A DNA stretch of 64,000 bases, from the NCBI GenBank assembly GCA_949285665.1, contig CASDYC010000001.1, positions 706,107 through 770,106 of the forward strand. Reading direction: 5' to 3'. This stretch comes from an uncultured bacterium (GTDB taxonomy: Bacteria > Bacillota_I > Bacilli_A > RFN20 > CAG-826). The notes under the pieces were generated by a model that worked only from the letters and a program-made list of their open reading frames with translations, searched no databases and had not been told where the DNA came from. Numbering within the stretch: position 1 is the first letter of the stretch; every line of letters begins with the position of its first letter. The translations under genes were made by a program, and so were the position numbers. This document shows, piece after piece, positions 1 through 64,000 of the stretch.

Positions 1-2218
1 TATTTGTTTCTCGATAATCTTTAAGATTTGAAATTTTACCATAACCAAGAGAAGTAATAACTAAGACATTATCACCTTCTAAAGAAGTACCTAAAGATAT
101 TGCATCATATTGTTTTGATAAATTAATACCTTTAACACCACTTGCATTTCTACCACTTGGTCTAATATCACTTTCTTTAAATTTGACCATGTGATTGTTA
201 TTGCTTGCAATACAAACTAAACCTTTTCCGTTAGTTTCTTTTACATCTAATAATTCATCGTCGTCTTTTAAGGCGATAGCAATTTTCCCATCTTGTCTAA
301 TTAAACGATATTCCTCAAGATTTGTTTTCTTAACTAAACCTTTTTTAGTAGCAAATAATAAGTAGTGATCGTTTTTATAATCATTAATTGATACAATACT
401 CTTTACTTTTTCGTTTTCTTCAAGATTTAAGAAATTAGTAATTGGAATTCCTTTTGAAGTTCTATTTCCTTCTGGAATTCTATGGCCTCTAACTCTATAA
501 ACTTTACCTAAATTTGTAAAGAATAAGACATCTTGGTGAGTATTACTTCTAACCATCATTAATACATCATCATCTTCATGAGTTGACATTCCTTTTACGC
601 CTTTTCCGCCTCTATTTTGAATATGGAATGTATCAATTGGCATTCTTTTAATATAATTTGAAGTTGTTAATGTAATTAAAATATCTTCTTGTTTAATTAA
701 ATCTTCATCTTCAATTAAAGAATCATCACTTGAAATTTCAGTCTTTCTTTCATCACCATATTTATCTTTAATTTCTTCTAATTCAGAAATTACTTTTTCT
801 AAAATATGTTCTTCAGATGATAAAATATATTGCAATTCCTCAATATTTTTTTGATTTTCTTGTTTTTCTGTAAGTAAATTTATTTTTTCAATTCCAGCTA
901 ATCTTCTTAAAGTCATTGATAAAATAGCATCAGTTTGTTCATCTGATAAATGATATTTTTCTTTTAATTTATTAGCAGCTTCTTCACTTGTTTTAGAATT
1001 TGTAATTAAATCAATAATATCTTTAATGTTTTCACTAGCTAAAATTAAACCTTCTAAAATGTGTTCTCTTGCAACGGCTTTTTTAAGTCTAAAAGTCGAT
1101 CTTTTTCTTACAATTTCTTCTTGGAAATTAATATAAACTTCTAACATATCTTTAAGAGATAAAAGTTTTGGGGTTCCATCAACTAAAGCAATTGATTGAA
1201 CATTAAAATTAGATTGAAGCGGAGTTTGTTTATATAATTGATTTAAAACAACCTCTGGTACAGCTTCTTTATTTAATTCAACTATAATTCTGATTCCTGT
1301 TTTATCACTTGATTCATCTTTTACTTCAGTAATTCCAGTAATTATTTTTTCATCAGCTAATTGTCCAATTTTATTAACAAGAACAGATTTATTAACTTGA
1401 TATGGAATTTCACTGATTAATATTTCGCTTTTTCCATTACTTAAGTGATTTATACTAGCTCTACCTCGAGTTACAATACAACCACTTCCAGTTTCATAAG
1501 CCTTTTTAATGCCACTTCTTCCTAAAATAATTCCGGCAGTTGGAAAATCTGGACCTTTAATAATATCCATTAATTCAACAACTGAGATATCTTTATTTTT
1601 GGCATAAGCGATTGCTCCTTCAATTACTTCTTTTAAATTATGTGGTGGAATATTTGTCGCCATACCAACCGCAATTCCACTTGATCCATTAACTAATAAA
1701 TTTGGAATTCTTGCTGGTAATACAACAGGTTCTTTTTTACTACCATCATAATTGTCAATAAAATCCACTGTTTCTTCTTTAATATCACTAACTAATAAGG
1801 AAGCAATTTTTTCAAGTCTTGCTTCAGTGTATCTATTTGCGGCAGCGCCATCACCATCGATATTTCCAAAGTTACCATGGCCATCAACTAAGACATAACG
1901 CATTGAAAAATCTTGAGCTAATCTAACTAAAGCATCATAAATCGCACTGTCACCATGAGGGTGATATTGTCCCATGACATCACCAACAATTTTTGCACAT
2001 TTGACATATGGCTTATCTGGTGTATAACCAGATTCATTCATAGCATAAATTATTCTTCTATGAACTGGTTTAAAACCATCTCTTGCATCAGGTAGCGCTC
2101 TTGAGACAATAACCGACATTGCATAATCTAAAAATCCTTTTTTGACATTATCAGATATTTCAGAATCAATTAATCCGGCTTGAATACCTTCTTTTATTTC
2201 TTTTACATTTTCATCCAT
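1..2218 (-). CDS. gyrA: DNA gyrase subunit A (partial, C-terminus outside window)
   Basis: Breakage-reunion subunit of type II topoisomerase, acting with GyrB to introduce negative supercoils. The gene starts at 2218 and runs off the left edge, leaving about 739 residues. I translated it directly from the sequence. The catalytic tyrosine is about residue 130 in AAANRYTEA (most relatives have M where this has N). The quinolone-region segment HPHGDSAIYDALVRLAQ, around residues 86-102, keeps the usual Ser and acidic neighbour. C-terminal beta-pinwheel repeats follow. An AGAGGT-like ribosome site precedes ATG. It starts 18 nt after the gyrB stop, so the two are co-transcribed. Confidence 0.97.
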   Translation of the reverse strand, partial: MDENVKEIKEGIQAGLIDSEISDNVKKGFLDYAMSVIVSRALPDARDGFKPVHRRIIYAMNESGYTPDKPYVKCAKIVGDVMGQYHPHGDSAIYDALVRLAQDFSMRYVLVDGHGNFGNIDGDGAAANRYTEARLEKIASLLVSDIKEETVDFIDNYDGSKKEPVVLPARIPNLLVNGSSGIAVGMATNIPPHNLKEVIEGAIAYAKNKDISVVELMDIIKGPDFPTAGIILGRSGIKKAYETGSGCIVTRGRASINHLSNGKSEILISEIPYQVNKSVLVNKIGQLADEKIITGITEVKDESSDKTGIRIIVELNKEAVPEVVLNQLYKQTPLQSNFNVQSIALVDGTPKLLSLKDMLEVYINFQEEIVRKRSTFRLKKAVAREHILEGLILASENIKDIIDLITNSKTSEEAANKLKEKYHLSDEQTDAILSMTLRRLAGIEKINLLTEKQENQKNIEELQYILSSEEHILEKVISELEEIKDKYGDERKTEISSDDSLIEDEDLIKQEDILITLTTSNYIKRMPIDTFHIQNRGGKGVKGMSTHEDDDVLMMVRSNTHQDVLFFTNLGKVYRVRGHRIPEGNRTSKGIPITNFLNLEENEKVKSIVSINDYKNDHYLLFATKKGLVKKTNLEEYRLIRQDGKIAIALKDDDELLDVKETNGKGLVCIASNNNHMVKFKESDIRPSGRNASGVKGINLSKQYDAISLGTSLEGDNVLVITSLGYGKISNLKDYRETN

Positions 2219-2236
2219 AATTTTTTACCTCTTTAA

Positions 2237-4321
2237 TTAGATATCTAAATTTTCAACAAATTTTGCATTTTTAATAATGAATTCTTTTCTTGGTTCTACT
2301 TCATCTCCCATTAAATCTTGGAAAACTTTATCAGCTTCAAGAGCATCAGAAAGAGTAACTCTAATCAATTTTCTATTATTTGGATCCATTGTTGTTTCAC
2401 TTAATTGAGATGCATCCATTTCACCAAGACCTTTATATCTTTGGAATGGATAATTTCCTTTTAAATTAAGTTGTTTTTTAATTAATTCAAGTTCATCATC
2501 GTTATATGCATAATATTTTTTCTTTTGATAAGTTACACAATAAAGTGGAGGTTGAGCAACATAAACATTGCCGTTTATTATTAAATCTCTCATAAAATTA
2601 AAGAAGAATGTTAATAATAAAATTCTAATATGAGAACCGTCAACATCAGCATCGGTCATGATAATAATTTTATGATATCTAATTTTATTTATATCAAAAT
2701 CAGGACCAAAACCAGCACCTATTGCTTGGATCATATTTGCGATTTCATTATTTGCAAAAATACGAGATTCATTCGCTTTGGCAGTATTTAAAATTTTTCC
2801 TCTCAAAGGAAGAATTGCTTGAGTTTTTGCATCTCTTCCGTTTTTTGCACTACCACCTGCTGAATTACCTTCAACAATAAATAATTCGCATTCTGCAGGG
2901 TTTTTACTCGAACAATTTGATAATTTTCCCGCTAATGTTGCAAGTTTGTTATTATTTCTTGCCTCATCTCGAGCTTTTTTAGCTCTTAATCTTGCTCTTT
3001 GTGCTTGTTCAATTTTATGAATTAAAATTTCAGCAACTTTTTTATTTTCAATCAAAAATCTATCTAAACATTTTTTAGTAACTTGATAAACAGCAGGTCT
3101 TATTTCACTGTTTCCTAATTTACCTTTTGTTTGACCTTCATATTGTGGATCTGGGTGTTTAACTGAAATTATTGCAGTAACTCCTTCAATACAATCATCA
3201 ATTGTAAAAGAACCATCTTTGTCTCGATCTTTTGATTTAATGAAGTTTCTATCATATTCATTAATTGCATTTAATAATGCGTTTCTAAAACCAACTTCAT
3301 GAGTTCCTCCATCAATTGTTTGAATATTATTACAAAATGAAAAAATTCTTGAAGTATAATCGGTTGTATATTGTAAACAAACTTCAACGTAAATTCTTAT
3401 TTTTTTATCTTTGGCAATTGTTACTTCTTCTGCCCCTTCGGTATAAATAATTGGACAACTTACAATATCTTTTTTAACTTTTTCAGAATATGGAAGTTTA
3501 GTTTTATTTAAGTATGTAACAAAATCTTTAATACCACCTTCGTTATAAAAAACTTCTTCTTTTTCTTGTCCAGGTCTTGAATCTTTTAAAGTAATTGTTA
3601 TACCTTTATTTAAATAAGCCATCATTCTTAAACGATCTTTAATAGTGTCATAATCAAAAGTTATTGTTTCTCTAAAAATTTCACTATCTGGCATAAATGA
3701 AACTTTACTACCTCTTAAATCACTGTCACCAATTCTTTTTAAAGGTTCAACAATGTGACCGCCATCTTCAAATCTCACAAAATATTTTCCACCATCTCTA
3801 TAAACTTCAACTTCACACCATTTTGAAAGAGCGTTTACAACACTTGCGCCAACCCCATGAAGTCCACCAGAGACTTTATAAATATTATTATCACCAAATT
3901 TTCCACCGGCATGAAGAATTGTAAAAGCAGTTTCAACTCCACTTAAACCTGATTTTTCAACCTTATCAACCGGAATTCCTCTTCCATTATCAGTTACACT
4001 AAGTGAGCCATCAGCATTAATTTCAACTAAAATTTTCGTACAATATCCAGCCAAGGCTTCATCAATTGCGTTATCACAAATTTCCCAAACTAAATGATGC
4101 AAACCAGTAAATCCAGTTGAACCAATATACATTCCAGGTCTAATTCTAACCGCTTGTAAACCTTCTAAAACAGTCATATCTTTCCCAGAATATGATTCAC
4201 TTGCTTTTTCTCTTTCTCTTTCATTTGATACATCAACATCAGTTAATTTAAGTTGTTCTTCTTCTTTTTTAATTTGATCTTCAGTTTCGATTTTTTCTTT
4301 AACTTTGTTTTCTTCTTCCAT
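2237..4321 (-). CDS. gyrB: DNA gyrase subunit B
   Basis: ATPase subunit of gyrase, 694 residues. GHKL ATP-binding motifs are visible: EICDNAIDEA (80-89), DNGRGIPV (111-118) and GGLHGVGASVVNALS. The TOPRIM metal-binding motifs EGNSAGGSA and DADVDGSHIR follow, and the C-terminus ends VENLDI as in other GyrB. Oddities: a highly charged Glu/Lys-rich N-terminal extension of roughly 35 residues before VLEGLQAVRIRPGMY, and the motif usually read QLWETTMDP is QLSETTMDP here. The whole extension is in frame with a good upstream GGAG site, so I keep this start. It lies between recF and gyrA in one operon. Confidence 0.97.
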   Translation of the reverse strand: MEEENKVKEKIETEDQIKKEEEQLKLTDVDVSNEREREKASESYSGKDMTVLEGLQAVRIRPGMYIGSTGFTGLHHLVWEICDNAIDEALAGYCTKILVEINADGSLSVTDNGRGIPVDKVEKSGLSGVETAFTILHAGGKFGDNNIYKVSGGLHGVGASVVNALSKWCEVEVYRDGGKYFVRFEDGGHIVEPLKRIGDSDLRGSKVSFMPDSEIFRETITFDYDTIKDRLRMMAYLNKGITITLKDSRPGQEKEEVFYNEGGIKDFVTYLNKTKLPYSEKVKKDIVSCPIIYTEGAEEVTIAKDKKIRIYVEVCLQYTTDYTSRIFSFCNNIQTIDGGTHEVGFRNALLNAINEYDRNFIKSKDRDKDGSFTIDDCIEGVTAIISVKHPDPQYEGQTKGKLGNSEIRPAVYQVTKKCLDRFLIENKKVAEILIHKIEQAQRARLRAKKARDEARNNNKLATLAGKLSNCSSKNPAECELFIVEGNSAGGSAKNGRDAKTQAILPLRGKILNTAKANESRIFANNEIANMIQAIGAGFGPDFDINKIRYHKIIIMTDADVDGSHIRILLLTFFFNFMRDLIINGNVYVAQPPLYCVTYQKKKYYAYNDDELELIKKQLNLKGNYPFQRYKGLGEMDASQLSETTMDPNNRKLIRVTLSDALEADKVFQDLMGDEVEPRKEFIIKNAKFVENLDI

Positions 4322-4332
4322 AATTTTCTCCT

Positions 4333-5397
4333 TTAGCTTTGGGATTTCTCTATATTAACTTCAAATTCTTGATATTTTTCATCAACGCTTGTTGAAGTTA
4401 TAAATACTTGATTTAATTTTTTTAAGAATTCTAATAATCTAATTTGATTATTTTTATCTAATTCGCTTAAGACATCATCTAATAATATAATCGGCTTTTC
4501 TACGTCTTTTTTTAATATAAAATAAGGGGATAAGACAAACGATAATACACCGAGTCTATTTTCTGCTTGAGAGCCAAATATTCCAATATCTTTATCATCT
4601 ATATTTAACTTATAATCTTCTTTATGAATTCCAATTGTTGTCGTTTTTTCTTTAATATCTTGAATGTTTGCCTCTTTGTATAACTTTGCTAGATTTTCAA
4701 TATATTTATCATCGTTTTTAACAATTGAATTATAAATAATTTCTAAATGTTTTGAATTATTTGAGATATTTTTTGAAATATCATTTAAGACTTTATTGAT
4801 TTTGTTTATAAAATTTTCTCTAATATAATCAATTCTTTTTGAAACTTCACATAATTGACGAGTGAATGTTGTTAATAATACTCGATCAATTACTTCTTGT
4901 TTTAATAATTCATTTCTTTCTTTCAATATCTTTTTGTATGTTTTTAAGTCATTTAAATATAAGTCGCTTTGTTTACTTAATAATAAATCAAGATAATTTC
5001 TTCTTTTTTGTATACTTGAATTTTTAAACAATTCAACCATTTTCGGCTCAAATAATAAGACATTGATATATTTATTTAATTGAGATAATTTAGTGACTAA
5101 TTTATCATTGAAATAGAATTTTCTTTCGTTTTTCGAAACATAGATTAAAAATTTATTTTCTTTATCATTATTTTGAATTATTCCTCGAATTACAAACTCG
5201 CTACAATCGTGTTTTATTAAGTTTAACTCATTTTTTTCTTTAAAACTTTTCCCAAAACATATGTAATAAATAATTTCTAAGATACTCGTCTTTCCACAAC
5301 CGTTGCTCCCGGTAATAATTATTAAATTATTCGTTGGAGTTAAAGTTAAGTTTTGATGAGATCTAAAATTAGCTGCCTCAATCTTTTTTATCTTCAT
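4333..5397 (-). CDS. recF: DNA replication and repair protein RecF
   Basis: SMC-like ABC ATPase that loads RecA at gapped DNA with RecO/RecR. It has 354 residues, close to the family length. Walker A is GSNGCGKTS (about 30-38), and the signature and Walker B region near the C-terminus reads LSPYFILKK ... IILLDDVLSELD. The start ATG at 5397 lies inside the end of yaaA (20-nt overlap), indicating translational coupling. The 3' end is 11 nt from gyrB. The order yaaA-recF-gyrB is the classical Bacillota arrangement. Confidence 0.95.
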   Translation of the reverse strand: MKIKKIEAANFRSHQNLTLTPTNNLIIITGSNGCGKTSILEIIYYICFGKSFKEKNELNLIKHDCSEFVIRGIIQNNDKENKFLIYVSKNERKFYFNDKLVTKLSQLNKYINVLLFEPKMVELFKNSSIQKRRNYLDLLLSKQSDLYLNDLKTYKKILKERNELLKQEVIDRVLLTTFTRQLCEVSKRIDYIRENFINKINKVLNDISKNISNNSKHLEIIYNSIVKNDDKYIENLAKLYKEANIQDIKEKTTTIGIHKEDYKLNIDDKDIGIFGSQAENRLGVLSFVLSPYFILKKDVEKPIILLDDVLSELDKNNQIRLLEFLKKLNQVFITSTSVDEKYQEFEVNIEKSQS

Positions 5398-5611
5398 ATT
5401 TAATGATATATTCTTTGTCTTTTATTTTAATTTTTGTATTATTAAATAATTTTCTCCCCCTTCTTTTTTCAATAACTCCATCAACATAAACATCATTTTC
5501 TTGTAAATAAATTTTTGCTTGTCCACCATTAAAAATTAGGTCGACTAATTTTAAAAATTGACCTAGAGTAATAAATTCTGTGTGAATGTTGACGATGTTA
5601 TTTTTTTCCAT
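5378..5611 (-). CDS. yaaA: S4-domain RNA-binding protein YaaA
   Basis: Small S4-type RNA-binding protein found between dnaN and recF in Bacillota; its role is tied to ribosome assembly in B. subtilis. I place the start at 5611 (77 aa, MEKNNIVNIHTEFITLGQFL) rather than at the more upstream ATG at 5674, because the family begins just before the conserved ITLGQFLK segment and the extra 21 residues look unlike it. The S4 core includes GGQAKIYLQENDVYVDG and RRGRKLF. No Shine-Dalgarno sequence is seen; a TATAAT (minus strand 5632-5627) lies 15 nt upstream of ATG, so the leader is very short. It overlaps recF by 20 nt. Confidence 0.88.
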   Translation of the reverse strand: MEKNNIVNIHTEFITLGQFLKLVDLIFNGGQAKIYLQENDVYVDGVIEKRRGRKLFNNTKIKIKDKEYIIKYEDKKD

Positions 5612-5700
5612 ATAAAATACATCAAAATTATACCATAAATTTCTTAAATAATGAATATTATATATAATATTCATTTAGATTTTTTGTTTAAAATTTTAAT

Positions 5701-5735
5701 ATTAAAAAAGCGAGATTTAACTCGCTTTAATTTTT
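5701..5735 (-). terminator. Rho-independent terminator of dnaN
   Basis: Stem AAAGCGAG (5707-5714) pairs with CTCGCTTT (5721-5728) around a 6-nt loop. In the minus-strand reading a T-run follows the hairpin, fitting the end of dnaN, so yaaA-recF-gyrB-gyrA probably has its own promoter. The plus strand also has a T-run after the stem, so it could work in both directions. Confidence 0.85.
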
Positions 5736-5744
5736 TTATTATTT

Positions 5745-6872
5745 TTAGTTTAAAATTCTAAGAGGCGTAACTACTTGAACTAAATTTGGTTCATCATCAC
5801 TTCTAATAAACATTGGTTTAACTTCGCCAGTAAATTGAAGTTTAACATATTGACAATCAAATGCTCTAAGAGCACTAACAACGTAATCACAATCAAGTGA
5901 GATTTCAAATTCTTGACTATCAAATTTATAATCTTTAATCTTATCTTCAATTGATCCAAATTGTGGACTTCTTGCAACAATTTTAAATTCATTAGGACTA
6001 ATTACTAATCTTGCAGCAGTTTGTCTATCGATAAATAACAAACTAACTCTTCCCATAGCATCAATTAATTCTTTTGAATTAACAAGACAATCAATTGTAT
6101 ATTTTGGGCCTAAAATTGTATCTAAATTTGGATAACTTCCAGTTAATAAATTTGAAAATACAATTGTATCATCAATTTTAAAAGTAGCTCTTCTTGGATC
6201 AAAAGAAATTAATAATGAATTTTTGTTTTCGCACATTCTTGAAATATCAATCAATGTTTTGCTTGGAATATTAATTTCAATTTCTTTATCACTATCAATA
6301 TCGATTATTTTTCTTGAAAGTCTATTTGCATCAGTTGCGCTCATTATTAATTTTTTATCTTTAATTTTAATATTAACAGCACTTAAAATATTGGCCATTT
6401 CTTTATTACTAGCTGCAAACGAGACTTGATTAACAGCTTTAATAAATTGGTTAATATCTAGATTGACAAAATCTTTATTAATACTTAAATCTAAATCTGG
6501 ATATTCTTTTACTCTTTCACTATTTAATCTAAATTCTGAATTACCATCCGAAATTAAAATAAATGAATTATCAATCAAATCAAATTCAACATCGCTTCCG
6601 GCAAGTTTTCTAATCATTTCAGTTGATCGGTTATTAAGTAAAAATTCACCTTCAGTATCAACATTAATAATTTGATCACCGTTTTCATCAGTAGTATCAA
6701 TCTTTGTCTGAATTGTTGTTTCTCCATTTGCAGCAACTATTATTAAATTATCTTTAGATACACTAATTTTAAAATTATTTAAAATAGGCAATGCAACCTT
6801 ACTTGTTTGGAATACTCTTCCGACAGTTGATAATGCATTTAAGATTAGTGGTTTTTTGATCATGAATTTCAT
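5745..6872 (-). CDS. dnaN: DNA polymerase III beta subunit (sliding clamp)
   Basis: Ring-shaped processivity clamp for the replicative polymerase. The 375-residue length and three-fold repeated clamp domain pattern fit DnaN, starting MKFMIKKPLILNALSTV and ending with the typical LVQVVTPLRI segment. It lies downstream of dnaA on the same strand with a 122-nt gap that contains two more DnaA-box-like sites. A GAAAGGA ribosome site lies about 12 nt before the ATG at 6872. It is terminated by the hairpin at 5707-5728. Confidence 0.96.
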   Translation of the reverse strand: MKFMIKKPLILNALSTVGRVFQTSKVALPILNNFKISVSKDNLIIVAANGETTIQTKIDTTDENGDQIINVDTEGEFLLNNRSTEMIRKLAGSDVEFDLIDNSFILISDGNSEFRLNSERVKEYPDLDLSINKDFVNLDINQFIKAVNQVSFAASNKEMANILSAVNIKIKDKKLIMSATDANRLSRKIIDIDSDKEIEINIPSKTLIDISRMCENKNSLLISFDPRRATFKIDDTIVFSNLLTGSYPNLDTILGPKYTIDCLVNSKELIDAMGRVSLLFIDRQTAARLVISPNEFKIVARSPQFGSIEDKIKDYKFDSQEFEISLDCDYVVSALRAFDCQYVKLQFTGEVKPMFIRSDDEPNLVQVVTPLRILN

Positions 6873-6922
6873 ATAGTATTTATTCCTTTCTTTTTTATTT
6901 ATTTAATAATATTAATAAGCTA

Positions 6923-7067
6923 TGTGGAATTTGTGGAAAACTCAAAATTTTTATTAATAATTTTCTTAAAAACCCCTTCAAATCCTTATTATTTTTATCC
7001 AATCATTGTTTTTAAATCGTGGATAACTTTGTTGGTAATCTTATCGGTTTTACACAATTTATCCACA
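6923..7067. promoter_or_regulatory. DnaA-box-like sites downstream of and inside the dnaA 3' end
   Basis: TGTGGAATT (6923-6931) and TGTGGAAAA (6932-6940) lie in tandem in the dnaA-dnaN gap. A perfect consensus TTATCCACA sits at 7059-7067 within the dnaA coding end, with CGTGGATAA at 7018-7026. DnaA boxes on both sides of dnaA are common in bipartite Bacillota origins. The role is inferred from motif match only. Confidence 0.6.
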
Positions 7068-8335
7068 CGATTGATTGAAGACATAACAGTTGAATGGTCT
7101 TTACCTCCAAAAATTTTACCAATTTTAGTATAAGGAGTATTTAAAATGTTTCTAATTAAATACATCGATATATGTCTAGCGTTTGCAATTGCCTTAATTC
7201 TTGATTGACCTAAAATTTGACTACTTGTTAATCCGTAATAAGAAGCAACCGTATTTATGATTCTTTTTTCTGACAATTCTGTATTAACATCTTTAATATT
7301 TAAAATATCTTGTAAAGCTTCGATTGTTGTTTTTAAATCAACGTGAGTTGTTGGTTTAAAATTAATTGTAAAAGATAACAATTTATTTAAAGCACCTTCT
7401 AATTCTCTGACAGAATTTGATTTATTTTCAGCGATAAATTTAAGTGCATCCTCATCAAAATTTGCAATATTTAGGCCGTTTTGAGTAATTTTATTTTTTA
7501 AAATTTCAATGCTTGTATCAATACTTGGAGCAGAAATTTTAGTTAATAAACCTTGAGAAAATCTCGTAACCAATCTTGATTCAATTCCTTTTAATTCGCT
7601 TGGTAATTTATCACAAGTTATAACAATTTGTTTTTCATTGTCGACAAAATAATTGAAAATATCAAAAAAGTAAGCTTCTGTTTTTTTATGGTCAACTAAA
7701 CCTTGAATATCGTCGATTAGCAACACATCAAATGTTTTAATGTATGATTTTAAAGAATTTAAATCTTTTTCACCTCTTGCACCATTGATATATTCATCAA
7801 TAAATGAAGACGTGGACGAAATTAAAATATTTTTTCTAGGGTTGTTATCTTTAATATAATTTCCAACAGAATGTAATAAATGTGTCTTTCCTAAACCACT
7901 ATCAGAGTAAATAAATAGCGGATTGTACATCGTTCCAGGAGAACAAGCAACAATTAAAGCGGCTTGTTTTGCTTCTTGGTTTGATGTTCCAACAACAAAA
8001 TTATCAAATGTGTACTTAGGATTTAATTTTGAGTCTTTAAAGAAGGTTTTATCATCTTTTTTTGAAATATTCTTATCATTTTTTAATACATCTTCTTTAA
8101 AAAATAAAAGTTCATAATTAGTTTGTGTAATTGAATGAGTTAAAGTGTCTAATAATGTACTATATTTTTGAGAAATAATTTTTGCAGCCAATTCGCTTGA
8201 AGTTGCTACATAAATTTTATTTCCTTTAATTGCATAAATGTATGAATCTCTAAAAAAAGTATCGAAAATATGAGCATCAATTTCGTCTTGTAGAGATTCT
8301 AACACCTTACTCCAGAGAGTTTCAAATTCGTTCAT
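6995..8335 (-). CDS. dnaA: Chromosomal replication initiator DnaA
   Basis: AAA+ initiator that binds DnaA boxes and melts the origin; 446 residues. Domain I is at the N-terminus (FETLWSKVLESLQDEID), followed by a short Lys/Asp-rich linker (about 80-105). Walker A is SDSGLGKTHLL (144-154; most relatives have Gly where the first Ser is), and Walker B is LLIDDIQGL. The C-terminal helix-turn-helix signature is GGKDHSTVMSSINRV. The gene points away from the adjacent origin at 8336-8724. Only a weak ribosome site is visible before ATG. Confidence 0.97.
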   Translation of the reverse strand: MNEFETLWSKVLESLQDEIDAHIFDTFFRDSYIYAIKGNKIYVATSSELAAKIISQKYSTLLDTLTHSITQTNYELLFFKEDVLKNDKNISKKDDKTFFKDSKLNPKYTFDNFVVGTSNQEAKQAALIVACSPGTMYNPLFIYSDSGLGKTHLLHSVGNYIKDNNPRKNILISSTSSFIDEYINGARGEKDLNSLKSYIKTFDVLLIDDIQGLVDHKKTEAYFFDIFNYFVDNEKQIVITCDKLPSELKGIESRLVTRFSQGLLTKISAPSIDTSIEILKNKITQNGLNIANFDEDALKFIAENKSNSVRELEGALNKLLSFTINFKPTTHVDLKTTIEALQDILNIKDVNTELSEKRIINTVASYYGLTSSQILGQSRIKAIANARHISMYLIRNILNTPYTKIGKIFGGKDHSTVMSSINRVDKLCKTDKITNKVIHDLKTMIG

Positions 8336-8724
8336 TTTTAAATACCTGAAAATACTTTTAATATATTAACATATCCACATATAAAATAATATAGAAAAAT
8401 AGTAAAAATTTAGTTTCCCACATTTTTACTTTTTAAAACCTCGATTTTATAGGGAATTCCACATAAAAAATATTTTCAACTGTGGAAAACTTTTTTAACA
8501 AAATATTAATTTTTAATTTTTATGTGGAAAATGTTGAAAACTATAAAACACTGATAAATGCGCTGTTTTACCAACAAAGTTTCCCACATTTTGATTGTGG
8601 AAAACATGTATATATGTGGATTTCAAATTGTTGAAAGATTTATTCTTAGAAAATTAAAATTAATTGATTTTATATATTTATATAATATATAATAATTGAG
8701 CATAATTTTAAGGAGGCCGATAAA
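8336..8724. other. oriC: Replication origin oriC (dnaA-rpmH intergenic region)
   Basis: A non-coding 389-bp stretch between divergent dnaA and rpmH. DnaA-box-like 9-mers are at 8371-8379 (ATATCCACA), 8414-8422 (TTTCCCACA), 8455-8463 (AATTCCACA), 8481-8489, 8523-8531 and 8596-8604 (all TGTGGAAAA), 8580-8588 (TTTCCCACA) and 8615-8623 (TGTGGATTT). The prevailing box ends in AAA rather than the textbook TAA. An almost pure A/T block at 8640-8695 is a candidate unwinding element and also carries the rpmH promoter. Genes flanking it are oriented away on both sides, and most genes further right are on the plus strand, as expected for two replichores diverging here. Confidence 0.88.
8664..8693 (+). 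promoter_or_regulatory. Promoter of rpmH-rnpA-yidC-jag
   Basis: TTGATT (8664-8669), an 18-nt spacer and TATAAT (8688-8693) precede rpmH. A second overlapping TATAAT lies at 8681-8686. A strong AAGGAGG ribosome site follows at about 8710, so unlike many genes here this transcript has a normal leader. Confidence 0.6.
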
Positions 8725-8859
8725 ATGAAAAGAACTTATCAACCAAGTAAATTAAAACATAAACACGTACATGGTTTTAGAGCAAGAATGGCAAGTCATG
8801 GTGGCAGAAAATTAATTGCTAGAAGAAGAGCAAAAGGAAGAGCTGTTTTAACTGCTTAA
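8725..8859 (+). CDS. rpmH: Large ribosomal subunit protein bL34
   Basis: A 44-residue basic ribosomal protein starting [20 protein letters not shown] and ending [12 protein letters not shown], which is the family signature along its full length. AAGGAGG lies 9 nt before ATG. It is the first gene to the right of oriC, followed after 4 nt by rnpA, the conserved Bacillota arrangement. Confidence 0.98.
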
Positions 8860-8863
8860 TTAG

Positions 8864-9178
8864 ATGAATTTAAAAAAAAGAATAAAGAAAAACGAAGAAT
8901 TTAAAGAAATAATTGACTTACACAAATTAATAAGAGCTAAAAGCTGTAATATTTATTTTAAAAAATACACTGAAGAAACAAGATTTGGAATATCTGTTTC
9001 AAAGAAAATTGGTAACGCTGTTATTAGAAATCGTATTAAAAGAAGAATTAAAGGGATTTTAAAAGATTTAAATGTTAAATCAAATATTGAATTTATATTA
9101 ATTGCTAAAAAAGAAATAAATGACATGAATTATCAAGAATTAAAATACGATTTAGAAAATTCTATTAGCAAAATTTAA
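8864..9178 (+). CDS. rnpA: Ribonuclease P protein component
   Basis: Protein cofactor of the RNase P ribozyme that trims tRNA 5' leaders. It has 104 residues, with the conserved basic helix RNRIKRRIK (about 59-67) after GISVSKKIGNAVI. The start is 4 nt after the rpmH stop. No separate ribosome site is obvious, so translation is probably coupled. The RNA subunit gene was not found in this window. Confidence 0.95.
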   Translation: MNLKKRIKKNEEFKEIIDLHKLIRAKSCNIYFKKYTEETRFGISVSKKIGNAVIRNRIKRRIKGILKDLNVKSNIEFILIAKKEINDMNYQELKYDLENSISKI

Positions 9179-9188
9179 GGAGAAAAAA

Positions 9189-10799
9189 ATGAAAAAAATC
9201 TTCAAATATATGTTAGGTTTTTTTGGATTAGTACTTGGAATTGGTGCTTTATCTAGCTGTACTGCCAATTTTTGTAGTGCAATGGATACATCAAGAATCC
9301 TTTATGTTCTTGATAAAGGTGTAACAATTTATGCTGATGAACCAACAATTACATATAATTCAAAAGAATTACAAGGCAGTAAAGTTGATTTAAGTCAATT
9401 TGGAATTAATGCAGAAAATGACATTTATGCATTCTATACTTTTGATTATTCTTTGGTTTTAAGAGATCAAATTATTCCAAACGCTGAAACAAATAATTTT
9501 TTTGTTCCCTCAATGGAATTTTTTAAAGCTTTTGATCAAAAAGTATTAGAAAAAGCAATTGAAGTATCTAAATTTGATGTTTCAAAAATTAAATCTGCTG
9601 GAGATCCATCTCTTGAAAAAGTAGATGGTGAAATTGATACCATCAATGAATTTTTAAAATCTTATGGATTTGTAAAGTTTTTAGATACCGAAGATGTAAA
9701 TGATGCTTCCAAAGATAACAGTCATACTTTAATGGTAAATTTTGATTCAATCATTAATGAAATGAGAAAAGAAGTCAGTGAATCAACTACTTCTTTAAAT
9801 TATGTTGTCCCAGGAAGTGATTTTTTAAATCTGTATAAAAATTATTTAAATCAATCCGCTACTACTTATCGATCTTGTATTTCTACAATTGAATCAAACG
9901 AAAATAGATTGTTTGGTATGTATCAAAATTCACAAGGTCAATATGAACAAGTTCAAATAACTCAAAAAGATTGGGGCTATGCTTGGGGTAAAGGATTTTT
10001 AGAAGGGTTATTAATTTATCCAATTGCTGCATTAATTGACTCAATTACAATGGGATTTGTCGGAGGAGACACTTCTTTATTAATTACTGGAAGTGGCTGG
10101 GCTCAAGTTGGTGCTATTTTATTAGTTACAATTATTATTAGAGCTTTATTGATGTTGGTTACTCTTCCATCGACTTTATCTCAGACAAAAATGCAACTAA
10201 TTCAACCAGAATTATTAAAAATTCAACAAAAATATCCAAATTCAAATACAAATCAATATGAAAAACAAAGAATGAGCCAAGAAACGATGGCGCTTTATAA
10301 AAAGCACAAAATCCATCCATTTACGCAAATCCTTGTTTTAATTGTTCAATTCCCAGTATTTATATGTGTTTGGGGTGCGCTAAGTGCATCTTCTCCACTT
10401 TCAACTGGAAACTTCTACAATATGAATTTAAGTATGTCGATTTGGACTGTGTTAAATAATGTTAGTGGATTACCAGGTAATGCAAATGGTTGGTGGACAG
10501 CGTTTGCCTTAATCATTATTATGAGTATTTGCCAATTTATGGCAACTTTAGTTCCAACAATTATTCAAAAAATTCAACGTAAGAAAATATCTAAACTTGG
10601 GAAAAATCCTGCTGAAGCAAAGCAAAATAAAACTATGAAAATTGTACAATGGGTTATGCTTGCAGTTATTATTGTAATGGGATTTACACTTCCAAGTGGT
10701 ATGGGAATTTATTGGATTGGCGGCGCATTATTCTCCGTTATCCAAAGCTTATTAGTATTCTTTATTGGAAATAGAAAAAAGAAAAAGAAGGTGAAATAA
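9189..10799 (+). CDS. yidC: Membrane protein insertase YidC/SpoIIIJ/OxaA1
   Basis: Inserts and folds membrane proteins, alone or with Sec. The N-terminus is a lipoprotein signal with lipobox LSSC (Cys about 24). An extracytoplasmic region of roughly 230 residues follows, longer than in typical Gram-positive YidC. The conserved core has membrane segments around residues 270-290, 315-330, 385-405, 440-465 and 490-520. The tail is strongly basic (RKKKKKVK), as expected for ribosome contact. An AGGAG site precedes ATG. jag starts 1 nt after the stop. Confidence 0.95.
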   Translation: MKKIFKYMLGFFGLVLGIGALSSCTANFCSAMDTSRILYVLDKGVTIYADEPTITYNSKELQGSKVDLSQFGINAENDIYAFYTFDYSLVLRDQIIPNAETNNFFVPSMEFFKAFDQKVLEKAIEVSKFDVSKIKSAGDPSLEKVDGEIDTINEFLKSYGFVKFLDTEDVNDASKDNSHTLMVNFDSIINEMRKEVSESTTSLNYVVPGSDFLNLYKNYLNQSATTYRSCISTIESNENRLFGMYQNSQGQYEQVQITQKDWGYAWGKGFLEGLLIYPIAALIDSITMGFVGGDTSLLITGSGWAQVGAILLVTIIIRALLMLVTLPSTLSQTKMQLIQPELLKIQQKYPNSNTNQYEKQRMSQETMALYKKHKIHPFTQILVLIVQFPVFICVWGALSASSPLSTGNFYNMNLSMSIWTVLNNVSGLPGNANGWWTAFALIIIMSICQFMATLVPTIIQKIQRKKISKLGKNPAEAKQNKTMKIVQWVMLAVIIVMGFTLPSGMGIYWIGGALFSVIQSLLVFFIGNRKKKKKVK

Positions 10800-10800
10800 A

Positions 10801-11400
10801 ATGAAAGATTATACTGCAAAAACATTACAAGAAGCAATTGAACTTGCATGTCTAGATCAAAAAGTTGAAGAAAAAGACTTAATTTATGAAGTTAAAGAAG
10901 AAAAGAAGGGTTTATTTAAAAAAACTGCTACTATTTCTGTCTACGAATTAGCTGATGCAATTTCTTTTGGTGAAAATTATATTAAAAAAATATTAGAATC
11001 TATTAATATTGAAGGTAGCGTTAAAACTCAATATAAAGATGAATTAATTAAATTTATCTTAAATACAAATCATAATTCAATATTAATTGGAAAAAACGGG
11101 AATGGATTAAAAGCTTTAACTGATTTAACCAGGCTTGCAATTTCTGTTAAATTCAAAAGAAGATATAAGATGATTATTGATATTAATGAATACAAAAATA
11201 ATAAATATAAGAGAATTATATCTTTAGCAAAAAGAACCGCAAGAGAAGTCTTAACTAGTAAAAATTCTGTTAAATTAGATCCAATGACTTCTGATGAAAG
11301 AAGAGTAATTCATAAAGCTTTAGCAAAATTTGCTCATATTGAAACACAATCAGAAGGCGAAGGAAACTTAAGAGCAATTGTTATTAAATACGTTGATTAA
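10801..11400 (+). CDS. jag: RNA-binding protein Jag/KhpB (Jag-N, KH, R3H)
   Basis: SpoIIIJ-associated RNA-binding protein, 199 residues. The Jag-N domain starts YTAKTLQEAIELAC. The KH domain lies around 75-140 with NHNSILIGKNGNGLKALTDL. The R3H domain is at the C-terminus (TSDERRVIHKALAKF). An AAGGTG ribosome site is inside the end of yidC, 1 nt away, so the pair is co-expressed. In other Bacillota it acts with KhpA on mRNA and cell-envelope growth; here only the domain content is seen. Confidence 0.93.
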   Translation: MKDYTAKTLQEAIELACLDQKVEEKDLIYEVKEEKKGLFKKTATISVYELADAISFGENYIKKILESINIEGSVKTQYKDELIKFILNTNHNSILIGKNGNGLKALTDLTRLAISVKFKRRYKMIIDINEYKNNKYKRIISLAKRTAREVLTSKNSVKLDPMTSDERRVIHKALAKFAHIETQSEGEGNLRAIVIKYVD

Positions 11401-11405
11401 TTTAT

Positions 11406-11433
11406 AAAAGTCCTCTTGTAGGACTTTTAATTT
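11406..11433 (+). terminator. Terminator after jag
   Basis: AAAAGTCC (11406-11413) pairs with GGACTTTT (11421-11428) with a 7-nt loop. The following T-tract is short (TTTTAATTT), so efficiency is uncertain. Confidence 0.7.
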
Positions 11434-11435
11434 AT

Positions 11436-11441
11436 TATAAT
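11436..11441 (+). promoter_or_regulatory. -10 box of mnmE, 10 nt before ATG
   Basis: TATAAT lies just 10 nt upstream of the mnmE ATG at 11452, right after the jag terminator. No ribosome-binding site is present. Initiation 6-8 nt downstream of the box would give a leader of only a few nucleotides. Confidence 0.55.
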
Positions 11442-11451
11442 TAATATATAT

Positions 11452-12777
11452 ATGAATCAAGAACCAATAGTTGCACTTGCAACCGCACCACTTAAATCTG
11501 CCCTAGCTATTGTTAGATGTTCTGGCGATGGTATTTTTGATATTGTAAATAAATGCTTTTCTAAAAAAATAAAATTAATTAATGAAAAAAATAAAATATT
11601 TTATGGTTATATTGAAAATAATAAAGAAATAATTGATCAAGTAATTTTATTAGCATATAAATCACCTTACTCATTTACCGGAGAAGATAGTGTTGAAATA
11701 ATTTGTCACGGATCTATTTTAATTGCTAATGAAATTATTGAAGCTTTAATTAAAAATGGTTGTAGATATGCCGTTAATGGAGAATTTTCTAATCGCGCAT
11801 TTTTAAATAACAAAATTAATTTAATTGAAGCAGAGGCAATTAATGATGTTATAAATTCTGTTTCAAAAGAAAGCAAAAACTTATCAATGCTATCTTTAAT
11901 TGGAAAAAGCAATGATTTAGTTATTAATATTAAAAATAAAATTGCTGATATTATGTCATTAATTGAAGTAAATATTGATTATCCAGAATATAACGATATA
12001 GAAAACGTAACCAAAGAAAAAATTGAAAAAGATATTAGTGATATATGTGAAAATTTAAAACAAACAATATCAAATGGAGAAAAAGGAAAAATAATTAAAG
12101 ATGGATTAAAAGTCGCAATTGTTGGAAAACCAAACGCTGGAAAATCCAGCCTTTTAAACGCATTTTTAAAACAAAATAAGGCAATTGTAACAAGTGTTGC
12201 CGGAACTACTAGAGATGTTGTTGAAGGTGAAATTATTTTAAATGGTATTTATTTAAAATTACTTGATACTGCCGGTATTAGAGAAAGCGAAAATTTAATT
12301 GAAAAAGAAGGAATTAAGAAAAGTAAACAAGCAATTAATGAAGCTGATTTAATAATTTATGTGGTTGATGTAACTGATAAAGATGAGGATTTAGATATTT
12401 TAGAAAGCATTAAAGATAAAATTGTTGTTAAAGTTTATAATAAATCAGATTTAGTTAGAAAAGATGATGATAAATTATATATCAGTGCTTTAACAAATGA
12501 TATTGATCCTTTAAAAGATGAGATAATTAAAAAATTAAATTTATCAAAAGAAAATTATCAAAATCCATCAATCAATAACGCAAGAGAATTGGGTTTATTA
12601 AAAAAATGTTATGAATATTTAAATCTTGTTTTAGACGAAAATAAAAATGATTTAAGTTTAGATTTGATAAGTATTGATTTAAAAAATGCTTATAATTGCA
12701 TTCTTGAAATTCTTGGAGAAGAAACAGATTTAGATTTTACAAAAGAAATATTTAAGAGATTTTGTGTAGGTAAATAA
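11452..12777 (+). CDS. mnmE: tRNA modification GTPase MnmE
   Basis: With MnmG it makes 5-carboxymethylaminomethyl-type modifications at tRNA wobble uridine. It has 441 residues, the family length. The N-terminal folate-binding domain is followed by the G domain: G1 GKPNAGKSS (225-233), G3 DTAGIRE and G4 NKSD. It ends in the conserved FCVGK (catalytic Cys of the FCxGK motif). mnmG and rsmG, the usual neighbours, are not adjacent. The stop is followed after 2 nt by the tatD-type gene. Confidence 0.97.
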   Translation: MNQEPIVALATAPLKSALAIVRCSGDGIFDIVNKCFSKKIKLINEKNKIFYGYIENNKEIIDQVILLAYKSPYSFTGEDSVEIICHGSILIANEIIEALIKNGCRYAVNGEFSNRAFLNNKINLIEAEAINDVINSVSKESKNLSMLSLIGKSNDLVINIKNKIADIMSLIEVNIDYPEYNDIENVTKEKIEKDISDICENLKQTISNGEKGKIIKDGLKVAIVGKPNAGKSSLLNAFLKQNKAIVTSVAGTTRDVVEGEIILNGIYLKLLDTAGIRESENLIEKEGIKKSKQAINEADLIIYVVDVTDKDEDLDILESIKDKIVVKVYNKSDLVRKDDDKLYISALTNDIDPLKDEIIKKLNLSKENYQNPSINNARELGLLKKCYEYLNLVLDENKNDLSLDLISIDLKNAYNCILEILGEETDLDFTKEIFKRFCVGK

Positions 12778-12779
12778 TT

Positions 12780-13556
12780 ATGTTTGATGTTCATGTGCAC
12801 TTTAATAGTAATGAAATTTATGATGAATTAGAAACAAATATTAAAGAAATTAAAGAAACTTTTAATGATAACTATAAGGCAATTGTTGTTGGTTATGATG
12901 ATAAATCAAACCAAAGAGTAATTGAATTAATTAATAAGTTTGAATTTATGTATGGAGCAATTGGAATTCATCCATCTGATTGCAAAAATTATGAATTTAG
13001 TATTTTAGAAAAAATTAAAAACGAAGTATTAACAAATAAAAAAATTGTGGCAATTGGGGAAATTGGTTTAGATTTTTATTGGGATAAAAACAAAAATGTT
13101 CAAGAATTGCAAAGAATTTGGTTTGAAAAACAAATTGAATTAGCAAAAGAATTAAACCTTCCAATTGAAATTCACACAAGAGACGCAACTCAAGAAACAT
13201 TTGATATTATTAAAGAATCTAAATTTAAAAATAATATAATTCTCCATTGCTATAATGCTTCTATTGAAATTACAAAAGAATATTTAAAAATGGACAATGT
13301 GTATTTTTCTTTTGGTGGGGTTTTAACTTTTAAAAATTCAATAAATGTTAAAAATGCATTTTTGATGATACCAAATAATAGAATTTTAATTGAAACTGAT
13401 GCTCCTTATTTATCACCGGTTCCTTATAGAGGACAATTAAATAGACCAATTTATATAAAAGAAACATTAAAATATATGGCAGAACTTAAAAAAACGCCTG
13501 TAGAAGAATTAGAAGAAATTTTAGATTCTAATGCTAAAGCCGTTTTTAAAATTTAA
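12780..13556 (+). CDS. tatD: TatD-family metal-dependent DNase/hydrolase
   Basis: 258-residue TIM-barrel hydrolase. Metal ligands are visible: HVHF at the N-terminus, GEIGLDFYWD, IEIHTRDA, ILHCYN and ETDAPYLSP. Family members are Mg-dependent DNases and D-tyrosyl-tRNA deacylase-like enzymes. It sits between mnmE and rnmV with 2-nt and 0-nt gaps, matching the yabD-rnmV-ksgA cluster of Bacillota. No ribosome site is obvious, so it is probably coupled to mnmE. Confidence 0.93.
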   Translation: MFDVHVHFNSNEIYDELETNIKEIKETFNDNYKAIVVGYDDKSNQRVIELINKFEFMYGAIGIHPSDCKNYEFSILEKIKNEVLTNKKIVAIGEIGLDFYWDKNKNVQELQRIWFEKQIELAKELNLPIEIHTRDATQETFDIIKESKFKNNIILHCYNASIEITKEYLKMDNVYFSFGGVLTFKNSINVKNAFLMIPNNRILIETDAPYLSPVPYRGQLNRPIYIKETLKYMAELKKTPVEELEEILDSNAKAVFKI

Positions 13557-14102
13557 ATGGAAAACAAAATTAAAATTGATGGTTATATTGTTGTAGAAGG
13601 AAAATCAGATATAGATTTTTTATCTTCATTTATTGAATCTAATTTTATTATGACAAATGGTTCTGAAATTAGTCAACAAACATTAGATTTAATTAAAAAT
13701 TTAAAAAATAAAGGTAATAAAATAATAATTTTAACTGATCCAGACACTCCTGGGAAAATGATAAGAAATAAAATAAATAATTATATTGAAGGTTGTTATA
13801 ATTGTTTTCTAAATAAAGAAAATTGTATTAAAAAGAATAAAGTTGGTGTTGCTGAAGCCGATAGAAACGAGGTTATTTTGAAATTAAAAGATTTAAAATT
13901 ACTAGATAATTATTTTAAATATGATGAAAATATTAAATTAAAAGATTTATTAAACTTAAATATAACCAATCAAAAAACTAGAAATTATTTATCAAATTAT
14001 TTTAATTTTGATTATTGTAATAATAAATTGTTTATTAAAAGAATTAATCAATTACATTTAAGTTTAAATGATTTAAAAAAGGCTATGGAAGAGATGAAAT
14101 AA
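13557..14102 (+). CDS. rnmV: Ribonuclease M5 (TOPRIM)
   Basis: Matures the ends of 5S rRNA precursor. It has 181 residues. The TOPRIM glutamate motif is YIVVEGKSDIDF, the DxD motif is LTDPDTPG, and GVAEAD is the family motif. ATG directly abuts the tatD stop codon (TAAATG). Oddity: where other M5 proteins have a Gly-Cys-His stretch, this has a cysteine cluster, GCYNCFLNKENC (about 81-92), which could bind metal. C-terminal half is Asn/Lys-rich. Confidence 0.93.
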   Translation: MENKIKIDGYIVVEGKSDIDFLSSFIESNFIMTNGSEISQQTLDLIKNLKNKGNKIIILTDPDTPGKMIRNKINNYIEGCYNCFLNKENCIKKNKVGVAEADRNEVILKLKDLKLLDNYFKYDENIKLKDLLNLNITNQKTRNYLSNYFNFDYCNNKLFIKRINQLHLSLNDLKKAMEEMK

Positions 14103-14103
14103 T

Positions 14104-14868
14104 ATGAATGAAGAAAATATTTATAAGAAAAAATATGGACAAAACTTCTTAATTAACGAAGATTTATGCAAAAATATAGTAAATTCATTAAAAGTTAAAG
14201 ATGAAAATTCTTTAATTTTAGAAATTGGTCCTGGCGATGGAGCAATTTCTAAATATTTATATGATAAATATAAAAATAATTTTTATTGTGTGGAAATTGA
14301 TGAATTTTATGTTCAAAAATTAAAAAATAAATATGAAAATATTCAAGTTTTGCAAGGAAATTTCTTAAAATTAGATATTTCAAAATATAAATATATTATT
14401 GGGAATATTCCATATTATATAACAAGCGATATTTTATTAAAATTAGCATCAGATTATAAAAATTTAAATCAAATAGTTTTAATGATTCAAGAAGATGCAT
14501 ATAAAAGAATAATTGTAGCTTTAAAAAAAGAAGAAAAAACTCCAATTAGTATAGTTTTAAAAACATTTTTCACTTCATCCTTATTATATAAGGTTTCAAA
14601 AAATAATTTTTATCCTGTTCCAAATGTCTCAAGTGTTGTTTTTGAATTAATTCCAAATAAAATAAATATTGATTGTAAAGATTATTACAGCTTCTTATTA
14701 AAATGTTTTTCTAGTAAACGAAAAACTTTAATAAACAATTTAATTAAATTTTATAAAAAAGAAAAAATTGAAGAATTGCTAGAAAAATTTAATATTTCTA
14801 AATTAGTTAGACCTGAAGATTTATTAAATAATGAGTTATTAAATATTTATTTAGAATTAAAAAAATGA
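14104..14868 (+). CDS. rsmA: 16S rRNA (A1518/A1519) dimethyltransferase KsgA/RsmA
   Basis: Dimethylates two adjacent adenines near the 3' end of 16S rRNA. It has 254 residues. It opens with YGQNFLINEDL, then the SAM-binding GPGDG (42-46) and the catalytic NIPYYIT (101-107). The start is 1 nt after the rnmV stop, and a GAAGAGATG-like weak site lies in the end of rnmV. The genomic pairing rnmV-rsmA-ispE is conserved in Bacillota. Confidence 0.96.
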   Translation: MNEENIYKKKYGQNFLINEDLCKNIVNSLKVKDENSLILEIGPGDGAISKYLYDKYKNNFYCVEIDEFYVQKLKNKYENIQVLQGNFLKLDISKYKYIIGNIPYYITSDILLKLASDYKNLNQIVLMIQEDAYKRIIVALKKEEKTPISIVLKTFFTSSLLYKVSKNNFYPVPNVSSVVFELIPNKINIDCKDYYSFLLKCFSSKRKTLINNLIKFYKKEKIEELLEKFNISKLVRPEDLLNNELLNIYLELKK

Positions 14869-14883
14869 TATATTAAAAAGGTT

Positions 14884-15735
14884 ATGATAGTACAAGCAAA
14901 TGCAAAAATAAATTTAACTTTAAATGTAATAAAAAAACAAGATAATGGATATCATAAAATTAAATCTTTAATGATACCTTTAAATTTACATGATACAATT
15001 GAGATTAAATTATTAAAAGATGATACAGAATCTTATGTAACTTATGATTCTTTTGATTTAAATGGTGATAAATTTAATTCTGTAACTACTGCTATTAAAT
15101 TATTTAAAGAAAAATATAATATTAAAGAAAATTTTAATGTCACAATTTATAAAAGAATATTTGTTTCAGCTGGTTTAGGTGGCGGATCTAGTGATGCTGC
15201 TAATGTTTTATTAGGCATTATAAAATTATTAAAATTAGATATTAAAAAAGAAGATTTAATCGATATTTGTCTAAAAGTCGGCTCTGATGTTTCCTTCTTT
15301 TTATATGATAAGATGTGTTTAGTTGAAGGAATTGGAGAAAAAGTTATTCCTATTGATAATTATTCAAAATATTATGTTTTATTAATCAAACCTAAGGCTG
15401 GATTAAGTACAGAAAAAGTTTATGCAAAATATGATGAAATGAATTTAAAAGACAAAAACATTAATTATGACAAAATATTAAATGATTATAATAGCGGCGA
15501 TTTTGAAGCATTAAGAAATGAAATTTATAATGGGCTTGAAATTCCTGCAATTGAATTGTGCCCTGATATTGAAAAAATTAAAAATAGATTAATTAATGAA
15601 GAAAAAGTTGATTTGGTTGCGATGAGCGGATCTGGAAGTTGTTTATTTGTTTTAGGGAAAAATAAGCGATTCTTATATAAATTATTAAAAAAATATTATC
15701 AAAATTATCAAATCGAGTTAACAAAAGTAATTTAA
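14884..15735 (+). CDS. ispE: 4-diphosphocytidyl-2-C-methyl-D-erythritol kinase
   Basis: GHMP kinase of the MEP isoprenoid pathway, 283 residues. The N-terminus ANAKINLTLNV and the ATP-binding AGLGGGSSDA (96-105) are diagnostic, and MSGSGSCLF is the third GHMP motif. Its presence implies the organism makes isopentenyl diphosphate by the MEP rather than the mevalonate route, though the other enzymes are not in the window. It is last in the mnmE-tatD-rnmV-rsmA-ispE run and is followed by a strong hairpin. Confidence 0.95.
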   Translation: MIVQANAKINLTLNVIKKQDNGYHKIKSLMIPLNLHDTIEIKLLKDDTESYVTYDSFDLNGDKFNSVTTAIKLFKEKYNIKENFNVTIYKRIFVSAGLGGGSSDAANVLLGIIKLLKLDIKKEDLIDICLKVGSDVSFFLYDKMCLVEGIGEKVIPIDNYSKYYVLLIKPKAGLSTEKVYAKYDEMNLKDKNINYDKILNDYNSGDFEALRNEIYNGLEIPAIELCPDIEKIKNRLINEEKVDLVAMSGSGSCLFVLGKNKRFLYKLLKKYYQNYQIELTKVI

Positions 15736-15747
15736 AAAACACTAATA

Positions 15748-15785
15748 AAAAAAGATGAATCATGTTAGATTCATCTTTTATTTTT
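15748..15785. terminator. Bidirectional terminator between ispE and ppdK
   Basis: AAAAGATGAATC (15750-15761) and GATTCATCTTTT (15768-15779) form a perfect 12-bp stem with a 6-nt loop. A/T tracts flank both sides, so it can stop ispE from the left and ppdK from the right. Confidence 0.9.
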
Positions 15786-15800
15786 ATGAATAGCTTTTAT

Positions 15801-18446
15801 TTATTTACTATGTTTTCTTTTTTGAGTAATTGCAGCTTGAGCAGCAGCTAATCTTGCAACTGGAACTCTGAATGGAGAACAAGAAACATAGTCTAAACCA
15901 GCTTCTTGGAAGAATTGAATGGAAAGTGGATCACCACCGTGTTCACCACAAACACCACAATGTAATTTTGGATTTGCAGCTTTTCCATCAGTTACAGCCA
16001 TTTTAATTAATTTTCCGACACCTTTTGTATCAACGTGTTGGAATGGATCTTGTTCTAAAATTTTCTTTGAGTAGTAATCTGGTAAGAATTTACCAGCATC
16101 ATCTCTTGAGAATCCAAATGTCATTTGAGTTAAATCGTTTGTACCAAATGAGAAGAATTCAGCTTCAGTAGCGATTTCGCCTGCTAATAATGCAGCACGA
16201 GGAATTTCAATCATTGTACCAACGTGATAATCAAGTTTTTCACCGGCTTCTTTAATTAATTTATCAGCTGTTTCACAAATTAATCCTTTAACATATCTAA
16301 ATTCTTTAACATCTAATGTTAATGGAATCATGATTTCAGGATGTAATTCTTTACCTAAATCTTTTTGAGCTTTAAGAGCTGCAGTAATAATTGCGGTTGC
16401 TTGCATTCTAGCAATTTCTGGATAAGAAACGTCTAATCTACAACCTCTGTGACCCATCATTGGATTGAATTCGTGTAAATGTTCGATTCTACCTTTAATA
16501 TCAGCAACAGATTTATTTAATGCTTTTGCTAATTCTTCAATCTTTTCTTCTTCTTGTGGTAAGAATTCGTGTAGTGGTGGATCTAATAATCTAACATTAA
16601 CATTCATACCATTCATTTCCATATATAAGTGATAGAAATCATCTCTTTGATATGGAAGTAATTCATTTAAAGCAGCTTCTCTTTGTTCGACTGTATCAGA
16701 TAAAATCATTTTTCTCATATGGAAGATTCTATCTTTATCAAAGAACATATGTTCAGTTCTACAAAGACCAATGCCTTCAGCACCAAATGCAGCAGCTTGT
16801 TTTGCATCACGTGGAACATCAGCGTTTGCTCTAACTTTAAGTGTTCTATATTTATCTGCAGCTTTCATCATTCTTGCAAAGTAACCAGATGAAATATCTG
16901 CATCAACTTTCTTAATATCACCAGCATATACATTACCAGTATTTCCATCAATTGATAATGTATCTTTTGGACCATATACTTTTCCATCGATTGTAACAGT
17001 TTCTTTTTCTTCGTCAACAAGAATTGAGCTACAACCAGAAACACAGCATTTTCCCATACCTCTTGCAACAACAGCAGCGTGGCTTGTCATACCACCTCTC
17101 ATTGTTAAGATACCTTCTGAAGCGACCATACCTTCGATATCTTCTGGAGATGTTTCGGCTCTAACTAATAAAACTTTTTCTCCTTTAGAATGTCTTTCTT
17201 CAGCTTCTTTTGCTGTAAATGCAATGTGGCCAGTAGCAGCACCTGGAGATGCAGGTAAACCTTTTGCAACTGGAGCAGTTGCTTTTAATGCAGCTGGATC
17301 AAATGTAGGGTGTAATAAACTATCAAGTGCTCCAGGTTCAACTCTCATAACTGCTTCTTCTTCATCGATAATTCCTTCATCGCATAAATCCCAAGCAATT
17401 TTTAAAGCTGCAGCAGCAGTTCTTTTACCATTTCTTGTTTGTAAGAAGTATAATTTTCCATCTTCAACTGTAAATTCCATATCTTGCATATCTTTATAAT
17501 GGTTTTCCATTAATTTGATGGTTTTTACAAATTGTTGATAGACTTCTGGCATTCTTTCATTTAACTCTTCAATGTGAAGTGGAGTTCTAATACCGGCAAC
17601 AACGTCTTCGCCTTGAGCATTTGGTAAATATTCAGCAAAGATTTTATTTTCACCAGTAGCAGGAGATCTTGAGAATGCAACACCTGTACCACTTGTTTCA
17701 CCTTTGTTACCAAAAGCCATTGATTGAACGTTGACTGCTGTACCCCATTCATATGGAATAGAATTCATTTGTCTATAAGTATTTGCTCTTGGGTTATCCC
17801 ATGATCTAAAGACTGCAGTAACAGCTTCAATTAATTGAACTTTTGGATCTGTTGGGAAGTCTTCATTAAATACTTTTTTATAATATGCTTTGTATTGTTT
17901 GACTAATTCTTTTAATTCGTCTGCAGTTACTTCTGTATCTAATTTGTAACCTTTACTTTCTTTTAATTGATCTAACATTTGATCCATTGCAGTTCTTGGA
18001 TGTCCTTTTGCAATGTTTGTAAACATTAAGATAAATCTACGATATGAGTCAAATGCAAATCTTTCATTATTTGTTTCTCTTGCTAATGCTGCAACAGTTT
18101 CATCATTTAAACCTAAATTTAAAATTGTATCCATCATACCTGGCATAGAAACTCTAGCACCAGATCTAACTGAAACTAATAATGGATTATGAGTTCCTCC
18201 GAAAACTTTTCCTGTTTTCTTTTCAAGAACACTCATTGCATCATAAATTTCTTTAATAATTTTGTCGTTTAATTTTTTACCATCTTGATAATATAAATTA
18301 CATGCTTCAGTTGTAATTGTAAAACCTTCTGGAATTGGGACACCAATATGTGTCATTTCTGCTAAACCAGCACCTTTTCCACCAAGAAGTTCTTTACCTA
18401 AACCATAAGCTTCATCAAATTGGTAAACATACTTTTTATTTGCCAT
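15801..18446 (-). CDS. ppdK: Pyruvate, phosphate dikinase
   Basis: Interconverts pyruvate + ATP + Pi and PEP + AMP + PPi; in anaerobes it often acts in PPi-linked glycolysis. It has 881 residues, the full family length. The order is an N-terminal ATP-grasp domain (GGKGAGLAEMTHIG), the swivelling phosphohistidine domain with catalytic His456 in GGMTSHAAVVARGMGK, and the C-terminal PEP/pyruvate TIM barrel with HCGVCGEHGGDP. A consensus-quality AGGAGG precedes ATG. Codon use is richer in GCA/GGA/CCA than its neighbours, suggesting high expression. It is transcribed divergently from the sugar kinase. Confidence 0.98.
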   Translation of the reverse strand: MANKKYVYQFDEAYGLGKELLGGKGAGLAEMTHIGVPIPEGFTITTEACNLYYQDGKKLNDKIIKEIYDAMSVLEKKTGKVFGGTHNPLLVSVRSGARVSMPGMMDTILNLGLNDETVAALARETNNERFAFDSYRRFILMFTNIAKGHPRTAMDQMLDQLKESKGYKLDTEVTADELKELVKQYKAYYKKVFNEDFPTDPKVQLIEAVTAVFRSWDNPRANTYRQMNSIPYEWGTAVNVQSMAFGNKGETSGTGVAFSRSPATGENKIFAEYLPNAQGEDVVAGIRTPLHIEELNERMPEVYQQFVKTIKLMENHYKDMQDMEFTVEDGKLYFLQTRNGKRTAAAALKIAWDLCDEGIIDEEEAVMRVEPGALDSLLHPTFDPAALKATAPVAKGLPASPGAATGHIAFTAKEAEERHSKGEKVLLVRAETSPEDIEGMVASEGILTMRGGMTSHAAVVARGMGKCCVSGCSSILVDEEKETVTIDGKVYGPKDTLSIDGNTGNVYAGDIKKVDADISSGYFARMMKAADKYRTLKVRANADVPRDAKQAAAFGAEGIGLCRTEHMFFDKDRIFHMRKMILSDTVEQREAALNELLPYQRDDFYHLYMEMNGMNVNVRLLDPPLHEFLPQEEEKIEELAKALNKSVADIKGRIEHLHEFNPMMGHRGCRLDVSYPEIARMQATAIITAALKAQKDLGKELHPEIMIPLTLDVKEFRYVKGLICETADKLIKEAGEKLDYHVGTMIEIPRAALLAGEIATEAEFFSFGTNDLTQMTFGFSRDDAGKFLPDYYSKKILEQDPFQHVDTKGVGKLIKMAVTDGKAANPKLHCGVCGEHGGDPLSIQFFQEAGLDYVSCSPFRVPVARLAAAQAAITQKRKHSK

Positions 18447-18556
18447 TTAATTTAATTTCCTCCTAGGTTAAATCTTCTTTAAACCGCTAATATTTTATCA
18501 TAATTTATAATAATTTTGTTATAGAAAAATAACTTCATATAAATTATTATATTTAT

Positions 18557-20128
18557 ATGCAAAACATAGATGAAAATAATTTGATATTAGTAATTGATGT
18601 TGGAACCCAATCACTAAAAGTTTCAATCGTTGACGATAAAGGTGAAACAATTGCAATTCATAAAAACGTTTATAAGGATCCATATTTTTCACCAAAAAAC
18701 GGATATGTTGAGCAATATCCAGACTTTTATTACAATAAAATTGCTGAAAGTTGCCAAATAATTAAAAAAAGTAACGAAAAAGAATTAAATAAATGTAAAG
18801 GCGTTGTTTTATGTGCCTTTAGAGATACAGCAGCACTTTTAGATAAAGATTTTAATGTAGTAAGACCAAGTATTTTATGGCTTGATCAAAGAAGCGCAAA
18901 ATTAGAAAAAAACATACCATTCCATTATGAATTAATTTTTTCCATTATTGGAATGATGCCAACTGTTATTTATAACAGAAAAAGGACTCCTGCAATTTGG
19001 TTACAAGAAAATGAAAAAGAAAATTGGGAAAAAATTAAATATTATGTACCACTAACTGCATATTGGAATTATAGATTAACTGGAAAATTAGTTGATTCTG
19101 CCGCAAATACTGTCGGTCATTATCCAATCAATTTTAAAAAAGGAACTTGGTATAAAGACGGAAGTATGCGAAATACTGTCTTCCAAATACCAAATTCAAA
19201 ACTTTGTCCATTAGTAAAAGTTGGTGATATTATTGGACATATAACAAAAAAATCTTCATTTGAAACAGGAATTCCTGAAGGATTACCACTAATTGCTTCT
19301 GGAAGCGATAAAGCATGTGAATGTTTTGGAAACGGTTGCTTAAAATCAGATCAAATTGCTTTAAGTTTTGGAACAGCTTGTACTGTTGATGTTCCAAGTA
19401 AAAGATATCATGAACCGGAAGCTTTTTTACCAGGCTATTTAGGTGCTTATAAAGATATTTATAACTTAGAAGTTCAAATTTATCGTGGTTTTTGGATGCT
19501 AAAATGGTTTATTAGTGAATTTGCTGAAAAAGAACAAGCTGAAGCAAAAATAAAAGATATTAGCGTTGAAGAAATACTAGATACAAAAATTCTAAACATT
19601 GAACCTGGAAGTAATGGATTAGTTTTACAACCATATTGGGGACCTGGATTAAAAAGACCAAATGCGCGTGGAGTTGTTATTGGATTTTCAGATTATCACA
19701 CAAAATATCATTTATATCGTGCAATTATTGAAGGAATTTGTTTTGCTTTAAAAGAAGGTTTGGAAACAATTCAAAAAAGAATTCACTATCATAAAGTTGA
19801 CTATTTAGTAGTTTCTGGTGGTGGTAGTAAAAATGATATTATTTGTCAAATTGTTGCAAATATATTTAATGAAAAAGTTAAAAGAATTCAGACAACTGAA
19901 TCATCAACTTTAGGAGCCGCAATGGCTGGTTTCTATTCTTTAGGAATTTTTAAAACACCTGAAGAAGCAAAAGAAAAAATGGTTAAATATCAAAAAGAAT
20001 TTTTACCAGAAAAAGAAGCTGTTGATAAATATAATTATTTATACAAAAAAGTTTACAAAAAAATATATCCTAAACTTAATAAAACATATGCAGATTTAAA
20101 AGAATTTTCCAATAATGAAATTCAATAA
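18557..20128 (+). CDS. FGGY-family carbohydrate kinase
   Basis: Sugar kinase of the xylulokinase/gluconokinase/glycerol kinase superfamily, 523 residues. The phosphate-1 motif is DVGTQSLK (14-21). IASGSDKACECFGNG and LSFGTACTVD mark the middle, and VVSGGGSKND is the adenosine motif near the C-terminus. The substrate cannot be read from the motifs, so I do not assign xylulose or another sugar. It stands alone with no transporter or isomerase nearby. It is divergent from ppdK with a 110-bp shared upstream region. A TATAAA at 18538-18543 lies 13 nt before ATG and no ribosome site is present. Confidence 0.88.
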   Translation: MQNIDENNLILVIDVGTQSLKVSIVDDKGETIAIHKNVYKDPYFSPKNGYVEQYPDFYYNKIAESCQIIKKSNEKELNKCKGVVLCAFRDTAALLDKDFNVVRPSILWLDQRSAKLEKNIPFHYELIFSIIGMMPTVIYNRKRTPAIWLQENEKENWEKIKYYVPLTAYWNYRLTGKLVDSAANTVGHYPINFKKGTWYKDGSMRNTVFQIPNSKLCPLVKVGDIIGHITKKSSFETGIPEGLPLIASGSDKACECFGNGCLKSDQIALSFGTACTVDVPSKRYHEPEAFLPGYLGAYKDIYNLEVQIYRGFWMLKWFISEFAEKEQAEAKIKDISVEEILDTKILNIEPGSNGLVLQPYWGPGLKRPNARGVVIGFSDYHTKYHLYRAIIEGICFALKEGLETIQKRIHYHKVDYLVVSGGGSKNDIICQIVANIFNEKVKRIQTTESSTLGAAMAGFYSLGIFKTPEEAKEKMVKYQKEFLPEKEAVDKYNYLYKKVYKKIYPKLNKTYADLKEFSNNEIQ

Positions 20129-20156
20129 CCTTGCAAAACCTTAATATTTTTTAATT

Positions 20157-20552
20157 TTAATTATTTATTTCAAAATTATAATAAATATTCATGCTTGATT
20201 TAATAGGAGTAATTATTTCTTGTTTGTTTTCTAAATCAAAATAAATGTTGCATTCAAAATCATTTGAATTAAGTTTAATCTCATACTTATCAAATATATA
20301 TGAGATTTGTGACTTTAAAAAAATTTTAATATTAATCGGATATATCATATTTCTATTATTATTTATTGAAGCTATGAATGTTAAGTCGTTTTTTGGTGAA
20401 TATATAAAAAACAATTCATAACCTTCATTTGTTTGATAATTGTAGTTATCAAAAAGAGGATTTTTATCCATGTTTAATTTTGGTGACGAATTTGAACAAC
20501 TTGTCAAAAATAGGAAGTTTATTAACAATAAAAGATATCGTTTAAAACGCAT
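20157..20552 (-). CDS. Small putative lipoprotein (131 aa)
   Basis: Unrecognised. The N-terminus MRFKRYLLLLINFLFLTSC is a clear lipoprotein signal with lipobox LTSC, followed by a Ser/Asn linker. The rest is a hydrophilic beta-rich-looking domain with no motif I know. It starts 6 nt after the stop of another small lipoprotein gene (20559-20900), with an AGGT-type site between them, so the two form an operon. Their likely location is the outer face of the membrane. Confidence 0.72.
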   Translation of the reverse strand: MRFKRYLLLLINFLFLTSCSNSSPKLNMDKNPLFDNYNYQTNEGYELFFIYSPKNDLTFIASINNNRNMIYPINIKIFLKSQISYIFDKYEIKLNSNDFECNIYFDLENKQEIITPIKSSMNIYYNFEINN

Positions 20553-20558
20553 GTGTTA

Positions 20559-20900
20559 TTACCTCAAAATATATAAAATTGTATCAGTATATATTGGTTT
20601 GTAGTCATATTCAATAAAAGGTTCAGTAGATATATCGGTATAAATTAAATATGTATTTGTTTCACCACCTCCAATTGGACCTTTTGAATCAAAAAACAAT
20701 CCTAAATCAATATAAATATCATTTATAACAAAACCCTTTTCCACTGTTAAAATATCTAATTCTATAATTTTATATGAAAAATTATTATAATCTATAAAAA
20801 TTAATTCGTTGATTTTAATGTCGATAAAATCATTATTATAATTTTTACCACAAGAAAATAACAAAGGCAAAAGTAACAATATTTTTTTAAGTTTAATCAT
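20559..20900 (-). CDS. Small putative lipoprotein (113 aa)
   Basis: Unrecognised. It begins MIKLKKILLLLPLLFSC, a short lipoprotein signal with Cys about 17, followed by a mature part of about 96 residues rich in Ile, Asp and Tyr. It is the first gene of a two-gene lipoprotein operon. CTGGAGA lies before ATG as a ribosome site. A perfect 17-bp palindrome is found about 30 nt upstream (20927-20943) and may be an operator. Confidence 0.7.
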   Translation of the reverse strand: MIKLKKILLLLPLLFSCGKNYNNDFIDIKINELIFIDYNNFSYKIIELDILTVEKGFVINDIYIDLGLFFDSKGPIGGGETNTYLIYTDISTEPFIEYDYKPIYTDTILYILR

Positions 20901-20926
20901 AAATATAATCTCCAGCTATTTTTTTG

Positions 20927-20943
20927 TGTTTACAAAGTAAACA
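20927..20943. promoter_or_regulatory. 17-bp palindrome upstream of the lipoprotein pair
   Basis: TGTTTAC (20927-20933), AAA, GTAAACA (20937-20943). A perfect inverted repeat 27-43 nt before the ATG of the 113-aa lipoprotein. Size and spacing suit a dimeric repressor. It lacks a T-tract and so is unlikely to be a terminator. Confidence 0.45.
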
Positions 20944-21078
20944 TTTTTGCAAGTTCTCTTCTAATTATGTTGTAAATAACATTGTGTAATTATAGCTAAA
21001 AAATCAACAATAAAATATACCATTTTCTAAAAATGAATTTTAATAATTTATTTATAAAGATTTTTTAGTTAATTTAAT

Positions 21079-21681
21079 TTATTTTAACAAGAGATCGCAA
21101 ATAAATGTTTTTCCAGGCTCTTTTTTCATTTCGAAGGTATTATTACCTTTTGCAATATAAGCATGTAATAAACCAACGATATAAATAATGTATGTTTCTA
21201 AAGATTTTTCCTTGTCAAATCTTAAATAGTCGCTTTTTTCTAATTCTTCAAACAAGTGAACAAAACAAGAGAAGAAAGATGGATAATTGTTTTCTTCTTT
21301 CATCTTTGCAAAGACTGCTTTTGCTTTTTCATCATTGAAAATTGATAATGCTAAATAAAATTTATAAGTATTATATTTGTCCTTAGAAATAAAAGAGATA
21401 ATTCTTTCTGTAACTAAATATAATTTGTCTTTTGCATTAACGTCTTTAAATTCAGAACAATCTAACTTAATTTCATCATAGAAAAGTTTAATCATTCTAT
21501 TAAGAAGATCTTCTTTATCTTTAAAGTAATGATAAAAGAGTCCATGAGACATTTTTAATTCTTTACAAATGTCGTCAACTGATGTTTTAGAATAAGAATC
21601 TTCGACAAACAACTTCAAAGCTGTTCTAACGATTTGTTTTCTTCTTGCTAAATTAACTTTTTGTTTTTTATTCATCTTCAT
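21079..21681 (-). CDS. TetR/AcrR-family transcriptional regulator
   Basis: About 200 residues. The N-terminal helix-turn-helix reads RRKQIVRTALKLF ... TSVDDICKELKMSHGLFYHYFKDKEDLLNRM, typical of TetR; the C-terminal ligand domain is unassigned. I start it at the ATG at 21681 (MKMNKK), not the TTG at 21687. This start is 8 nt after a TATCAT -10 box. It is preceded by the DUF368 gene on the same strand. A perfect palindrome over its -35 (21702-21719) points to autoregulation. Confidence 0.9.
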   Translation of the reverse strand: MKMNKKQKVNLARRKQIVRTALKLFVEDSYSKTSVDDICKELKMSHGLFYHYFKDKEDLLNRMIKLFYDEIKLDCSEFKDVNAKDKLYLVTERIISFISKDKYNTYKFYLALSIFNDEKAKAVFAKMKEENNYPSFFSCFVHLFEELEKSDYLRFDKEKSLETYIIYIVGLLHAYIAKGNNTFEMKKEPGKTFICDLLLK

Positions 21682-21689
21682 ATACAATT

Positions 21690-21719
21690 ATGATAATGAA
21701 TATTGACAAGAATGTCAAT
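21690..21719 (-). promoter_or_regulatory. tetR promoter with overlapping 18-bp operator
   Basis: On the minus strand TTGACA (21718-21713), exactly 17 nt, then TATCAT (21695-21690); the ATG follows after 8 nt. The palindrome ATTGACA (21702-21708), AGAA, TGTCAAT (21713-21719) contains the -35 box and its mirror image. Occupancy by the TetR protein would block RNA polymerase. Sequence facts are direct; the regulator assignment is inference. Confidence 0.72.
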
Positions 21720-21725
21720 GAAAAC

Positions 21726-22664
21726 TTATTTGTTTTCTTCTCTATTTTCAGATTTAATTATTAGTAAAAATATTAATATAAATCCTATAACAAATAATAT
21801 TGGACCTAAAATTAATTCTACATAATATTTAGTATCTCCAATATAATTAGAAAATTCTTCATAAGCTTGAAGTATTTCTGGATTATAAAACATAACAACA
21901 ATAGATGAGATACTCAAACCCAAAACAAAATAGTAGAAAGAATTTTTAAAATGTGCAATTACATAAGTAACTAATTTAGAAATACTAAAAACTCCAACTA
22001 CAAATCCAACAACTAAGATTAAATAAAATAAGAATATTATTGGATTGTTTGACCAAGCAGTTAGTGATACCGAATTTATAAGTGGTTTATATAATCCAAA
22101 AGACATAAAAAGTGAAGTTGCACTTAATCCAGGAATAATTTGAGTAAATCCAACTAAAATTCCAATTAAAAATAATGCAATATAAAACCACCAATCAGTA
22201 GCTTGAAATTGTGATTCTAGTGAAAATTGTGTGTAAATAGAAACTAAAGATAAACCTAATGGTATTAAAAATCCAAGCAAAACCCAAATTATTTTCTTAA
22301 TTTTAAATTTTTCAGTTTTAAGTTCGCCAATTATTGAGTAAGTTCCAGCTGACATCATTCCAGCAAATAAAGCAACTAATACAATTGTTGAAAGTTGTAA
22401 TAATTGGTCAACTGCAAAAAATCCTAAGACAAAACCAACAATTATTCCAATAATAATAGGTAGTAAAAACAATAAACAAGTAATGAATTTTTTAAATATA
22501 TTTGAAATTGCGTATGTTAATTTATCATATAATTTAAAAATTATTGAAATTTGAGCGCCGCTAACTCCTGGAACAATAACTCCGATTCCAATAAAAAAAC
22601 CAAGTATTGAACTTTTTATCCAGCTTTTTAAATTATATTTAGGTAAATTATTCTCTTCTTGCAT
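21726..22664 (-). CDS. DUF368 (PopT-type) polytopic membrane protein
   Basis: 312 residues with about eight to nine hydrophobic segments. It begins NLKSWIKSSILGFFIGIGVIVPGVSGAQISI, and the repeat-like GFTQIIPGLSATSLFMSFGLY matches the two-fold DUF368 pattern. Some members (PopT) export polyprenyl phosphate carriers, so that is a possible role. It lies upstream of the TetR gene on the same strand with a 44-nt gap. Its ATG is 8 nt after a TATAAA, and it shares a 33-bp divergent region with pth. Confidence 0.85.
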   Translation of the reverse strand: MQEENNLPKYNLKSWIKSSILGFFIGIGVIVPGVSGAQISIIFKLYDKLTYAISNIFKKFITCLLFLLPIIIGIIVGFVLGFFAVDQLLQLSTIVLVALFAGMMSAGTYSIIGELKTEKFKIKKIIWVLLGFLIPLGLSLVSIYTQFSLESQFQATDWWFYIALFLIGILVGFTQIIPGLSATSLFMSFGLYKPLINSVSLTAWSNNPIIFLFYLILVVGFVVGVFSISKLVTYVIAHFKNSFYYFVLGLSISSIVVMFYNPEILQAYEEFSNYIGDTKYYVELILGPILFVIGFILIFLLIIKSENREENK

Positions 22665-22697
22665 GCTAATATTTTATAATATTATTGTTAAAAATGT
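22665..22697. promoter_or_regulatory. Compact divergent promoter region, DUF368 / pth
   Basis: Only 33 bp separate the two start codons. TATAAT (22675-22680) reads toward pth, 17 nt from its ATG. On the minus strand TATAAA (22678-22673) is 8 nt from the DUF368 ATG. The two boxes overlap, so the two polymerases would compete. No ribosome sites are visible for either gene. Confidence 0.5.
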
Positions 22698-23273
22698 ATG
22701 AATGAAATTTATTTAATTGTAGGTTTAGGTAATCCTGATAAAAAATATGAAAATACTAGACATAATACTGGTTATATGGCAGTAGATTTTTTTGCAAAAA
22801 AACATAATGTTGATATTAATGTAAATGATTTCTTTTCATATTATGTAAAGTTTGATTTTTTTGACAAAACAATAATTTTACAAAAACCTTTAACTTACAT
22901 GAATAACTCTGGAATAGCTGTTAGTCAAATAAAAAAATTTTTTAAGATTAATACTGATAATATTTTAATTATTCACGATGATTTAGATTTAAATGTCGGC
23001 GAAGTAAGAATAAAGCCAAAAGGATCAAGTGGTGGGCACAACGGTTTAAAGTCAATTTTTCAATATTTAGGAACTGAAAATATTAAAAGAATTAAGATTG
23101 GAATTGGAAAATCGGAATTTGATACAATTGATTATGTTTTAGGAAAATTTACAAAAGAAGAAAAAGTTAAAATTGACGAAGCAATTTCTTTAACATCTGA
23201 TGCAATTGATGATTATTTAAAACATAATTTTGATTTATGTATGTCACACTTTAATAAAAAATTGACAAAATGA
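22698..23273 (+). CDS. pth: Peptidyl-tRNA hydrolase
   Basis: Releases peptides from stalled peptidyl-tRNA. It has 191 residues. GLGNPDKKYENTRHNTGY holds the catalytic Asn12 and His22. HDDLDLNVGEVRIK and GSSGGHNGLKS complete the active site. It ends in TGA and overlaps the mfd start by 4 nt (ATGA), indicating coupled translation. The pth-mfd pairing is conserved in Bacillota. Confidence 0.96.
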   Translation: MNEIYLIVGLGNPDKKYENTRHNTGYMAVDFFAKKHNVDINVNDFFSYYVKFDFFDKTIILQKPLTYMNNSGIAVSQIKKFFKINTDNILIIHDDLDLNVGEVRIKPKGSSGGHNGLKSIFQYLGTENIKRIKIGIGKSEFDTIDYVLGKFTKEEKVKIDEAISLTSDAIDDYLKHNFDLCMSHFNKKLTK

Positions 23274-26200
23274 GCGAATTAAAAGTTTCTGATATTTTTT
23301 TAAAAGAAAATTTATTTATAAAAGATAAATATAAATTTTCATGTAATATTTTTACATCAGATGTAGTAGGAATTAGTTATTATGCTGCTTACTTATATAA
23401 AAAATACCAGCAAAACATCATTATTTTGTGTCCAAACTTATATAATGCACAATTAATTAGAGATGAAATAGCTTCAATAATTAATGATGATGATATTATT
23501 TATATTCCAAGCGAAGAATTAGTTGCTGTTGAATACGTTGCAGCAAGTAAAGAAATTCAAGCTGATAGAATTTTTGGGATTTATAAATTAATTACATCTA
23601 ATAAACCTAAAATCATTATTTTGAATGTATCATGCGCTTTAAGATATTTTTGTGATCCAAATATTTTTAAGAAAAATATATTTAAATTAAAAAAAGATGA
23701 TGTAATTGATTATGAAAAATTTAAACAGCAGCTAGTTGAAGCTGGTTATATTGTTACTAATAAAATTGAAAAAACAGGTGATGTCTCTTTTAGGGGCTCA
23801 ATTATTGATATTTTTCCAATAAATTTAAATAATCCAATCAGAATTGATTTGTTCGATGATCAAATTGAAAAAATTAAATATTTTGATGTATCCAATCAAA
23901 CTTCATTTGAAGAAATTGATGAAGTTGAATTTTGCCCAAATAGTGATTTTTTAATTGGAAAAGATATGCTTTTAAAAAATATTGAAAGATTAAAAAAACT
24001 AACTATCGAAGAATCAAAAACTAAGAAAAATCCTAATGTTTTTATAGAAAATATAAATAGTGATTTAGACGAACTAGAAAATTTTTCATTTTCTCAAAAA
24101 GATTATAAATATTTTAAATTGCTCAGTGAAAAAGTTTTCAGTATTTTTTCATACATCAACGATGGGATTTTACTTTATTCTAACGATGAACAAATCGAAA
24201 TATCAAAAGAAAGCTTATTACAAGATGCTGAAAAGTTTAAAAACGATCTAATTAATAAAGATGAATGTTTAAATTATGTAAGTTTATTTTATGATGATTT
24301 TGATTATAATTATCAAAAAGTCTGCAAAAACAAATTATTTTCTAATGTAAATTATCAAGAAATTAAAGTTAGAAACCCAAATTTAAAAGGAATTGATAAA
24401 AGTGTTGTTATAAATTTTTTAAAATTAAGTCTTAGTGAAAATTATAAAATTTATTTGTGTTTTGATTATAAACAACAAAAAGATTTTTTTATTACAACAT
24501 TTTTAAGCAATGATAATAAAGAAATTTTAAATAATATTAATTTTGTTGTTGACGAATTAAAAGCCGGGTTTGATTTTTATGACGATAAAGTAATGATTTT
24601 ATCTTCTAAAGAAATATTCAATTATAAAACAAACACATCAAGATATATTTCAAGATTTAAAGAAGCAACGATCATTAAAAATTATGAAGATTTAAATATT
24701 GGAGATTATGTAGTTCATGAAAAATATGGTATTGCTAAATATAATGGGATTGAAACAATAAAATCTGGCGAAAATACAAATGATTATATTAAGTTGATTT
24801 TTGACAAAGGTGACGCACTTTTTATTCCACTTGAACAATTTAAAATTATTAGAAAATATATTTCAAAAGAAGGATATGTTCCAAAGCTTTCAAAATTGTT
24901 TTCTAGTAAATGGGAAACTGCAAAAAACAAAGTTAAAGAAGATGTTGCTGAACTTGCAATCAAGCTATTAAATTTGTATTCAGATAGACTAAATATAAAA
25001 AGAAAGCCATATCTTCCAGACGATGAATTTCAAATTAGTTTTGAAAAACAATTCCCATATAAATTAACAAACGATCAAATTATTGCGATTAAAGATGTCA
25101 AAAACGATATGGAAAAAGATGTTCCAATGAATAGATTAATTTGTGGAGATGTTGGTTTTGGGAAAACTGAAATTGCATTTATAGCGGCATTTAAAGCGAT
25201 AAATTCAGGAAGACAAGTTGTAATGTTGTGTCCTACAACTCTTCTTGCAAAACAACATTATGAAAGAGCGGTTGAAAGATTTAATGGTTTTGATGTAAAA
25301 ATTGCATTATTTACTAGATTTACAACAAACAAACAAATTAATGAGGATATTAATGAGATTAAAGAAGGTAAAGTTCATTTTGTAATTGGAACGCACAAAG
25401 CACTAAATAAAAAAATAATTTATAAAGATTTAGGTCTTTTAATAATTGATGAAGAACAACGATTTGGAGTTGAACAAAAAGAAAAAATCAAAATAGCTAA
25501 TAAAGATGTTGACGTTTTAACATTATCGGCGACACCAATTCCTAGAACTCTTCAATTATCTCTTGCTGGAATGAGAAGTATTTCATTAATCACTACCGCT
25601 CCAATTAATCGAGCTCCTATTCAAACATTTTTAATTGAATACAATGAAAGATTTATTGTTGAAGTTATTTCAAGAGAACTTGGAAGACGTGGACAAACTT
25701 TCTATTTATATAACGATGTAATTACAATGCCAGAAAAAATAAATAAGTTAAGGTCAAACTTACCAAATGCAAGAATAGAAGGAGTTCATGGTCAAATGGA
25801 TAAAATGTTAATTGATGAAATAATGAACGACTTTTATAACGGAAATATCGATGTTTTAGTTACGACAACAATTATTGAAAATGGTATTGATGTTAGTAAT
25901 GCTAATTTAATTATTGTTGAAAATGCAGATAAATTTGGACTTGCTCAACTCTATCAAATAAAGGGAAGAGTTGGCAGATCAAACACTCTAGCATATGCCT
26001 ATTTAACATATAGAGGAAACAAAAACCTAACATCAGATGCTAAAAAAAGACTTAAAACAATCAAAGAGTTTACCGAACTTGGAAGTGGTTATAAAATTGC
26101 CCAAAGAGATTTAATGATAAGAGGAGCCGGTGATATTTTAGGAAAAGATCAATCTGGTAATATTAACGAAGTTGGGATAGATTTATATTTAAAACTTCTT

Positions 26201-26722
26201 AATCAAGAAATTAATAAAGTTAAAAATAATACCAACTATGAAGAAGAGCAAAAGATTGATTTTGCTAAAATTTCTATCTCGGGTTATATTCCAAATAGTT
26301 ATGCAAATGACACAAATAAAATTGAAATTTATAACCTTGTTGATAATTCAAATTCAATAAATGAGTTAAATAAGGCGATTAAAAAAATTACAGACATTTA
26401 TGGTGCAATTCCAGAAGAATTTGTTAATTTAATTAAAATAAGACAATTAAAAATTAAATTAAAAAATCCTTTATTCTTAGATTTCAAAGAAGAAGGAGAT
26501 TATATTGTTATTGTTTTAAATAAAGAATTTTCACAAATTGATGGGATTGGTTATAAATTATTTTCACTATTAATAAGTTATAAAGAAAAAATTAAAATTA
26601 ATTTTGAAAGAGGATCAATTAAAATTATTTTATATAAAAAATATAAAGATTGGTTTTTATCACTAAATAATTTGGTTGATACACTGTTAAAATTATATAA
26701 TGATGTATATGAGAATCGATAA
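23270..26722 (+). CDS. mfd: Transcription-repair coupling factor
   Basis: ATP-dependent translocase that removes stalled RNA polymerase and recruits UvrA; 1150 residues. The N-terminus is a UvrB-like region. The RNA-polymerase interaction domain starts GDYVVHEKYGIAKYNG (about residue 480). The helicase core has Walker A GDVGFGKTE (626-634), the DEEQ box at 727-730 and TLSATPIPRTL. A TRCF C-terminal domain ends it. It overlaps pth by 4 nt and rqcP by 14 nt. Confidence 0.97.
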   Translation: MSELKVSDIFLKENLFIKDKYKFSCNIFTSDVVGISYYAAYLYKKYQQNIIILCPNLYNAQLIRDEIASIINDDDIIYIPSEELVAVEYVAASKEIQADRIFGIYKLITSNKPKIIILNVSCALRYFCDPNIFKKNIFKLKKDDVIDYEKFKQQLVEAGYIVTNKIEKTGDVSFRGSIIDIFPINLNNPIRIDLFDDQIEKIKYFDVSNQTSFEEIDEVEFCPNSDFLIGKDMLLKNIERLKKLTIEESKTKKNPNVFIENINSDLDELENFSFSQKDYKYFKLLSEKVFSIFSYINDGILLYSNDEQIEISKESLLQDAEKFKNDLINKDECLNYVSLFYDDFDYNYQKVCKNKLFSNVNYQEIKVRNPNLKGIDKSVVINFLKLSLSENYKIYLCFDYKQQKDFFITTFLSNDNKEILNNINFVVDELKAGFDFYDDKVMILSSKEIFNYKTNTSRYISRFKEATIIKNYEDLNIGDYVVHEKYGIAKYNGIETIKSGENTNDYIKLIFDKGDALFIPLEQFKIIRKYISKEGYVPKLSKLFSSKWETAKNKVKEDVAELAIKLLNLYSDRLNIKRKPYLPDDEFQISFEKQFPYKLTNDQIIAIKDVKNDMEKDVPMNRLICGDVGFGKTEIAFIAAFKAINSGRQVVMLCPTTLLAKQHYERAVERFNGFDVKIALFTRFTTNKQINEDINEIKEGKVHFVIGTHKALNKKIIYKDLGLLIIDEEQRFGVEQKEKIKIANKDVDVLTLSATPIPRTLQLSLAGMRSISLITTAPINRAPIQTFLIEYNERFIVEVISRELGRRGQTFYLYNDVITMPEKINKLRSNLPNARIEGVHGQMDKMLIDEIMNDFYNGNIDVLVTTTIIENGIDVSNANLIIVENADKFGLAQLYQIKGRVGRSNTLAYAYLTYRGNKNLTSDAKKRLKTIKEFTELGSGYKIAQRDLMIRGAGDILGKDQSGNINEVGIDLYLKLLNQEINKVKNNTNYEEEQKIDFAKISISGYIPNSYANDTNKIEIYNLVDNSNSINELNKAIKKITDIYGAIPEEFVNLIKIRQLKIKLKNPLFLDFKEEGDYIVIVLNKEFSQIDGIGYKLFSLLISYKEKIKINFERGSIKIILYKKYKDWFLSLNNLVDTLLKLYNDVYENR

Positions 26723-26969
26723 ATATTTAAAAGTTTCACGTTTAATTATTCGAAGAACAATTGCCAACGAATTATGTAATAATGGCAAAGTTTTAATTAA
26801 CAATAAAATTGCAAAACCATCAACAGAAGTTAAAGAAAATGATGTGATTACATTGATTTTAGGTAATAAAAAAATAACTACTAAGGTTTTAAAATTATTA
26901 CCATATGCTAAGAAAAAAGATGCTGATGATATGTATCAAATAATATCTAGTGATGAAATTAAATCTTAA
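26709..26969 (+). CDS. rqcP: S4-domain ribosome quality-control protein RqcP
   Basis: Small S4 protein (YabO/Hsp15-like) that stabilises peptidyl-tRNA on the 50S subunit during alanine tailing by RqcH. It has 86 residues from the ATG at 26709 (MRIDKYLKVSRLIIRR). ATGs three and two codons earlier are possible but extend beyond the family start. The C-terminal LLPYAKKKDADDMYQII matches the YabO family. It overlaps both mfd and tilS. rqcH is not in the window. Confidence 0.9.
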   Translation: MRIDKYLKVSRLIIRRTIANELCNNGKVLINNKIAKPSTEVKENDVITLILGNKKITTKVLKLLPYAKKKDADDMYQIISSDEIKS

Positions 26970-28206
26970 TAAAAATCAAAAATATATTCTAGCTTGTTCT
27001 AATGGTCCAGATTCCATGGCATTATTTGATTTGTTATTGAAAAATAATTATTTTTTTATTGTTTGTTTTGTGAATTATAAAACTAGAATTGAATCTGATA
27101 TTGAAGAAGAAAATTTAAGATTAATATGTAATAAAAATAATATTAAACTTGAAACATTAACTTATAATTTAAAAGATAAAAAGAGCGATTTTGAAAATAT
27201 CGCTAGAAAAATTAGATATGATTTTTTTGTTAAAACCGCTAAAAAATATAATATAAAAAATATTTTAATTGCCCATCATTTAGATGATTTAATTGAAACA
27301 TTTTTATTTCAAAAAAACACAAATAGATTATCAGAATATTATGGTCTAGTTTATAAAAGATTATTTATTGATGATATTTATTTAATTAGACCATTATTAA
27401 GTTATCCAAAAGAAAAAATAATCGAGTATTGCAATGAAAATCAAATAATTTATTCAACTGATTACACTAATTTTTCTAATATTCATACTAGAAATAAACT
27501 TAGAAATGAAGTGATAAATAATATGAATTTATTAGATAAATATAAGATTTATTTATCGATATTATCTAAGAATTTAAATCTATCTTATTTATATAAATGT
27601 ACTATAAATTTAAATGAAAAATATTTATTAAATAAATCAAATTTAAATAAATTATCAATCGATGATAAATATAGATTAATTTATAAATGGTTAAAAATTA
27701 ATGATGTCAAAAAAACAAAAAATAATGATGTAGATTTTATTTTAAATAATTTAAATGAAAGAAATAAATATCACATAAATAAAAAAATAATTACCTTTTG
27801 CAGGGATTTTTATTATATTTTTGATGAAAATGTATTTGAAGATACATATAGTTATTCCTTTGAAAATTTAAAAAATAATAATATTTTTAATATAAATTTT
27901 GAAATTTTTGGGAAAAAATTCAAAATTGATACGACTTATTTATATGTAGAGCCGTTAACTAATTTCAACAAGATCAAAATTTCAAGTTATGAAGTTAATT
28001 TAACAAAATATTTAAATGATATTCATATGCCATTAATTTTAAGAAATATATGGCCTTGTATTGTTAAAAAAACGGAAGATGAAAAAGAACTCATATATTT
28101 TCCAAGATATCAAGAAAATTACACAAATCAAAATGAAAATATTTTCAATTTTGACATCAAAAACTTAATTAAAGTATTGTTAGTTGATTATATGAATAAT
28201 CAATAA
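26953..28206 (+). CDS. tilS: tRNA(Ile)-lysidine synthase
   Basis: Converts the wobble C of tRNA-Ile(CAU) to lysidine. It has 417 residues from the ATG at 26953. The PP-loop reads CSNGPDSMALF where most relatives have SGGxDS; the SNGPDS form recalls Mollicutes homologues. AHHLDDLIETFL and the N-terminal ATP-pyrophosphatase fold are intact, followed by a long divergent C-terminal half rich in Asn, Lys and Ile. It overlaps the end of rqcP by 17 nt. hpt, often next in Bacillota, is absent, and ftsH follows. Confidence 0.92.
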   Translation: MKLNLNKNQKYILACSNGPDSMALFDLLLKNNYFFIVCFVNYKTRIESDIEEENLRLICNKNNIKLETLTYNLKDKKSDFENIARKIRYDFFVKTAKKYNIKNILIAHHLDDLIETFLFQKNTNRLSEYYGLVYKRLFIDDIYLIRPLLSYPKEKIIEYCNENQIIYSTDYTNFSNIHTRNKLRNEVINNMNLLDKYKIYLSILSKNLNLSYLYKCTINLNEKYLLNKSNLNKLSIDDKYRLIYKWLKINDVKKTKNNDVDFILNNLNERNKYHINKKIITFCRDFYYIFDENVFEDTYSYSFENLKNNNIFNINFEIFGKKFKIDTTYLYVEPLTNFNKIKISSYEVNLTKYLNDIHMPLILRNIWPCIVKKTEDEKELIYFPRYQENYTNQNENIFNFDIKNLIKVLLVDYMNNQ

Positions 28207-28220
28207 TTGATGTAAATGCG

Positions 28221-28277
28221 TTGTAATTTATTTAATTATTATGTAAAATTAAGCATCGTTTATTTATAAAATAAACG
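28221..28277 (+). promoter_or_regulatory. ftsH promoter with hairpin at the predicted 5' end
   Basis: TTGTAA (28221-28226), 17 nt, TAAAAT (28244-28249). Just past the expected start point is a perfect 9-bp inverted repeat, CGTTTATTT (28257-28265) / AAATAAACG (28269-28277), with a 3-nt loop. It could be an RNA 5'-end hairpin or a DNA operator. GAAAGGAG follows before ATG. Confidence 0.5.
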
Positions 28278-28295
28278 AATGAAAGGAGAAGGCAA

Positions 28296-30521
28296 ATGAA
28301 ACAAAAAAGATCATTATGGTCGCAAATTTTAATTGGAATCATTTGTTTATCATTAATTGGATTATTGATTTGGGGTTTTATTTCTTTGTTTCAACCTCGA
28401 ACATATGCATTAATGGAAAAACAACTTTTTAATGAAAATAAAATATCTTTACAAGTAGATATTGATATATTGACTGTTAATGAAACTAATGACGGATATT
28501 TAAAAACTATAACTGGTTATTATACTCAAGATAAAGATGTTGATGCAGTTAATGGTAGATTTGTTTATCGACAATACACAATAACTATTGATAGAGAATT
28601 GTGGTATCAAGAATTTGAAATTGACACAAATCAGGATACAAACTATTTTATTCCAGAATATGCGCAAAATTCTGAAACTACAGAAGCTCCAAAAATTACA
28701 ATGGAGAGATATTTTAAAGAAGCTGCTTTAAATAGTGCTGAAAAATATTCTTGGATTAATGTAAATTCTTTACCATTTACTATTGGCTCTACATCAACTG
28801 CTAATGTTCAAGCCGATACATTTATGTCTTGGCTTCCAACTATAATTTATTTAGCAATTATTATTTTTGGTGGTTACTTCTTATTTAAATTTATTGGATC
28901 TAGTGTATCAAGCGCAAGTAAATCGCTTGATTTCAATAAATCAAGAGCAAGAAGAGTTGAAGCAAGCACTGTTAAATTTAGTGATGTTGCTGGATGCGAA
29001 GCAGAAAAACAAGAAATGGCTGAATTGGTAGATTATTTAAAACATCCAGGAAAATATACTGAAGTCGGTGCTAAACTTCCAAAAGGAGTTTTATTAGTCG
29101 GGCCTCCAGGCACAGGTAAAACTTTACTTGCAAAAGCTGTTGCTGGTGAAGCTGGTGTCCCATTCTTTTCAATCTCTGGTTCTGACTTTGTTGAAATGTT
29201 TGTTGGAGTTGGTGCTGGAAGAGTTAGAGACTTATTTAAAAATGCTAAACAAAATGCCCCTTGTATTATTTTCATTGATGAAATTGATGCTGTTGGAAGA
29301 CAAAGAGGTGCTGGTTTAGGCGGTGGAAACGACGAAAGAGAACAAACATTAAACCAATTATTAGTAGAATTAGATGGTTTCACTGATAATAATGGAATTA
29401 TTGTTATTGCCGCCACAAATAGAGATGACGTATTAGATCCTGCTTTATTAAGAGCTGGAAGATTTGACAGAAAAGTTACTGTTAGCTTACCAGATAAAGA
29501 AGGAAGAGAAGCAATCTTTAAAGTTCATGCTAGAAATAAAAAGATTTCTCCAGATGTTGATTTTTCAAATTTAGCAAAAAGAACAGTTGGATTTTCTGGA
29601 GCTGATATTGCAACGGTTTTAAATGATGCTGCAATTTTGAGTGTTAGAAATAATACTCCTGATATTACAGTTGCAGAAATTGATGAAGCAATTGATAGAA
29701 GAATTGCAGGTCCTGCAAAATCTGGAAGAACTATGTCTGAACAAGAAAGAAAAACAGTTGCTTATCATGAATCTGGCCACGCAATTATTGGTTTAAAACT
29801 TGAATATAGTGATAAAGTTCAAAAAATTACAATTATTCCAAGAGGAAATACTGGCGGACACGTCTTAATGACACCAGAAAATGATCGATTCTTATTAACA
29901 AAAAATGAATTAATGGCAAGAATTACTGGTTATTTAGGCGGTAGAACTAGTGAAGAAATTTTCTTTAGTGATGTATCAACTGGTGCTAGTAATGATATTG
30001 AAGTTGCAACAAGAATTGCTAGAAGTATGGTAGTTGAATACGGTATGTCTAAATTAGGTCCTATTCAATATGAACAAAATTCTGGTAGTGTATTTTTAGG
30101 AAGAGATTATACTTCAACTCAAAGAAACTTCTCACAAGAAATTGCAATTGAAATTGATAAAGAAGTTAGAAGAATTATTGATGAATGTCATGAACTTGCA
30201 AGAAAAATTATTACTGAAAATAAAGATGATGTAATTTTAATTGCTAATACTTTATTAGATAAAGAAACAATTACTGCTGAAGAAATTGAATATTTATTAG
30301 CCCATAGAACTTTAGATGGCTATAAATCAATTAATCAAAGCGAAGTTGCCGCAAGTTTATATAAAAATAGTGATTTAAATGATTCAAAAAAGAATGAAGA
30401 TGAACCAATAGATGAAAATAAACCTGAAGATAAAAATAAAGAAAGTTCAAATTTAGATATAAACCAAAGCGAAAAAGAAGAAAACAACTCATCAAATGAT
30501 TCAAATTTAGAAAATAAATGA
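28296..30521 (+). CDS. ftsH: ATP-dependent zinc metalloprotease FtsH
   Basis: Membrane-anchored AAA+ protease that degrades misfolded membrane and short-lived regulatory proteins. It has 741 residues. Two membrane segments (about 13-33 and 180-200) flank an outside domain. Walker A is GPPGTGKT (269-276), followed by the pore motif EMFVGVGAGRVRD and the zinc site HESGH (491-495). The last 50 residues form a Glu/Asp/Asn/Lys-rich tail. GAAAGGAG precedes ATG. It overlaps dusB by 4 nt. Confidence 0.97.
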   Translation: MKQKRSLWSQILIGIICLSLIGLLIWGFISLFQPRTYALMEKQLFNENKISLQVDIDILTVNETNDGYLKTITGYYTQDKDVDAVNGRFVYRQYTITIDRELWYQEFEIDTNQDTNYFIPEYAQNSETTEAPKITMERYFKEAALNSAEKYSWINVNSLPFTIGSTSTANVQADTFMSWLPTIIYLAIIIFGGYFLFKFIGSSVSSASKSLDFNKSRARRVEASTVKFSDVAGCEAEKQEMAELVDYLKHPGKYTEVGAKLPKGVLLVGPPGTGKTLLAKAVAGEAGVPFFSISGSDFVEMFVGVGAGRVRDLFKNAKQNAPCIIFIDEIDAVGRQRGAGLGGGNDEREQTLNQLLVELDGFTDNNGIIVIAATNRDDVLDPALLRAGRFDRKVTVSLPDKEGREAIFKVHARNKKISPDVDFSNLAKRTVGFSGADIATVLNDAAILSVRNNTPDITVAEIDEAIDRRIAGPAKSGRTMSEQERKTVAYHESGHAIIGLKLEYSDKVQKITIIPRGNTGGHVLMTPENDRFLLTKNELMARITGYLGGRTSEEIFFSDVSTGASNDIEVATRIARSMVVEYGMSKLGPIQYEQNSGSVFLGRDYTSTQRNFSQEIAIEIDKEVRRIIDECHELARKIITENKDDVILIANTLLDKETITAEEIEYLLAHRTLDGYKSINQSEVAASLYKNSDLNDSKKNEDEPIDENKPEDKNKESSNLDINQSEKEENNSSNDSNLENK

Positions 30522-31507
30522 TATTAACTTCTGAAAAATTAAAACAAATATTTAAAAAAAAGAAAGTTATACTGGCCCCAATGGCTGGTATAACTTCTTT
30601 TTCATATCGAAGTTTTATGTCAAAATTTGGTGTTTCATTACAATATTCTGAAATGATTTCTGATTGTGGATTAATTTATAATAATAAAGAAACAGAAAAC
30701 TTACTTTATACAAATAACAAAGAAAAATTATTTGGAATTCAAATTTTTGGTGGATCAAAAGAAAGTATAATTAAAGGAATAAAATTAATTGAATCAAGAA
30801 ATTTAAAATATGATTTTATAGATTTAAATTTAGCGTGCCCTGTTAAAAAAGTTATTAAAAATAACGGAGGTTCTTCTTGGTTAAATGATCTAGAAATATT
30901 AAAAGATATGGTAAATGAAGTTGTTAAAACTTCAAAGAAACCTGTAACTTGCAAAATTAGAATTGGAATTGATGATAATCATATTAATTTATATGAAGTT
31001 TGCAAAATTTTACAAGATGCTGGAGTTATTTTTATAGCGATTCACGCAAGAACTCAAAAACAACTCTACTATGGCGAACCAGATTATAAAATTCTTGCAA
31101 AACTTAAAGATTTTTTAAAAATTCCTTATGGAATTTCAGGAAATATTTTCAGTGTTGAAGATGCAAAAAAGGCTTTAGATGAGTCAAAAGCAGACGCAGT
31201 TTTAGTTGCAAGAGGCGGCGTTGGAAATCCACTTTTAATAAAAGAAATTAATTACTATGTAAAACATAAAAAAATAAAGCATTTTAATAGAAATTCAAAC
31301 TTACAATCAAAGTTTTTATTAAATTTTGCAAAAAGATTAATTAAAGAAAAAGGTGAAAGAAAAGCAATTTCATTATTAAGAGGAATCGCCCCAAAATTTT
31401 ATTCAAATTTTAAAAATGTAAAAGAAATAAGATTTAAATTATCAACAATTACTTCTTATAAAGAATTAATTGATATTGTAAATAATGTCAAAATGATGGA
31501 AAAATAG
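30518..31507 (+). CDS. dusB: tRNA-dihydrouridine synthase
   Basis: FMN-dependent enzyme reducing uridines in the tRNA D-loop. It has 329 residues. It opens with LAPMAGITSFSYRSF. DLNLACPVKK carries the catalytic Cys, followed by GGSSWL, CKIRIGID and AIHARTQKQLYYG; VARGGVGNPLL is the FMN-phosphate motif. It overlaps ftsH by 4 nt (ATGA). The ftsH-dusB-lysS order is common in Bacillota. Confidence 0.94.
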   Translation: MILTSEKLKQIFKKKKVILAPMAGITSFSYRSFMSKFGVSLQYSEMISDCGLIYNNKETENLLYTNNKEKLFGIQIFGGSKESIIKGIKLIESRNLKYDFIDLNLACPVKKVIKNNGGSSWLNDLEILKDMVNEVVKTSKKPVTCKIRIGIDDNHINLYEVCKILQDAGVIFIAIHARTQKQLYYGEPDYKILAKLKDFLKIPYGISGNIFSVEDAKKALDESKADAVLVARGGVGNPLLIKEINYYVKHKKIKHFNRNSNLQSKFLLNFAKRLIKEKGERKAISLLRGIAPKFYSNFKNVKEIRFKLSTITSYKELIDIVNNVKMMEK

Positions 31508-31536
31508 TATAATTATTAAGATTTAAGGAGAAATTT

Positions 31537-33018
31537 ATGGAAGAACTTAACGATCAAGAATTGGTTAGAAGAGAAAAATTAGAAAAATTAAAAGAATTAG
31601 GTGTAGATCCTTATGGTAGCAAGTTTGAACGAACTGATACTACAAAATCTTGTAGAGAAAAAGTTTTAAACAAAACTAATGAAGAATTAAATGAAAATCA
31701 TATTTATGTAAAAGTAGCCGGCAGAGCTATGTCCATTAGAAGAATGGGCAAAGCTAGTTTTTTAAATATTCAAGATAAATATGGAAGAATTCAAGCTTAT
31801 ATGGGCATTGATGTTGTTGGAGAACATGCCTATGAAGTTTTTAAATTAACAGATATTGGTGATATTGTTGGACTTTATGGAAGATTGATGTTTACAAGAA
31901 CTGGTGAACTTACAATTAGAGTTGAAGAATATACATTTCTAACTAAATCTTTAAAAGTTTTACCTGAAAAATTCCATGGTTTAACTGACACTGAAGAAAG
32001 ATATAGAAGAAGATATCTTGATTTAATTATGAATGAAGATGCTAAAAAAGTAGCACTTTTGAGACCAAAAATTATTCGTGATATACAAAGATTTTTAGAT
32101 GAAAGAGGTTATGTTGAATTTGAAACGAGTGTTCTTCAGCCAATTTTAGGTGGGGCAAATGCAAGACCGTTTATTACCCATCATAACGCCCTTGATAAAG
32201 ATTTTTATTTAAGAATTGCTACAGAATTAGCATTAAAAAGATTAATTGTCGGTGGTTTAGAAAAGGTTTATGAAATTGGTCGATTATTTAGAAATGAAGG
32301 AATGGACACAAAACATAATCCTGAATTTACAACAATTGAATTATATGAAGCATATGGTGATTTATCTTCAATGAGAGATATTGCTGAAGGTTTATTAAAA
32401 AGTTTAGCAAAAAATGTTTTACATTCAGAAAATGGTTTTGAATTTAATGGAAATTATATTGATTTAAGTAAACCATTTAGATGGGTTTCAATGAGTGAAC
32501 TTGTTAAAGAAAAAACTGGTCTAGATTTTACAAGCGATATCAGTTATGAAGAAGCAAAAAAGTTTGCAGAAGAAAAAGGAATAAAAATCGAACCTCACAT
32601 GACTGGTGTTGGACATATTTTAAATGCTTTATTTGAAGAATTTTGTGAAAAAGATTTAATTCAGCCAACATTTGTTTATGGACATCCAATTGAAATTTCT
32701 CCACTTACAAAAAAATCAAAAGATCCAAGATTTACCGAGAGATTTGAGTTATATATTTCTGGATTTGAGATTGCAAATGCTTATAGTGAATTAAATGATC
32801 CAATTGATCAAAAAGAAAGATTTATTGCTCAGTTAAAAGCAAAAGAATTAGGTGATGAAGAAGCAAATGAAATGGATAATGATTTCTTAGAAGCTTTAGA
32901 ATATGGTATGGCGCCAACTGGAGGTATGGGAATTGGAATTGATAGACTTGTAATGGTTTTATTAAATCAACCAAGTATTAGAGAAGTAATTTTATTCCCA
33001 ACAATGAAAGATAGATAA
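31537..33018 (+). CDS. lysS: Lysyl-tRNA synthetase (class II)
   Basis: Charges tRNA-Lys. It has 493 residues, typical of the bacterial enzyme. The N-terminal OB fold binds the anticodon (HIYVKVAGRAMSIRRMGKASF). Class II motif 2 reads FRNEGMDTKHNPEFT and motif 3 reads GMGIGIDRLVMVLL. A TAAGGAG site precedes ATG, and a TATAAT-like box about 25 nt upstream suggests its own promoter in addition to read-through from dusB. Confidence 0.97.
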   Translation: MEELNDQELVRREKLEKLKELGVDPYGSKFERTDTTKSCREKVLNKTNEELNENHIYVKVAGRAMSIRRMGKASFLNIQDKYGRIQAYMGIDVVGEHAYEVFKLTDIGDIVGLYGRLMFTRTGELTIRVEEYTFLTKSLKVLPEKFHGLTDTEERYRRRYLDLIMNEDAKKVALLRPKIIRDIQRFLDERGYVEFETSVLQPILGGANARPFITHHNALDKDFYLRIATELALKRLIVGGLEKVYEIGRLFRNEGMDTKHNPEFTTIELYEAYGDLSSMRDIAEGLLKSLAKNVLHSENGFEFNGNYIDLSKPFRWVSMSELVKEKTGLDFTSDISYEEAKKFAEEKGIKIEPHMTGVGHILNALFEEFCEKDLIQPTFVYGHPIEISPLTKKSKDPRFTERFELYISGFEIANAYSELNDPIDQKERFIAQLKAKELGDEEANEMDNDFLEALEYGMAPTGGMGIGIDRLVMVLLNQPSIREVILFPTMKDR

Positions 33019-33081
33019 AATTTTTAGGAAATTTATCAAATTTATTACGACTTATTTATTAAGGAGGAAATTATTGATTTT

Positions 33082-33110
33082 TTGACATAATAAGTAAGTT
33101 CATGTATAAT
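33082..33110 (+). promoter_or_regulatory. Consensus promoter of rpsF-ssb-rpsR
   Basis: TTGACA (33082-33087), a 17-nt spacer and TATAAT (33105-33110): both hexamers match the sigma-70/sigma-A consensus exactly. It is the strongest promoter seen in the window. Confidence 0.9.
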
Positions 33111-33116
33111 ATTTAA

Positions 33117-33179
33117 GCACAAGTTGTGCATCCTGATATTAACAAAGTTAATATCCGTTAGACCAAAGGAGGAAGAAGT
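33117..33179 (+). promoter_or_regulatory. Structured rpsF leader, candidate S6:S18 autoregulatory RNA
   Basis: The leader holds two hairpins: GCAC/GTGC (33117-33129) and a perfect 9-bp stem GATATTAAC (33135-33143) / GTTAATATC (33147-33155). CCG follows directly at 33155-33157, then AAAGGAGG before ATG. An S6:S18-binding leader with a conserved CCG is known upstream of rpsF in many bacteria. The match here is by position and CCG next to a stem; a covariance-model search would settle it. Confidence 0.55.
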
Positions 33180-33467
33180 ATGAAGAAATATGAATTACTT
33201 TATATTTTGAGACCAGATCTTGAAGAAGACGCTAGAAAAAAAGTAGTAGAATCTTTATCTGATTTACTTACAAAAAACGGCGCAAAAGTAAACAAAACTG
33301 AAGAATGGGGCTTAAAACAATTAGCTTACGAAATCAAAAAGTTTACTAAAGGTTACTATGTTCTTGTTAAATTTGAAGCTGAAAAAGCAGCTTTAGATGA
33401 ATTTGACAGAATGACAAAGATCAATCAAAATGTATTAAGATTTTTAATTACTGTTGATTATCAATAA
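33180..33467 (+). CDS. rpsF: Small ribosomal subunit protein bS6
   Basis: 95 residues. It starts MKKYELLYILRPDLEE, and WGLKQLAYEIKKFTKGYYVL is the family core. Partner of bS18 on the 30S platform. AAAGGAGG lies 8 nt before ATG. It is the first gene of the rpsF-ssb-rpsR operon, with a 17-nt gap to ssb. Confidence 0.97.
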   Translation: MKKYELLYILRPDLEEDARKKVVESLSDLLTKNGAKVNKTEEWGLKQLAYEIKKFTKGYYVLVKFEAEKAALDEFDRMTKINQNVLRFLITVDYQ

Positions 33468-33484
33468 TAAATTAGGAGTAAATT

Positions 33485-33934
33485 ATGATTAACAAAGTAG
33501 TACTTATTGGAAGATTGACATCTGATCCAGTGTTAAGAACAACAGCATCAAACAAATCTTTTGTTTCGTTTACAATTGCTGTAGATGATAGAAGAACTAA
33601 AAACCAAGATGGAACATCATCAACTTTATTTATGAGATGTACCGCATGGAATGCACTTGCTGAAAACATTAATAAGTACACAAAAAAGGGATCTTTAATT
33701 GGGGTTGATGGTCGATTAGTACAAAACAATTTTAAAAGAAAAGATGGTACTAATGGTTCAACAATTGACTTAGTTTGTGAAAATGTTGAATTTTTAACTC
33801 CAAAAGGCGCACCAACTAGTTCAAACGAACCTGGTGGTGATATGTTAAATGAATTTGAATCAAACATTTCATCTTCAAATGATAATACAAGTGACGTATT
33901 AAGCGACATTACTGAAGATGATTTACCATTTTAA
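33485..33934 (+). CDS. ssb: Single-stranded DNA-binding protein
   Basis: 149 residues. The OB fold begins MINKVVLIGRLTSDPVLR and continues FTIAVDDRRT and FMRCTAWNALAENI. A Ser/Asn/Asp-rich linker leads to the acidic tip DDLPF, which docks replication and repair partners. TTAGGAG precedes ATG. It lies between rpsF and rpsR as in B. subtilis. Confidence 0.96.
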   Translation: MINKVVLIGRLTSDPVLRTTASNKSFVSFTIAVDDRRTKNQDGTSSTLFMRCTAWNALAENINKYTKKGSLIGVDGRLVQNNFKRKDGTNGSTIDLVCENVEFLTPKGAPTSSNEPGGDMLNEFESNISSSNDNTSDVLSDITEDDLPF

Positions 33935-33950
33935 TTTTAGGAGGTAGATT

Positions 33951-34178
33951 ATGCCATTTAAGAAAATTAGACCTAAGAAAAAGGTTTGTTATTTTACAAA
34001 AAATAATGTTAAACATATTGATTATAAAGACGTTGAATTATTAAAGAAATTTATTGCTCCAACTGGAAGAATTGCTCCAAGAAGAGTAACTGGAACAAGT
34101 GCTAAATATCAAAGACAATTAGCAGTTGCAATTAAGAGAGCAAGATTCATGGCTTTATTACCATTTGTAACTGATTAA
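33951..34178 (+). CDS. rpsR: Small ribosomal subunit protein bS18
   Basis: 75 residues. It has [19 protein letters not shown] and [20 protein letters not shown], the complete family signature. It binds bS6 on the 30S subunit. TTAGGAGG precedes ATG. It is the last gene of the operon, followed by a strong terminator. The N-terminus has a single Cys (VCYFTKNN) rather than the zinc-type cysteine set. Confidence 0.97.
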
Positions 34179-34201
34179 TTTTTGAAAAATATAATAAAAT
34201 T

Positions 34202-34235
34202 AAAAGTCTCTTTAAAAAAGAGACTTTTATTATTC
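34202..34235 (+). terminator. Terminator after rpsR
   Basis: AAAAGTCTCTTT (34202-34213) and AAAGAGACTTTT (34217-34228) form a 12-bp stem with a 3-nt loop, then TTATTATTCTTT. Confidence 0.88.
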
Positions 34236-34258
34236 TTTATTGTTATTAAATTAAATAA

Positions 34259-34264
34259 TATAAT
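34259..34264 (+). promoter_or_regulatory. -10 box of gdpP, 8 nt before ATG
   Basis: TATAAT lies exactly 8 nt upstream of the gdpP start with no ribosome-binding site, predicting a leaderless or nearly leaderless transcript. Confidence 0.55.
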
Positions 34265-34272
34265 AATACTAT

Positions 34273-36294
34273 ATGAAAGATTTTTTAAAGAAAGTTAAAT
34301 TTATATCGTTAATTTTAATTCTATTAGAAATAATTGGAAGCGTTGTTTTATTTTTGCTTTATTATTACAATGTTTCAAATATTGACGAGACTCTTGAACC
34401 AATTATTTTAGTCTATATTTTACTAGGCTTTATTATTTTAGATGGTTTGTTCTTGGTTTTTATATTTTATAAAATTCAAAAATCAAGATATAAAAATGAC
34501 CTCGCAATAGAAAACTTATTTGGAGAAAACATCAAAGGTTCATTTAATTTTGCAAAACTAGGAATTGCAGTTGTTAATGAAAAACAAGAAATTATATGGA
34601 CTAATGAAGTATTAAATGAAAAAGGAATTAACATTTTAGATGAAAATATTCTTGATATTTTTCCATTATTAAGAGGTTTTGAAAGCGATGATAGTCAAGA
34701 AATTAAAATAAAATATAAAGATAAAAGTTATGCAGTTTCATATTTAAAAAAATCTAATGTTTATTTCTTTAAAGACACAACTGATTATGATAATTTACAC
34801 ACATATTCAATAGAACAATCAATCGTTTTAGGTTTAATTATGATTGATAATTATAATGATTTAAAAAGCGATGATGATCAATCTTCTGATATTATGGCTA
34901 GTGTCAGAATGAAAATATTAGAATATTTTAAACAATATGGAGTTTTATTAAGAAAATATTCAAACGATTCATATTACGCAATTTGTAACCGTGAATCTTT
35001 AATGAAAATGCAAGACAATGGATTTGAAATTCTTGATGACATTAAATCTTTAGAAGTTGAAAATGAACTTACACCAACTTTATCAATTGGTTTTGCATAC
35101 GATTTTCCAAACGTTTTAAAATTAAATGAAATGGTTTCTAATGCTGTTGGTATTGCAATTTCAAGAGGTGGTGACCAAGTTGTTGTTTCAAAATATGGAT
35201 CTGAACTTGCTTTTTATGGCGGAAGATCAGAAAGTGTTGAAAAACAAAATAAAGTCCATGTTAGATTGAAAGCTGATGGTTTATTAAGTTTATTAAAGAA
35301 TGCTAAAAATGTTTACATCATGGGCCATAAAAATACTGATTTAGATGCAATTGGTTCATGTTTTGGGGTTTTAGCAATTTGTAAGAGAATTAATGTTCCA
35401 GCAAAAATTGTTTATGATAATAAATTAGCTGATAGAAATACAAAAGTCGCAATTACAACGAGTTTTACAAAACAAGAAGCTAGTGAAATATTTATTACTC
35501 CAAAAGAAGCAATGAATAAAATTACTAGCAAAACAATGTTAGTTTGTTGCGATTTCCATCGTCCAAGTCTTGCAATTTCAAAGTCTTTATTAGATTCAAT
35601 TGATAAAGTTTTATTAATTGATCACCATAGAAGAAGTGAGGAATTTTTAGATAATCTTATTTTTAATCATCTTGATTCTAGTGCATCAAGTGCAAGTGAA
35701 TTAGTTGCTGAGTTAATAAAATATGCAAGTATTAACCCACCAATTACAATCCCAAGCACATATGCAACTTTAATGTTAGCTGGTATTTTCTTAGATACTA
35801 ATTTCTATAAATCACCAGTTTGTGGTATTAGAACATTTGAAGCTTCTATGACTTTAAAACAATTTGGAGCCGATAATTTAAGAGCTGATGAATTTTTAAA
35901 AGATGATTATGAAGAGCATCTATTAATTTCAAAAATTATTTCTTCAATTAAAACACCTTATCTTGGTGTTGTTTATTGTGTAGCTGATGATGATATGATT
36001 ATTGATTCTGATACTTTATCAAAAGCTGCTAATGAATGTGAATCAATGAAAGGCGTAAATGCTTCATTTGTTATTGGAAGAATTGAAGATAAAAAAGTTA
36101 AAATCTCTGCTAGAAGTGATGGTTCAATTAACGTTCAAATTTTATGTGAAAAACTCGGTGGCGGCGGACACTTTAATATGGCTGCTGTCCAATTTGATAC
36201 AAAAGATTTAAAAGAAGTTGAACAAAAATTATTAGATTGTTTAAGAGATTATCTTGATGAAGCAAGGGCAAAAGTTGATAATAAGGAGAACTAA
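34273..36294 (+). CDS. gdpP: Cyclic-di-AMP phosphodiesterase GdpP (DHH/DHHA1)
   Basis: Membrane-bound hydrolase of c-di-AMP, 673 residues. Two membrane helices (about 8-30 and 40-66) are followed by a degenerate PAS region and a degenerate GGDEF-like region (about 175-310). The DHH domain carries [13 protein letters not shown] (about 350) and IDHHRR (449-454). The DHHA1 domain ends with [10 protein letters not shown]. It implies c-di-AMP signalling, although the synthase is not in the window. It lies upstream of rplI with a 2-nt gap, the conserved order. Confidence 0.94.
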
Positions 36295-36296
36295 TT

Positions 36297-36746
36297 ATGA
36301 AAGTTATAATGTTACAAGATGTTAAAAAAATTGGTAAAAAAGACCAAATTGTTGAAGTAAAAGATGGTTATGCCGCAAATTATTTAATTCCAAATAAATT
36401 AGCAGTTAAATATACCGTTGGTTCAATGAATGTGTTAAATAAGCAAGAAGAAGCACGAGCTAAAAAAGAAGAAGAACTTAAAGAATTAGCTTTAAAAAAC
36501 AAAGACTTATTAGCAAATATTGTTCTTGAATTTAAAGCAAAAGCTGGGAAAGATCATAAAATGATTGGTTCTATCTCTTTTAAAGAAGTTACAAATAAAT
36601 TAAAAGAAGAATTCAATATTGAAGTTGATAAAAGAAAAATTAAAACTAAATATTTAATTAATGCTTTTGGTTATACAAATCTTGAAATTGAATTATATAA
36701 AGGAATCATTGGTATAATTAAAGTCCATGTTAGTGAGGAAGAATAA
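36297..36746 (+). CDS. rplI: Large ribosomal subunit protein bL9
   Basis: 149 residues. The N-terminal [21 protein letters not shown] and [15 protein letters not shown] are the L9 signature; the long helix and C-terminal domain follow. ATAAGGAG precedes ATG. Its stop codon overlaps the dnaB start by 1 nt (TAATG), so translation is coupled. Confidence 0.96.
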
Positions 36747-38170
36747 TGGCTAATGATAAAATAGCTTGCAATTTACAAGCCGAAACTAATGTATTAAGCA
36801 TCGCTTTAACGGATAATGATGCTGCAAATTTAATAATTAATGCGTTAGATGTTGATAATTTTTCAAATAAAAAATACCAATATATTTTTGAATGCTTAAA
36901 AGATTTATATAGAAGAGGCGTTTCAGTTGAAATCAACTCACTTGTTTCAACTCTTGAAGAGAAAAAATATTTATCACTAATTGGTGGGATTGATTTTATT
37001 TCAAATTTATTACTCGAATATAAAGGTAGTGATGGAGTTGAAGAAAATATTAGAATTTTAAAAAATAAAACAACTATTAGACAATTATTTAATCAGTTTG
37101 ATGATCTTGAAACAAAATATTTTTTAAATGATTTTGAAAATGATAATGAATTTTTAAATATTGCAGACACAAAATTAAACGAAATAATCCAAAATCGTAC
37201 CATTGAAGGATTTAAAAATTTAAAGGAAGTATCTAGAACTGTTGTTGAAAATATGCAAGCCGCAAGAGCTTCTGGAAGTTCAATTGTTGGAGTTGATACT
37301 GGTTATACTCAATTAAATAAAATTACTTCTGGTCTTCAAAAAGGGGAAGTATGGGTATTAGCAGCAAGACCAAGTGTTGGAAAAACAGCTCTTGGAATTA
37401 ATATTGCATATAAAGTTGCTCAAAAAACTAATTGTCCAGTTTTATTCTTTTCTCTTGAAATGGATGCTGGTCAAATTGGAAGTAGAATTTTATCAAGTGT
37501 GAGCAATGTATCAAGTGATAAAATAGCAACTGGTTTATATAATAAAGAAGATGGTGAAAGAATCGCCCAAGCTTTAAAAGAAATGAGTTCAACACCAATT
37601 TTTATTGATGAAACTCCAAATATTGACTTAAATGATTTAGAAGCAAAAACTTATAAATTCCATGCAGAACATAAGAATTTAAAGCTTATTTTAATCGATT
37701 ATTTAGGTTTAATTAAAACATCTGGCCGATTTGAAAATGAAAGAATAAGAATTGGAAATATTTGTCATAGAATCCATTCTCTTGCAAAAAAATTAAATGT
37801 TCCAATTATTTTAATTTCTCAATTAAGTAGAGCTCCAGAAAAAGGTGGAGGTGGTCAAAGAAGACCAATTATGTCCGATTTAAGAGAATCTGGCGATATT
37901 GAACAAGATGCCGATAAAGTAGTTTTATTATATAGAAGTGATTATCAATCAAATGGAGCAACAAATGCTTTTGATGGAGATAATACACAAGAAACTGTCA
38001 ACAATAATCCAGTAGATAGAAATTCGTCAAGTGTTGTTGAAGTAATTGTTTCAAAAAATAGAACAGGCCCAACTGGAACCGCTTATTTACTATTTATGAA
38101 AAGTTATTCAAGTTTTAAAAATCCTGCAGATGATGTTATTGAATCATATAAAAAACAACATAAATTATGA
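36746..38170 (+). CDS. dnaB: Replicative DNA helicase DnaB (DnaC in Bacillus)
   Basis: Hexameric fork helicase, 474 residues. The N-terminal domain begins LQAETNVLSIALTDN. The RecA-like core has Walker A AARPSVGKTALG, FFSLEMDAGQIGSRI, and QLSRAPE ... RRPIMSDLRESGDIEQDAD. It sits in gdpP-rplI-dnaB-walJ-rlmH, the usual Bacillota cluster, here without purA or walRK. It overlaps walJ by 4 nt. Confidence 0.96.
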   Translation: MANDKIACNLQAETNVLSIALTDNDAANLIINALDVDNFSNKKYQYIFECLKDLYRRGVSVEINSLVSTLEEKKYLSLIGGIDFISNLLLEYKGSDGVEENIRILKNKTTIRQLFNQFDDLETKYFLNDFENDNEFLNIADTKLNEIIQNRTIEGFKNLKEVSRTVVENMQAARASGSSIVGVDTGYTQLNKITSGLQKGEVWVLAARPSVGKTALGINIAYKVAQKTNCPVLFFSLEMDAGQIGSRILSSVSNVSSDKIATGLYNKEDGERIAQALKEMSSTPIFIDETPNIDLNDLEAKTYKFHAEHKNLKLILIDYLGLIKTSGRFENERIRIGNICHRIHSLAKKLNVPIILISQLSRAPEKGGGGQRRPIMSDLRESGDIEQDADKVVLLYRSDYQSNGATNAFDGDNTQETVNNNPVDRNSSSVVEVIVSKNRTGPTGTAYLLFMKSYSSFKNPADDVIESYKKQHKL

Positions 38171-38904
38171 AAAAAATAATTTTTATTGGTAGTGGTTCAA
38201 AAGGTAATTCAACTCTAATTGAATATAAAGAAAATCGTTTTATTTTAATTGATTGTGGTTTTTCAAATCGATATTTTAATCATGTGTTAGAAATAAATAA
38301 TCTAAATATTAATCAAATTGATTATATTTTTATAACTCATAATCATATCGATCATATTAAAATGATTAACACACTTGATGGAAAGAAAATATATTCTTTT
38401 AAAAATACAATTCAAGATGTTAATTATAACTTTTTAAATGAAGGAGTTAATTATTTTTGTGATTTTGAAGTAAATGTTATTAAAACATCACATGATGCTC
38501 CAGATTCAATTGGATTTATTTTTAAAATTGATGATAAAGAAATTGTTTATTTAACAGATTTAGGATTTATTAAAAAAAGCATTTTAAATTTAATTAAAAA
38601 TAAAGATTATTACATTTTAGAATCAAATCATGATATTGATATGCTATTAAATTCAAATAGACCAAAATCTTTAATTAATCGTATTAAAGGAAGAAGTGGT
38701 CATTTAAGTAATCAACAAGCAATTAATTACTTAAATAAAGTGATAAACGATAATACAAAACATATATTCTTGGCGCATTTATCTCAAGAATGTAATAATG
38801 AAGATCTTTTAAATAATTATATTAAAGAAAATTTTAAATATTATAAAGATAATTTTGTAACTCTATTAAAACAAATTGATGGAAGTATTTTTTATTATGA
38901 TTAA
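38167..38904 (+). CDS. walJ: WalJ/YycJ-type metallo-beta-lactamase-fold hydrolase
   Basis: 245-residue metallo-hydrolase. The zinc motif THNHIDHIK (about 56-64) and downstream ligands (HDAPDSIG, LTDLGF, SNHD, HLS) are present. YycJ homologues act as exonucleases in mismatch repair in Bacillus relatives, while the walRK context that names it is missing here. Its start overlaps dnaB by 4 nt and its end overlaps rlmH by 8 nt. Confidence 0.88.
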   Translation: MKKIIFIGSGSKGNSTLIEYKENRFILIDCGFSNRYFNHVLEINNLNINQIDYIFITHNHIDHIKMINTLDGKKIYSFKNTIQDVNYNFLNEGVNYFCDFEVNVIKTSHDAPDSIGFIFKIDDKEIVYLTDLGFIKKSILNLIKNKDYYILESNHDIDMLLNSNRPKSLINRIKGRSGHLSNQQAINYLNKVINDNTKHIFLAHLSQECNNEDLLNNYIKENFKYYKDNFVTLLKQIDGSIFYYD

Positions 38905-39376
38905 TATTAGATTAATTTGTGTTGGGAAAATAAAAGAAAATTATTTAAAAGAAGCAATTTTAGAATATAAAAAAAGATTATCTAAGTATGCAAATTTTGA
39001 AATAATTGAAGTTAAAGATGAAAAAGTAAGTGAGAATCCATCACTTAAAGAAATTGAAACAATTAAAGATAAAGAATTTGAAAATATTAAAAAATATATT
39101 AATTCTGCGGACTTTTTGTTAATTTTTGATTTAAAAGGAAAAGAATTTAATTCGATTAGTTATGCAAAATATTTAAATAACATAATGATTAATAATTCAA
39201 AAATTACTTTTGTAATTGGTGGATCTTATGGAATAAGTGAAAAAATTAATTCTTTTAAAAATGAAAAAATCAAACTATCAAGTTTGACTTTTCCTCATCA
39301 ATTATGTCGAGTGATTGTTTTAGAATCTTTATATAGATGTTTTAAAATAATTAATAATGAAACGTATCATAAATAA
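38897..39376 (+). CDS. rlmH: 23S rRNA (pseudouridine1915-N3) methyltransferase RlmH
   Basis: SPOUT-fold methyltransferase, 159 residues from the ATG at 38897 (MINIRLICVGKIKENYL). An upstream in-frame start at 38876 would add 7 residues that the family lacks. The SAM knot reads FVIGGSYGIS, and the C-terminus LTFPHQLCRVIVLESLYR is diagnostic. It overlaps walJ by 8 nt. The stop abuts the convergent HAD gene with no hairpin between them. Confidence 0.93.
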   Translation: MINIRLICVGKIKENYLKEAILEYKKRLSKYANFEIIEVKDEKVSENPSLKEIETIKDKEFENIKKYINSADFLLIFDLKGKEFNSISYAKYLNNIMINNSKITFVIGGSYGISEKINSFKNEKIKLSSLTFPHQLCRVIVLESLYRCFKIINNETYHK

Positions 39377-40177
39377 TTAAATTAAATTAAAGTGCTTCAT
39401 GGCTTTTGCCCAACCGTCATTATCAATATCATCTGTTACATAATCAGCAGCATCTTTTACTTTTTGATTGGCATTTCCCATTGCAACTCCAATTCCAGAA
39501 AATTGCAAAACTTCAATATCGTTATTACCATCTCCAATTGCAAGACAATTTTCTGGTTTTAAATTTAAATATGTCAAAAGTGCAAGAACGCCTTTAGATT
39601 TATCGCTATCTTCAGGCATAATATCAACGGCATATTCATCCCATCTAGCACTTTTTGCCCCCTTAATATGTGGTAAAAATAGAGATTCATCTAATTCATC
39701 ACAAAAACAAATTGCTTGATAAACAACTCGATCATAATGATCTGGAAAACTACGAGGTTGTGGGAATCTTGTTCCATATTTTTCATGAGCAGAAATTACT
39801 CTTTCATCAATATAATTAATATGGCCTTCGGTTTCTTCAATTAATGTTAAACCAAATCGTAATCTTTTAGAAAATTTAATTAAAGCATCAACAACATTGC
39901 TTGGAATTGGATATGAATAAATTATTTTGTCATTTATAATAACAGCAGCACCGTTCATTACAATATAACCATCTGGTTTTACATAATCTAAAACGCCAGA
40001 TTTTCTAATTAAATATTTATTTCTACCAGAACATAAAAATACTTTAATTCCTCTTTCTTGTAATTTTTTAAATGCATCAACAGCGGATTGAGGAACTTTA
40101 TTTGTATTATGTGAAAATAATGTTTGGTCAATATCAGTAATTACAATTTTAATGTCTTCGTTAAATGTTTTTTCCAT
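39377..40177 (-). CDS. Cof-type HAD-superfamily phosphatase
   Basis: 266 residues. Motif I is TDIDQTLFS (Asp15/Asp17; the usual Gly after the second Asp is Gln). Motif II is LCSGRN, and the C-terminal motif IV is AIGDGNNDIEVLQFSGIGVAMGNA. The C2-type cap fits the Cof/YidA group that hydrolyses sugar phosphates or flavin-related phosphates; substrate unknown. CTAGGAGG precedes ATG. It is divergent from the 113-aa gene at 40219. Confidence 0.88.
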   Translation of the reverse strand: MEKTFNEDIKIVITDIDQTLFSHNTNKVPQSAVDAFKKLQERGIKVFLCSGRNKYLIRKSGVLDYVKPDGYIVMNGAAVIINDKIIYSYPIPSNVVDALIKFSKRLRFGLTLIEETEGHINYIDERVISAHEKYGTRFPQPRSFPDHYDRVVYQAICFCDELDESLFLPHIKGAKSARWDEYAVDIMPEDSDKSKGVLALLTYLNLKPENCLAIGDGNNDIEVLQFSGIGVAMGNANQKVKDAADYVTDDIDNDGWAKAMKHFNLI

Positions 40178-40205
40178 TTATGTTCCTCCTAGGTTTAAAA
40201 TATTT

Positions 40206-40211
40206 TATAAT
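40206..40211 (+). promoter_or_regulatory. -10 box 7 nt before the 113-aa gene
   Basis: TATAAT lies 7 nt before the ATG at 40219, without a ribosome site: another predicted leaderless start. The -35 region would overlap the ribosome site of the divergent HAD gene. Confidence 0.5.
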
Positions 40212-40218
40212 ATTTAAC

Positions 40219-40560
40219 ATGGAAACGTATGAAGAATTTAAAAAATTTAAAAGAATTGACGGAGATAAATATCCATATCTTCAAGAATTTGAATTAGATG
40301 ATGGTTCAATATTTTTTATTGAGCCAACATTTTATACTCAACTAGTTGGTATGAAAGCCCATCACCAAGATAAATTTGATAAAATTATGGAAAAATTATT
40401 ATCAATTGTTAGAAAAAATAAAAAAGTAATATTTACTGGCGATTATGAATTTCCATACATTGAATTAGATGGATTTATTTATCAAGAGATAACCGATATA
40501 ACTGATCCTTTATTAATTTTTGTAGAAGATAAATCTAGAGGATCAGATTATGGAGATTAA
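40219..40560 (+). CDS. Conserved-looking hypothetical protein (113 aa)
   Basis: Unrecognised. I start it at 40219 (METYEEFKKFKRIDG) because a TATAAT lies 7 nt upstream; the longer in-frame start at 40165 would place the promoter inside the gene. It is an acidic, soluble-looking protein with aromatic residues spread throughout and no signal peptide or membrane helix. Base composition is like its neighbours, so it is probably native. It ends at a strong terminator. Confidence 0.7.
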   Translation: METYEEFKKFKRIDGDKYPYLQEFELDDGSIFFIEPTFYTQLVGMKAHHQDKFDKIMEKLLSIVRKNKKVIFTGDYEFPYIELDGFIYQEITDITDPLLIFVEDKSRGSDYGD

Positions 40561-40590
40561 AAAAAGCGATGTAACAATCGCTTTTTTAAT
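40561..40590. terminator. Terminator after the 113-aa gene, also facing the 382-aa gene
   Basis: AAAAAGCGAT (40561-40570), 6-nt loop, ATCGCTTTTT (40577-40586) and another T. The mirror A-run lets it serve the convergent membrane-protein gene too. Confidence 0.88.
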
Positions 40591-40611
40591 ATAGAATTTT
40601 TATTTTTTATT

Positions 40612-41760
40612 TTATTGATTATTATAAACTCTAAAGTTTTTAGTCCACATAAATAGAGCTCTAATACCATAAGTTAATACAAATAAGAATATTCCAATAA
40701 CAGATGGGAATACGAATCCAAAGATCAATGTTAATATTGCAGGACTAAGTGCAATCCAACAACAAATCTTGAGGCATTCATGATATTTATAAACTTTAAA
40801 TGGATTATTTTTACCTCTAGTTACTAAGAATATAACTAAAGACATAATTAGAATAATTGCAGAATTAACAGCCAATACGATAGAAATTTGAATAACAGCT
40901 GTTTGAATTTTAATTGATAAATATCCATCTCTAAAGAATATTTGCCAAGATTCAATTACTCTTTGATGAGAATCTTCATTTTTAGATAAAGATAAAATAT
41001 TATTAATTTGTTTTAAGTTAATATTTACATAATCTCCAGTCATTGCTTGAGAAAGTGTACCTTTAGCATTATATTTATAAAGATTAAATGTGTATTTTCC
41101 AAAAGCTAAAAATGAAGTTTGTCTTGTGGAAGTTGAGTTTGAATTATTAGTTTTATCTTGTAATAAAACGATAATATCATCAATGTTTTGTGGAATAGAA
41201 GAACCGCTTGATAATAATGTAATCATATCATTATATGAAGGCATTATTATTTTTTCGCTTCCATCAGCTAATTTTTCAGTTTGTCTTTCTCTTGGAAAAT
41301 ATGTAAAATCCCAAACTTCTAAAATTGTTCTTTCTTTATCAATTGTGTTATTATTTTCATCTTCTTCTAAATAATATCCATTATAAGAAAATAGTGGTTT
41401 AGTATAATTTTTATTTGAATAACTTCCATCGCTTGAAGTAATTGTTAATGAATTATGAACATCTATATCATCATAATTTTTATTTTCACCATTTGCTTCA
41501 TTAATTAAGTTAAATTCTAATTCGTTTGTTGCTAAAAAGTTTTCTGTAAATGCAACTAAACCATTATCAACTTCATAAGTATTAGATGTTATTATACTTC
41601 CGCCATCAACAGTGCAAGTTTGCACCGTAATTGGAATTACTGAAATAATTGTTGCTAATAAAAAATATATTAAAGCTGCCCACCATTTAAATTTACGGCC
41701 AGCTTCAATACAGACATCATTTTTATAAAAACTTTTTAAAATATAACCAAATACAGACAT
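40612..41760 (-). CDS. Putative membrane protein with large extracytoplasmic loop
   Basis: 382 residues, family not recognised. One hydrophobic segment is near the N-terminus (about 25-47). A long hydrophilic region of roughly 230 residues rich in Asn, Ser and Thr follows, then three hydrophobic segments near the C-terminus (about 285-310, 335-352, 353-372). This layout resembles DUF1189-type proteins, but I see no decisive motif. No ribosome site is seen; TAAAAT lies 12 nt before ATG. It lies divergent from ssrA. Confidence 0.7.
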   Translation of the reverse strand: MSVFGYILKSFYKNDVCIEAGRKFKWWAALIYFLLATIISVIPITVQTCTVDGGSIITSNTYEVDNGLVAFTENFLATNELEFNLINEANGENKNYDDIDVHNSLTITSSDGSYSNKNYTKPLFSYNGYYLEEDENNNTIDKERTILEVWDFTYFPRERQTEKLADGSEKIIMPSYNDMITLLSSGSSIPQNIDDIIVLLQDKTNNSNSTSTRQTSFLAFGKYTFNLYKYNAKGTLSQAMTGDYVNINLKQINNILSLSKNEDSHQRVIESWQIFFRDGYLSIKIQTAVIQISIVLAVNSAIILIMSLVIFLVTRGKNNPFKVYKYHECLKICCWIALSPAILTLIFGFVFPSVIGIFLFVLTYGIRALFMWTKNFRVYNNQ

Positions 41761-41809
41761 AAATGCTTTAATATTTTAATAAATTATTTAAAAAAATACA
41801 ATTAAATTA

Positions 41810-41818
41810 TGATATAAT
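41810..41818 (+). promoter_or_regulatory. Extended -10 promoter of ssrA
   Basis: TGATATAAT (TGn plus TATAAT) ends 10 nt before the inferred 5' end of tmRNA. The same 9-mer recurs at 54352-54360 before the 457-aa gene. Confidence 0.65.
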
Positions 41819-41828
41819 TTAAAAGCTT

Positions 41829-42203
41829 GGGGAAGTACTGGTTTTCGACATAGGTACTGGTCTGGCTTAAATTGCAGTCGAGTGGTGACGTTATCACTAA
41901 AAAATAAATATCTGGCAACAGAAATTACGCTTACGCAGCTGCTTAATCTTAGCCTAATAATATAAGTCGTATTTAATACGAAGTTGCGTGTCTTATTATT
42001 TGTTTATCCTTAGACATTTAATAAGGCAAGTCTAATTAAGGATATATAAGTTTGATGATTATAAAGACTTATGAATATTTATAATCTAGTTGGTATGAAT
42101 TTGGTATGTTTATAATATCAATAAAATTAAAAATATGCCTAAACTGTAGAGATTTTTGTGGGACTACTTGTGGACCGGAGTTCAACTCTCCGCTTCTCCA
42201 CCA
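41829..42203 (+). ncRNA. ssrA: Transfer-messenger RNA (tmRNA)
   Basis: Rescues stalled ribosomes and tags the nascent chain. The 5' end GGGGAAGTACTGGTTTTCGA and the 3' end TTCAACTCTCCGCTTCTCC-ACCA form the tRNA-like domain; acceptor arm GGGGAAG pairs with CTTCTCC with one G-U. The reading frame at 41914-41946 encodes GNRNYAYAAA followed by TAA, a 10-residue proteolysis tag with an Ala-rich end. The genomic CCA is encoded. I placed the ends by pairing the acceptor stem. Confidence 0.95.
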
Positions 42204-42233
42204 TTTTATAACTAATATTTTGATACAAAGTAA

Positions 42234-42407
42234 GGGTATCAAAGTGAACAATATTTGCTCGAGAAATCGGGTTTTTTATTTGAACTTAGTTTTATTAGTT
42301 GGTGGTTATTAGTGCTCATCACCCTCGGCGGTATGTATTTATATGTCTATCCATATTATATGACTGCGAAGAGCAATATATATTTCGACGAAGCAAATAA
42401 ATCGTAA
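42234..42407 (+). pseudogene. C-terminal fragment of a DUF975-type membrane protein
   Basis: An open frame without a start codon begins after TAA at 42231 and ends in TAA at 42405. Its translation contains FLFELSFISWWLLVLITLGG followed by a PYYMTAKSNIYFDEANKS end, which matches the C-terminal end of DUF975 proteins (LSFIGW...LTLGIG...PY...A..Y). Only about 57 codons remain, and the N-terminal part is missing because the frame begins 30 nt after the tmRNA CCA. It looks like one side of a recombination junction. Frame and match were read by eye. Confidence 0.65.
42257..42281 (+). terminator. Possible ssrA terminator inside the DUF975 fragment
   Basis: CTCGA (42258-42262), GAAA tetraloop, TCGGG (42267-42271), then TTTTTT. 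The stem has one U-G pair. It lies 54 nt after the tmRNA CCA and within the coding fragment, so foreign sequence may have been recruited as the terminator. Confidence 0.5.
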
Positions 42408-42428
42408 ATAATAATCAAATATTATAAG

Positions 42429-42486
42429 ACTGTTATTATAATTGTATTATTTGACAAAAACTTACATTATTGTAACAGTTTTTTCT
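42429..42486. repeat. Imperfect 14-bp inverted repeat with T-run
   Basis: ACTGTTATTATAAT (42429-42442) mirrors ATTATTGTAACAGT (42466-42479), 12 of 14 pairing, followed by TTTTTTCTTT. It could be a weak terminator or an element end. It overlaps the end of the short minus-strand ORF. Confidence 0.4.
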
Positions 42487-42504
42487 TTGCTCACGTTTTT
42501 TCAT
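42436..42504 (-). CDS. Possible 22-residue peptide gene
   Basis: A minus-strand ORF, MKKREQRKNCYNNVSFCQII plus two residues. GAAAGGAG (42523-42516) lies 11 nt upstream, and a TATAAT is found further upstream near 42555. The combination of promoter-like and ribosome-site sequences before such a short frame suggests either a small basic peptide or the head of a truncated gene. No homologue is recognised. Confidence 0.28.
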   Translation of the reverse strand: MKKREQRKNCYNNVSFCQIIQL

Positions 42505-42636
42505 ACTTCAAATAGCTCCTTTCTAGTAGGCAAAGAAGGTGATTAAATTATAAAACAAAGAAAGAAAGCAAAATGAAAACAGTTAGGTTGCACTGAGTTT
42601 GTCAGTTAACTCATTTATCAAAAAAGAAAAAAACAC

Positions 42637-42668
42637 TTGTCAAAAATGTGCGGGGGGGGGGGTATAAT
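42637..42668 (+). promoter_or_regulatory. Promoter with G11 homopolymer spacer (possible phase switch)
   Basis: TTGTCA (42637-42642) and TATAAT (42663-42668) are separated by 20 nt, of which the last 11 are an unbroken run of G (42652-42662). This is exceptional in such an AT-rich sequence. Slippage by three G would restore the optimal 17-nt spacing. The UDG-like gene starts 5 or 8 nt after the -10 box (ATGs at 42674 and 42677). Confidence 0.6.
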
Positions 42669-42676
42669 TTTTAATG

Positions 42677-43236
42677 ATGAGCGGACCAAAAATTGAGTAT
42701 AGTTTTAATAGCCAATCTAACCTTGATAATAATACCAAAATATTAATTGTTGGCACTTTTACCAGTCCGTTAGGGATATATAATGGCTACTTTTATGGTG
42801 CCCAGCGTAATTGCGTGTATAAAAGATTAGATGAATTATTCAACACTGGAAATATCTTTCAAACTTTAAAGAAAAGATTAATAGAAACAAACAACAAAAA
42901 AGAAGTTGTTGAACAAATAAATAAAGAACTTAGTGAAAGAAATATTGCTTTTTTGATGTCGTTGAAGAATGCAAAAGGAAAATTCCGTGCAGTCCTTATG
43001 ATAAAGATCTTGAAGTTATTAGATTTGCTCTTGATACGTTTAAAGAAAAAAGTTGTTCACTCAAATTTATTATTTTTACTTCTAATACCGCAAAAAAATG
43101 GTTTATAGATAACGGATTTCAAAAATATTACGCTCTAAAAGAAACCAATCATGCTGTTTTAAATATGAGAGGCAAAAACAATATAGAAGATGTAAAAAAA
43201 TTATTATTTTTAAGTTCACTAATAAAGGAGGAATAA
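42677..43236 (+). pseudogene. UDG-superfamily DNA glycosylase-like gene, frameshifted
   Basis: The first half (MSGPKIEYSFNSQ... LIVGTFTSPLGIYNGYFYGA, RNCVYKRLDEL) matches the uracil/hypoxanthine DNA glycosylase superfamily pattern. After IAF at a T6 run (42949-42954) the frame is lost. Reading one base off continues DVVEECKRKIPCSPYDK, then FIIFTSNTAKKWFIDNGFQ, and ends LIKEE at 43236. One extra T (T7) would restore a protein of about 187 residues. This may be a true mutation, slippage or a sequencing error in the homopolymer. A second ATG at 42674 is also possible. Confidence 0.72.
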
Positions 43237-43239
43237 ATT

Positions 43240-44022
43240 ATGGGACTTATTAAAGGACTTATTAAAGGATATTTTAAGTTATTATCTAAGATATTTGGTT
43301 TTAAGCAAGAAGAACAAACACAAAATTATTATTCTAAAAATCCTGAGCTAGTAAGAACCGAAGAACAATTCAATAAAATAGTTGATTCGGTAAAAGCGTA
43401 TCTTGATGAAGACTATGAAAATATATATGGCGTATATGTTGCATATATTTATGAGCAAGATGGCGTTGAGTATAATCCTCGTGTTAATAATGACAATTAT
43501 TATATTTTAAACGATGCCATTACCGCAGCGGTTTTGGATAAAATTTTTGGTAGGCACGATTTATTTGATTTTGGTGATAATTTTACTAAAAATGAATTTC
43601 CTTCGATAATGTGGCATTACTATTACAGTGATTGGTATGTTCTTAAAGGCAACCCTATGCTTCTTTGGATTAAAAATTATAGTGAAAAATACCCAAATAT
43701 TAAAATTACCCATCCGATGCTTTGGAGTGTTAATGCCTTTTTAAAAAACATAGTGAAAGCAAATCAAAAAAAAGATGAAAATGAAGAATCTTGTATGATT
43801 AGAATTCGCAAATTGTTGCTCGATTATGTTAAAGACAATCCGCTTAACAAAATTTTATATGCATCAAATATAAATAAATTTGAGAGTAATTGGACTTTGT
43901 ATAATGATTATATTTTGCCTTATTATCGTTGTTCAAAAAATAACTATAACGAGATATTTTTTGGTAACAATTCTTCTTATGAATTATTATCTCTCCAAGA
44001 TATTCAAAACAATTTATATTAA
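43240..44022 (+). CDS. Hypothetical protein (260 aa) of the ssrA-linked cassette
   Basis: Unrecognised. AAGGAGG lies inside the end of the previous gene, 3 nt past whose stop this one begins, so they are an operon. The N-terminus MGLIKGLIKGYFKLLSKIFG is a short amphipathic, repeat-containing helix that could touch membranes. The rest is acidic and very rich in Tyr, Asn and Trp (for example MWHYYYSDWYVLKGN). No signal peptide or catalytic motif is evident. Codon choice (CGC, GCC, ACC, CCG) differs from flanking native genes. Confidence 0.75.
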   Translation: MGLIKGLIKGYFKLLSKIFGFKQEEQTQNYYSKNPELVRTEEQFNKIVDSVKAYLDEDYENIYGVYVAYIYEQDGVEYNPRVNNDNYYILNDAITAAVLDKIFGRHDLFDFGDNFTKNEFPSIMWHYYYSDWYVLKGNPMLLWIKNYSEKYPNIKITHPMLWSVNAFLKNIVKANQKKDENEESCMIRIRKLLLDYVKDNPLNKILYASNINKFESNWTLYNDYILPYYRCSKNNYNEIFFGNNSSYELLSLQDIQNNLY

Positions 44023-44042
44023 AAATTAGGTTTTATATTGTG

Positions 44043-44891
44043 ATGAATGCAAATAAACAATATTCTACGTCTTTGGTTCTACTAATTATTGCTGGGGTAT
44101 TTCTTTTCGCCGGCATAGTAAATTTGGTTACTATAATCTATATGCGACTAGCAATCATTGATTTTTGTATTGTTTTTATCTTGTTATTGCCTGGTATATA
44201 TTTACATACCAAGTCGAAAAATAATCACGACACCAATATAAAAGCAAAATTATCCGACTTTAAGCCACCGTTTCAAAACGTTTTCAAAAATGAACACGCT
44301 AGTAGTTCGAAAGGAAGAGCGATTCTAAACGCCTTTATTCAGATTGTTTTACCAACAATTGTTGTTTATAGTTTAGTTCTTGTTGACGCTATTATTGTCC
44401 TATTTCTTGTAGGTGCATTGTCATATATTTTAATATTGCCATTAGGAATTTTAGTTTTTCTATTTATTTTTGGTGCGTTCGGTATCATGGGTTTTGCTCA
44501 CGGATCTAAAAACACTCAATATTTAGAGATTGATGGTAAAATAGTAAAAATAAGTAAGCCAGGCCAAAATGGTGGTGCTGGGGTAGCCTTTTTATTATCG
44601 ATGTTTTGTTTCGTTTTTTGTGTTCCCATTTCGATTGTATCCTTCATTTTTAAAATAGTAAAAATAAGCGCTAGTGAGGAATATTGTAAGCAAGTAAATT
44701 CGTATAAAAATAATTCCTATTTGCGTTTTATGCTAGCGTTTATTGTTTCTTCAATTGTGTTATTAATTGCCTTTGTCATTTCTTTTGTTAACATTAATGT
44801 TTTAATGTTTGGCGAATCATTTGAGATTATTTGGCAAATGTTTACTGCTAGATTTAATGAAACTATGAGTGTTATTTCTAATTTCTTTTAG
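44043..44891 (+). CDS. Polytopic membrane protein (282 aa) of the ssrA-linked cassette
   Basis: Unrecognised. I use the ATG at 44043; a GTG just before is also in frame. Hydrophobic segments fall at about 12-32, 36-53, 100-125, 127-150, 182-205 and 232-256. A Lys/His-rich cytoplasmic-looking loop (55-95) and a Gly-rich stretch (KISKPGQNGGAGVAFLL) stand out. It is 20 nt downstream of the 260-aa gene and shares its atypical codon use. Function unknown; it is the last intact gene of the cassette. Confidence 0.75.
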   Translation: MNANKQYSTSLVLLIIAGVFLFAGIVNLVTIIYMRLAIIDFCIVFILLLPGIYLHTKSKNNHDTNIKAKLSDFKPPFQNVFKNEHASSSKGRAILNAFIQIVLPTIVVYSLVLVDAIIVLFLVGALSYILILPLGILVFLFIFGAFGIMGFAHGSKNTQYLEIDGKIVKISKPGQNGGAGVAFLLSMFCFVFCVPISIVSFIFKIVKISASEEYCKQVNSYKNNSYLRFMLAFIVSSIVLLIAFVISFVNINVLMFGESFEIIWQMFTARFNETMSVISNFF

Positions 44892-44956
44892 TTATTAGTA
44901 GTTTATTAACCGATATCAAATCATTTTGTTAATTATGAAAGTTTTGAGTTTAGATA

Positions 44957-45200
44957 GCTAAAAATAAATAATAACAAGAACAGTAAGGGAATTATTCATG
45001 ACCATATGGAAGGAACAAAAGGTGTGGAAGCAGTTGTGATGTACATCTATCTTGCATTAAAAGGTGTTTCAAAAGAAAAAATAAGAAAGAGAATAGTTAA
45101 TTAACGTTATTCAATAATAGAAACATTAGATTTTGATGATTTAGTTAAACGTCATAAATTTCCTGAAATATGTTAAAAATCTGTACCGTAGCTTTCTATT
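44957..45200 (+). pseudogene. ADP-ribosylglycohydrolase remnant
   Basis: A frame without a usable start reads NNKNSKGIIHDHMEGTKGVE, then AVVMYIYLALKGVSKEKI, a TAA, then RYSIIETLDFDDLVKRHKFP, EIC-stop-KSVP-stop. This follows the C-terminal half of ADP-ribosylglycohydrolases (SHNHPEG.KGA.A.A..IFLA, then C-Q-x-S-V-P-Q-A), with the two Gln positions now TAA and TAG, as expected from C-to-T decay. The N-terminal half is absent. Read by eye; a profile search would confirm. Confidence 0.6.
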
Positions 45201-45213
45201 GGTTTTAATTGTA

Positions 45214-45279
45214 AATCACGAGTATAAAATGTACATAAGGGGATGCGGATATTTTTTTGTACAAAATTAGCTCGTGATT
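45214..45279. repeat. Imperfect 22-bp inverted repeat at the right end of the patch
   Basis: AATCACGAG (45214-45222) mirrors CTCGTGATT (45271-45279), and TGTACA occurs inside both arms (45230-45235 and 45258-45263). The central part of each arm is diverged and the arms are 22 nt apart. It may be a folded remnant of a small element or an island end. The rest of the gene-free stretch 45280-45440 shows only A/T-rich sequence. Confidence 0.45.
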
Positions 45280-45441
45280 GACATATAAAACTGACAAATT
45301 AAAAATATTCTAAGAATTCTTTTTTTGATTTACATAATTCAAAATTTACTTTTTTAAAATTGAACAATCATTTTTTATTCTTTATTATAAAAATATTGAC
45401 AATTTCTAAATTTTATTAATTTTTTTGCAGTTGCAAATAAC

Positions 45442-45470
45442 TTGAAAATGACAAATTTAGCGTTTATATT
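45442..45470 (+). promoter_or_regulatory. Promoter of the InlB/LRR lipoprotein
   Basis: TTGAAA (45442-45447), 17 nt, TATATT (45465-45470), followed by GAAAGGAG before the ATG at 45500. Confidence 0.65.
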
Positions 45471-45499
45471 ATTCGTTGCACTGAAAGGAGAATTTATTG

Positions 45500-47740
45500 A
45501 TGAAAAACAAATTATTGTTAGCTATAAATACATCACTTGTTTTATTTTTGCCATTATCTTTAACCTCTTGTGGTGATTCACAATCTACTTTACAAACTTA
45601 TAGTATATCTTTTTACGACGACGATACTTTGATTAGTGAAATATCTACTAGCGGATATGAAATTATTACATTACCAGAGTCTCCAATAAAAGATAATTAT
45701 ACATTTAAGGGATGGTATTTAGATAAAAATACATGGAATGAAAAATTAAGTGAAGATTATTTTATTAATAAAGCACTTACACATGATATTAATAGTTATG
45801 CATATTATGAAGAAAATGTAATTCCTGAACCACAAGAATATACAATTAATTTTTATGTTGATGATGACATTTTTTCTACATTACAGACATCTGGAAACGA
45901 GTTAATTACTCTTCCAGATGCTCCTAAAAAAGAATTATATGAATTTGTTGGTTGGTTTTTTGATAAAGATACATTTAATAATCAATTAAAAGAAGACACA
46001 TATTTAAATAAAAGTTTGGATCAAAATATTAATGTTTATGCCAATTACTTATTTAAAGAAGAACCAGTAAAAGAATTTACAGTTACCTTTGATACTTGTG
46101 GAGGTGATAAGATGGATTCTATTACTACATCTATTATATCTAGTGAACCTTTACCTACAAGATATGGTTATACATTTTTAGGATGGTATTTAGAAAAAAC
46201 TTATGTTAATAAAGTTACGTTCCCATATGAAGTCAAACAAAACATAACTTTATATGCAAAATGGGGAGAAAATCTTCCAACTAGTATTAGTTTTGTTGTA
46301 AGTGCTGAAGGAGTTTTAACTGAAGTAAATGGTATTAGTGAAACAAATAATGTAGTTATTATTCCTAATCAAGTTAATAATATAGAAGTAAAAGAAATTA
46401 AAAAAGAATTATTTTTAAATAATATTTATATTGAAAAGCTTGTAATTCCAGAAACTGTTACAACTTTAGGATATAGAATGTGTTATGGATGCACTAATTT
46501 AAAAGAGGTTAATCTTCCAGATAATATAAGTGTCATTCCAGATTATGCATTTGAAAAATGTACTTTATTAGAAAAAATAAATATTCCACAATCATTAGTT
46601 CAAATTAGAAATGACGCGTTTGCAGAATCTGGAATTAAAGAGTTTATAGCACCAGATTCATTTAAAGAAATTTGGGGATATGCTTTTAAGGATTGTAAAA
46701 ATTTAGAAAAAGTTGATTTAAATAAAACTACAAGTATAGGTGACATGAGCTTTGAGAATTGTACAAAATTAAGTTCAATTGTCTTACCAAATACTTTAGT
46801 TGAACTAGGAACATACGTTTTTAGTGGTTGCACATTACTTAATAATATAAAAATGCCATCAAATCCGATTGAAATAACTAATACTTCTATATATGAATCT
46901 GGATATTATAATGATGCAAAAAATTGGGAAAATGGAATTTTATATGTAGATAATTATTTGATTACTACAAATAATGATTTATTAAATCAACAAAGTATTA
47001 ATGTAAAAGAAGGAACAATTGTTATTGCAATTAATGCGTTTACTAACAATGGTAAAAATTTGAAAAGTATAGTTTTACCAGAAGGCTTAAAAATAATTGG
47101 AAGTTCAGCTTTCTCTAGCTTATATTCTTTAAGTCAAATTAATATTCCATCTAGTGTTATTTCTATTGGAAATAATGCATTTGGTTCAACTGATTTATAT
47201 AAAAATCAATCAAATTGGGAAAATGGAGGTTTTTATATAGATAATTGGTTATTAGCAGTTGATAATGTAAAAATGACTGAATTTACTGTTAAAGAGGGAA
47301 CTGTTGGAGTAAGTGATGGTAAATCTGATACTTCATTGTTCCCAACTAAAGCAACTTCTATAAGTAGCCTTACTCTTCCTAGTACATTAAAATATATAGG
47401 AAATAGAAGTTTTGCCAGATTAAAAATTACTAATTTAGAATTACCAGAAACACTTGAAACAATGAAGGAAGGAGCTTTTATGACTTGTGCTTTCCTAGAA
47501 AGTGTAAATTTAGAAGATTGTATAAATTTAAAATCTATTGGAAATCAAGCTTTCTCTAATTGTGCAATAAAAGAGATCACAATTCCTTCAAATGTCTTAG
47601 AAATGGGAGAATTAATTTTTAATCATAATAGTGTAGATTTATTAGTTCATTGTCAATTTAGTGAAAAACCAGAAGGTTGGAACAATAATTGGGATTATAC
47701 TTATAGTACAAAAGCAAAAATTACTGTTGAATGGAACTAA
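45500..47740 (+). CDS. Surface lipoprotein with InlB B-repeats and BspA-like leucine-rich repeats
   Basis: 746 residues from the ATG at 45500; a TTG one codon earlier is less likely. The signal peptide ends in lipobox LTSC. Three Listeria-Bacteroides (InlB B-type) repeats follow, each ending in a FxGWYxD/E motif (TFKGWYLDK, EFVGWFFDK, TFLGWYLEK). From about 270 onward come LRR_5/BspA-type repeats (LVIPETVTTLGYRMCYGCTN, VNLPDNISVIPDYAFEKC, INIPSSVISIGNNAFGS). Such proteins lie on the outer face and bind host or microbial ligands. GAAAGGAG precedes ATG, and a strong terminator follows. Confidence 0.93.
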   Translation: MKNKLLLAINTSLVLFLPLSLTSCGDSQSTLQTYSISFYDDDTLISEISTSGYEIITLPESPIKDNYTFKGWYLDKNTWNEKLSEDYFINKALTHDINSYAYYEENVIPEPQEYTINFYVDDDIFSTLQTSGNELITLPDAPKKELYEFVGWFFDKDTFNNQLKEDTYLNKSLDQNINVYANYLFKEEPVKEFTVTFDTCGGDKMDSITTSIISSEPLPTRYGYTFLGWYLEKTYVNKVTFPYEVKQNITLYAKWGENLPTSISFVVSAEGVLTEVNGISETNNVVIIPNQVNNIEVKEIKKELFLNNIYIEKLVIPETVTTLGYRMCYGCTNLKEVNLPDNISVIPDYAFEKCTLLEKINIPQSLVQIRNDAFAESGIKEFIAPDSFKEIWGYAFKDCKNLEKVDLNKTTSIGDMSFENCTKLSSIVLPNTLVELGTYVFSGCTLLNNIKMPSNPIEITNTSIYESGYYNDAKNWENGILYVDNYLITTNNDLLNQQSINVKEGTIVIAINAFTNNGKNLKSIVLPEGLKIIGSSAFSSLYSLSQINIPSSVISIGNNAFGSTDLYKNQSNWENGGFYIDNWLLAVDNVKMTEFTVKEGTVGVSDGKSDTSLFPTKATSISSLTLPSTLKYIGNRSFARLKITNLELPETLETMKEGAFMTCAFLESVNLEDCINLKSIGNQAFSNCAIKEITIPSNVLEMGELIFNHNSVDLLVHCQFSEKPEGWNNNWDYTYSTKAKITVEWN

Positions 47741-47797
47741 TCTTCAAAATAATAGGTTTTCGCAAATAATTTACATAAATTTACGTGATTTTAATTT

Positions 47798-47836
47798 AAA
47801 AAGACATCACTTTTGTTAAAATGATGTCTTTTTTTA
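47798..47836 (+). terminator. Terminator after the InlB/LRR lipoprotein
   Basis: AAAAAGACATCA (47798-47809) and TGATGTCTTTTT (47822-47833) form a 12-bp stem with a 12-nt loop and a T-run. Confidence 0.85.
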
Positions 47837-47869
47837 TATTGATATATAATAATCGCAGAAGGTCTTGTG

Positions 47870-48672
47870 GAAAAAAGTAAATTCTTATTATTTTTTGTAA
47901 TTACCTCTATTACTTACTTCGTGTAGTAATCCAGGTACAATTAGTAAAAATTCATTAACAAGTTCTAGTGATGAAAACGAAATTAAAACAGCTAATATTC
48001 CTCTTAATTTTGTATTTGAACATGTTTATGATAGCGAAGACAACCTACCTTTAACTTCTTTACTTTATAAAAGCAATTATCTTTCTGATGATTTTGAAGA
48101 ACTTGAAATTCCACAAGATTTAATAACTGGTGATTTATTAAATATAGAATATACTGGAGAAATAATTGCAACTAAATCTTATCCAGGCACATTTTATTTA
48201 AACGGTAAAATTATTTCATATAACTTTGAAAAGACAAAGATTATAGAAATTGATATTAAAGAAGATTTATTAACGATAGATAATTTATCTCAATCTTATA
48301 TATTTGAAAATGAGCTTGTAATATTAAATAAAGATTATCAATATTTAAAATTAGAAGATTATACCGGAGATAAGTTATATCTTATTGTTGACTTAAAACA
48401 TTTAAAGACTTACAAAAAGCATTTCCTGACAATTTACAAGGTTCTAAAGGAGTCGTTCGATTAGAAAGCGATATTTCTGAAAAAGATAAAGGAATTAGTG
48501 GACAAAAAAGATATTTTGTCGATGCTGGTGGAGAAATAAAATTACCTGGAGAAAAAGAAAATATTTTTGTTTGTACTCAATGGGGAGCGGCCGGAAAAAA
48601 TATAAAAGGGAATATAGATATATTTATTAAATGCACAAATGAATTAGGTTATTCAGTTACAAAAACAATTTA
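47870..48672 (+). pseudogene. Lipoprotein pseudogene with at least two frameshifts
   Basis: GTGGAAAAAAGTAAA (VEKSKFLLFFVI) begins a signal peptide. One extra base then moves the frame to PLLLTSCSNPGTISKNS, which restores a lipobox (LTSC). A long frame continues (SSDENEIKTANIPLNFVFEH ... DYTGDKLYLIVDL) until about 48405, where a second shift is needed to read KDLQKAFPDNLQGSKGVVRL and on to FIKCTNELGYSVTKTI and TAA at 48672. The product resembles no family I know. Codon use is native, so this looks like local decay of a resident surface-protein gene. Confidence 0.7.
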
Positions 48673-48747
48673 ACTGATAAAAACTAAAAATTTTAAACAT
48701 GATATAGTAGTAATTAAATTAAACATAAATATTTCAGTTCATTATTT

Positions 48748-49026
48748 TTAATTTTTATTTTTTAAAATATCATTTTGCATATCTTTACTGGCTTTTAAAA
48801 AACCTATCAAAACTGAATTATAATATTTTTTATAATCTTCGTTTTTAATCTTCTCTAAATTTTTTATTAACATTTTTTCTTCTCTTGAAGAATCTAAAAC
48901 TGGGATATTATTTTTTATTTTAAATTCAATAACTTCTTTTACAATATCCATTCTTTTTTCATATAATTTAATAATTTCAGAATCAATTTGATCTATAATT
49001 TCTCTGCAATTCTCCAATATTTTCAT
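48748..49026 (-). CDS. Chorismate mutase (type II, AroQ-like domain)
   Basis: A single-domain AroQ-fold protein of 92 residues. It starts ILENCREIIDQIDSEIIKLYEKRM (Arg and Glu placements typical) and continues VKEVIEFKIKNNIPVLDSSREEKML. Chorismate mutases convert chorismate to prephenate, yet no other aromatic pathway gene is nearby. TAGGAGG precedes ATG. It is the last gene of a three-gene operon after a transporter and a U32 protein. Stand-alone chorismate-mutase-fold proteins of reduced genomes may have other roles. Confidence 0.82.
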   Translation of the reverse strand: MKILENCREIIDQIDSEIIKLYEKRMDIVKEVIEFKIKNNIPVLDSSREEKMLIKNLEKIKNEDYKKYYNSVLIGFLKASKDMQNDILKNKN

Positions 49027-49034
49027 AATTCCTC

Positions 49035-50483
49035 CTAAAAAATAAGTAATCCTAATGGATAAGAAATAACTAGTGATAAGATAATTGATAATAACATTAA
49101 AATACTTCCAAAAATTAATACATCTTTGGTATTTGCTGATTCACTTGCACTAATTATTGCAATATGAGGCATAGAAGGAGGGGTAGCAAATGCAAAACTT
49201 GCAAGCATTCCAATAATACAAATAACAGCCGGTGTATTTAATCCTGTATTCGAAGATACTAATATTGTACTTGCAACGGTGCTAACTAATGTTGCAGTTA
49301 CCATATTAGATGATAAATTAGTTTGAATTGCCGCCCAACTTGCAAATATAATTAATAATAAGATTGGTGATATATTTTTTAAAGAACTACCTAAATTATT
49401 TTGAAGAAAACTAATTAAGCCAATATCATTACTTTTTATTGCTTCTCCTAAAGCAAGAGTTGCAGCACACATAATTAAACTACCCCATGGAATTCCATTT
49501 TTTAAAGCATCATCTATTTTAATTAATGGTTCCTTATTAATTTGAATAATACATAATAAAACAGTACCAAGAAGTGGAGGCATAGCTGTTCCATAAGTAT
49601 TAAATATTTCATAAATTGGATAATAAATATACTCAAAAAGTGATGGTAAAATCCATAAAACTAAAACTACAATAAAAATAATTAAGATTGCTAAATCTTT
49701 TTTATTTAATTTAGGTAATTCATTTTTTAATTTTGATACATTGTTATAATTTATTTTTTTAACGTTCGGTCTAATAAATAAAATTAAAACAAAATACATT
49801 AAAATAAATAAAACTAAACCACAAGGAATAGCAATTCCCATATATTGGAAGGCAGAAACATTAAGATTTGCGGCGTTTATTGCAAGAATTGGAAAAACAT
49901 GAGCAATTGGAGTCATTCCACTACTAATTGAAATACTAAAACCTAAGCCAAGCATCAGAACTTTTGCAATCTTATCTGTTTTTTCAATTTCAAGAATACT
50001 AAGAATCTCATTTAATATTGGTAAAAGTACGATAAATAAGACACTTGGAGATATAAAAAGACCTAAAAATAAACTTGAAAATAAAAAGAAAAATATAAAT
50101 AAATATCCATTTTTTCTAGCTAGTTTAAAATTTACAAAACCAATGGCAACTTTTTTAATAATTGATGTTTTTGATAAGGCATAAGTGCAAACAAACGTAA
50201 ATAATAAAAAAGCAAAAGTAGAATTTCCAAAACTTGAAGAAATAACCTTACCAAAACCAAAATTATTTATAAATCCTAAAGCTAATAAACATAGTAAACT
50301 TGGCCAATCTATTCCAATAGTTAACCATAAAATTAAAACACCAATAAAAATAAATATTACGCCAAATGCTTCACTAGTTAAACCATTAACTGGTGGAATA
50401 AATTGTCCAACAAAACATAAAATTATACAAATTGGAATAATAATTGATCTAAAAATAATATTATCTTTTAATTTAGTTTTCAT
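49035..50483 (-). CDS. DASS/SLC13-type anion (dicarboxylate/sulfate) transporter
   Basis: 482 residues with about 11-13 membrane segments. Motifs typical of divalent anion:Na+ symporters are visible twice: SSGMTPIAHVFPILAINAA in the first half and TNLSSNMVTATLVSTV in the second, with FATPPSMPHIAIISAS near the C-terminus. The substrate is unknown (C4-dicarboxylates are likely for the family). It overlaps the U32 gene by 11 nt and lies 8 nt before the chorismate mutase, so it is an operon member. Confidence 0.85.
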   Translation of the reverse strand: MKTKLKDNIIFRSIIIPICIILCFVGQFIPPVNGLTSEAFGVIFIFIGVLILWLTIGIDWPSLLCLLALGFINNFGFGKVISSSFGNSTFAFLLFTFVCTYALSKTSIIKKVAIGFVNFKLARKNGYLFIFFFLFSSLFLGLFISPSVLFIVLLPILNEILSILEIEKTDKIAKVLMLGLGFSISISSGMTPIAHVFPILAINAANLNVSAFQYMGIAIPCGLVLFILMYFVLILFIRPNVKKINYNNVSKLKNELPKLNKKDLAILIIFIVVLVLWILPSLFEYIYYPIYEIFNTYGTAMPPLLGTVLLCIIQINKEPLIKIDDALKNGIPWGSLIMCAATLALGEAIKSNDIGLISFLQNNLGSSLKNISPILLLIIFASWAAIQTNLSSNMVTATLVSTVASTILVSSNTGLNTPAVICIIGMLASFAFATPPSMPHIAIISASESANTKDVLIFGSILMLLSIILSLVISYPLGLLIF

Positions 50484-51696
50484 CTTGTTTTTTTATTCTT
50501 AAAATATCAAATTTTGACACTTTATATGGACATTTTAAATAAACTCTTTGTTTTATTTTTTTAACTTCATCAATTGGATTTTTATTTTCATCTAGTATTT
50601 CACTAACGATAAATTTCTTATTAAAACTGTCACTATTTGACAATATTTCAAGTTCATCATTTAATTTAAATTTATTTCTATGTTCGACTAAAATATAATT
50701 ATCATCTAATTGTTTTAAAACTACTGCTATATATTTATAAGTTTCAGTTACTTTTGAGGTGGTTAGATTTTCTTTACTAGTATCATTAAAATAAAATCCA
50801 GTAGTAAAATCTCTATTAGAAGTCTTTTTTAACTCTTCAATATAATCAAAAGTTGAAGTTTTATTATTATAATAATTATCAATTGCTCTACGATAAGCAT
50901 TAGTAACAACTGCAACGTAATAATTTGATTTCATTCTACCTTCAATTTTTAAACTATTTATACCATTATCAACCAATTCTTTTATATGATTAATCATACA
51001 TAAATCTTTACTATTTAAAATATATGTTCCTTTATTATCTTCTTGAATTGGATAATATGATATATCATCAATATTGTCTTTAATACCAAGAGCAAATTGC
51101 CATCTGCAAATTTGAGCACATTTTCCAGCATTTGAATCTCTACCTGTTAAAAAATTTGATAATAAACATCTTCCACTGTATGAAATACACATTGCACCAT
51201 GAGCAAAACATTCAATATCTACATCACTTATTAATCCATTTCTAATTTCATTTATTTCTTTTAAGGATAATTCTCTTGCTAAAACTAATCTTTTTGCACC
51301 AAGATTTTGCCAAACTTTTGCAGAATATAAATTTGTAATATTTGCTTGGGTTGAAACATGCAATTCTAAATGAGTATTATTAATAACTAAATTTGCAATT
51401 CCTAAATCGCTAACAATTACCCCATCAATTTGGTTTTTTTCTAAAAACAATAAATAATCTAATAATCCATCAAAATCTTTATTATGTGCAAGAATATTTA
51501 TTGTTACATAAACTTTAACATTATAATAATGAGCGTATTCAATCGCTTCAATTAACTCTTCATCACTAAAATTATCGCAAAAAGCCCTTAATCCAAATTT
51601 TTTTCCAGATAAATAAACAGCATCACATCCAAAATGAATTGCTGTTTTTAATTTTTCAAAATCACCGGCAGGAGATAATAATTCAATTTTTTTCAT
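50473..51696 (-). CDS. U32-family protein, tRNA hydroxylation TrhP-like
   Basis: 407 residues. It starts IELLSPAGDFEKLKTAIHFG and continues DAVYLSGKKFGLRAFCDNFS. The cysteine motif ECFAHGAMCISYSGRCLLSN with GKCAQICRW marks the iron-sulfur-binding U32 group. In B. subtilis and E. coli these proteins are needed for hydroxylation of tRNA wobble 5-hydroxyuridine and use prephenate as oxygen source. That connects intriguingly with the chorismate mutase (prephenate maker) two genes downstream. It is the first gene of the operon. Confidence 0.88.
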   Translation of the reverse strand: MKKIELLSPAGDFEKLKTAIHFGCDAVYLSGKKFGLRAFCDNFSDEELIEAIEYAHYYNVKVYVTINILAHNKDFDGLLDYLLFLEKNQIDGVIVSDLGIANLVINNTHLELHVSTQANITNLYSAKVWQNLGAKRLVLARELSLKEINEIRNGLISDVDIECFAHGAMCISYSGRCLLSNFLTGRDSNAGKCAQICRWQFALGIKDNIDDISYYPIQEDNKGTYILNSKDLCMINHIKELVDNGINSLKIEGRMKSNYYVAVVTNAYRRAIDNYYNNKTSTFDYIEELKKTSNRDFTTGFYFNDTSKENLTTSKVTETYKYIAVVLKQLDDNYILVEHRNKFKLNDELEILSNSDSFNKKFIVSEILDENKNPIDEVKKIKQRVYLKCPYKVSKFDILRIKKQDEN

Positions 51697-51843
51697 ACAA
51701 ATATGATACTTTAAATTGTCTATTTTTTAAATAAATACCTAAATATTATAACATTAAATATATTAAATTTATTGTATTTTAAAAAAATATTGGTATTTTG
51801 CAGAGTTTTTTATTATATTGTTAATTTTATATAATTATTTTTC

Positions 51844-51890
51844 ATTAACTAATAGTTAATACAAACATATTTACAAATTTTATAATTTGT
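51844..51890. promoter_or_regulatory. Two palindromes and -10 box upstream of the poly-Thr lipoprotein
   Basis: ATTAACTA (51844-51851), A, TAGTTAAT (51853-51860) is a perfect 17-bp palindrome. ACAAATT (51873-51879), TTAT, AATTTGT (51884-51890) is a second one that covers TATAAT at 51881-51886. The -10 box lies 42 nt before ATG and a TCAGGAGGTGA ribosome site follows. These are plausible operator sites; no other coding content is seen in 51697-51928. Confidence 0.5.
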
Positions 51891-51928
51891 GTAATTATTA
51901 AAATTATTAATTTTCAGGAGGTGATTAG

Positions 51929-54280
51929 ATGAAAAAATTAAACGCATCAATCTTACTATTAGCTAGTTTATTAATAACTAGCTGTGATAATGTTAACGAT
52001 TTATCTAGTAGTAGTTCTAACACTAGTAATTCAACATTAACAACAACAACTACAACAACTACAACAACAACAACTACAACAAGTCATGTAAATGAATCTC
52101 TTACAATTGATGAATTATTTTCAATTTTAAAAGAAGTTGGAAAAAGCGAATCGTTTCAAGTTACTTTTTCTAATGATGATATTTCTTCTGATGTAATTTA
52201 TGATTCAAGTTATTATTTAAATAAAACAACAGAAGAAGGAATTATTATGATTAATAATTATAATTCTTCTTCAATTTATGAAAAGTTAGGCTATCATTTC
52301 ACTTTTAAAAATAATGAAGTAAAAGTTGGAAGTATCGCAACTGCATATGACGAAAATTATAATGAAACAACAGTTTTAAGTATAAAAGATGTTAATCCAT
52401 TAAAAGTATTTAATGACAATTTAATTAATGAAATTAATGACTTTGAAGAAGTTAGTGATGCCGGAAATGGTGAAATAATTATAAATAATTTCACCACATT
52501 AAATGTATTTTTAGAATTTTTAGGAATTGCAAATGATTATGAAAATATCATTACAAATCTTTCAGCTGGATTATATTTTAAACAAGTAAATCAAGGTGAA
52601 TTAGTTTTTGGATTTTTAACTTATGATGATGATTTTAATTTAGTTAAAATAGATGCTGGAGAAGGTGTTATAAAATATCAAAATCCAGAAAAAAATGAAG
52701 AATTAGCTAAGTTTTCTAATGAATTTGAAATTCCCGGAGAAGAATTAAATAATTTAGCATTTTCTATTTATTCAGATGGAGAATATAATACAAAAACAAC
52801 AATAACTCAGTTTGAAAATGATAATGCGGTATTAAGTCAAACAATTAATTTTGATGTTTCAAGTTCTTATTACCGATTATATAGTGATAATTTAAATGGA
52901 ATGCCAACAGATGAGCTATATGTTGCAGATGAAAATGGAACTGCAATTACTCAATACATTGATTATGAAAATAAATTAGTAGAAGAAAGTGTTGGTCAAT
53001 CTTTAGGATTAGGGATGGATATTCCACTTGCTCTTTTAGTAGCAAGCCAAGATTTAGATACAATGGGATTTAGATCAACTTCCGAAAACACATATAAATA
53101 CTGGGGGGCTGATGCTCTTACAATTGCAAGTGCATTATCAGGATTAAGTTTTAATATGACCTTAGATTCACTAACTTTAGAAACTGTTAATAATAAAGCT
53201 AGTAAATTAACTTTAACTTCAACTGTTAGTGAATATGAAGATATGGGTGGTGAAGTAATAAAAGGATATACAGAAATAGTTATTGAATTAAATGACCATG
53301 CAAAAGCAAAACCTGAAATTAAACCTTATGAAACAACTGCAGAAACTCAAGAAATAAAGACTATTTTAGATAATTTTGAAAGTGCTAGAAATTATGTCAT
53401 TGAAGCACTTACTAATACTGAAGATAGTTATGTTAAATATTTTGTTACGGACGATGCAATTGTTGATATCTCAGTCGATGTTATGGGAGATAAAAATATT
53501 TACGGATATGTAAATAAGGAAAATGGTTATAGTGATTTTATGTATGTAAATAATAAACCTATTCCAACTGCACCATTAATAGAAGGAAGTATTTCTGATT
53601 TATTAAAAATAGATGCTGCTCCAGAATTATTTGAATTAAATGAAGATAAAACTGAATTAAAAATTAGAAATTATGTAAAAGGAGCCACAGATCATATAAT
53701 TCTTGGACCAGATACTGGATTAGAAATTGTTGAAAATACATTTACTTATCAATTAAAAAATGGAACTATCAGTGGGATTAAATACACTGGAAGTTTTGCA
53801 GCATTTGGAATTGTTGGAGAAGCTGAATTTAAAATAACATATGCGAATTCAGCTGAAGAATTAGGTGGTAGTGAATTAGTTAATATATTAAATGACTTAA
53901 AAGGTATGTCTTCTGATTGGAGTGAACCAACTAACTTTATGACAATACCTTCTGTATATGCATTATTAGTTAAAATGTATGGAGAAGAAGTAGCTTCTGA
54001 AATTCCATATTTATATAATAAAGATTTCTATTTAGGCATGGGCACAAGTACAATTTCTGATGTTCTTCCAGATGGTAGTGAAGGCGATATATATTCAATA
54101 ACATTATTAAAATTTAATGGTAATTTAGAAGATACTGATAATTATTTTGGAAGATATAGAGATTTATTAGTTGAAAAAGGTTATGAATATGATGAAGAAT
54201 CTGACAGTTATATTAAAGGTATTGTATCAATAACTGTTGGTAGCAATTATGGAGAAGGAATAACTTTTAGAAAAGTATAA
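51929..54280 (+). CDS. Large surface lipoprotein with poly-Thr linker
   Basis: 783 residues, not recognised beyond the N-terminus. Signal peptide MKKLNASILLLASLLITSC has lipobox ITSC, followed by a Ser-rich stretch and a run of 14 threonines (codons at 52040-52081, ACA/ACT), a flexible cell-surface linker. The remainder is Asp/Glu/Thr-rich, with two halves of alternating beta-rich-looking sequence and no known motif. A perfect TCAGGAGGTGA ribosome site suggests high expression. Followed by a strong terminator. Confidence 0.85.
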   Translation: MKKLNASILLLASLLITSCDNVNDLSSSSSNTSNSTLTTTTTTTTTTTTTTSHVNESLTIDELFSILKEVGKSESFQVTFSNDDISSDVIYDSSYYLNKTTEEGIIMINNYNSSSIYEKLGYHFTFKNNEVKVGSIATAYDENYNETTVLSIKDVNPLKVFNDNLINEINDFEEVSDAGNGEIIINNFTTLNVFLEFLGIANDYENIITNLSAGLYFKQVNQGELVFGFLTYDDDFNLVKIDAGEGVIKYQNPEKNEELAKFSNEFEIPGEELNNLAFSIYSDGEYNTKTTITQFENDNAVLSQTINFDVSSSYYRLYSDNLNGMPTDELYVADENGTAITQYIDYENKLVEESVGQSLGLGMDIPLALLVASQDLDTMGFRSTSENTYKYWGADALTIASALSGLSFNMTLDSLTLETVNNKASKLTLTSTVSEYEDMGGEVIKGYTEIVIELNDHAKAKPEIKPYETTAETQEIKTILDNFESARNYVIEALTNTEDSYVKYFVTDDAIVDISVDVMGDKNIYGYVNKENGYSDFMYVNNKPIPTAPLIEGSISDLLKIDAAPELFELNEDKTELKIRNYVKGATDHIILGPDTGLEIVENTFTYQLKNGTISGIKYTGSFAAFGIVGEAEFKITYANSAEELGGSELVNILNDLKGMSSDWSEPTNFMTIPSVYALLVKMYGEEVASEIPYLYNKDFYLGMGTSTISDVLPDGSEGDIYSITLLKFNGNLEDTDNYFGRYRDLLVEKGYEYDEESDSYIKGIVSITVGSNYGEGITFRKV
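52040..52081 (+). repeat. ACA/ACT trinucleotide tract encoding 14 Thr
   Basis: Fourteen consecutive Thr codons, 11 ACA and 3 ACT, in the lipoprotein just after its Ser/Asn segment. In-frame triplet tracts can change length by slippage and so alter the spacer between anchor and domain without breaking the frame. Confidence 0.85.
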
Positions 54281-54297
54281 AAAATAATAAATTATAA

Positions 54298-54328
54298 AAA
54301 AACGTCCCTAAAAAGGACGTTTTTTATT
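54298..54328 (+). terminator. Terminator after the poly-Thr lipoprotein
   Basis: AAAAACGTCC (54298-54307) pairs with GGACGTTTTT (54315-54324), 7-nt loop, then T-run. Confidence 0.88.
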
Positions 54329-54351
54329 ATTTTTTTGATTTTAATGATTTA

Positions 54352-54360
54352 TGATATAAT
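54352..54360 (+). promoter_or_regulatory. Extended -10 promoter, 6 nt before the 457-aa gene
   Basis: TGATATAAT (TGn-TATAAT), the same 9-mer as before ssrA, ends 6 nt before the ATG at 54367. There is no ribosome site. Confidence 0.55.
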
Positions 54361-54366
54361 TTAATT

Positions 54367-55740
54367 ATGGATGTAGAACAACTAATAGAAGGATATATTT
54401 CAAGTAATTTTTCTATATCAAAAAAATCTAAAAAATTTAAAAAATTATTAAATAATTCAATTGGTTATTATAATCATTGTTTAAAAAACGAAAATGATGA
54501 AGAAGTAGCAATAGCAAAAACATTTTCTTTTATTAATGATCAATTAACATTTCATTTTAAATTGTTTAAAGAAAATAGTTATTATACAATCTTTGTTGTT
54601 TTAGTTAGTTTAGTTTATTCAATAATAATTCAAATTTATGGATTAGTTAATGATGCAATGTTATACACATTATATCCATTAGCATTTTTTACATTATTAG
54701 CTTTATTTATAATCAGCTTAATTAATATTAAAAAATTTAAAATATTTGATTTTATTACAATAACGGTTTTATTTTTATCATTTTTTATAATATTAATTGA
54801 AGAATTATTATTTTTTTATAGACCAACAACATATGAATTTCATCATGATTTCCAATTTTATTTTCCAGGTGTAATACTTTGTTATAAGATTTGGGGAGAT
54901 CCTTTTGGTCATGTTATCAATGACATTTATTTAATAAGTGTATTAATTGATCCTACATTTATATTTTCTATAATTTATGCAATTATTTATTTAATTAAGA
55001 TCATAAGAAAGAATAGCAAAAAGGATAAAAATAATTTAAGTTTTAATAAAAAAAATAATAAGGAAGTAGAAAAAATAATTAGAAAATATTTAGAAAACAA
55101 TTTCAAGGATTTATCAATTAATGAAAAAATATTTAATGAATGTTTCGAGCATTCTTTTAATATTTATAACAAAGAAGCATCATGCGGTAAAAGCGAAGAA
55201 GAAGCATTAACTTTTGCTTTATATAAAACTAATCAAAAATATTTGTTTAAATTAAAATCAAAAAAAATAAATTATTTATTTCCGCTTATTATTAGTATTA
55301 TTTCATTAATTTTTTCTTTGATTTTATACTGTTTTGAACAATTTATGTACTATTTCAATTACTTATTTTTATTAGGAATTTTAATCTTTTTTATTTTTTT
55401 AATACATTTATCGTTTTTTGTATATTCTATAAAAACAATTAAAATAAGGAGTAAATTTGAATTAATAATCTCGCTAGTTTTATTGGTTGGATGTTCTGTA
55501 TTATTAATAGAAAGTTTTATATATTTTTATTCAATCCCAAATGATGATATATCGTACAGTTTATATACTAATTTAAGAGGAAAAATTTTGTATTTTTATA
55601 TTTATAATAAAAATTCTTCAGTAAATACTTTAGAGATTATTTTAATAGACCCAACAATAATTTGTTCAATTTCTTGTCTTATTTCGAGTTTAATTTATTA
55701 TTCAATAAAGATAAATAAATTAACTAAATATAATAATTAA
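54367..55740 (+). CDS. Membrane protein with two-fold internal duplication (457 aa)
   Basis: Unrecognised family. Each half starts with a soluble helix-rich domain (first half: VEQLIEGYISSNFSISKKSK ... YYNHCLKNENDEEVAIAKTF; second half: VEKIIRKYLENNFKDLSINE ... YNKEASCGKSEEEALTFALY). Each then has about four hydrophobic segments (first near 72-92, 98-115, 125-147, 195-215; second near 297-318, 328-355, 370-390, 430-448) and ends near a shared LIDPT motif (LIDPTFIFSI, LIDPTIICSI). It therefore arose by duplication. A decayed third copy follows immediately. No ribosome site. Confidence 0.78.
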   Translation: MDVEQLIEGYISSNFSISKKSKKFKKLLNNSIGYYNHCLKNENDEEVAIAKTFSFINDQLTFHFKLFKENSYYTIFVVLVSLVYSIIIQIYGLVNDAMLYTLYPLAFFTLLALFIISLINIKKFKIFDFITITVLFLSFFIILIEELLFFYRPTTYEFHHDFQFYFPGVILCYKIWGDPFGHVINDIYLISVLIDPTFIFSIIYAIIYLIKIIRKNSKKDKNNLSFNKKNNKEVEKIIRKYLENNFKDLSINEKIFNECFEHSFNIYNKEASCGKSEEEALTFALYKTNQKYLFKLKSKKINYLFPLIISIISLIFSLILYCFEQFMYYFNYLFLLGILIFFIFLIHLSFFVYSIKTIKIRSKFELIISLVLLVGCSVLLIESFIYFYSIPNDDISYSLYTNLRGKILYFYIYNKNSSVNTLEIILIDPTIICSISCLISSLIYYSIKINKLTKYNN

Positions 55741-55853
55741 TTCATAAATATATGGAAAATAATAAAAATAAAATCTTAAATAAATATTGGGCCTATATAA
55801 TAATGTTAAATCTAAATGTTGACATATTTTATAAATTATCAGAAAGGTAAATT

Positions 55854-56515
55854 ATAGAAGTTAAAAAATTAATTAAAAATTATTTAAAAAACAATTTAAG
55901 TGTATTAGAAACTGATTCTGAGAAAATTTATAAAGAATATTTTAACTGTTGTTTTAATGCTTATAGTAAAGATATATTTTGTGGTAAAAATGAAGAAGAA
56001 GCTTTAACTTTTAGATTTAAATAAAACAAATCAAAAATATTTAATTAAGTTAAGGCCTAAAAAATTAAATTATATATTTATATTAATGGTTAATGTAATT
56101 TTTTTAATTTTATTATTTGTTTTGTTTCCTTTTTAGCGACTAATGGACGAATACCAAAATTTATTTTCATTAGATCTTGTAGTTTTTATATTTTTTTAGT
56201 ACTTTCATCTTTTTATATATCCAATTAAAACAATAAAAACAAGAAACAAATTTGAACTATTAATATCTTTTGTATTATTGATTGCTTATTCTGTTATTTT
56301 AATAGAAAGTTTTATATTTTCTTTATAATTCCCCTTGGTGATTTTTATATTCGTTGTATTTTCCTATGCAAGGTACATTAATTTATTTTACATTTGAAAA
56401 AAATAAAATAGATTTAATACTCATTGATCCAACGACGTTTACGTCATTTTTATGTATAATTTTAAGTTTATTTTATTATGTAATTAAATCAATTAAATTA
56501 TCAAAATATAAATAA
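55854..56515 (+). pseudogene. Decayed tandem paralogue of the 457-aa membrane protein (single unit)
   Basis: Reading IEVKKLIKNYLKNNLSVLET ... YSKDIFCGKNEEEALTF matches the unit of the preceding gene. The start codon position is ATA, a frameshift near 56020 is needed to continue TNQKYLIKLRPKKLNYIFIL, and stops follow. The homology resumes as IKTIKTRNKFELLISFVLLI and GTLIYFTFEKNKIDLILIDP to TAA at 56515. It corresponds to one unit, suggesting the ancestral single-unit gene was duplicated. The stretch 55741-55853 before it holds only a 32-codon chance ORF. Confidence 0.78.
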
Positions 56516-56551
56516 ATAATTTTTTAACTTTTATTAATGAGAAAAAATAAA

Positions 56552-56557
56552 TATAAT
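56552..56557 (+). promoter_or_regulatory. -10 box of pyrG, 8 nt before ATG
   Basis: TATAAT ends exactly 8 nt before the pyrG ATG at 56566, with no ribosome site; predicted leaderless start. Confidence 0.5.
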
Positions 56558-56565
56558 TTTTAAAT

Positions 56566-58200
56566 ATGGAAACAAAATATATATTTGTAACTGGCGGTGT
56601 TGTATCTTCTCTTGGAAAAGGAATTACAGCATCTAGTTTAGGTTTATTATTAAAAAAACATGGATTAAATGTATTTATGCAAAAATTTGATCCTTATTTA
56701 AATATTGATCCTGGAACAATGTCTCCTTATCAGCACGGAGAAGTATTTGTAACAGAAGATGGAGCTGAAACGGATTTAGATTTAGGACATTATGAACGAT
56801 TTATTGATGTTAATTTAACAAAAGAAAGTTCTGTTACATCTGGAAAAATTTATAAACACGTTTTAGATTGCGAAAGAAAAGGTAATTATTTAGGCGCAAC
56901 TATTCAAGTAATTCCTCATATTACAAACGAAATTAAAAGAAGAATATTATTAGCTGAAAAAACTTCTAATGCCGATGTAATAATTACAGAAATTGGTGGA
57001 ACGGTTGGTGACATTGAATCTCAGCCATTTATTGAAGCAATTAGACAATTTAGAATTGATAAAGGTTTTGAAAACGTTGTTTTTATTCATAATACATTAG
57101 TTCCATTTTTAAGATCTAGTGAAGAATTAAAAACAAAACCAACTCAACATAGTGTTAAAGAATTACAATCTTTTGGAATACAACCCGATATTATTGTTTT
57201 AAGAAGCGAGAAAAAAGTTAATGAATCTCATAAAGAAAAAATATCAATGTTTTGTAATATTTCAAAAGATGCTGTTTTTGAATCGCTTGATCAAAAAATT
57301 ATTTATGAAATAATTACATCACTCCATGAACAAGGTTTAGATAAATACATTTTAAAGAGATTAAATATTACTGACGAAAAATATACTAAAGAAATTTGTT
57401 TAGATGATTATAAAGATTTAATTAAAAGAATTAAAAATTTAAAAGAATCTGTCAAAATTGGAATTGTTGGAAAATATGTCGAACTTCATGATGCTTACAT
57501 TTCAATAATTGAATCTTTAAAACATGCCGGTTATAAATTAGACACAAAAGTTGACATTTATTGGATAAATTCCAGTAATTTAAATGAATCTAATATAAAT
57601 GATGTAATTAGTGATGTAAATGGTATTGTAATTCCAGGTGGATTTGGCTCAAGAGGAACTGAAGGAAAACAACTTGCAATTAAATATTGTAGAGAAAATA
57701 ACATTCCACTTTTAGGAATTTGTTTTGGTCTGCAACTTGCAATTATTGAATATGCAAAAGATGTATTAAAAATAGAAGATCCAAATTCTACTGAAATTGA
57801 TGAAAGATGTGAAAATCCAGTAATTGATTATTTACCAGAACAATATAAAGGTATAAATCTTGGTGGGACAATGAGACTTGGAGCTTATGAATGTAAACTT
57901 AATAAAGATAGTAAAGTTTATCAATTATATAATAATCAAGAACTTATTAAAGAAAGACATCGTCATCGTTTTGAATTTAATAATAAATATTTAAATATAT
58001 TTAAAAAAGATCCTAATTTTGTAATATCTGGGGTGAATCCACAAACAAATTTATTAGAAATATTTGAATTAAAAAATAATGATTATTTTGTATGTTGTCA
58101 ATTCCATCCAGAATTTAAATCAAGACCTTTAAGACCTCATCCATTATTTGTTGGATTAATAAAAGCAAGTTTAAACAAAAAATATGAACAAGAATGCTAA
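56566..58200 (+). CDS. pyrG: CTP synthase
   Basis: Makes CTP from UTP using glutamine. It has 544 residues. The synthetase domain starts YIFVTGGVVSSLGKGITASS, with YLNIDPGTMSPYQHGEVFVT. The glutaminase domain has IPGGFGSRG and nucleophile Cys386 in GICFGLQLA; QFHPEF holds the catalytic His/Glu. rpoE (delta), usually upstream in Bacillota, is not seen. The end overlaps the pseudouridine synthase gene by 17 nt. Confidence 0.97.
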   Translation: METKYIFVTGGVVSSLGKGITASSLGLLLKKHGLNVFMQKFDPYLNIDPGTMSPYQHGEVFVTEDGAETDLDLGHYERFIDVNLTKESSVTSGKIYKHVLDCERKGNYLGATIQVIPHITNEIKRRILLAEKTSNADVIITEIGGTVGDIESQPFIEAIRQFRIDKGFENVVFIHNTLVPFLRSSEELKTKPTQHSVKELQSFGIQPDIIVLRSEKKVNESHKEKISMFCNISKDAVFESLDQKIIYEIITSLHEQGLDKYILKRLNITDEKYTKEICLDDYKDLIKRIKNLKESVKIGIVGKYVELHDAYISIIESLKHAGYKLDTKVDIYWINSSNLNESNINDVISDVNGIVIPGGFGSRGTEGKQLAIKYCRENNIPLLGICFGLQLAIIEYAKDVLKIEDPNSTEIDERCENPVIDYLPEQYKGINLGGTMRLGAYECKLNKDSKVYQLYNNQELIKERHRHRFEFNNKYLNIFKKDPNFVISGVNPQTNLLEIFELKNNDYFVCCQFHPEFKSRPLRPHPLFVGLIKASLNKKYEQEC

Positions 58201-59122
58201 AAAAAGAGAAAAAGCCTCTTATAATAAATTTGAAAAGATTAAAAATGAAAGCATAAAAGAATATAAAGTAAAAAATAATGAAGAATTGCTTGAGTTTTTA
58301 GTAAATAATGTTAAATCTTTATCAAGAAATAATATTAAAAATATCTTAAAAAGAAAGTGTATTGGCGTAAATGGAGCATGTGTTACTCAATTTAATTATC
58401 AATTAATTCCTGGAGATGTTGTTTTAATATCTAAATTTCCGTTAAGCTCTTTTAAAGATAAAAAAAATAATAAGCTTGAAATAATTTATGAAGATGAAGA
58501 TTTTTTAGCTATAAATAAACCGGCTGGTTTATTATCAATATCAAGTGATAAAGAAAAAGTTAAAACTGCTTATAAATACGCCCTAGAATATGTTAGAGAA
58601 AAAAATAAATTTGCTCGAATTTATGTAGTTCATAGAATTGATAAAGAAACAAGCGGAGTTTTAATTTTTGCAAAAAACGAAAACTTAAAAAATCAATTAC
58701 AAGAAAATTGGAATGATTTAGTATCAAAAAGAGGATATTATGCAATTGTAGATGGTGTTTTAGATAAAAAAGAAGATACATTAAAAAATTATTTAAAAAT
58801 GAATAAAGAAAATTTAATGTACGTTACAAAAGATAAAAAAGATTCTCAATTTTGTATAACACATTACAAAGTTATTAAAGAAAATGATAAATATTCCTTA
58901 CTTGATATAAATATTGATAGTGGTAGAAAAAATCAAATTAGAGTGCAACTTGGAAATATTGGTCATTTTGTATGTGGTGATGATAAATATGGAGATCCAA
59001 GTGATCCAATAAATAGACTTGCATTGCATTCTTATGAATTAGATTTAATTAATCCAATAAATAAAAAAGAATATAAGTTTAAGGCCCCAATGCCAAAAAT
59101 ATTTAATTCTGTTTTTAAATAA
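58184..59122 (+). CDS. RluA-family pseudouridine synthase (S4 domain)
   Basis: 312 residues. The S4 region at about 35-85 (LVNNVKSLSRNNIKNILKRK) is followed by the catalytic domain with YEDEDFLAINKPAGLL and the signature VVHRIDKETSGVLIF, where Asp is the nucleophile, plus INIDSGRKNQIRVQLGNIGH. It belongs to the RluA/C/D group acting on rRNA or tRNA; the exact target is not readable. The Lys-rich N-terminus overlaps pyrG by 17 nt, so co-translation is likely. Confidence 0.88.
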   Translation: MNKNAKKREKASYNKFEKIKNESIKEYKVKNNEELLEFLVNNVKSLSRNNIKNILKRKCIGVNGACVTQFNYQLIPGDVVLISKFPLSSFKDKKNNKLEIIYEDEDFLAINKPAGLLSISSDKEKVKTAYKYALEYVREKNKFARIYVVHRIDKETSGVLIFAKNENLKNQLQENWNDLVSKRGYYAIVDGVLDKKEDTLKNYLKMNKENLMYVTKDKKDSQFCITHYKVIKENDKYSLLDINIDSGRKNQIRVQLGNIGHFVCGDDKYGDPSDPINRLALHSYELDLINPINKKEYKFKAPMPKIFNSVFK

Positions 59123-59224
59123 ATATTTTTGTTTATACAGTTTAATTTTTGATGAAAAATTCTTCATAAAAAATTATGACTTTTATTATCATCATAAAAT
59201 TGACAATTGAAAATAATTTTTAAT

Positions 59225-59251
59225 ATACAATAAATACATTTATTGTATAAT
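59225..59251. promoter_or_regulatory. 24-bp palindrome over the -10 box of the YfhO gene
   Basis: ATACAATAAA (59225-59234), TACA, TTTATTGTAT (59239-59248): a perfect 10-bp inverted repeat. The TATAAT -10 box (59246-59251) begins inside the right arm and ends 7 nt before the ATG at 59259. It is a textbook position for a repressor site. The TTGACA at 59200-59205 is too far away (40 nt) to be its -35. Confidence 0.58.
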
Positions 59252-59258
59252 AATACCA

Positions 59259-62200
59259 ATGACTGAATTAATTAATAACTTTAAAGTTAAATTTGATAAA
59301 TATAAGAAAGAAAAAATGAAACCATATTTTTCAAATCCAAAAAATATGTTTTATTATGTCTTATTTTTAATTGTATTAGCGTTTGCCTTTTATATTATCA
59401 CAATTTTAACTAATTCATTTACTGCACCAATTACAGGCGATTATACTGTTCAATCAATTCCATTTTTCTATAATGGTTGGGATGATTGGTGGCATTTTTT
59501 TACAACTGGGGAATTTCCGTTTTGGGATTCATCTCTTGCATTAGGCGGAGATAATATTGCTAATAACTCATTTTATTATATTTTTGATCCATTCTTTTTA
59601 ATTGTTTTATTATTCCCAAGAAGTTTTATACCTCATGCGATGCTAATTTCTATGATGATTAGAATGATTTTAGCAACGCTATTTTTTAGATTATTACTTA
59701 AATATTTTGGAGTAAAAGAAACAACTGCTAGAGTATTTTCTGTTTGTTATGGATTTGGTGGTTGGATGGTATTTTATCAATGGTTTGCTGGGTTTAATGG
59801 AATTTGTACCTTCCTTCCAATTGTATTATTAGGTATTGAAAAATTATTAAAAACTAAAAAACCATATGTTTTAATTCTTGGATTATTTTTAATTGGAATA
59901 TCTAACTTCTATTTTTTAATTCCAGTTGGAATTGGTGGAGTTTTTTATGCTTTATTTAGATATTTTCAAACAATTAAAACTAGAAAATCATATGATAATT
60001 TTATTGTTGCAGGGCTTGGAATTTTAGCATTTGCTCTTGGAATTTGTTGTTCTGGATTTGTTACTCTTCCAAGTATTTTGAATGCTTTAACTTATCAAAG
60101 AGCAACAAATGATTATTTAAAAGATTTAATTGGTTATATTCAAGCAGGGGATGTTACAAATACATTAAATCAAATATTTGATTGGGGATTTGTTTTTGGA
60201 GATTATTATTCATTTAGATGGATTTATCCGTTAATGGCATTTTTATTCCCAGCAACCGATGGAAGAAATGTTCCAGTAATGAATTTTGACGGAAATAGAT
60301 ATGATACATTAGCAAGCTCAATATTTGTTTTTACGCCATTAATTTTAATCTTCTTTGCTTCAATTATTAAATCAACTAGAGAAAGAAAATTCTCTCATCT
60401 TATTGCAATTGCTTTCTTTATGTTGGCATTATTTACTCCATTCTTTTATTATTTATTCTTAGGATTTAGTGAAGCTTATGGTAGATGGGAATTAATTCCT
60501 TATGCATTTATCATTTTATATTGTGCAATATCATTTAATAAAAGAAAGAAATATAAAATTTATGATTTTGTAATTTCTTATTTAGTGACAATTATTTTAA
60601 TGGGAGTTTGTATATATTATGCAATGATACTTCCAGATGAATCCACAAGAATAGAACCAATTGGAGCTAGATGGTTAGTTATTATTATTTCTTTAATTTA
60701 TGTATCGGTTTTATTCTTCTTATTTATTAAATATTATAAAGATAAAAGATTTGTTAAAACGGGAATTTTATTTATTGCTGCAGAAGTTGTTTTAATGGGT
60801 GCATATTATAATTACTTCCATGGATATACTGATTATGAATCAATTTATTTTTTAAATGGTAAAGAAAATGTTGCAAGAGAAACTGAAATATTTAAAACAA
60901 TAAATGAAGAAGATAAATCATTTTTCAGAGTTCAATCAGATAGAATTTATGATTCTGGAACAAACTTAAATATGGCTGAAAATTATAATGGTTTATCTTA
61001 TTTCCATTCTGAATATAACTCAAATACTGATCAATTTTTACATTGGTCAAATATTGTAACATCTTATGGAAACTGGAATGGTAATGCTATTGAAAAAAGA
61101 CCTTTATTAGATACATTTTTAGGTGTTAAATACTATTTAACAAATGCTGTTGAAACAAATTATCATGTAATTTATGATACAAATGATGAATCTAATTCAA
61201 AAGTAATTCATTATGATCCAAATATTCCGTTTGGTTACAAAGTTAGCTATCAAGATAGTGATTACACTGTTTATGAAAACGAAAACTTTATTGAAATGGG
61301 ATTTTCGTTTACTAATTTTATTGATCCTCAAGTATCAAGTAATGAAGATGGCGCCAATCCAATGGGTGTTTTAGGTGATTTTTATTATTTTACAAATTCT
61401 GGAAGAGGTCATTTTGATGCCGATTATAATTTCTTAAAAGGTGCTATTTTAGAGACTCAAGATATTAATGAATTAAAACAAAATTATACTTATTTATGGG
61501 ATGAAGGTTATTTTAGCCAAGCTAGATCATATTACACAACTCCAACAAAACAAATTAGTATAAAAGTAACAGCATATGATTTAAAAAATTCATATTTTAA
61601 TCCAGATGATCCACTAGCATATCAAACAAAAGGCGAACAAATTTATACTCTTCCATCAACTGGAAGTTATGATACAGATAGTTTAATTTTAAAACCAAAT
61701 ACTAATATTATTGTAATTGAAAATAGAGATGGTGGAGCATTAGTTGATGATATTGATGTTGGCGCTTTATTTATGAATGCTCCAATTAGAGATTATAATG
61801 TCTTTTCAACATTTATATTAGATAAAGATAATAATGTAATTTCTTATGATAATTTTAATCAAATGGATAATTATTCAAAACGTTATCGAACATTTTATTT
61901 TGATAATTATGTTTCAAAATTAATTATTGTTCCAATGAGAGATAATTTTACTTTAAGTCCAACTGTACCAACAATATATGCTTATTCTTATGAAGATTAT
62001 TTAAGTTTAATTAATGAATTAAAAGAATATCCATTAACTGATGTTTATCATACATATAATACTTATGGATTTAAAACAGATTATCAAAATTATCGATTTA
62101 TTGTTACAAATTTAGCATATGATAAAGGTTGGGATTTAACACTAACTGATAGCAATGGAAATATAACTCATCCAAAAGTTTATAAAACAACTGGTGGTTT

Positions 62201-62444
62201 CGTTGGCTTTATGTCTGGAATTAGAGAATGTTCTTATGAATTAAATTTTGTTAGCGAATATTTTGTTCCGGGTTTAGGTTTATCAGCTATTGGTTTTGGA
62301 GGACTTGCCTTATTTGGAATTTATCATACACTTAAGAAAAAAGCTAAATTAAAAGAAGCAAATAATGCAGATCAACGAGTTAAAATAGTTAAAGAAATAA
62401 TTGATGAAGATTTAAAAAAATATATTGACGAAATTAAAAAATAA
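59259..62444 (+). CDS. YfhO-family membrane protein
   Basis: 1061 residues. The membrane half (about 30-525) has roughly a dozen hydrophobic segments and the motif PFWDSSLALGGDN, typical of YfhO and related GT-C-like glycosylation proteins. A long extracytoplasmic part (about 530-1020) follows, then a final membrane segment (LGLSAIGFGGLALFGIYHTL) and a charged cytoplasmic tail. YfhO proteins are linked to glycosylation of lipoteichoic acid or other surface polymers in Bacillota. The predicted start has no ribosome site and lies just downstream of a palindrome. Confidence 0.9.
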   Translation: MTELINNFKVKFDKYKKEKMKPYFSNPKNMFYYVLFLIVLAFAFYIITILTNSFTAPITGDYTVQSIPFFYNGWDDWWHFFTTGEFPFWDSSLALGGDNIANNSFYYIFDPFFLIVLLFPRSFIPHAMLISMMIRMILATLFFRLLLKYFGVKETTARVFSVCYGFGGWMVFYQWFAGFNGICTFLPIVLLGIEKLLKTKKPYVLILGLFLIGISNFYFLIPVGIGGVFYALFRYFQTIKTRKSYDNFIVAGLGILAFALGICCSGFVTLPSILNALTYQRATNDYLKDLIGYIQAGDVTNTLNQIFDWGFVFGDYYSFRWIYPLMAFLFPATDGRNVPVMNFDGNRYDTLASSIFVFTPLILIFFASIIKSTRERKFSHLIAIAFFMLALFTPFFYYLFLGFSEAYGRWELIPYAFIILYCAISFNKRKKYKIYDFVISYLVTIILMGVCIYYAMILPDESTRIEPIGARWLVIIISLIYVSVLFFLFIKYYKDKRFVKTGILFIAAEVVLMGAYYNYFHGYTDYESIYFLNGKENVARETEIFKTINEEDKSFFRVQSDRIYDSGTNLNMAENYNGLSYFHSEYNSNTDQFLHWSNIVTSYGNWNGNAIEKRPLLDTFLGVKYYLTNAVETNYHVIYDTNDESNSKVIHYDPNIPFGYKVSYQDSDYTVYENENFIEMGFSFTNFIDPQVSSNEDGANPMGVLGDFYYFTNSGRGHFDADYNFLKGAILETQDINELKQNYTYLWDEGYFSQARSYYTTPTKQISIKVTAYDLKNSYFNPDDPLAYQTKGEQIYTLPSTGSYDTDSLILKPNTNIIVIENRDGGALVDDIDVGALFMNAPIRDYNVFSTFILDKDNNVISYDNFNQMDNYSKRYRTFYFDNYVSKLIIVPMRDNFTLSPTVPTIYAYSYEDYLSLINELKEYPLTDVYHTYNTYGFKTDYQNYRFIVTNLAYDKGWDLTLTDSNGNITHPKVYKTTGGFVGFMSGIRECSYELNFVSEYFVPGLGLSAIGFGGLALFGIYHTLKKKAKLKEANNADQRVKIVKEIIDEDLKKYIDEIKK

Positions 62445-62465
62445 CAGCGAATCGCTGTTATTTTT
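62437..62465. terminator. Shared terminator of convergent YfhO and rsmI genes
   Basis: AAAAATAACAGCGA (62437-62450) and TCGCTGTTATTTTT (62452-62465) are perfect mirror arms. The YfhO stop codon (62442-62444) and the rsmI stop codon (62460-62458) both lie within the arms, so one hairpin ends both genes. Confidence 0.9.
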
Positions 62466-63294
62466 TTATGTCAAGTGATAATTTATAGACAATATTTTTA
62501 TTTATATTATAATCTTTTGATATTTTTAAAATTGCTTCTTTATTAGTCAATTTTTCCTCTTTAATTAGTTTTATTAATTTTTCTTTTATTTCATCATCAC
62601 TCATATTTTCTTTAGATATTTTATTTTCAATTAAGATTACAAATTCACCTTTTACTTTTTCTTTATCTAGTGAAATATTTGCAATTTTATCTCTAATATA
62701 TTCTTCATGAATTTTTGTTAATTCTTTTGCAATACAAATATTTAAATCATTATTAAAGGTTTGTTTTATATCTTTAATTGTATCTAAAATTCGATGAGAT
62801 GATTCATAAATTACAAGTGTTGAATTTATCTTACTTAATTCTTTTAGTTGATTTAATCTTGTTCCACTTTTATTAGATAGAAATCCAACAAAAGTAAAAT
62901 TGAAGATATTTAAACCACTTCCAACAAGTGAAGTTAAAATTGCACTTGCTCCTGGAATTACGGATACTTCTATTTTTTCTTTAATTGCATTGCTAACTAA
63001 AATTTGTCCTGGATCTGAAATACAAGGAGTTCCAGCATCAGAAATATAGGCAATATTATTTCCATTCTTTAATAGATTTAAAATATTTGAAGTATTATTT
63101 TCTTCAATAATTGCATTTAATTGGATTAATTTTTTATTGATGTTGTAGTGATTTAAAAGTTTTTTTGAATTATTTGGATTTTCGCAAACAATATAATCAA
63201 CACTTTCTAAAACTTCAATCGCTCTAAAAGTTATGTCTTTTATATTTCCAATTGGAGTTGAAACAATATATAATTTTCCAAAATTATTTTTCAT
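62458..63294 (-). CDS. rsmI: 16S rRNA (C1402-2'-O) methyltransferase RsmI
   Basis: SAM-dependent tetrapyrrole-methylase-fold enzyme. I start at 63294 (MKNNFGKLYIVSTPIGNIKD), 278 residues; an upstream in-frame start would add 10 Lys/Met-rich residues that the family lacks. Core motifs are LYIVSTPIGN, ISDAGTPCISDPG and VIPGASAILTSLVGSGL. It overlaps the ricT end by 11 nt, so the pair is coupled, as in B. subtilis (yaaT ... yabC neighbourhood). Confidence 0.94.
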   Translation of the reverse strand: MKNNFGKLYIVSTPIGNIKDITFRAIEVLESVDYIVCENPNNSKKLLNHYNINKKLIQLNAIIEENNTSNILNLLKNGNNIAYISDAGTPCISDPGQILVSNAIKEKIEVSVIPGASAILTSLVGSGLNIFNFTFVGFLSNKSGTRLNQLKELSKINSTLVIYESSHRILDTIKDIKQTFNNDLNICIAKELTKIHEEYIRDKIANISLDKEKVKGEFVILIENKISKENMSDDEIKEKLIKLIKEEKLTNKEAILKISKDYNINKNIVYKLSLDIKK

Positions 63295-64000
63295 CATCAT
63301 TATTAGTTTTATCTTTTTTTTCAAGTTTTGCTTGTTTTTTGATTAATGTTTTGACCTCATTTAATGGAAGATATAATTCTCCTTCAAGATTATTTTTTAA
63401 TTTAATTACTTTTGAAAAAACATTATAACCTGCAACTAAATATTTAACGCCTTCCACATAAACTTCAGATTTAAGTGGCGGAAAGTCTTTTTTTGCTTGA
63501 GAGTAACCTTCATTTTCAAATTTTAAACAACATAATAATTTATCGCAAAGGCCACTTAATTTTGAAGTATTTCCAGATAACATTTGATTTTTTATCATAG
63601 AAGTAGTGATACCTTCAAATTCTCTTAAAAATAATGAGCAACAAGTTATTAATCCACATGGCCCAATTCCGCCAATTTTTTGAGCTCTATCTCTAGCTGC
63701 GACTTGTCTCAATTCAATTTTACATTTTATTTTAACAATTAAATTTTTTAACAAATCTCTAAAATCTACTCTTTGATCAGAAACATAAGAAAAAACAACT
63801 TTACTTTGATCAAGCATTAATTCAGTTGATAATAGTTTCATACCTAAATTTAGCTTTTTTTCTTCTTCCATAAAGATTTTTCCATATTCAGCAGCTTTTA
63901 TTTTATTAAGTTTATATAGTTTTATATCGCCTTCATCGGCTTTTTTTAAAATTGGTTTAAGTTCAAATTTTAATTTATACTTATTCATTTCTTGAGGTTC
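63284..64000 (-). CDS. ricT: PSP1-domain protein RicT/YaaT (partial, N-terminus outside window)
   Basis: The frame stays open to the right edge (EPQE precedes the first Met), so the N-terminal part is missing. The conserved section reads RVDFRDLLKNLIVKIKCKIE and GGIGPCGLITCCSLFLREFE, then SGLCDKLLCCLKFENEGYSQ, including the cysteine clusters of the PSP1 domain. In Bacillus RicT acts with RicA/RicF in an Fe-S complex that steers RNase Y. The C-terminal tail is Lys-rich. It is coupled to rsmI by overlap. Confidence 0.93.
   Translation of the reverse strand, partial: EPQEMNKYKLKFELKPILKKADEGDIKLYKLNKIKAAEYGKIFMEEEKKLNLGMKLLSTELMLDQSKVVFSYVSDQRVDFRDLLKNLIVKIKCKIELRQVAARDRAQKIGGIGPCGLITCCSLFLREFEGITTSMIKNQMLSGNTSKLSGLCDKLLCCLKFENEGYSQAKKDFPPLKSEVYVEGVKYLVAGYNVFSKVIKLKNNLEGELYLPLNEVKTLIKKQAKLEKKDKTNNDDEK

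Follow-up and report, generated by a model that had tools for sequence, protein, structure and literature searches.

The window, that is, the whole 64,000-nt stretch of DNA that was analysed, carries a run of eleven G residues placed between a -35 and a -10 promoter box and directly upstream of three genes. The locus was compared with that of G056, a genome of another genus that has the same genes. The features are as follows.

41829-42203, plus strand: tmRNA (ssrA), a neighbour outside the proposed mechanism
42626-42651, plus strand: 26-nt block identical in two genera, with similarity dropping off upstream of it
42637-42642, plus strand: -35 box TTGTCA (5/6 match to TTGACA), read from the sequence and identical in the G056 orthologue
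42643-42651, plus strand: constant part of the spacer, 9 nt, AAAATGTGC, with C as its final base; the 9-nt offset and the terminal C recur in relatives
42652-42662, plus strand: G11 tract, the proposed length-variable element, read from the sequence; G10 in the G056 orthologue
42663-42668, plus strand: -10 box TATAAT, read from the sequence and abutting the G tract, an abutment that recurs in relatives
42674-43108, plus strand: 5' part of a UDG-superfamily/deoxyinosine-glycosylase-like gene, a 144-aa ORF that ends early (frameshift near 42954)
42955-43236, plus strand: 3' part of the glycosylase-like gene in another frame, from comparison with the G056 homologue
43240-44022, plus strand: 260-aa protein of no reliable family, 82% identical in G056
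44040-44891, plus strand: 283-aa membrane protein with a GTG start (ORF tool), third gene of the conserved operon
45006-45104, plus strand: short remnant, seen on reading the sequence, that matches an 80-aa ORF after the G056 operon with a weak ADP-ribosylglycohydrolase match
45497-47740: 747-aa protein encoded beyond the operon, with BspA-type LRR and Listeria-Bacteroides repeats

The spacer between TTGTCA and TATAAT is 20 nt long. TATAAT is followed by TTTTA and then by ATG codons at 42674 and 42677. As the first ATG lies only 5 nt past the -10 box, an arrangement shared with G056, the transcript must be leaderless or near-leaderless, and a start at 42674 would probably give a leaderless mRNA. 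Two other roles of the tract were considered and rejected. Translational phase variation from the ATG at 42646 across the tract would not work, since G10, G11 and G12 all lack an open frame into the gene, and no hairpin at the tract is better than those of shuffled sequences.

In DNA with 25% G+C the G11 tract is not a chance event: 0.21 matches to G7 or longer are expected in the window, five overlapping ones are present, all belonging to one tract, and none of 100 shuffles reached five. The G runs of seven or more in the entire 1.03-Mb genome are limited to this G11, one G9 and one G7, and both runs of eight or more sit between promoter boxes. The G9 (C1:688101-688109, locus L001, minus strand) lies in a promoter-like 19-nt spacer, TTGAAA-N10-G9-TAAAAT. 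The small membrane ORF that follows it is cut off by a stop in frame after 31 codons. The sole G7 resembles part of a tRNA gene.

The operon and its neighbours

An earlier note on this DNA described the tract, the boxes, the 20-nt spacer and the ATG just after the -10 box, and direct reading of the sequence agrees with it exactly. The whole of its apparent three-gene operon is also present in the other genus. The first gene, there called UDG-like, does resemble the UDG superfamily, but has no intact ORF here: a 1-nt deletion after T6 (window 42949-42955) splits it, whereas the G056 homologue is intact and 188 aa long. The deletion is either a real mutation or an assembly error. The third gene encodes a membrane protein, as had been stated, but one of 283 aa rather than 282 aa when the ORF tool places the start at GTG. 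No sign of the supposed linkage of the cassette to ssrA was seen. The G056 copy sits elsewhere, with an HTH gene and an AIPR gene beside it, and the window was found to contain the tmRNA 3' end only once; integration at ssrA is rejected on the same observations, and the proximity of the tmRNA is incidental.

The intact homologue scores 35.2 bits against TIGR04274 (DNA-deoxyinosine glycosylase), below the equivalog cut-off of 80. Judged by its sequence, the first gene is related to this glycosylase and stands outside that equivalog. Its close relatives within the order are confined to this locus and G056. None of the operon genes had a reliable Pfam match or matched the PADLOC models of known anti-phage defence. 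The structure prediction of the 260-aa protein was unusable (pLDDT 36). The AIPR and HTH genes that adjoin the operon in G056 only hint at a defence neighbourhood.

Recurrence of the promoter module and the genes behind it

The pattern GGGGGGGGTATAAT is found at 23 sites in 15 of 193 related genomes. With TTGNCA nine bases before the tract added, a search of 279 genomes of the order found 21 sites, spread over 10 of them; the reversed control gave 0 in both searches. So as not to look for the expected pattern alone, a survey covered all listed tracts of G8 or longer (at least 69) in nine genomes, which were themselves selected for having a G8-TATAAT match. An exact TTGACA is present 3-14 nt upstream of 35 of the 69 listed tracts; among positions drawn at random from these loci the share is 0.5%. 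Both boxes flank 38 of the 69 (0.36% at random positions), and when the seed sites, 16 by our count, are set aside, both boxes are still found at about 22 of 53 listed tracts. The spacers in this survey range from 14 to 23 nt, and in many cases the tract starts at a fixed distance of 9 nt past the -35 box. A C residue directly precedes 57 of the 69 listed poly-G tracts, promoter and non-promoter tracts alike.

In the collection of named genomes, TTGACA-N8-C-G7-N(0-5)-TATAAT is present in at least 119 stretches, and the architecture takes the form TTGACA-N8-C-G(7-12)-TATAAT. The stretches listed come mostly from uncultured Bacilli and Clostridia of animal guts, and also from Lachnospiraceae, Streptococcus, Gemella, Blautia, Saccharibacteria and others. 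Nine copies of the module occur in a single 1.1-Mb genome (G306). The same module occurs with tracts of up to G18 at the Streptococcus loci L301, L308, L319 and L302, at one of which it precedes a surface protein with a signal peptide. A phage origin of the module was considered and rejected, since among 2.9 million viral contigs the full pattern with the fixed C dropped has no more than two matches, each with G7; G9-TATAAT alone gives 30 matches in viral contigs. Some of the remaining tracts of the nine-genome survey lie inside genes, in part with a broken reading frame. At L062, L061 and L051 the long open frame shifts where the G run lies (in one case 616 aa are followed by 248 aa in another frame), and these tracts are candidates for translational phase variation in the same clade.

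As the target of each promoter we took the nearest ORF downstream that has a ribosome-binding site and encodes 100 aa or more, and its class was assigned by a simple hydropathy and lipobox rule. By this rule 69 of 80 targets (86%) are predicted to be membrane proteins, lipoproteins or secreted proteins, against 133 of 347 other ORFs (38%) of the same loci (Fisher p = 2e-15). Among the targets within the order are lipoproteins that carry Big_2 or LRR domains and acyltransferases of the MBOAT and Acyl_transf_3 families, as well as YfhO, an AraC regulator and an ABC transporter. This bias matches the class of genes that is usually under contingency control. The surface bias is a property of the class of promoters; the locus itself has the glycosylase-like gene, the 260-aa gene and the membrane gene.

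Tract length and the proposed switch

Copies of the promoter that are otherwise nearly the same differ in the number of G residues. Upstream of the three-gene operon in G056, the 26 nt that precede the tract agree fully with those in the window, and beyond this block the similarity is soon lost. The tract there is G10 and not G11. The earlier note had proposed comparing G-run lengths in related genomes, and the lengths do differ. Tandem paralogues within one genome have G8 and G9 with 25 of 26 nt before the tract identical, and G9/G10 and G10/G11 copies with similar flanks are found within single genomes. Two Streptococcus genomes whose downstream DNA agrees at 597 of 600 positions (99.5%) have G14 and GGGGAGGGGGGG (G4AG7), respectively, in the promoter of the same surface protein, and a third has G6 and an altered -35 region there. 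A strain series for a Streptococcus allele was looked for in phage and plasmid records and gave no match. Other orthologous or paralogous pairs are of equal length (G8/G8, G9/G9 and G10/G10), so that tract-length variation is not universal. Variation in length was found for the class, and for the locus itself in a single cross-genus pair.

The recurrence of the module with differing G counts, mostly before genes of surface proteins, makes a slippage-driven random switch very probable. The G11 tract is best described as a slippage-driven phase-variable promoter of the kind known from Neisseria porA, with a probability of about 0.8. The earlier note's candidate switch in the spacer homopolymer finds good support in a recurrence far above that in controls, in conserved flanks around a varying length and in the placement before surface genes. 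Points that speak against the switch are the pairs of equal length, spacers that cluster and do not vary evenly in length, the frameshift in the first gene and the need for a leaderless or near-leaderless transcript. We infer slippage in this population, its effect on expression and the tract length of the ON state.

The switch would operate in the following way. A sigma-A promoter would have the G11 tract as the part of its spacer that varies. When the DNA is replicated, slipped-strand mispairing would add or remove G residues, and each change would move the -35 and -10 boxes nearer together or farther apart and also rotate them relative to each other on the helix. RNA polymerase binding would therefore vary with the length of the tract, being good at some lengths and poor at others, and the population would consist of cells expressing the operon (the glycosylase-like, 260-aa and membrane genes) at different levels. 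As the first gene is frameshifted, the switch in this strain may matter only for the two downstream genes. Related genomes use the TTGACA-N8-C-Gn-TATAAT module many times, chiefly before genes of surface and secreted proteins.

Which length corresponds to which state is less certain. The present tract had been considered three G residues too long and the promoter therefore weak or OFF. Ordinary TTGWCA..TATAAT pairs in the same loci do peak at a spacer of 17 nt, but the spacers of poly-G promoters cluster at 18-19 nt, which makes the assignment of 20 nt to OFF and 17 nt to ON uncertain. Part of the 18-19-nt set was found by a pattern with a fixed offset; the nine-genome survey gives the same mode. 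Either many assemblies have caught a weak state, or the optimum of a poly-G spacer is longer. DNA of poly-G spacers tends to adopt an A-like form with less rise per base.

It is possible, though unlikely, that the cassette has decayed, a relic promoter standing before a pseudogenised operon so that variation of the tract would have no effect in this strain. In favour of decay are the frameshift of the first gene, the in-frame stop that limits the membrane ORF behind the genome's other poly-G tract to 31 aa, and an ADP-ribosylglycohydrolase-like ORF downstream that is shorter than in G056. However, the 260-aa and membrane genes are open, the former at 82% identity to its G056 counterpart, and the promoter block is perfectly conserved. 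Decay of this cassette can be compatible with a phase-variable promoter for the class as a whole.

Still less probable is a static promoter element, in which the tract would be kept for a fixed function, either as a regulator site or because it makes the spacer stiff or A-form-like, and would change little in length. Such a function would agree with the clustering of spacers at 18-19 nt, the frequent start of the tract at 9 nt past the -35 box, the C before most of the listed tracts and the homologous pairs of equal length. It is difficult to reconcile with near-identical copies that differ in the tract and not in the neighbouring sequence, with the 14-23-nt range of spacers in the survey and with the strong bias of the targets to surface genes, the usual contingency class; the same genomes, moreover, carry intragenic poly-G, in some cases with the frame broken at the tract. 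An artefact of assembly or base calling, or a homopolymer that arose by chance, is already disfavoured and very improbable. In its favour are the error-proneness of homopolymers, the draft state of the genome (six contigs) and another 1-nt indel, which disrupts the gene that follows. Against it, the separately assembled G056 also has the tract (G10) and the boxes, and the pattern is found in many assemblies with a reversed control of 0. The exact count of 11 may yet be wrong by one.

If the slippage-driven switch is real, random on/off variation of surface proteins would be common in uncultured gut and animal-associated Firmicutes. Such variation would then probably have been missed, since an assembly gives a single tract length; the switching should be readable straight from metagenomic reads, and the module is fixed and easily searched. 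A wider proposal is made tentatively, at somewhat less than even confidence: that the stereotyped poly-G module is general across uncultured Bacilli, Clostridia, Streptococcus and Saccharibacteria, with many copies per genome serving surface genes, and that here it also moves with and controls a glycosylase-like operon with a possible role in phage defence. To our knowledge, most known cases of phase variation through homopolymers in promoter spacers come from mycoplasmas and a small number of Gram-negative pathogens. No description of the module in Firmicutes was found in the open-access literature; as subscription papers lie outside that scope, this is weak evidence of novelty.

Comparison with known switches

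Slippage switches of other designs are known from related or similarly living bacteria. In Group A Streptococcus, mga switches by poly-C slippage, according to the account in PMC10330708. This is homopolymer slippage in a Firmicute, as proposed here, but its tract lies inside a regulator gene and not in a promoter spacer. The pilus of Bifidobacterium breve is under an ON/OFF switch by replication slippage, as described in PMC9187656. It resembles the present proposal in being a slippage switch of a surface structure in a gut commensal, in a different phylum. The tract of this switch is reportedly located within the gene.

Promoters in which a repeat sets the spacing of elements are closer in design. 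The repeat unit is poly-C in Bordetella and poly-A in Mycoplasma hyorhinis. In the TA repeats of Haemophilus influenzae hifA/hifB and in promoters of surface genes of Bordetella pertussis and M. hyorhinis, changes in repeat length alter the spacing of promoter elements, as summarised in PMC3899988. The likeness to the poly-G promoters lies in a change of spacing by repeat length before surface genes; the repeat units (TA in H. influenzae) and the lineages are different.

The closest parallel is porA of Neisseria meningitidis, in which one G more or one fewer between the -35 and -10 boxes alters transcription (van der Ende et al. 1995, as cited in PMC3899988). Both promoters have a homopolymeric G tract in this position, and porA is a surface protein. 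The effect on expression is demonstrated for porA, whereas for the present locus we infer it. The porA type of switch is known; its stereotyped form in the groups described here is apparently little described. Unlike porA, the arrangement is stereotyped here over many genera and loci, with the tract abutting TATAAT, starting 9 nt after TTGACA and being preceded by C.

Follow-up and report, generated by a model that had tools for sequence, protein, structure and literature searches.

The window considered here is a stretch of 64,000 nucleotides from a genome of 1.03 Mb in six contigs, and its surroundings consist of housekeeping genes around dnaA and gyrB (gene names by reading of the frames). 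Behind the tmRNA gene, on the forward strand, lies a cassette of three genes in the order UDG-like gene, ORF2 and ORF3 (Table 1). The UDG-like gene and ORF2 are separated by 3 nt, and ORF2 and ORF3 by 17-20 nt, with an alternative GTG start for ORF3 at 44040 that would give a protein of 283 aa. An earlier note on this DNA, made from the letters alone, had described tightly packed genes with gaps of 3 and 20 nt and frames of 260 and 282 aa for ORF2 and ORF3; the packing and both frames were recovered, with 282 or 283 aa for ORF3 according to the start chosen. The atypical codon use attributed to the cassette was also borne out. The codon log-likelihood of the four cassette pieces ranged from -0.87 to -1.12 per codon, versus -0.54 to -0.82 for 30 other genes of the window, picked by hand as controls, and their GC3 ranged from 0.179 to 0.261, versus 0.065 to 0.183 in the same controls. 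Overlap with the host range is slight and confined to the cassette piece with the lowest GC3, the 3' UDG half.

Table 1. Features of the cassette and its surroundings, in window coordinates. G056 is the genome carrying the other copy.
Feature	Position	Strand	Remarks
tmRNA gene	41829..42203	+	upstream of the block, outside it
Transferred block	42626..45209	+	blastn match to G056 L011:13776-16357; flanks unrelated
-35 box, TTGTCA	42637..42642	+	from sequence; identical in G056
G11 tract in the -35/-10 spacer	42652..42662	+	20-nt spacer; G10 and 19 nt in G056
-10 box, TATAAT	42663..42668	+	from sequence; same in G056
UDG-superfamily glycosylase-like gene	42674..43236	+	frameshifted near 42950; TIGR04274 match of the intact G056 copy
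Shine-Dalgarno-like AGGAGG of ORF2	43226..43231	+	within the end of the UDG gene; from sequence
ORF2	43240..44022	+	260 aa; no predicted TM segment; 27 Tyr and 5 Trp; no known family
ORF3	44043..44891	+	polytopic membrane protein, 282 aa; no known family
Decayed ADP-ribosylglycohydrolase-like remnant	44990..45209	+	alignment to the G056 piece

The UDG-like gene is not a single open frame in the window, so that the earlier description of a three-gene cassette with a UDG-like protein holds for the cassette but not for its first gene as read here. The first frame extends from 42674 to 43108, and the conserved continuation runs in another frame to 43236, the break corresponding to a T run near 42950. 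In G056, which belongs to another genus of the same family (contig CASDXP010000002.1), the gene is intact and encodes 188 aa. As the first gene is broken in the assembly, the window copy may be decaying, variably read or the product of an assembly error. Its ATG lies only 5 nt past the -10 box, and the gene is therefore probably leaderless.

The family nearest to the intact copy was TIGR04274 (DNA-deoxyinosine, or hypoxanthine, glycosylase; E 1.2e-8), the curated cut-off of which (80 bits) was not reached (35.2 bits). The cassette protein resembles this family in its N-terminal GT/GS motif and in a YG-x-PRN stretch that includes the aligned Asn of the family motif, which we take to be catalytic, and differs from it in its score and in lacking the C-terminal S-T-S-x-A-N stretch. 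In a weak match (E 0.46), Asn46 of the intact copy aligned with Asn39 of 2l3f, and its equivalent is kept in 18 of 18 aligned relatives. The S-T-S-x-A-N stretch is present in 13 of these 18 relatives, nearly so in three more and absent from the other two. On these sequence features, we call the protein a divergent member of the UDG superfamily rather than a deoxyinosine glycosylase. UDG-like genes were identified in 21 further genomes among 193 relatives, at 29-41% identity, and no match to ORF2 was found in these 21 genomes. A match of the UDG protein to phrog_19738, for which no function is assigned, was set aside as weak (E 0.0027).

The N-terminal stretch of ORF2 is amphipathic, with a moment of up to 0.52 in the window copy and a weaker one (0.19-0.38) in the G056 copy, consistent, together with the lack of a predicted TM segment, with the soluble protein with an amphipathic N-terminus proposed earlier. 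ORF3 contains four hydrophobic blocks, two of which (52 and 63 residues) are long enough for two helices each, and a count of about six helices appears likely from these blocks and a low-confidence model; of the six-helix membrane protein of the earlier note, the polytopic nature is supported, the number six being a probable count from the blocks and the model. Structure models built from two-row alignments had a mean pLDDT of 35.7 for ORF2 and 49.1 for ORF3, too poor for use. Searches of Pfam, NCBIfam, PADLOC and PHROGs returned chance-level or weak matches only for ORF2 and ORF3, and the profile searches assigned neither of them to a housekeeping family; a clear assignment of that kind is what the earlier note had named as counting against its proposal. 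In PADLOC-DB 2.0.0, the window ORF2 and ORF3 had no match, the intact UDG protein, ORF2 and ORF3 of G056 had none at E 1, and the two half-genes of the window UDG gave E values of 0.007 and 0.021 (13-14 bits). The best of these weak matches was that of window ORF2 to NF045974 (CD1108 mobile element protein), with an E value of 0.0036 and 17.1 bits, against a cut-off of 100, and this assignment, which was not reproduced by G056 ORF2, was rejected; Pfam matches of the cassette proteins at E 0.5-0.8 were likewise set aside as weak. The operon context of ORF2 and ORF3 is clear, and both represent protein families that have no match in any library that was searched.

All three genes are intact in G056, where order, gaps and promoter are as in the window. 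Among the 193 relatives, the search with ORF2 recovered this close relative and one weak match, in G189 (E 4e-4 over 86 aa), which was set aside. A scan of the genome collection with two exact peptide patterns, a procedure that detects close relatives only, also yielded one relative, and a two-row ORF2 profile found just the two copies among 279 genomes of the order. ORF3 gave the same two copies among these 279 genomes, plus one weak local match in G125 (E 6e-4), which has an internal stop, overlaps a 336-aa frame unrelated by eye and was rejected; the same two copies were found among 296 genomes of the class. No match was obtained in phage and plasmid collections, searched with ORF2 only, and no relatives of ORF2 or ORF3 were found in viral contigs. 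The three genes thus occur together in one other genome, a favourable but thin answer to the check for co-occurrence that had been suggested. A limited literature search found no description of the cassette or of a set of poly-G promoters in such bacteria.

What the window has in common with this distant relative is one block, which comprises the three genes, their promoter and a dead ADP-ribosylglycohydrolase-like fragment. The block, which starts 11 nt upstream of the -35 box, is 2.58 kb long and 86.1% identical between the two genomes by blastn, over 2603 columns. When the 64-kb window was compared with 35 kb of G056, the sole further match was 38 nt long, and the block is therefore discrete. 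The DnaB proteins of the two genomes are only 37% identical while the DNA of the block is 86% identical, and we conclude that it moved horizontally. Likewise, dS was 1.47 for DnaB versus 0.38-0.47 for the cassette, a large gap measured against one housekeeping gene as the yardstick of host divergence. The dN/dS ratios were 0.18 and 0.20 for the UDG halves, 0.25 for ORF2 and 0.18 for ORF3, indicating purifying selection that acted on all three genes during most of the period since the two copies separated. Selection in both UDG halves implies that the window frameshift is recent or not real. The GC3 of the cassette in G056 (0.24-0.30) falls within the range of eight other genes of that genome (0.20-0.30; seven island neighbours and DnaB). 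Because it fits the G056 genes and exceeds that of the window genes, the donor would have had a G056-like composition, with the window genome as the recipient. We consider a mobile block with joint selection on its genes to be highly probable.

In G056, the ADP-ribosylglycohydrolase-like piece is an 80-aa frame with a match to PF03747 (E 0.0012, 19 bits; cut-off 26.2), whereas the window remnant has no PF03747 match of its own and is named solely by alignment to the G056 piece. No PF03747 match above the cut-off was found in either genome, and the piece had probably already been truncated beside the operon before the transfer. Inspection by eye of the listed frames, which had a minimum length of 80 to 150 aa, revealed no recombinase or mobile-element gene, and the ends of the block carry no convincing terminal repeats.

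From the end of the tmRNA gene at 42203 to the first cassette ATG there are 470 nt. The location of the cassette by the tmRNA end, mentioned in the earlier note, is correct for the window, but the link with ssrA is not shared with G056, as a tRNA/tmRNA scan of three G056 loci detected none. Searched for in the window with up to three mismatches, a 23-nt stretch from the tmRNA 3' end gave no second copy. Integration at ssrA was thus rejected, on the basis of the lack of a tmRNA 3'-end repeat, of a recombinase recognizable by eye in the listed frames and of a tRNA or tmRNA beside the G056 copy. The approximately 420 nt between the tmRNA gene and the block (42204-42625) contain no clear gene; the small frames there resemble, by eye, remnants of membrane proteins.

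The promoter of the cassette has the structure TTGTCA-9 nt-G11-TATAAT, and both boxes and the 9-nt distance are conserved in G056. The -10 box contains a TAA (42665-42667) that shares the reading frame of the UDG start. The tract therefore cannot shift the UDG reading frame, and translational switching was rejected. It can act through the length of the -35/-10 spacer, which is 20 nt in the window versus 19 nt in G056. The possible phase switch suggested in the earlier note corresponds to this tract and is supported, with the wider promoter class described below, more strongly than its author could have known. The porA promoter of Neisseria meningitidis similarly carries a poly-G tract between the -35 and -10 boxes, with 11 G in one strain and variants of 9 and 10 G (excerpt of PMC3639595). 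What the excerpt describes for porA is the measured expression of a single surface porin in a pathogen; the present case, seen at the sequence level, is that of an operon that moved horizontally and begins with a glycosylase-fold gene, and poly-G promoters precede many unrelated genes of an uncultured order. The switching mechanism is, with porA, already known elsewhere. From the architecture and this analogy, the cassette promoter is likely to be switched by slippage in the manner of porA.

Promoters of the same architecture are present in several families of the order. The exact pattern G8-TATAAT was found at 23 sites in 15 of the 193 relatives, versus none for the reversed control, and TTGACA-N9-G6 at 69 sites in 33 of the 193 genomes (control, 1), a count from which the window promoter, with TTGTCA, is excluded. 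The latter pattern was absent from 22 genomes sharing only the class. Two exact poly-G promoter patterns had no match in viral contigs. A search of 56 relatives for G runs as such, made so as not to favour sites with boxes, yielded 88 runs of at least nine G, in 29 genomes, each of which was read. Promoter spacers, defined as 14-22 nt long with no more than two mismatches in the two boxes together, accounted for 38 of the 88, versus 175 of 17,600 random places in the same loci (1%); these limits were chosen with earlier sites already known, and the 88 include some of those sites. None of the other 50 runs, tested as C runs, lay in a promoter spacer. These 50 comprised 18 runs inside long frames and 32 between genes, indicating that the tracts are not all promoters. 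A frame of at least 60 aa started within 150 nt of 31 of the 38 spacer runs, versus 19 of the 50 others. Comparison of 136 G-run sites gave six pairs with similar flanks and downstream DNA, five of them with both boxes, and four of these five orthologous promoter pairs, including that of the cassette, differ by exactly one G with the boxes kept. The products behind the poly-G promoters were membrane or exported proteins in 25 of 31 cases, versus 59 of 111 control frames (Fisher p 0.007). This test is crude: as controls it took frames of at least 150 aa from the same loci, irrespective of strand, and it counts among the 25 the frameshifted window UDG, which has an out-of-frame tail that scores as hydrophobic.

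Several individual sites are worth recording. Two orthologous exported proteins (MSKKKYIAILPG...) of G150 and G139, at loci L061 and L063, lie behind poly-G promoters of G8 and G9, respectively, and form a clean pair for slippage. Clusters of G9-G10 runs within 1-3 kb occur at L166 (G015:C1:143050-146297) and L150 (G122:C52:5297-8315), some of the runs being inside long frames and without promoter boxes; these clusters perhaps reflect phase variation of the coding type, apart from the promoter class. The window genome contains one other run of at least eight G only. At L002:1501-1509 (contig position 688101, outside the window), TTGAAA-10 nt-G9-TAAAAT was found on the minus strand, with no frame of at least 60 aa within 150 nt downstream and a frame resembling ribosomal protein L31 (by eye) that begins about 340 nt on.

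The genes upstream of the block in G056 include HipA_C, Fic, PD-(D/E)XK, GIY-YIG, AIPR and HTH genes, together with a type II restriction enzyme and a cytosine methyltransferase, the best PADLOC models of the latter being DruM2/DruM followed by MTase_II. An AAA_14/DUF4143 protein is encoded downstream. Several of these neighbours match PADLOC models, some of which are merely candidate (PDC) families, and the AIPR protein and a 752-aa protein had no match to the PADLOC models. From this gene content, we read the surroundings of the G056 block as a defence island; the neighbourhood with defence genes for which a check had been proposed was thus found, in one genome. The window copy has no defence-gene neighbours, the block lying among housekeeping genes with no island. 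At L011:9662-13077 of G056, the AIPR gene overlaps that of the 752-aa protein (GHKL-type ATPase-like by eye, with chance-level Pfam matches only), immediately before the HTH gene and cassette, and the two are a possible two-gene defence unit. Elsewhere in the window, positions 51929-54280 encode a lipoprotein-like protein of 783 aa, in which 14 consecutive threonines begin at residue 38.

According to the excerpt of PMC11078745, Brig1 is an anti-phage DNA glycosylase related to uracil-DNA glycosylases that excises glucosylated cytosine from T-even phage DNA; many of its homologues are located in putative defence islands, and brig1 and a homologue adjoin an ADP-ribosylglycohydrolase gene. Like Brig1 in this description, the cassette protein is related to uracil-DNA glycosylases; a decayed ADP-ribosylglycohydrolase-like remnant lies beside the cassette in both copies, and defence genes adjoin the G056 copy only. 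It differs from Brig1 as described there in that its protein is a divergent one of 188 aa, nearest to TIGR04274, and is accompanied by ORF2 and ORF3. The ADP-ribosylglycohydrolase-like remnant may be taken as a lead, by analogy.

Taken as a whole, the locus may be an operon of three genes that was acquired horizontally, has a phase-variable promoter and, as the weaker part of this reading, acts as an anti-phage or conflict module; we find the case for and against the reading evenly balanced. Slippage of the G tract would alter the -35/-10 spacing and hence transcription, such that the on/off state of the operon would vary between cells, as for porA. The divergent UDG-fold glycosylase would attack unusual bases of incoming DNA, ORF2 would act as a membrane-touching partner through its amphipathic N-terminus, and ORF3 would be the membrane component, as an effector, an anchor or a sensor; switching would limit the cost of the operon to the host. 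The cassette is represented by two instances, its UDG gene is broken in the window and neither ORF2 nor ORF3 is tied to a known defence mechanism, and for these reasons the anti-phage or conflict function itself is put forward tentatively, as the favoured guess but at somewhat less than even odds. No profile links the UDG protein (halves or intact), ORF2 or ORF3 to a defence family. The most far-reaching proposal, a new type of anti-phage operon kept on or off cell by cell by a slippable poly-G promoter and moving with this promoter between genera, within an order-wide set of such promoters, is doubtful.

The main rival to defence is a role at the surface, because the genes behind these poly-G promoters mostly encode membrane or exported proteins. 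ORF3 and ORF2 might form a phase-variable module altering the surface or envelope, evading phage adsorption or host immunity, with the UDG-like protein as a passenger. The enrichment of the promoter class for membrane and exported products (25/31 versus 59/111) and the polytopic nature of ORF3 would fit such a module, but the first gene behind the switch has a glycosylase fold, with both halves under selection, the G056 block lies beside defence genes and ORF2 has no predicted TM segment; we consider it rather unlikely. The cassette might, alternatively, be a chance group of genes moved by recombination, with an ordinary repair glycosylase now decaying and no joint function. This would account for the presence of ORF2 in only 2 of 279 genomes of the order, the broken UDG gene of the window, the decay of the ADP-ribosylglycohydrolase-like fragment in both copies, and the lack of a mobile-element gene recognizable by eye and of convincing terminal repeats. 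However, the dN/dS values of 0.18-0.25 in all three genes, the identical gaps and the conserved promoter indicate that the genes were maintained jointly during most of the period since the split; we consider a chance group improbable.

It is more improbable still that the G tract is not a switch at all, being instead a G-rich spacer of other purpose or a tract whose length was altered by sequencing error. Assemblies are prone to errors at homopolymers, and the frameshift in the T run close by may be one, but the runs are not placed at random (38 of 88 in spacers, on one strand only), the architecture recurs across several families of the order, and porA provides a precedent (excerpt of PMC3639595).

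If the reading as a phase-variable, horizontally acquired operon is correct, the cassette would be a concrete and testable case of a defence-like operon carrying its own contingency switch when it moves. In the uncultured, small-genome order to which it belongs, moreover, many membrane and exported proteins would be varied by means of poly-G promoters, and such variation could be checked directly in existing metagenome reads.
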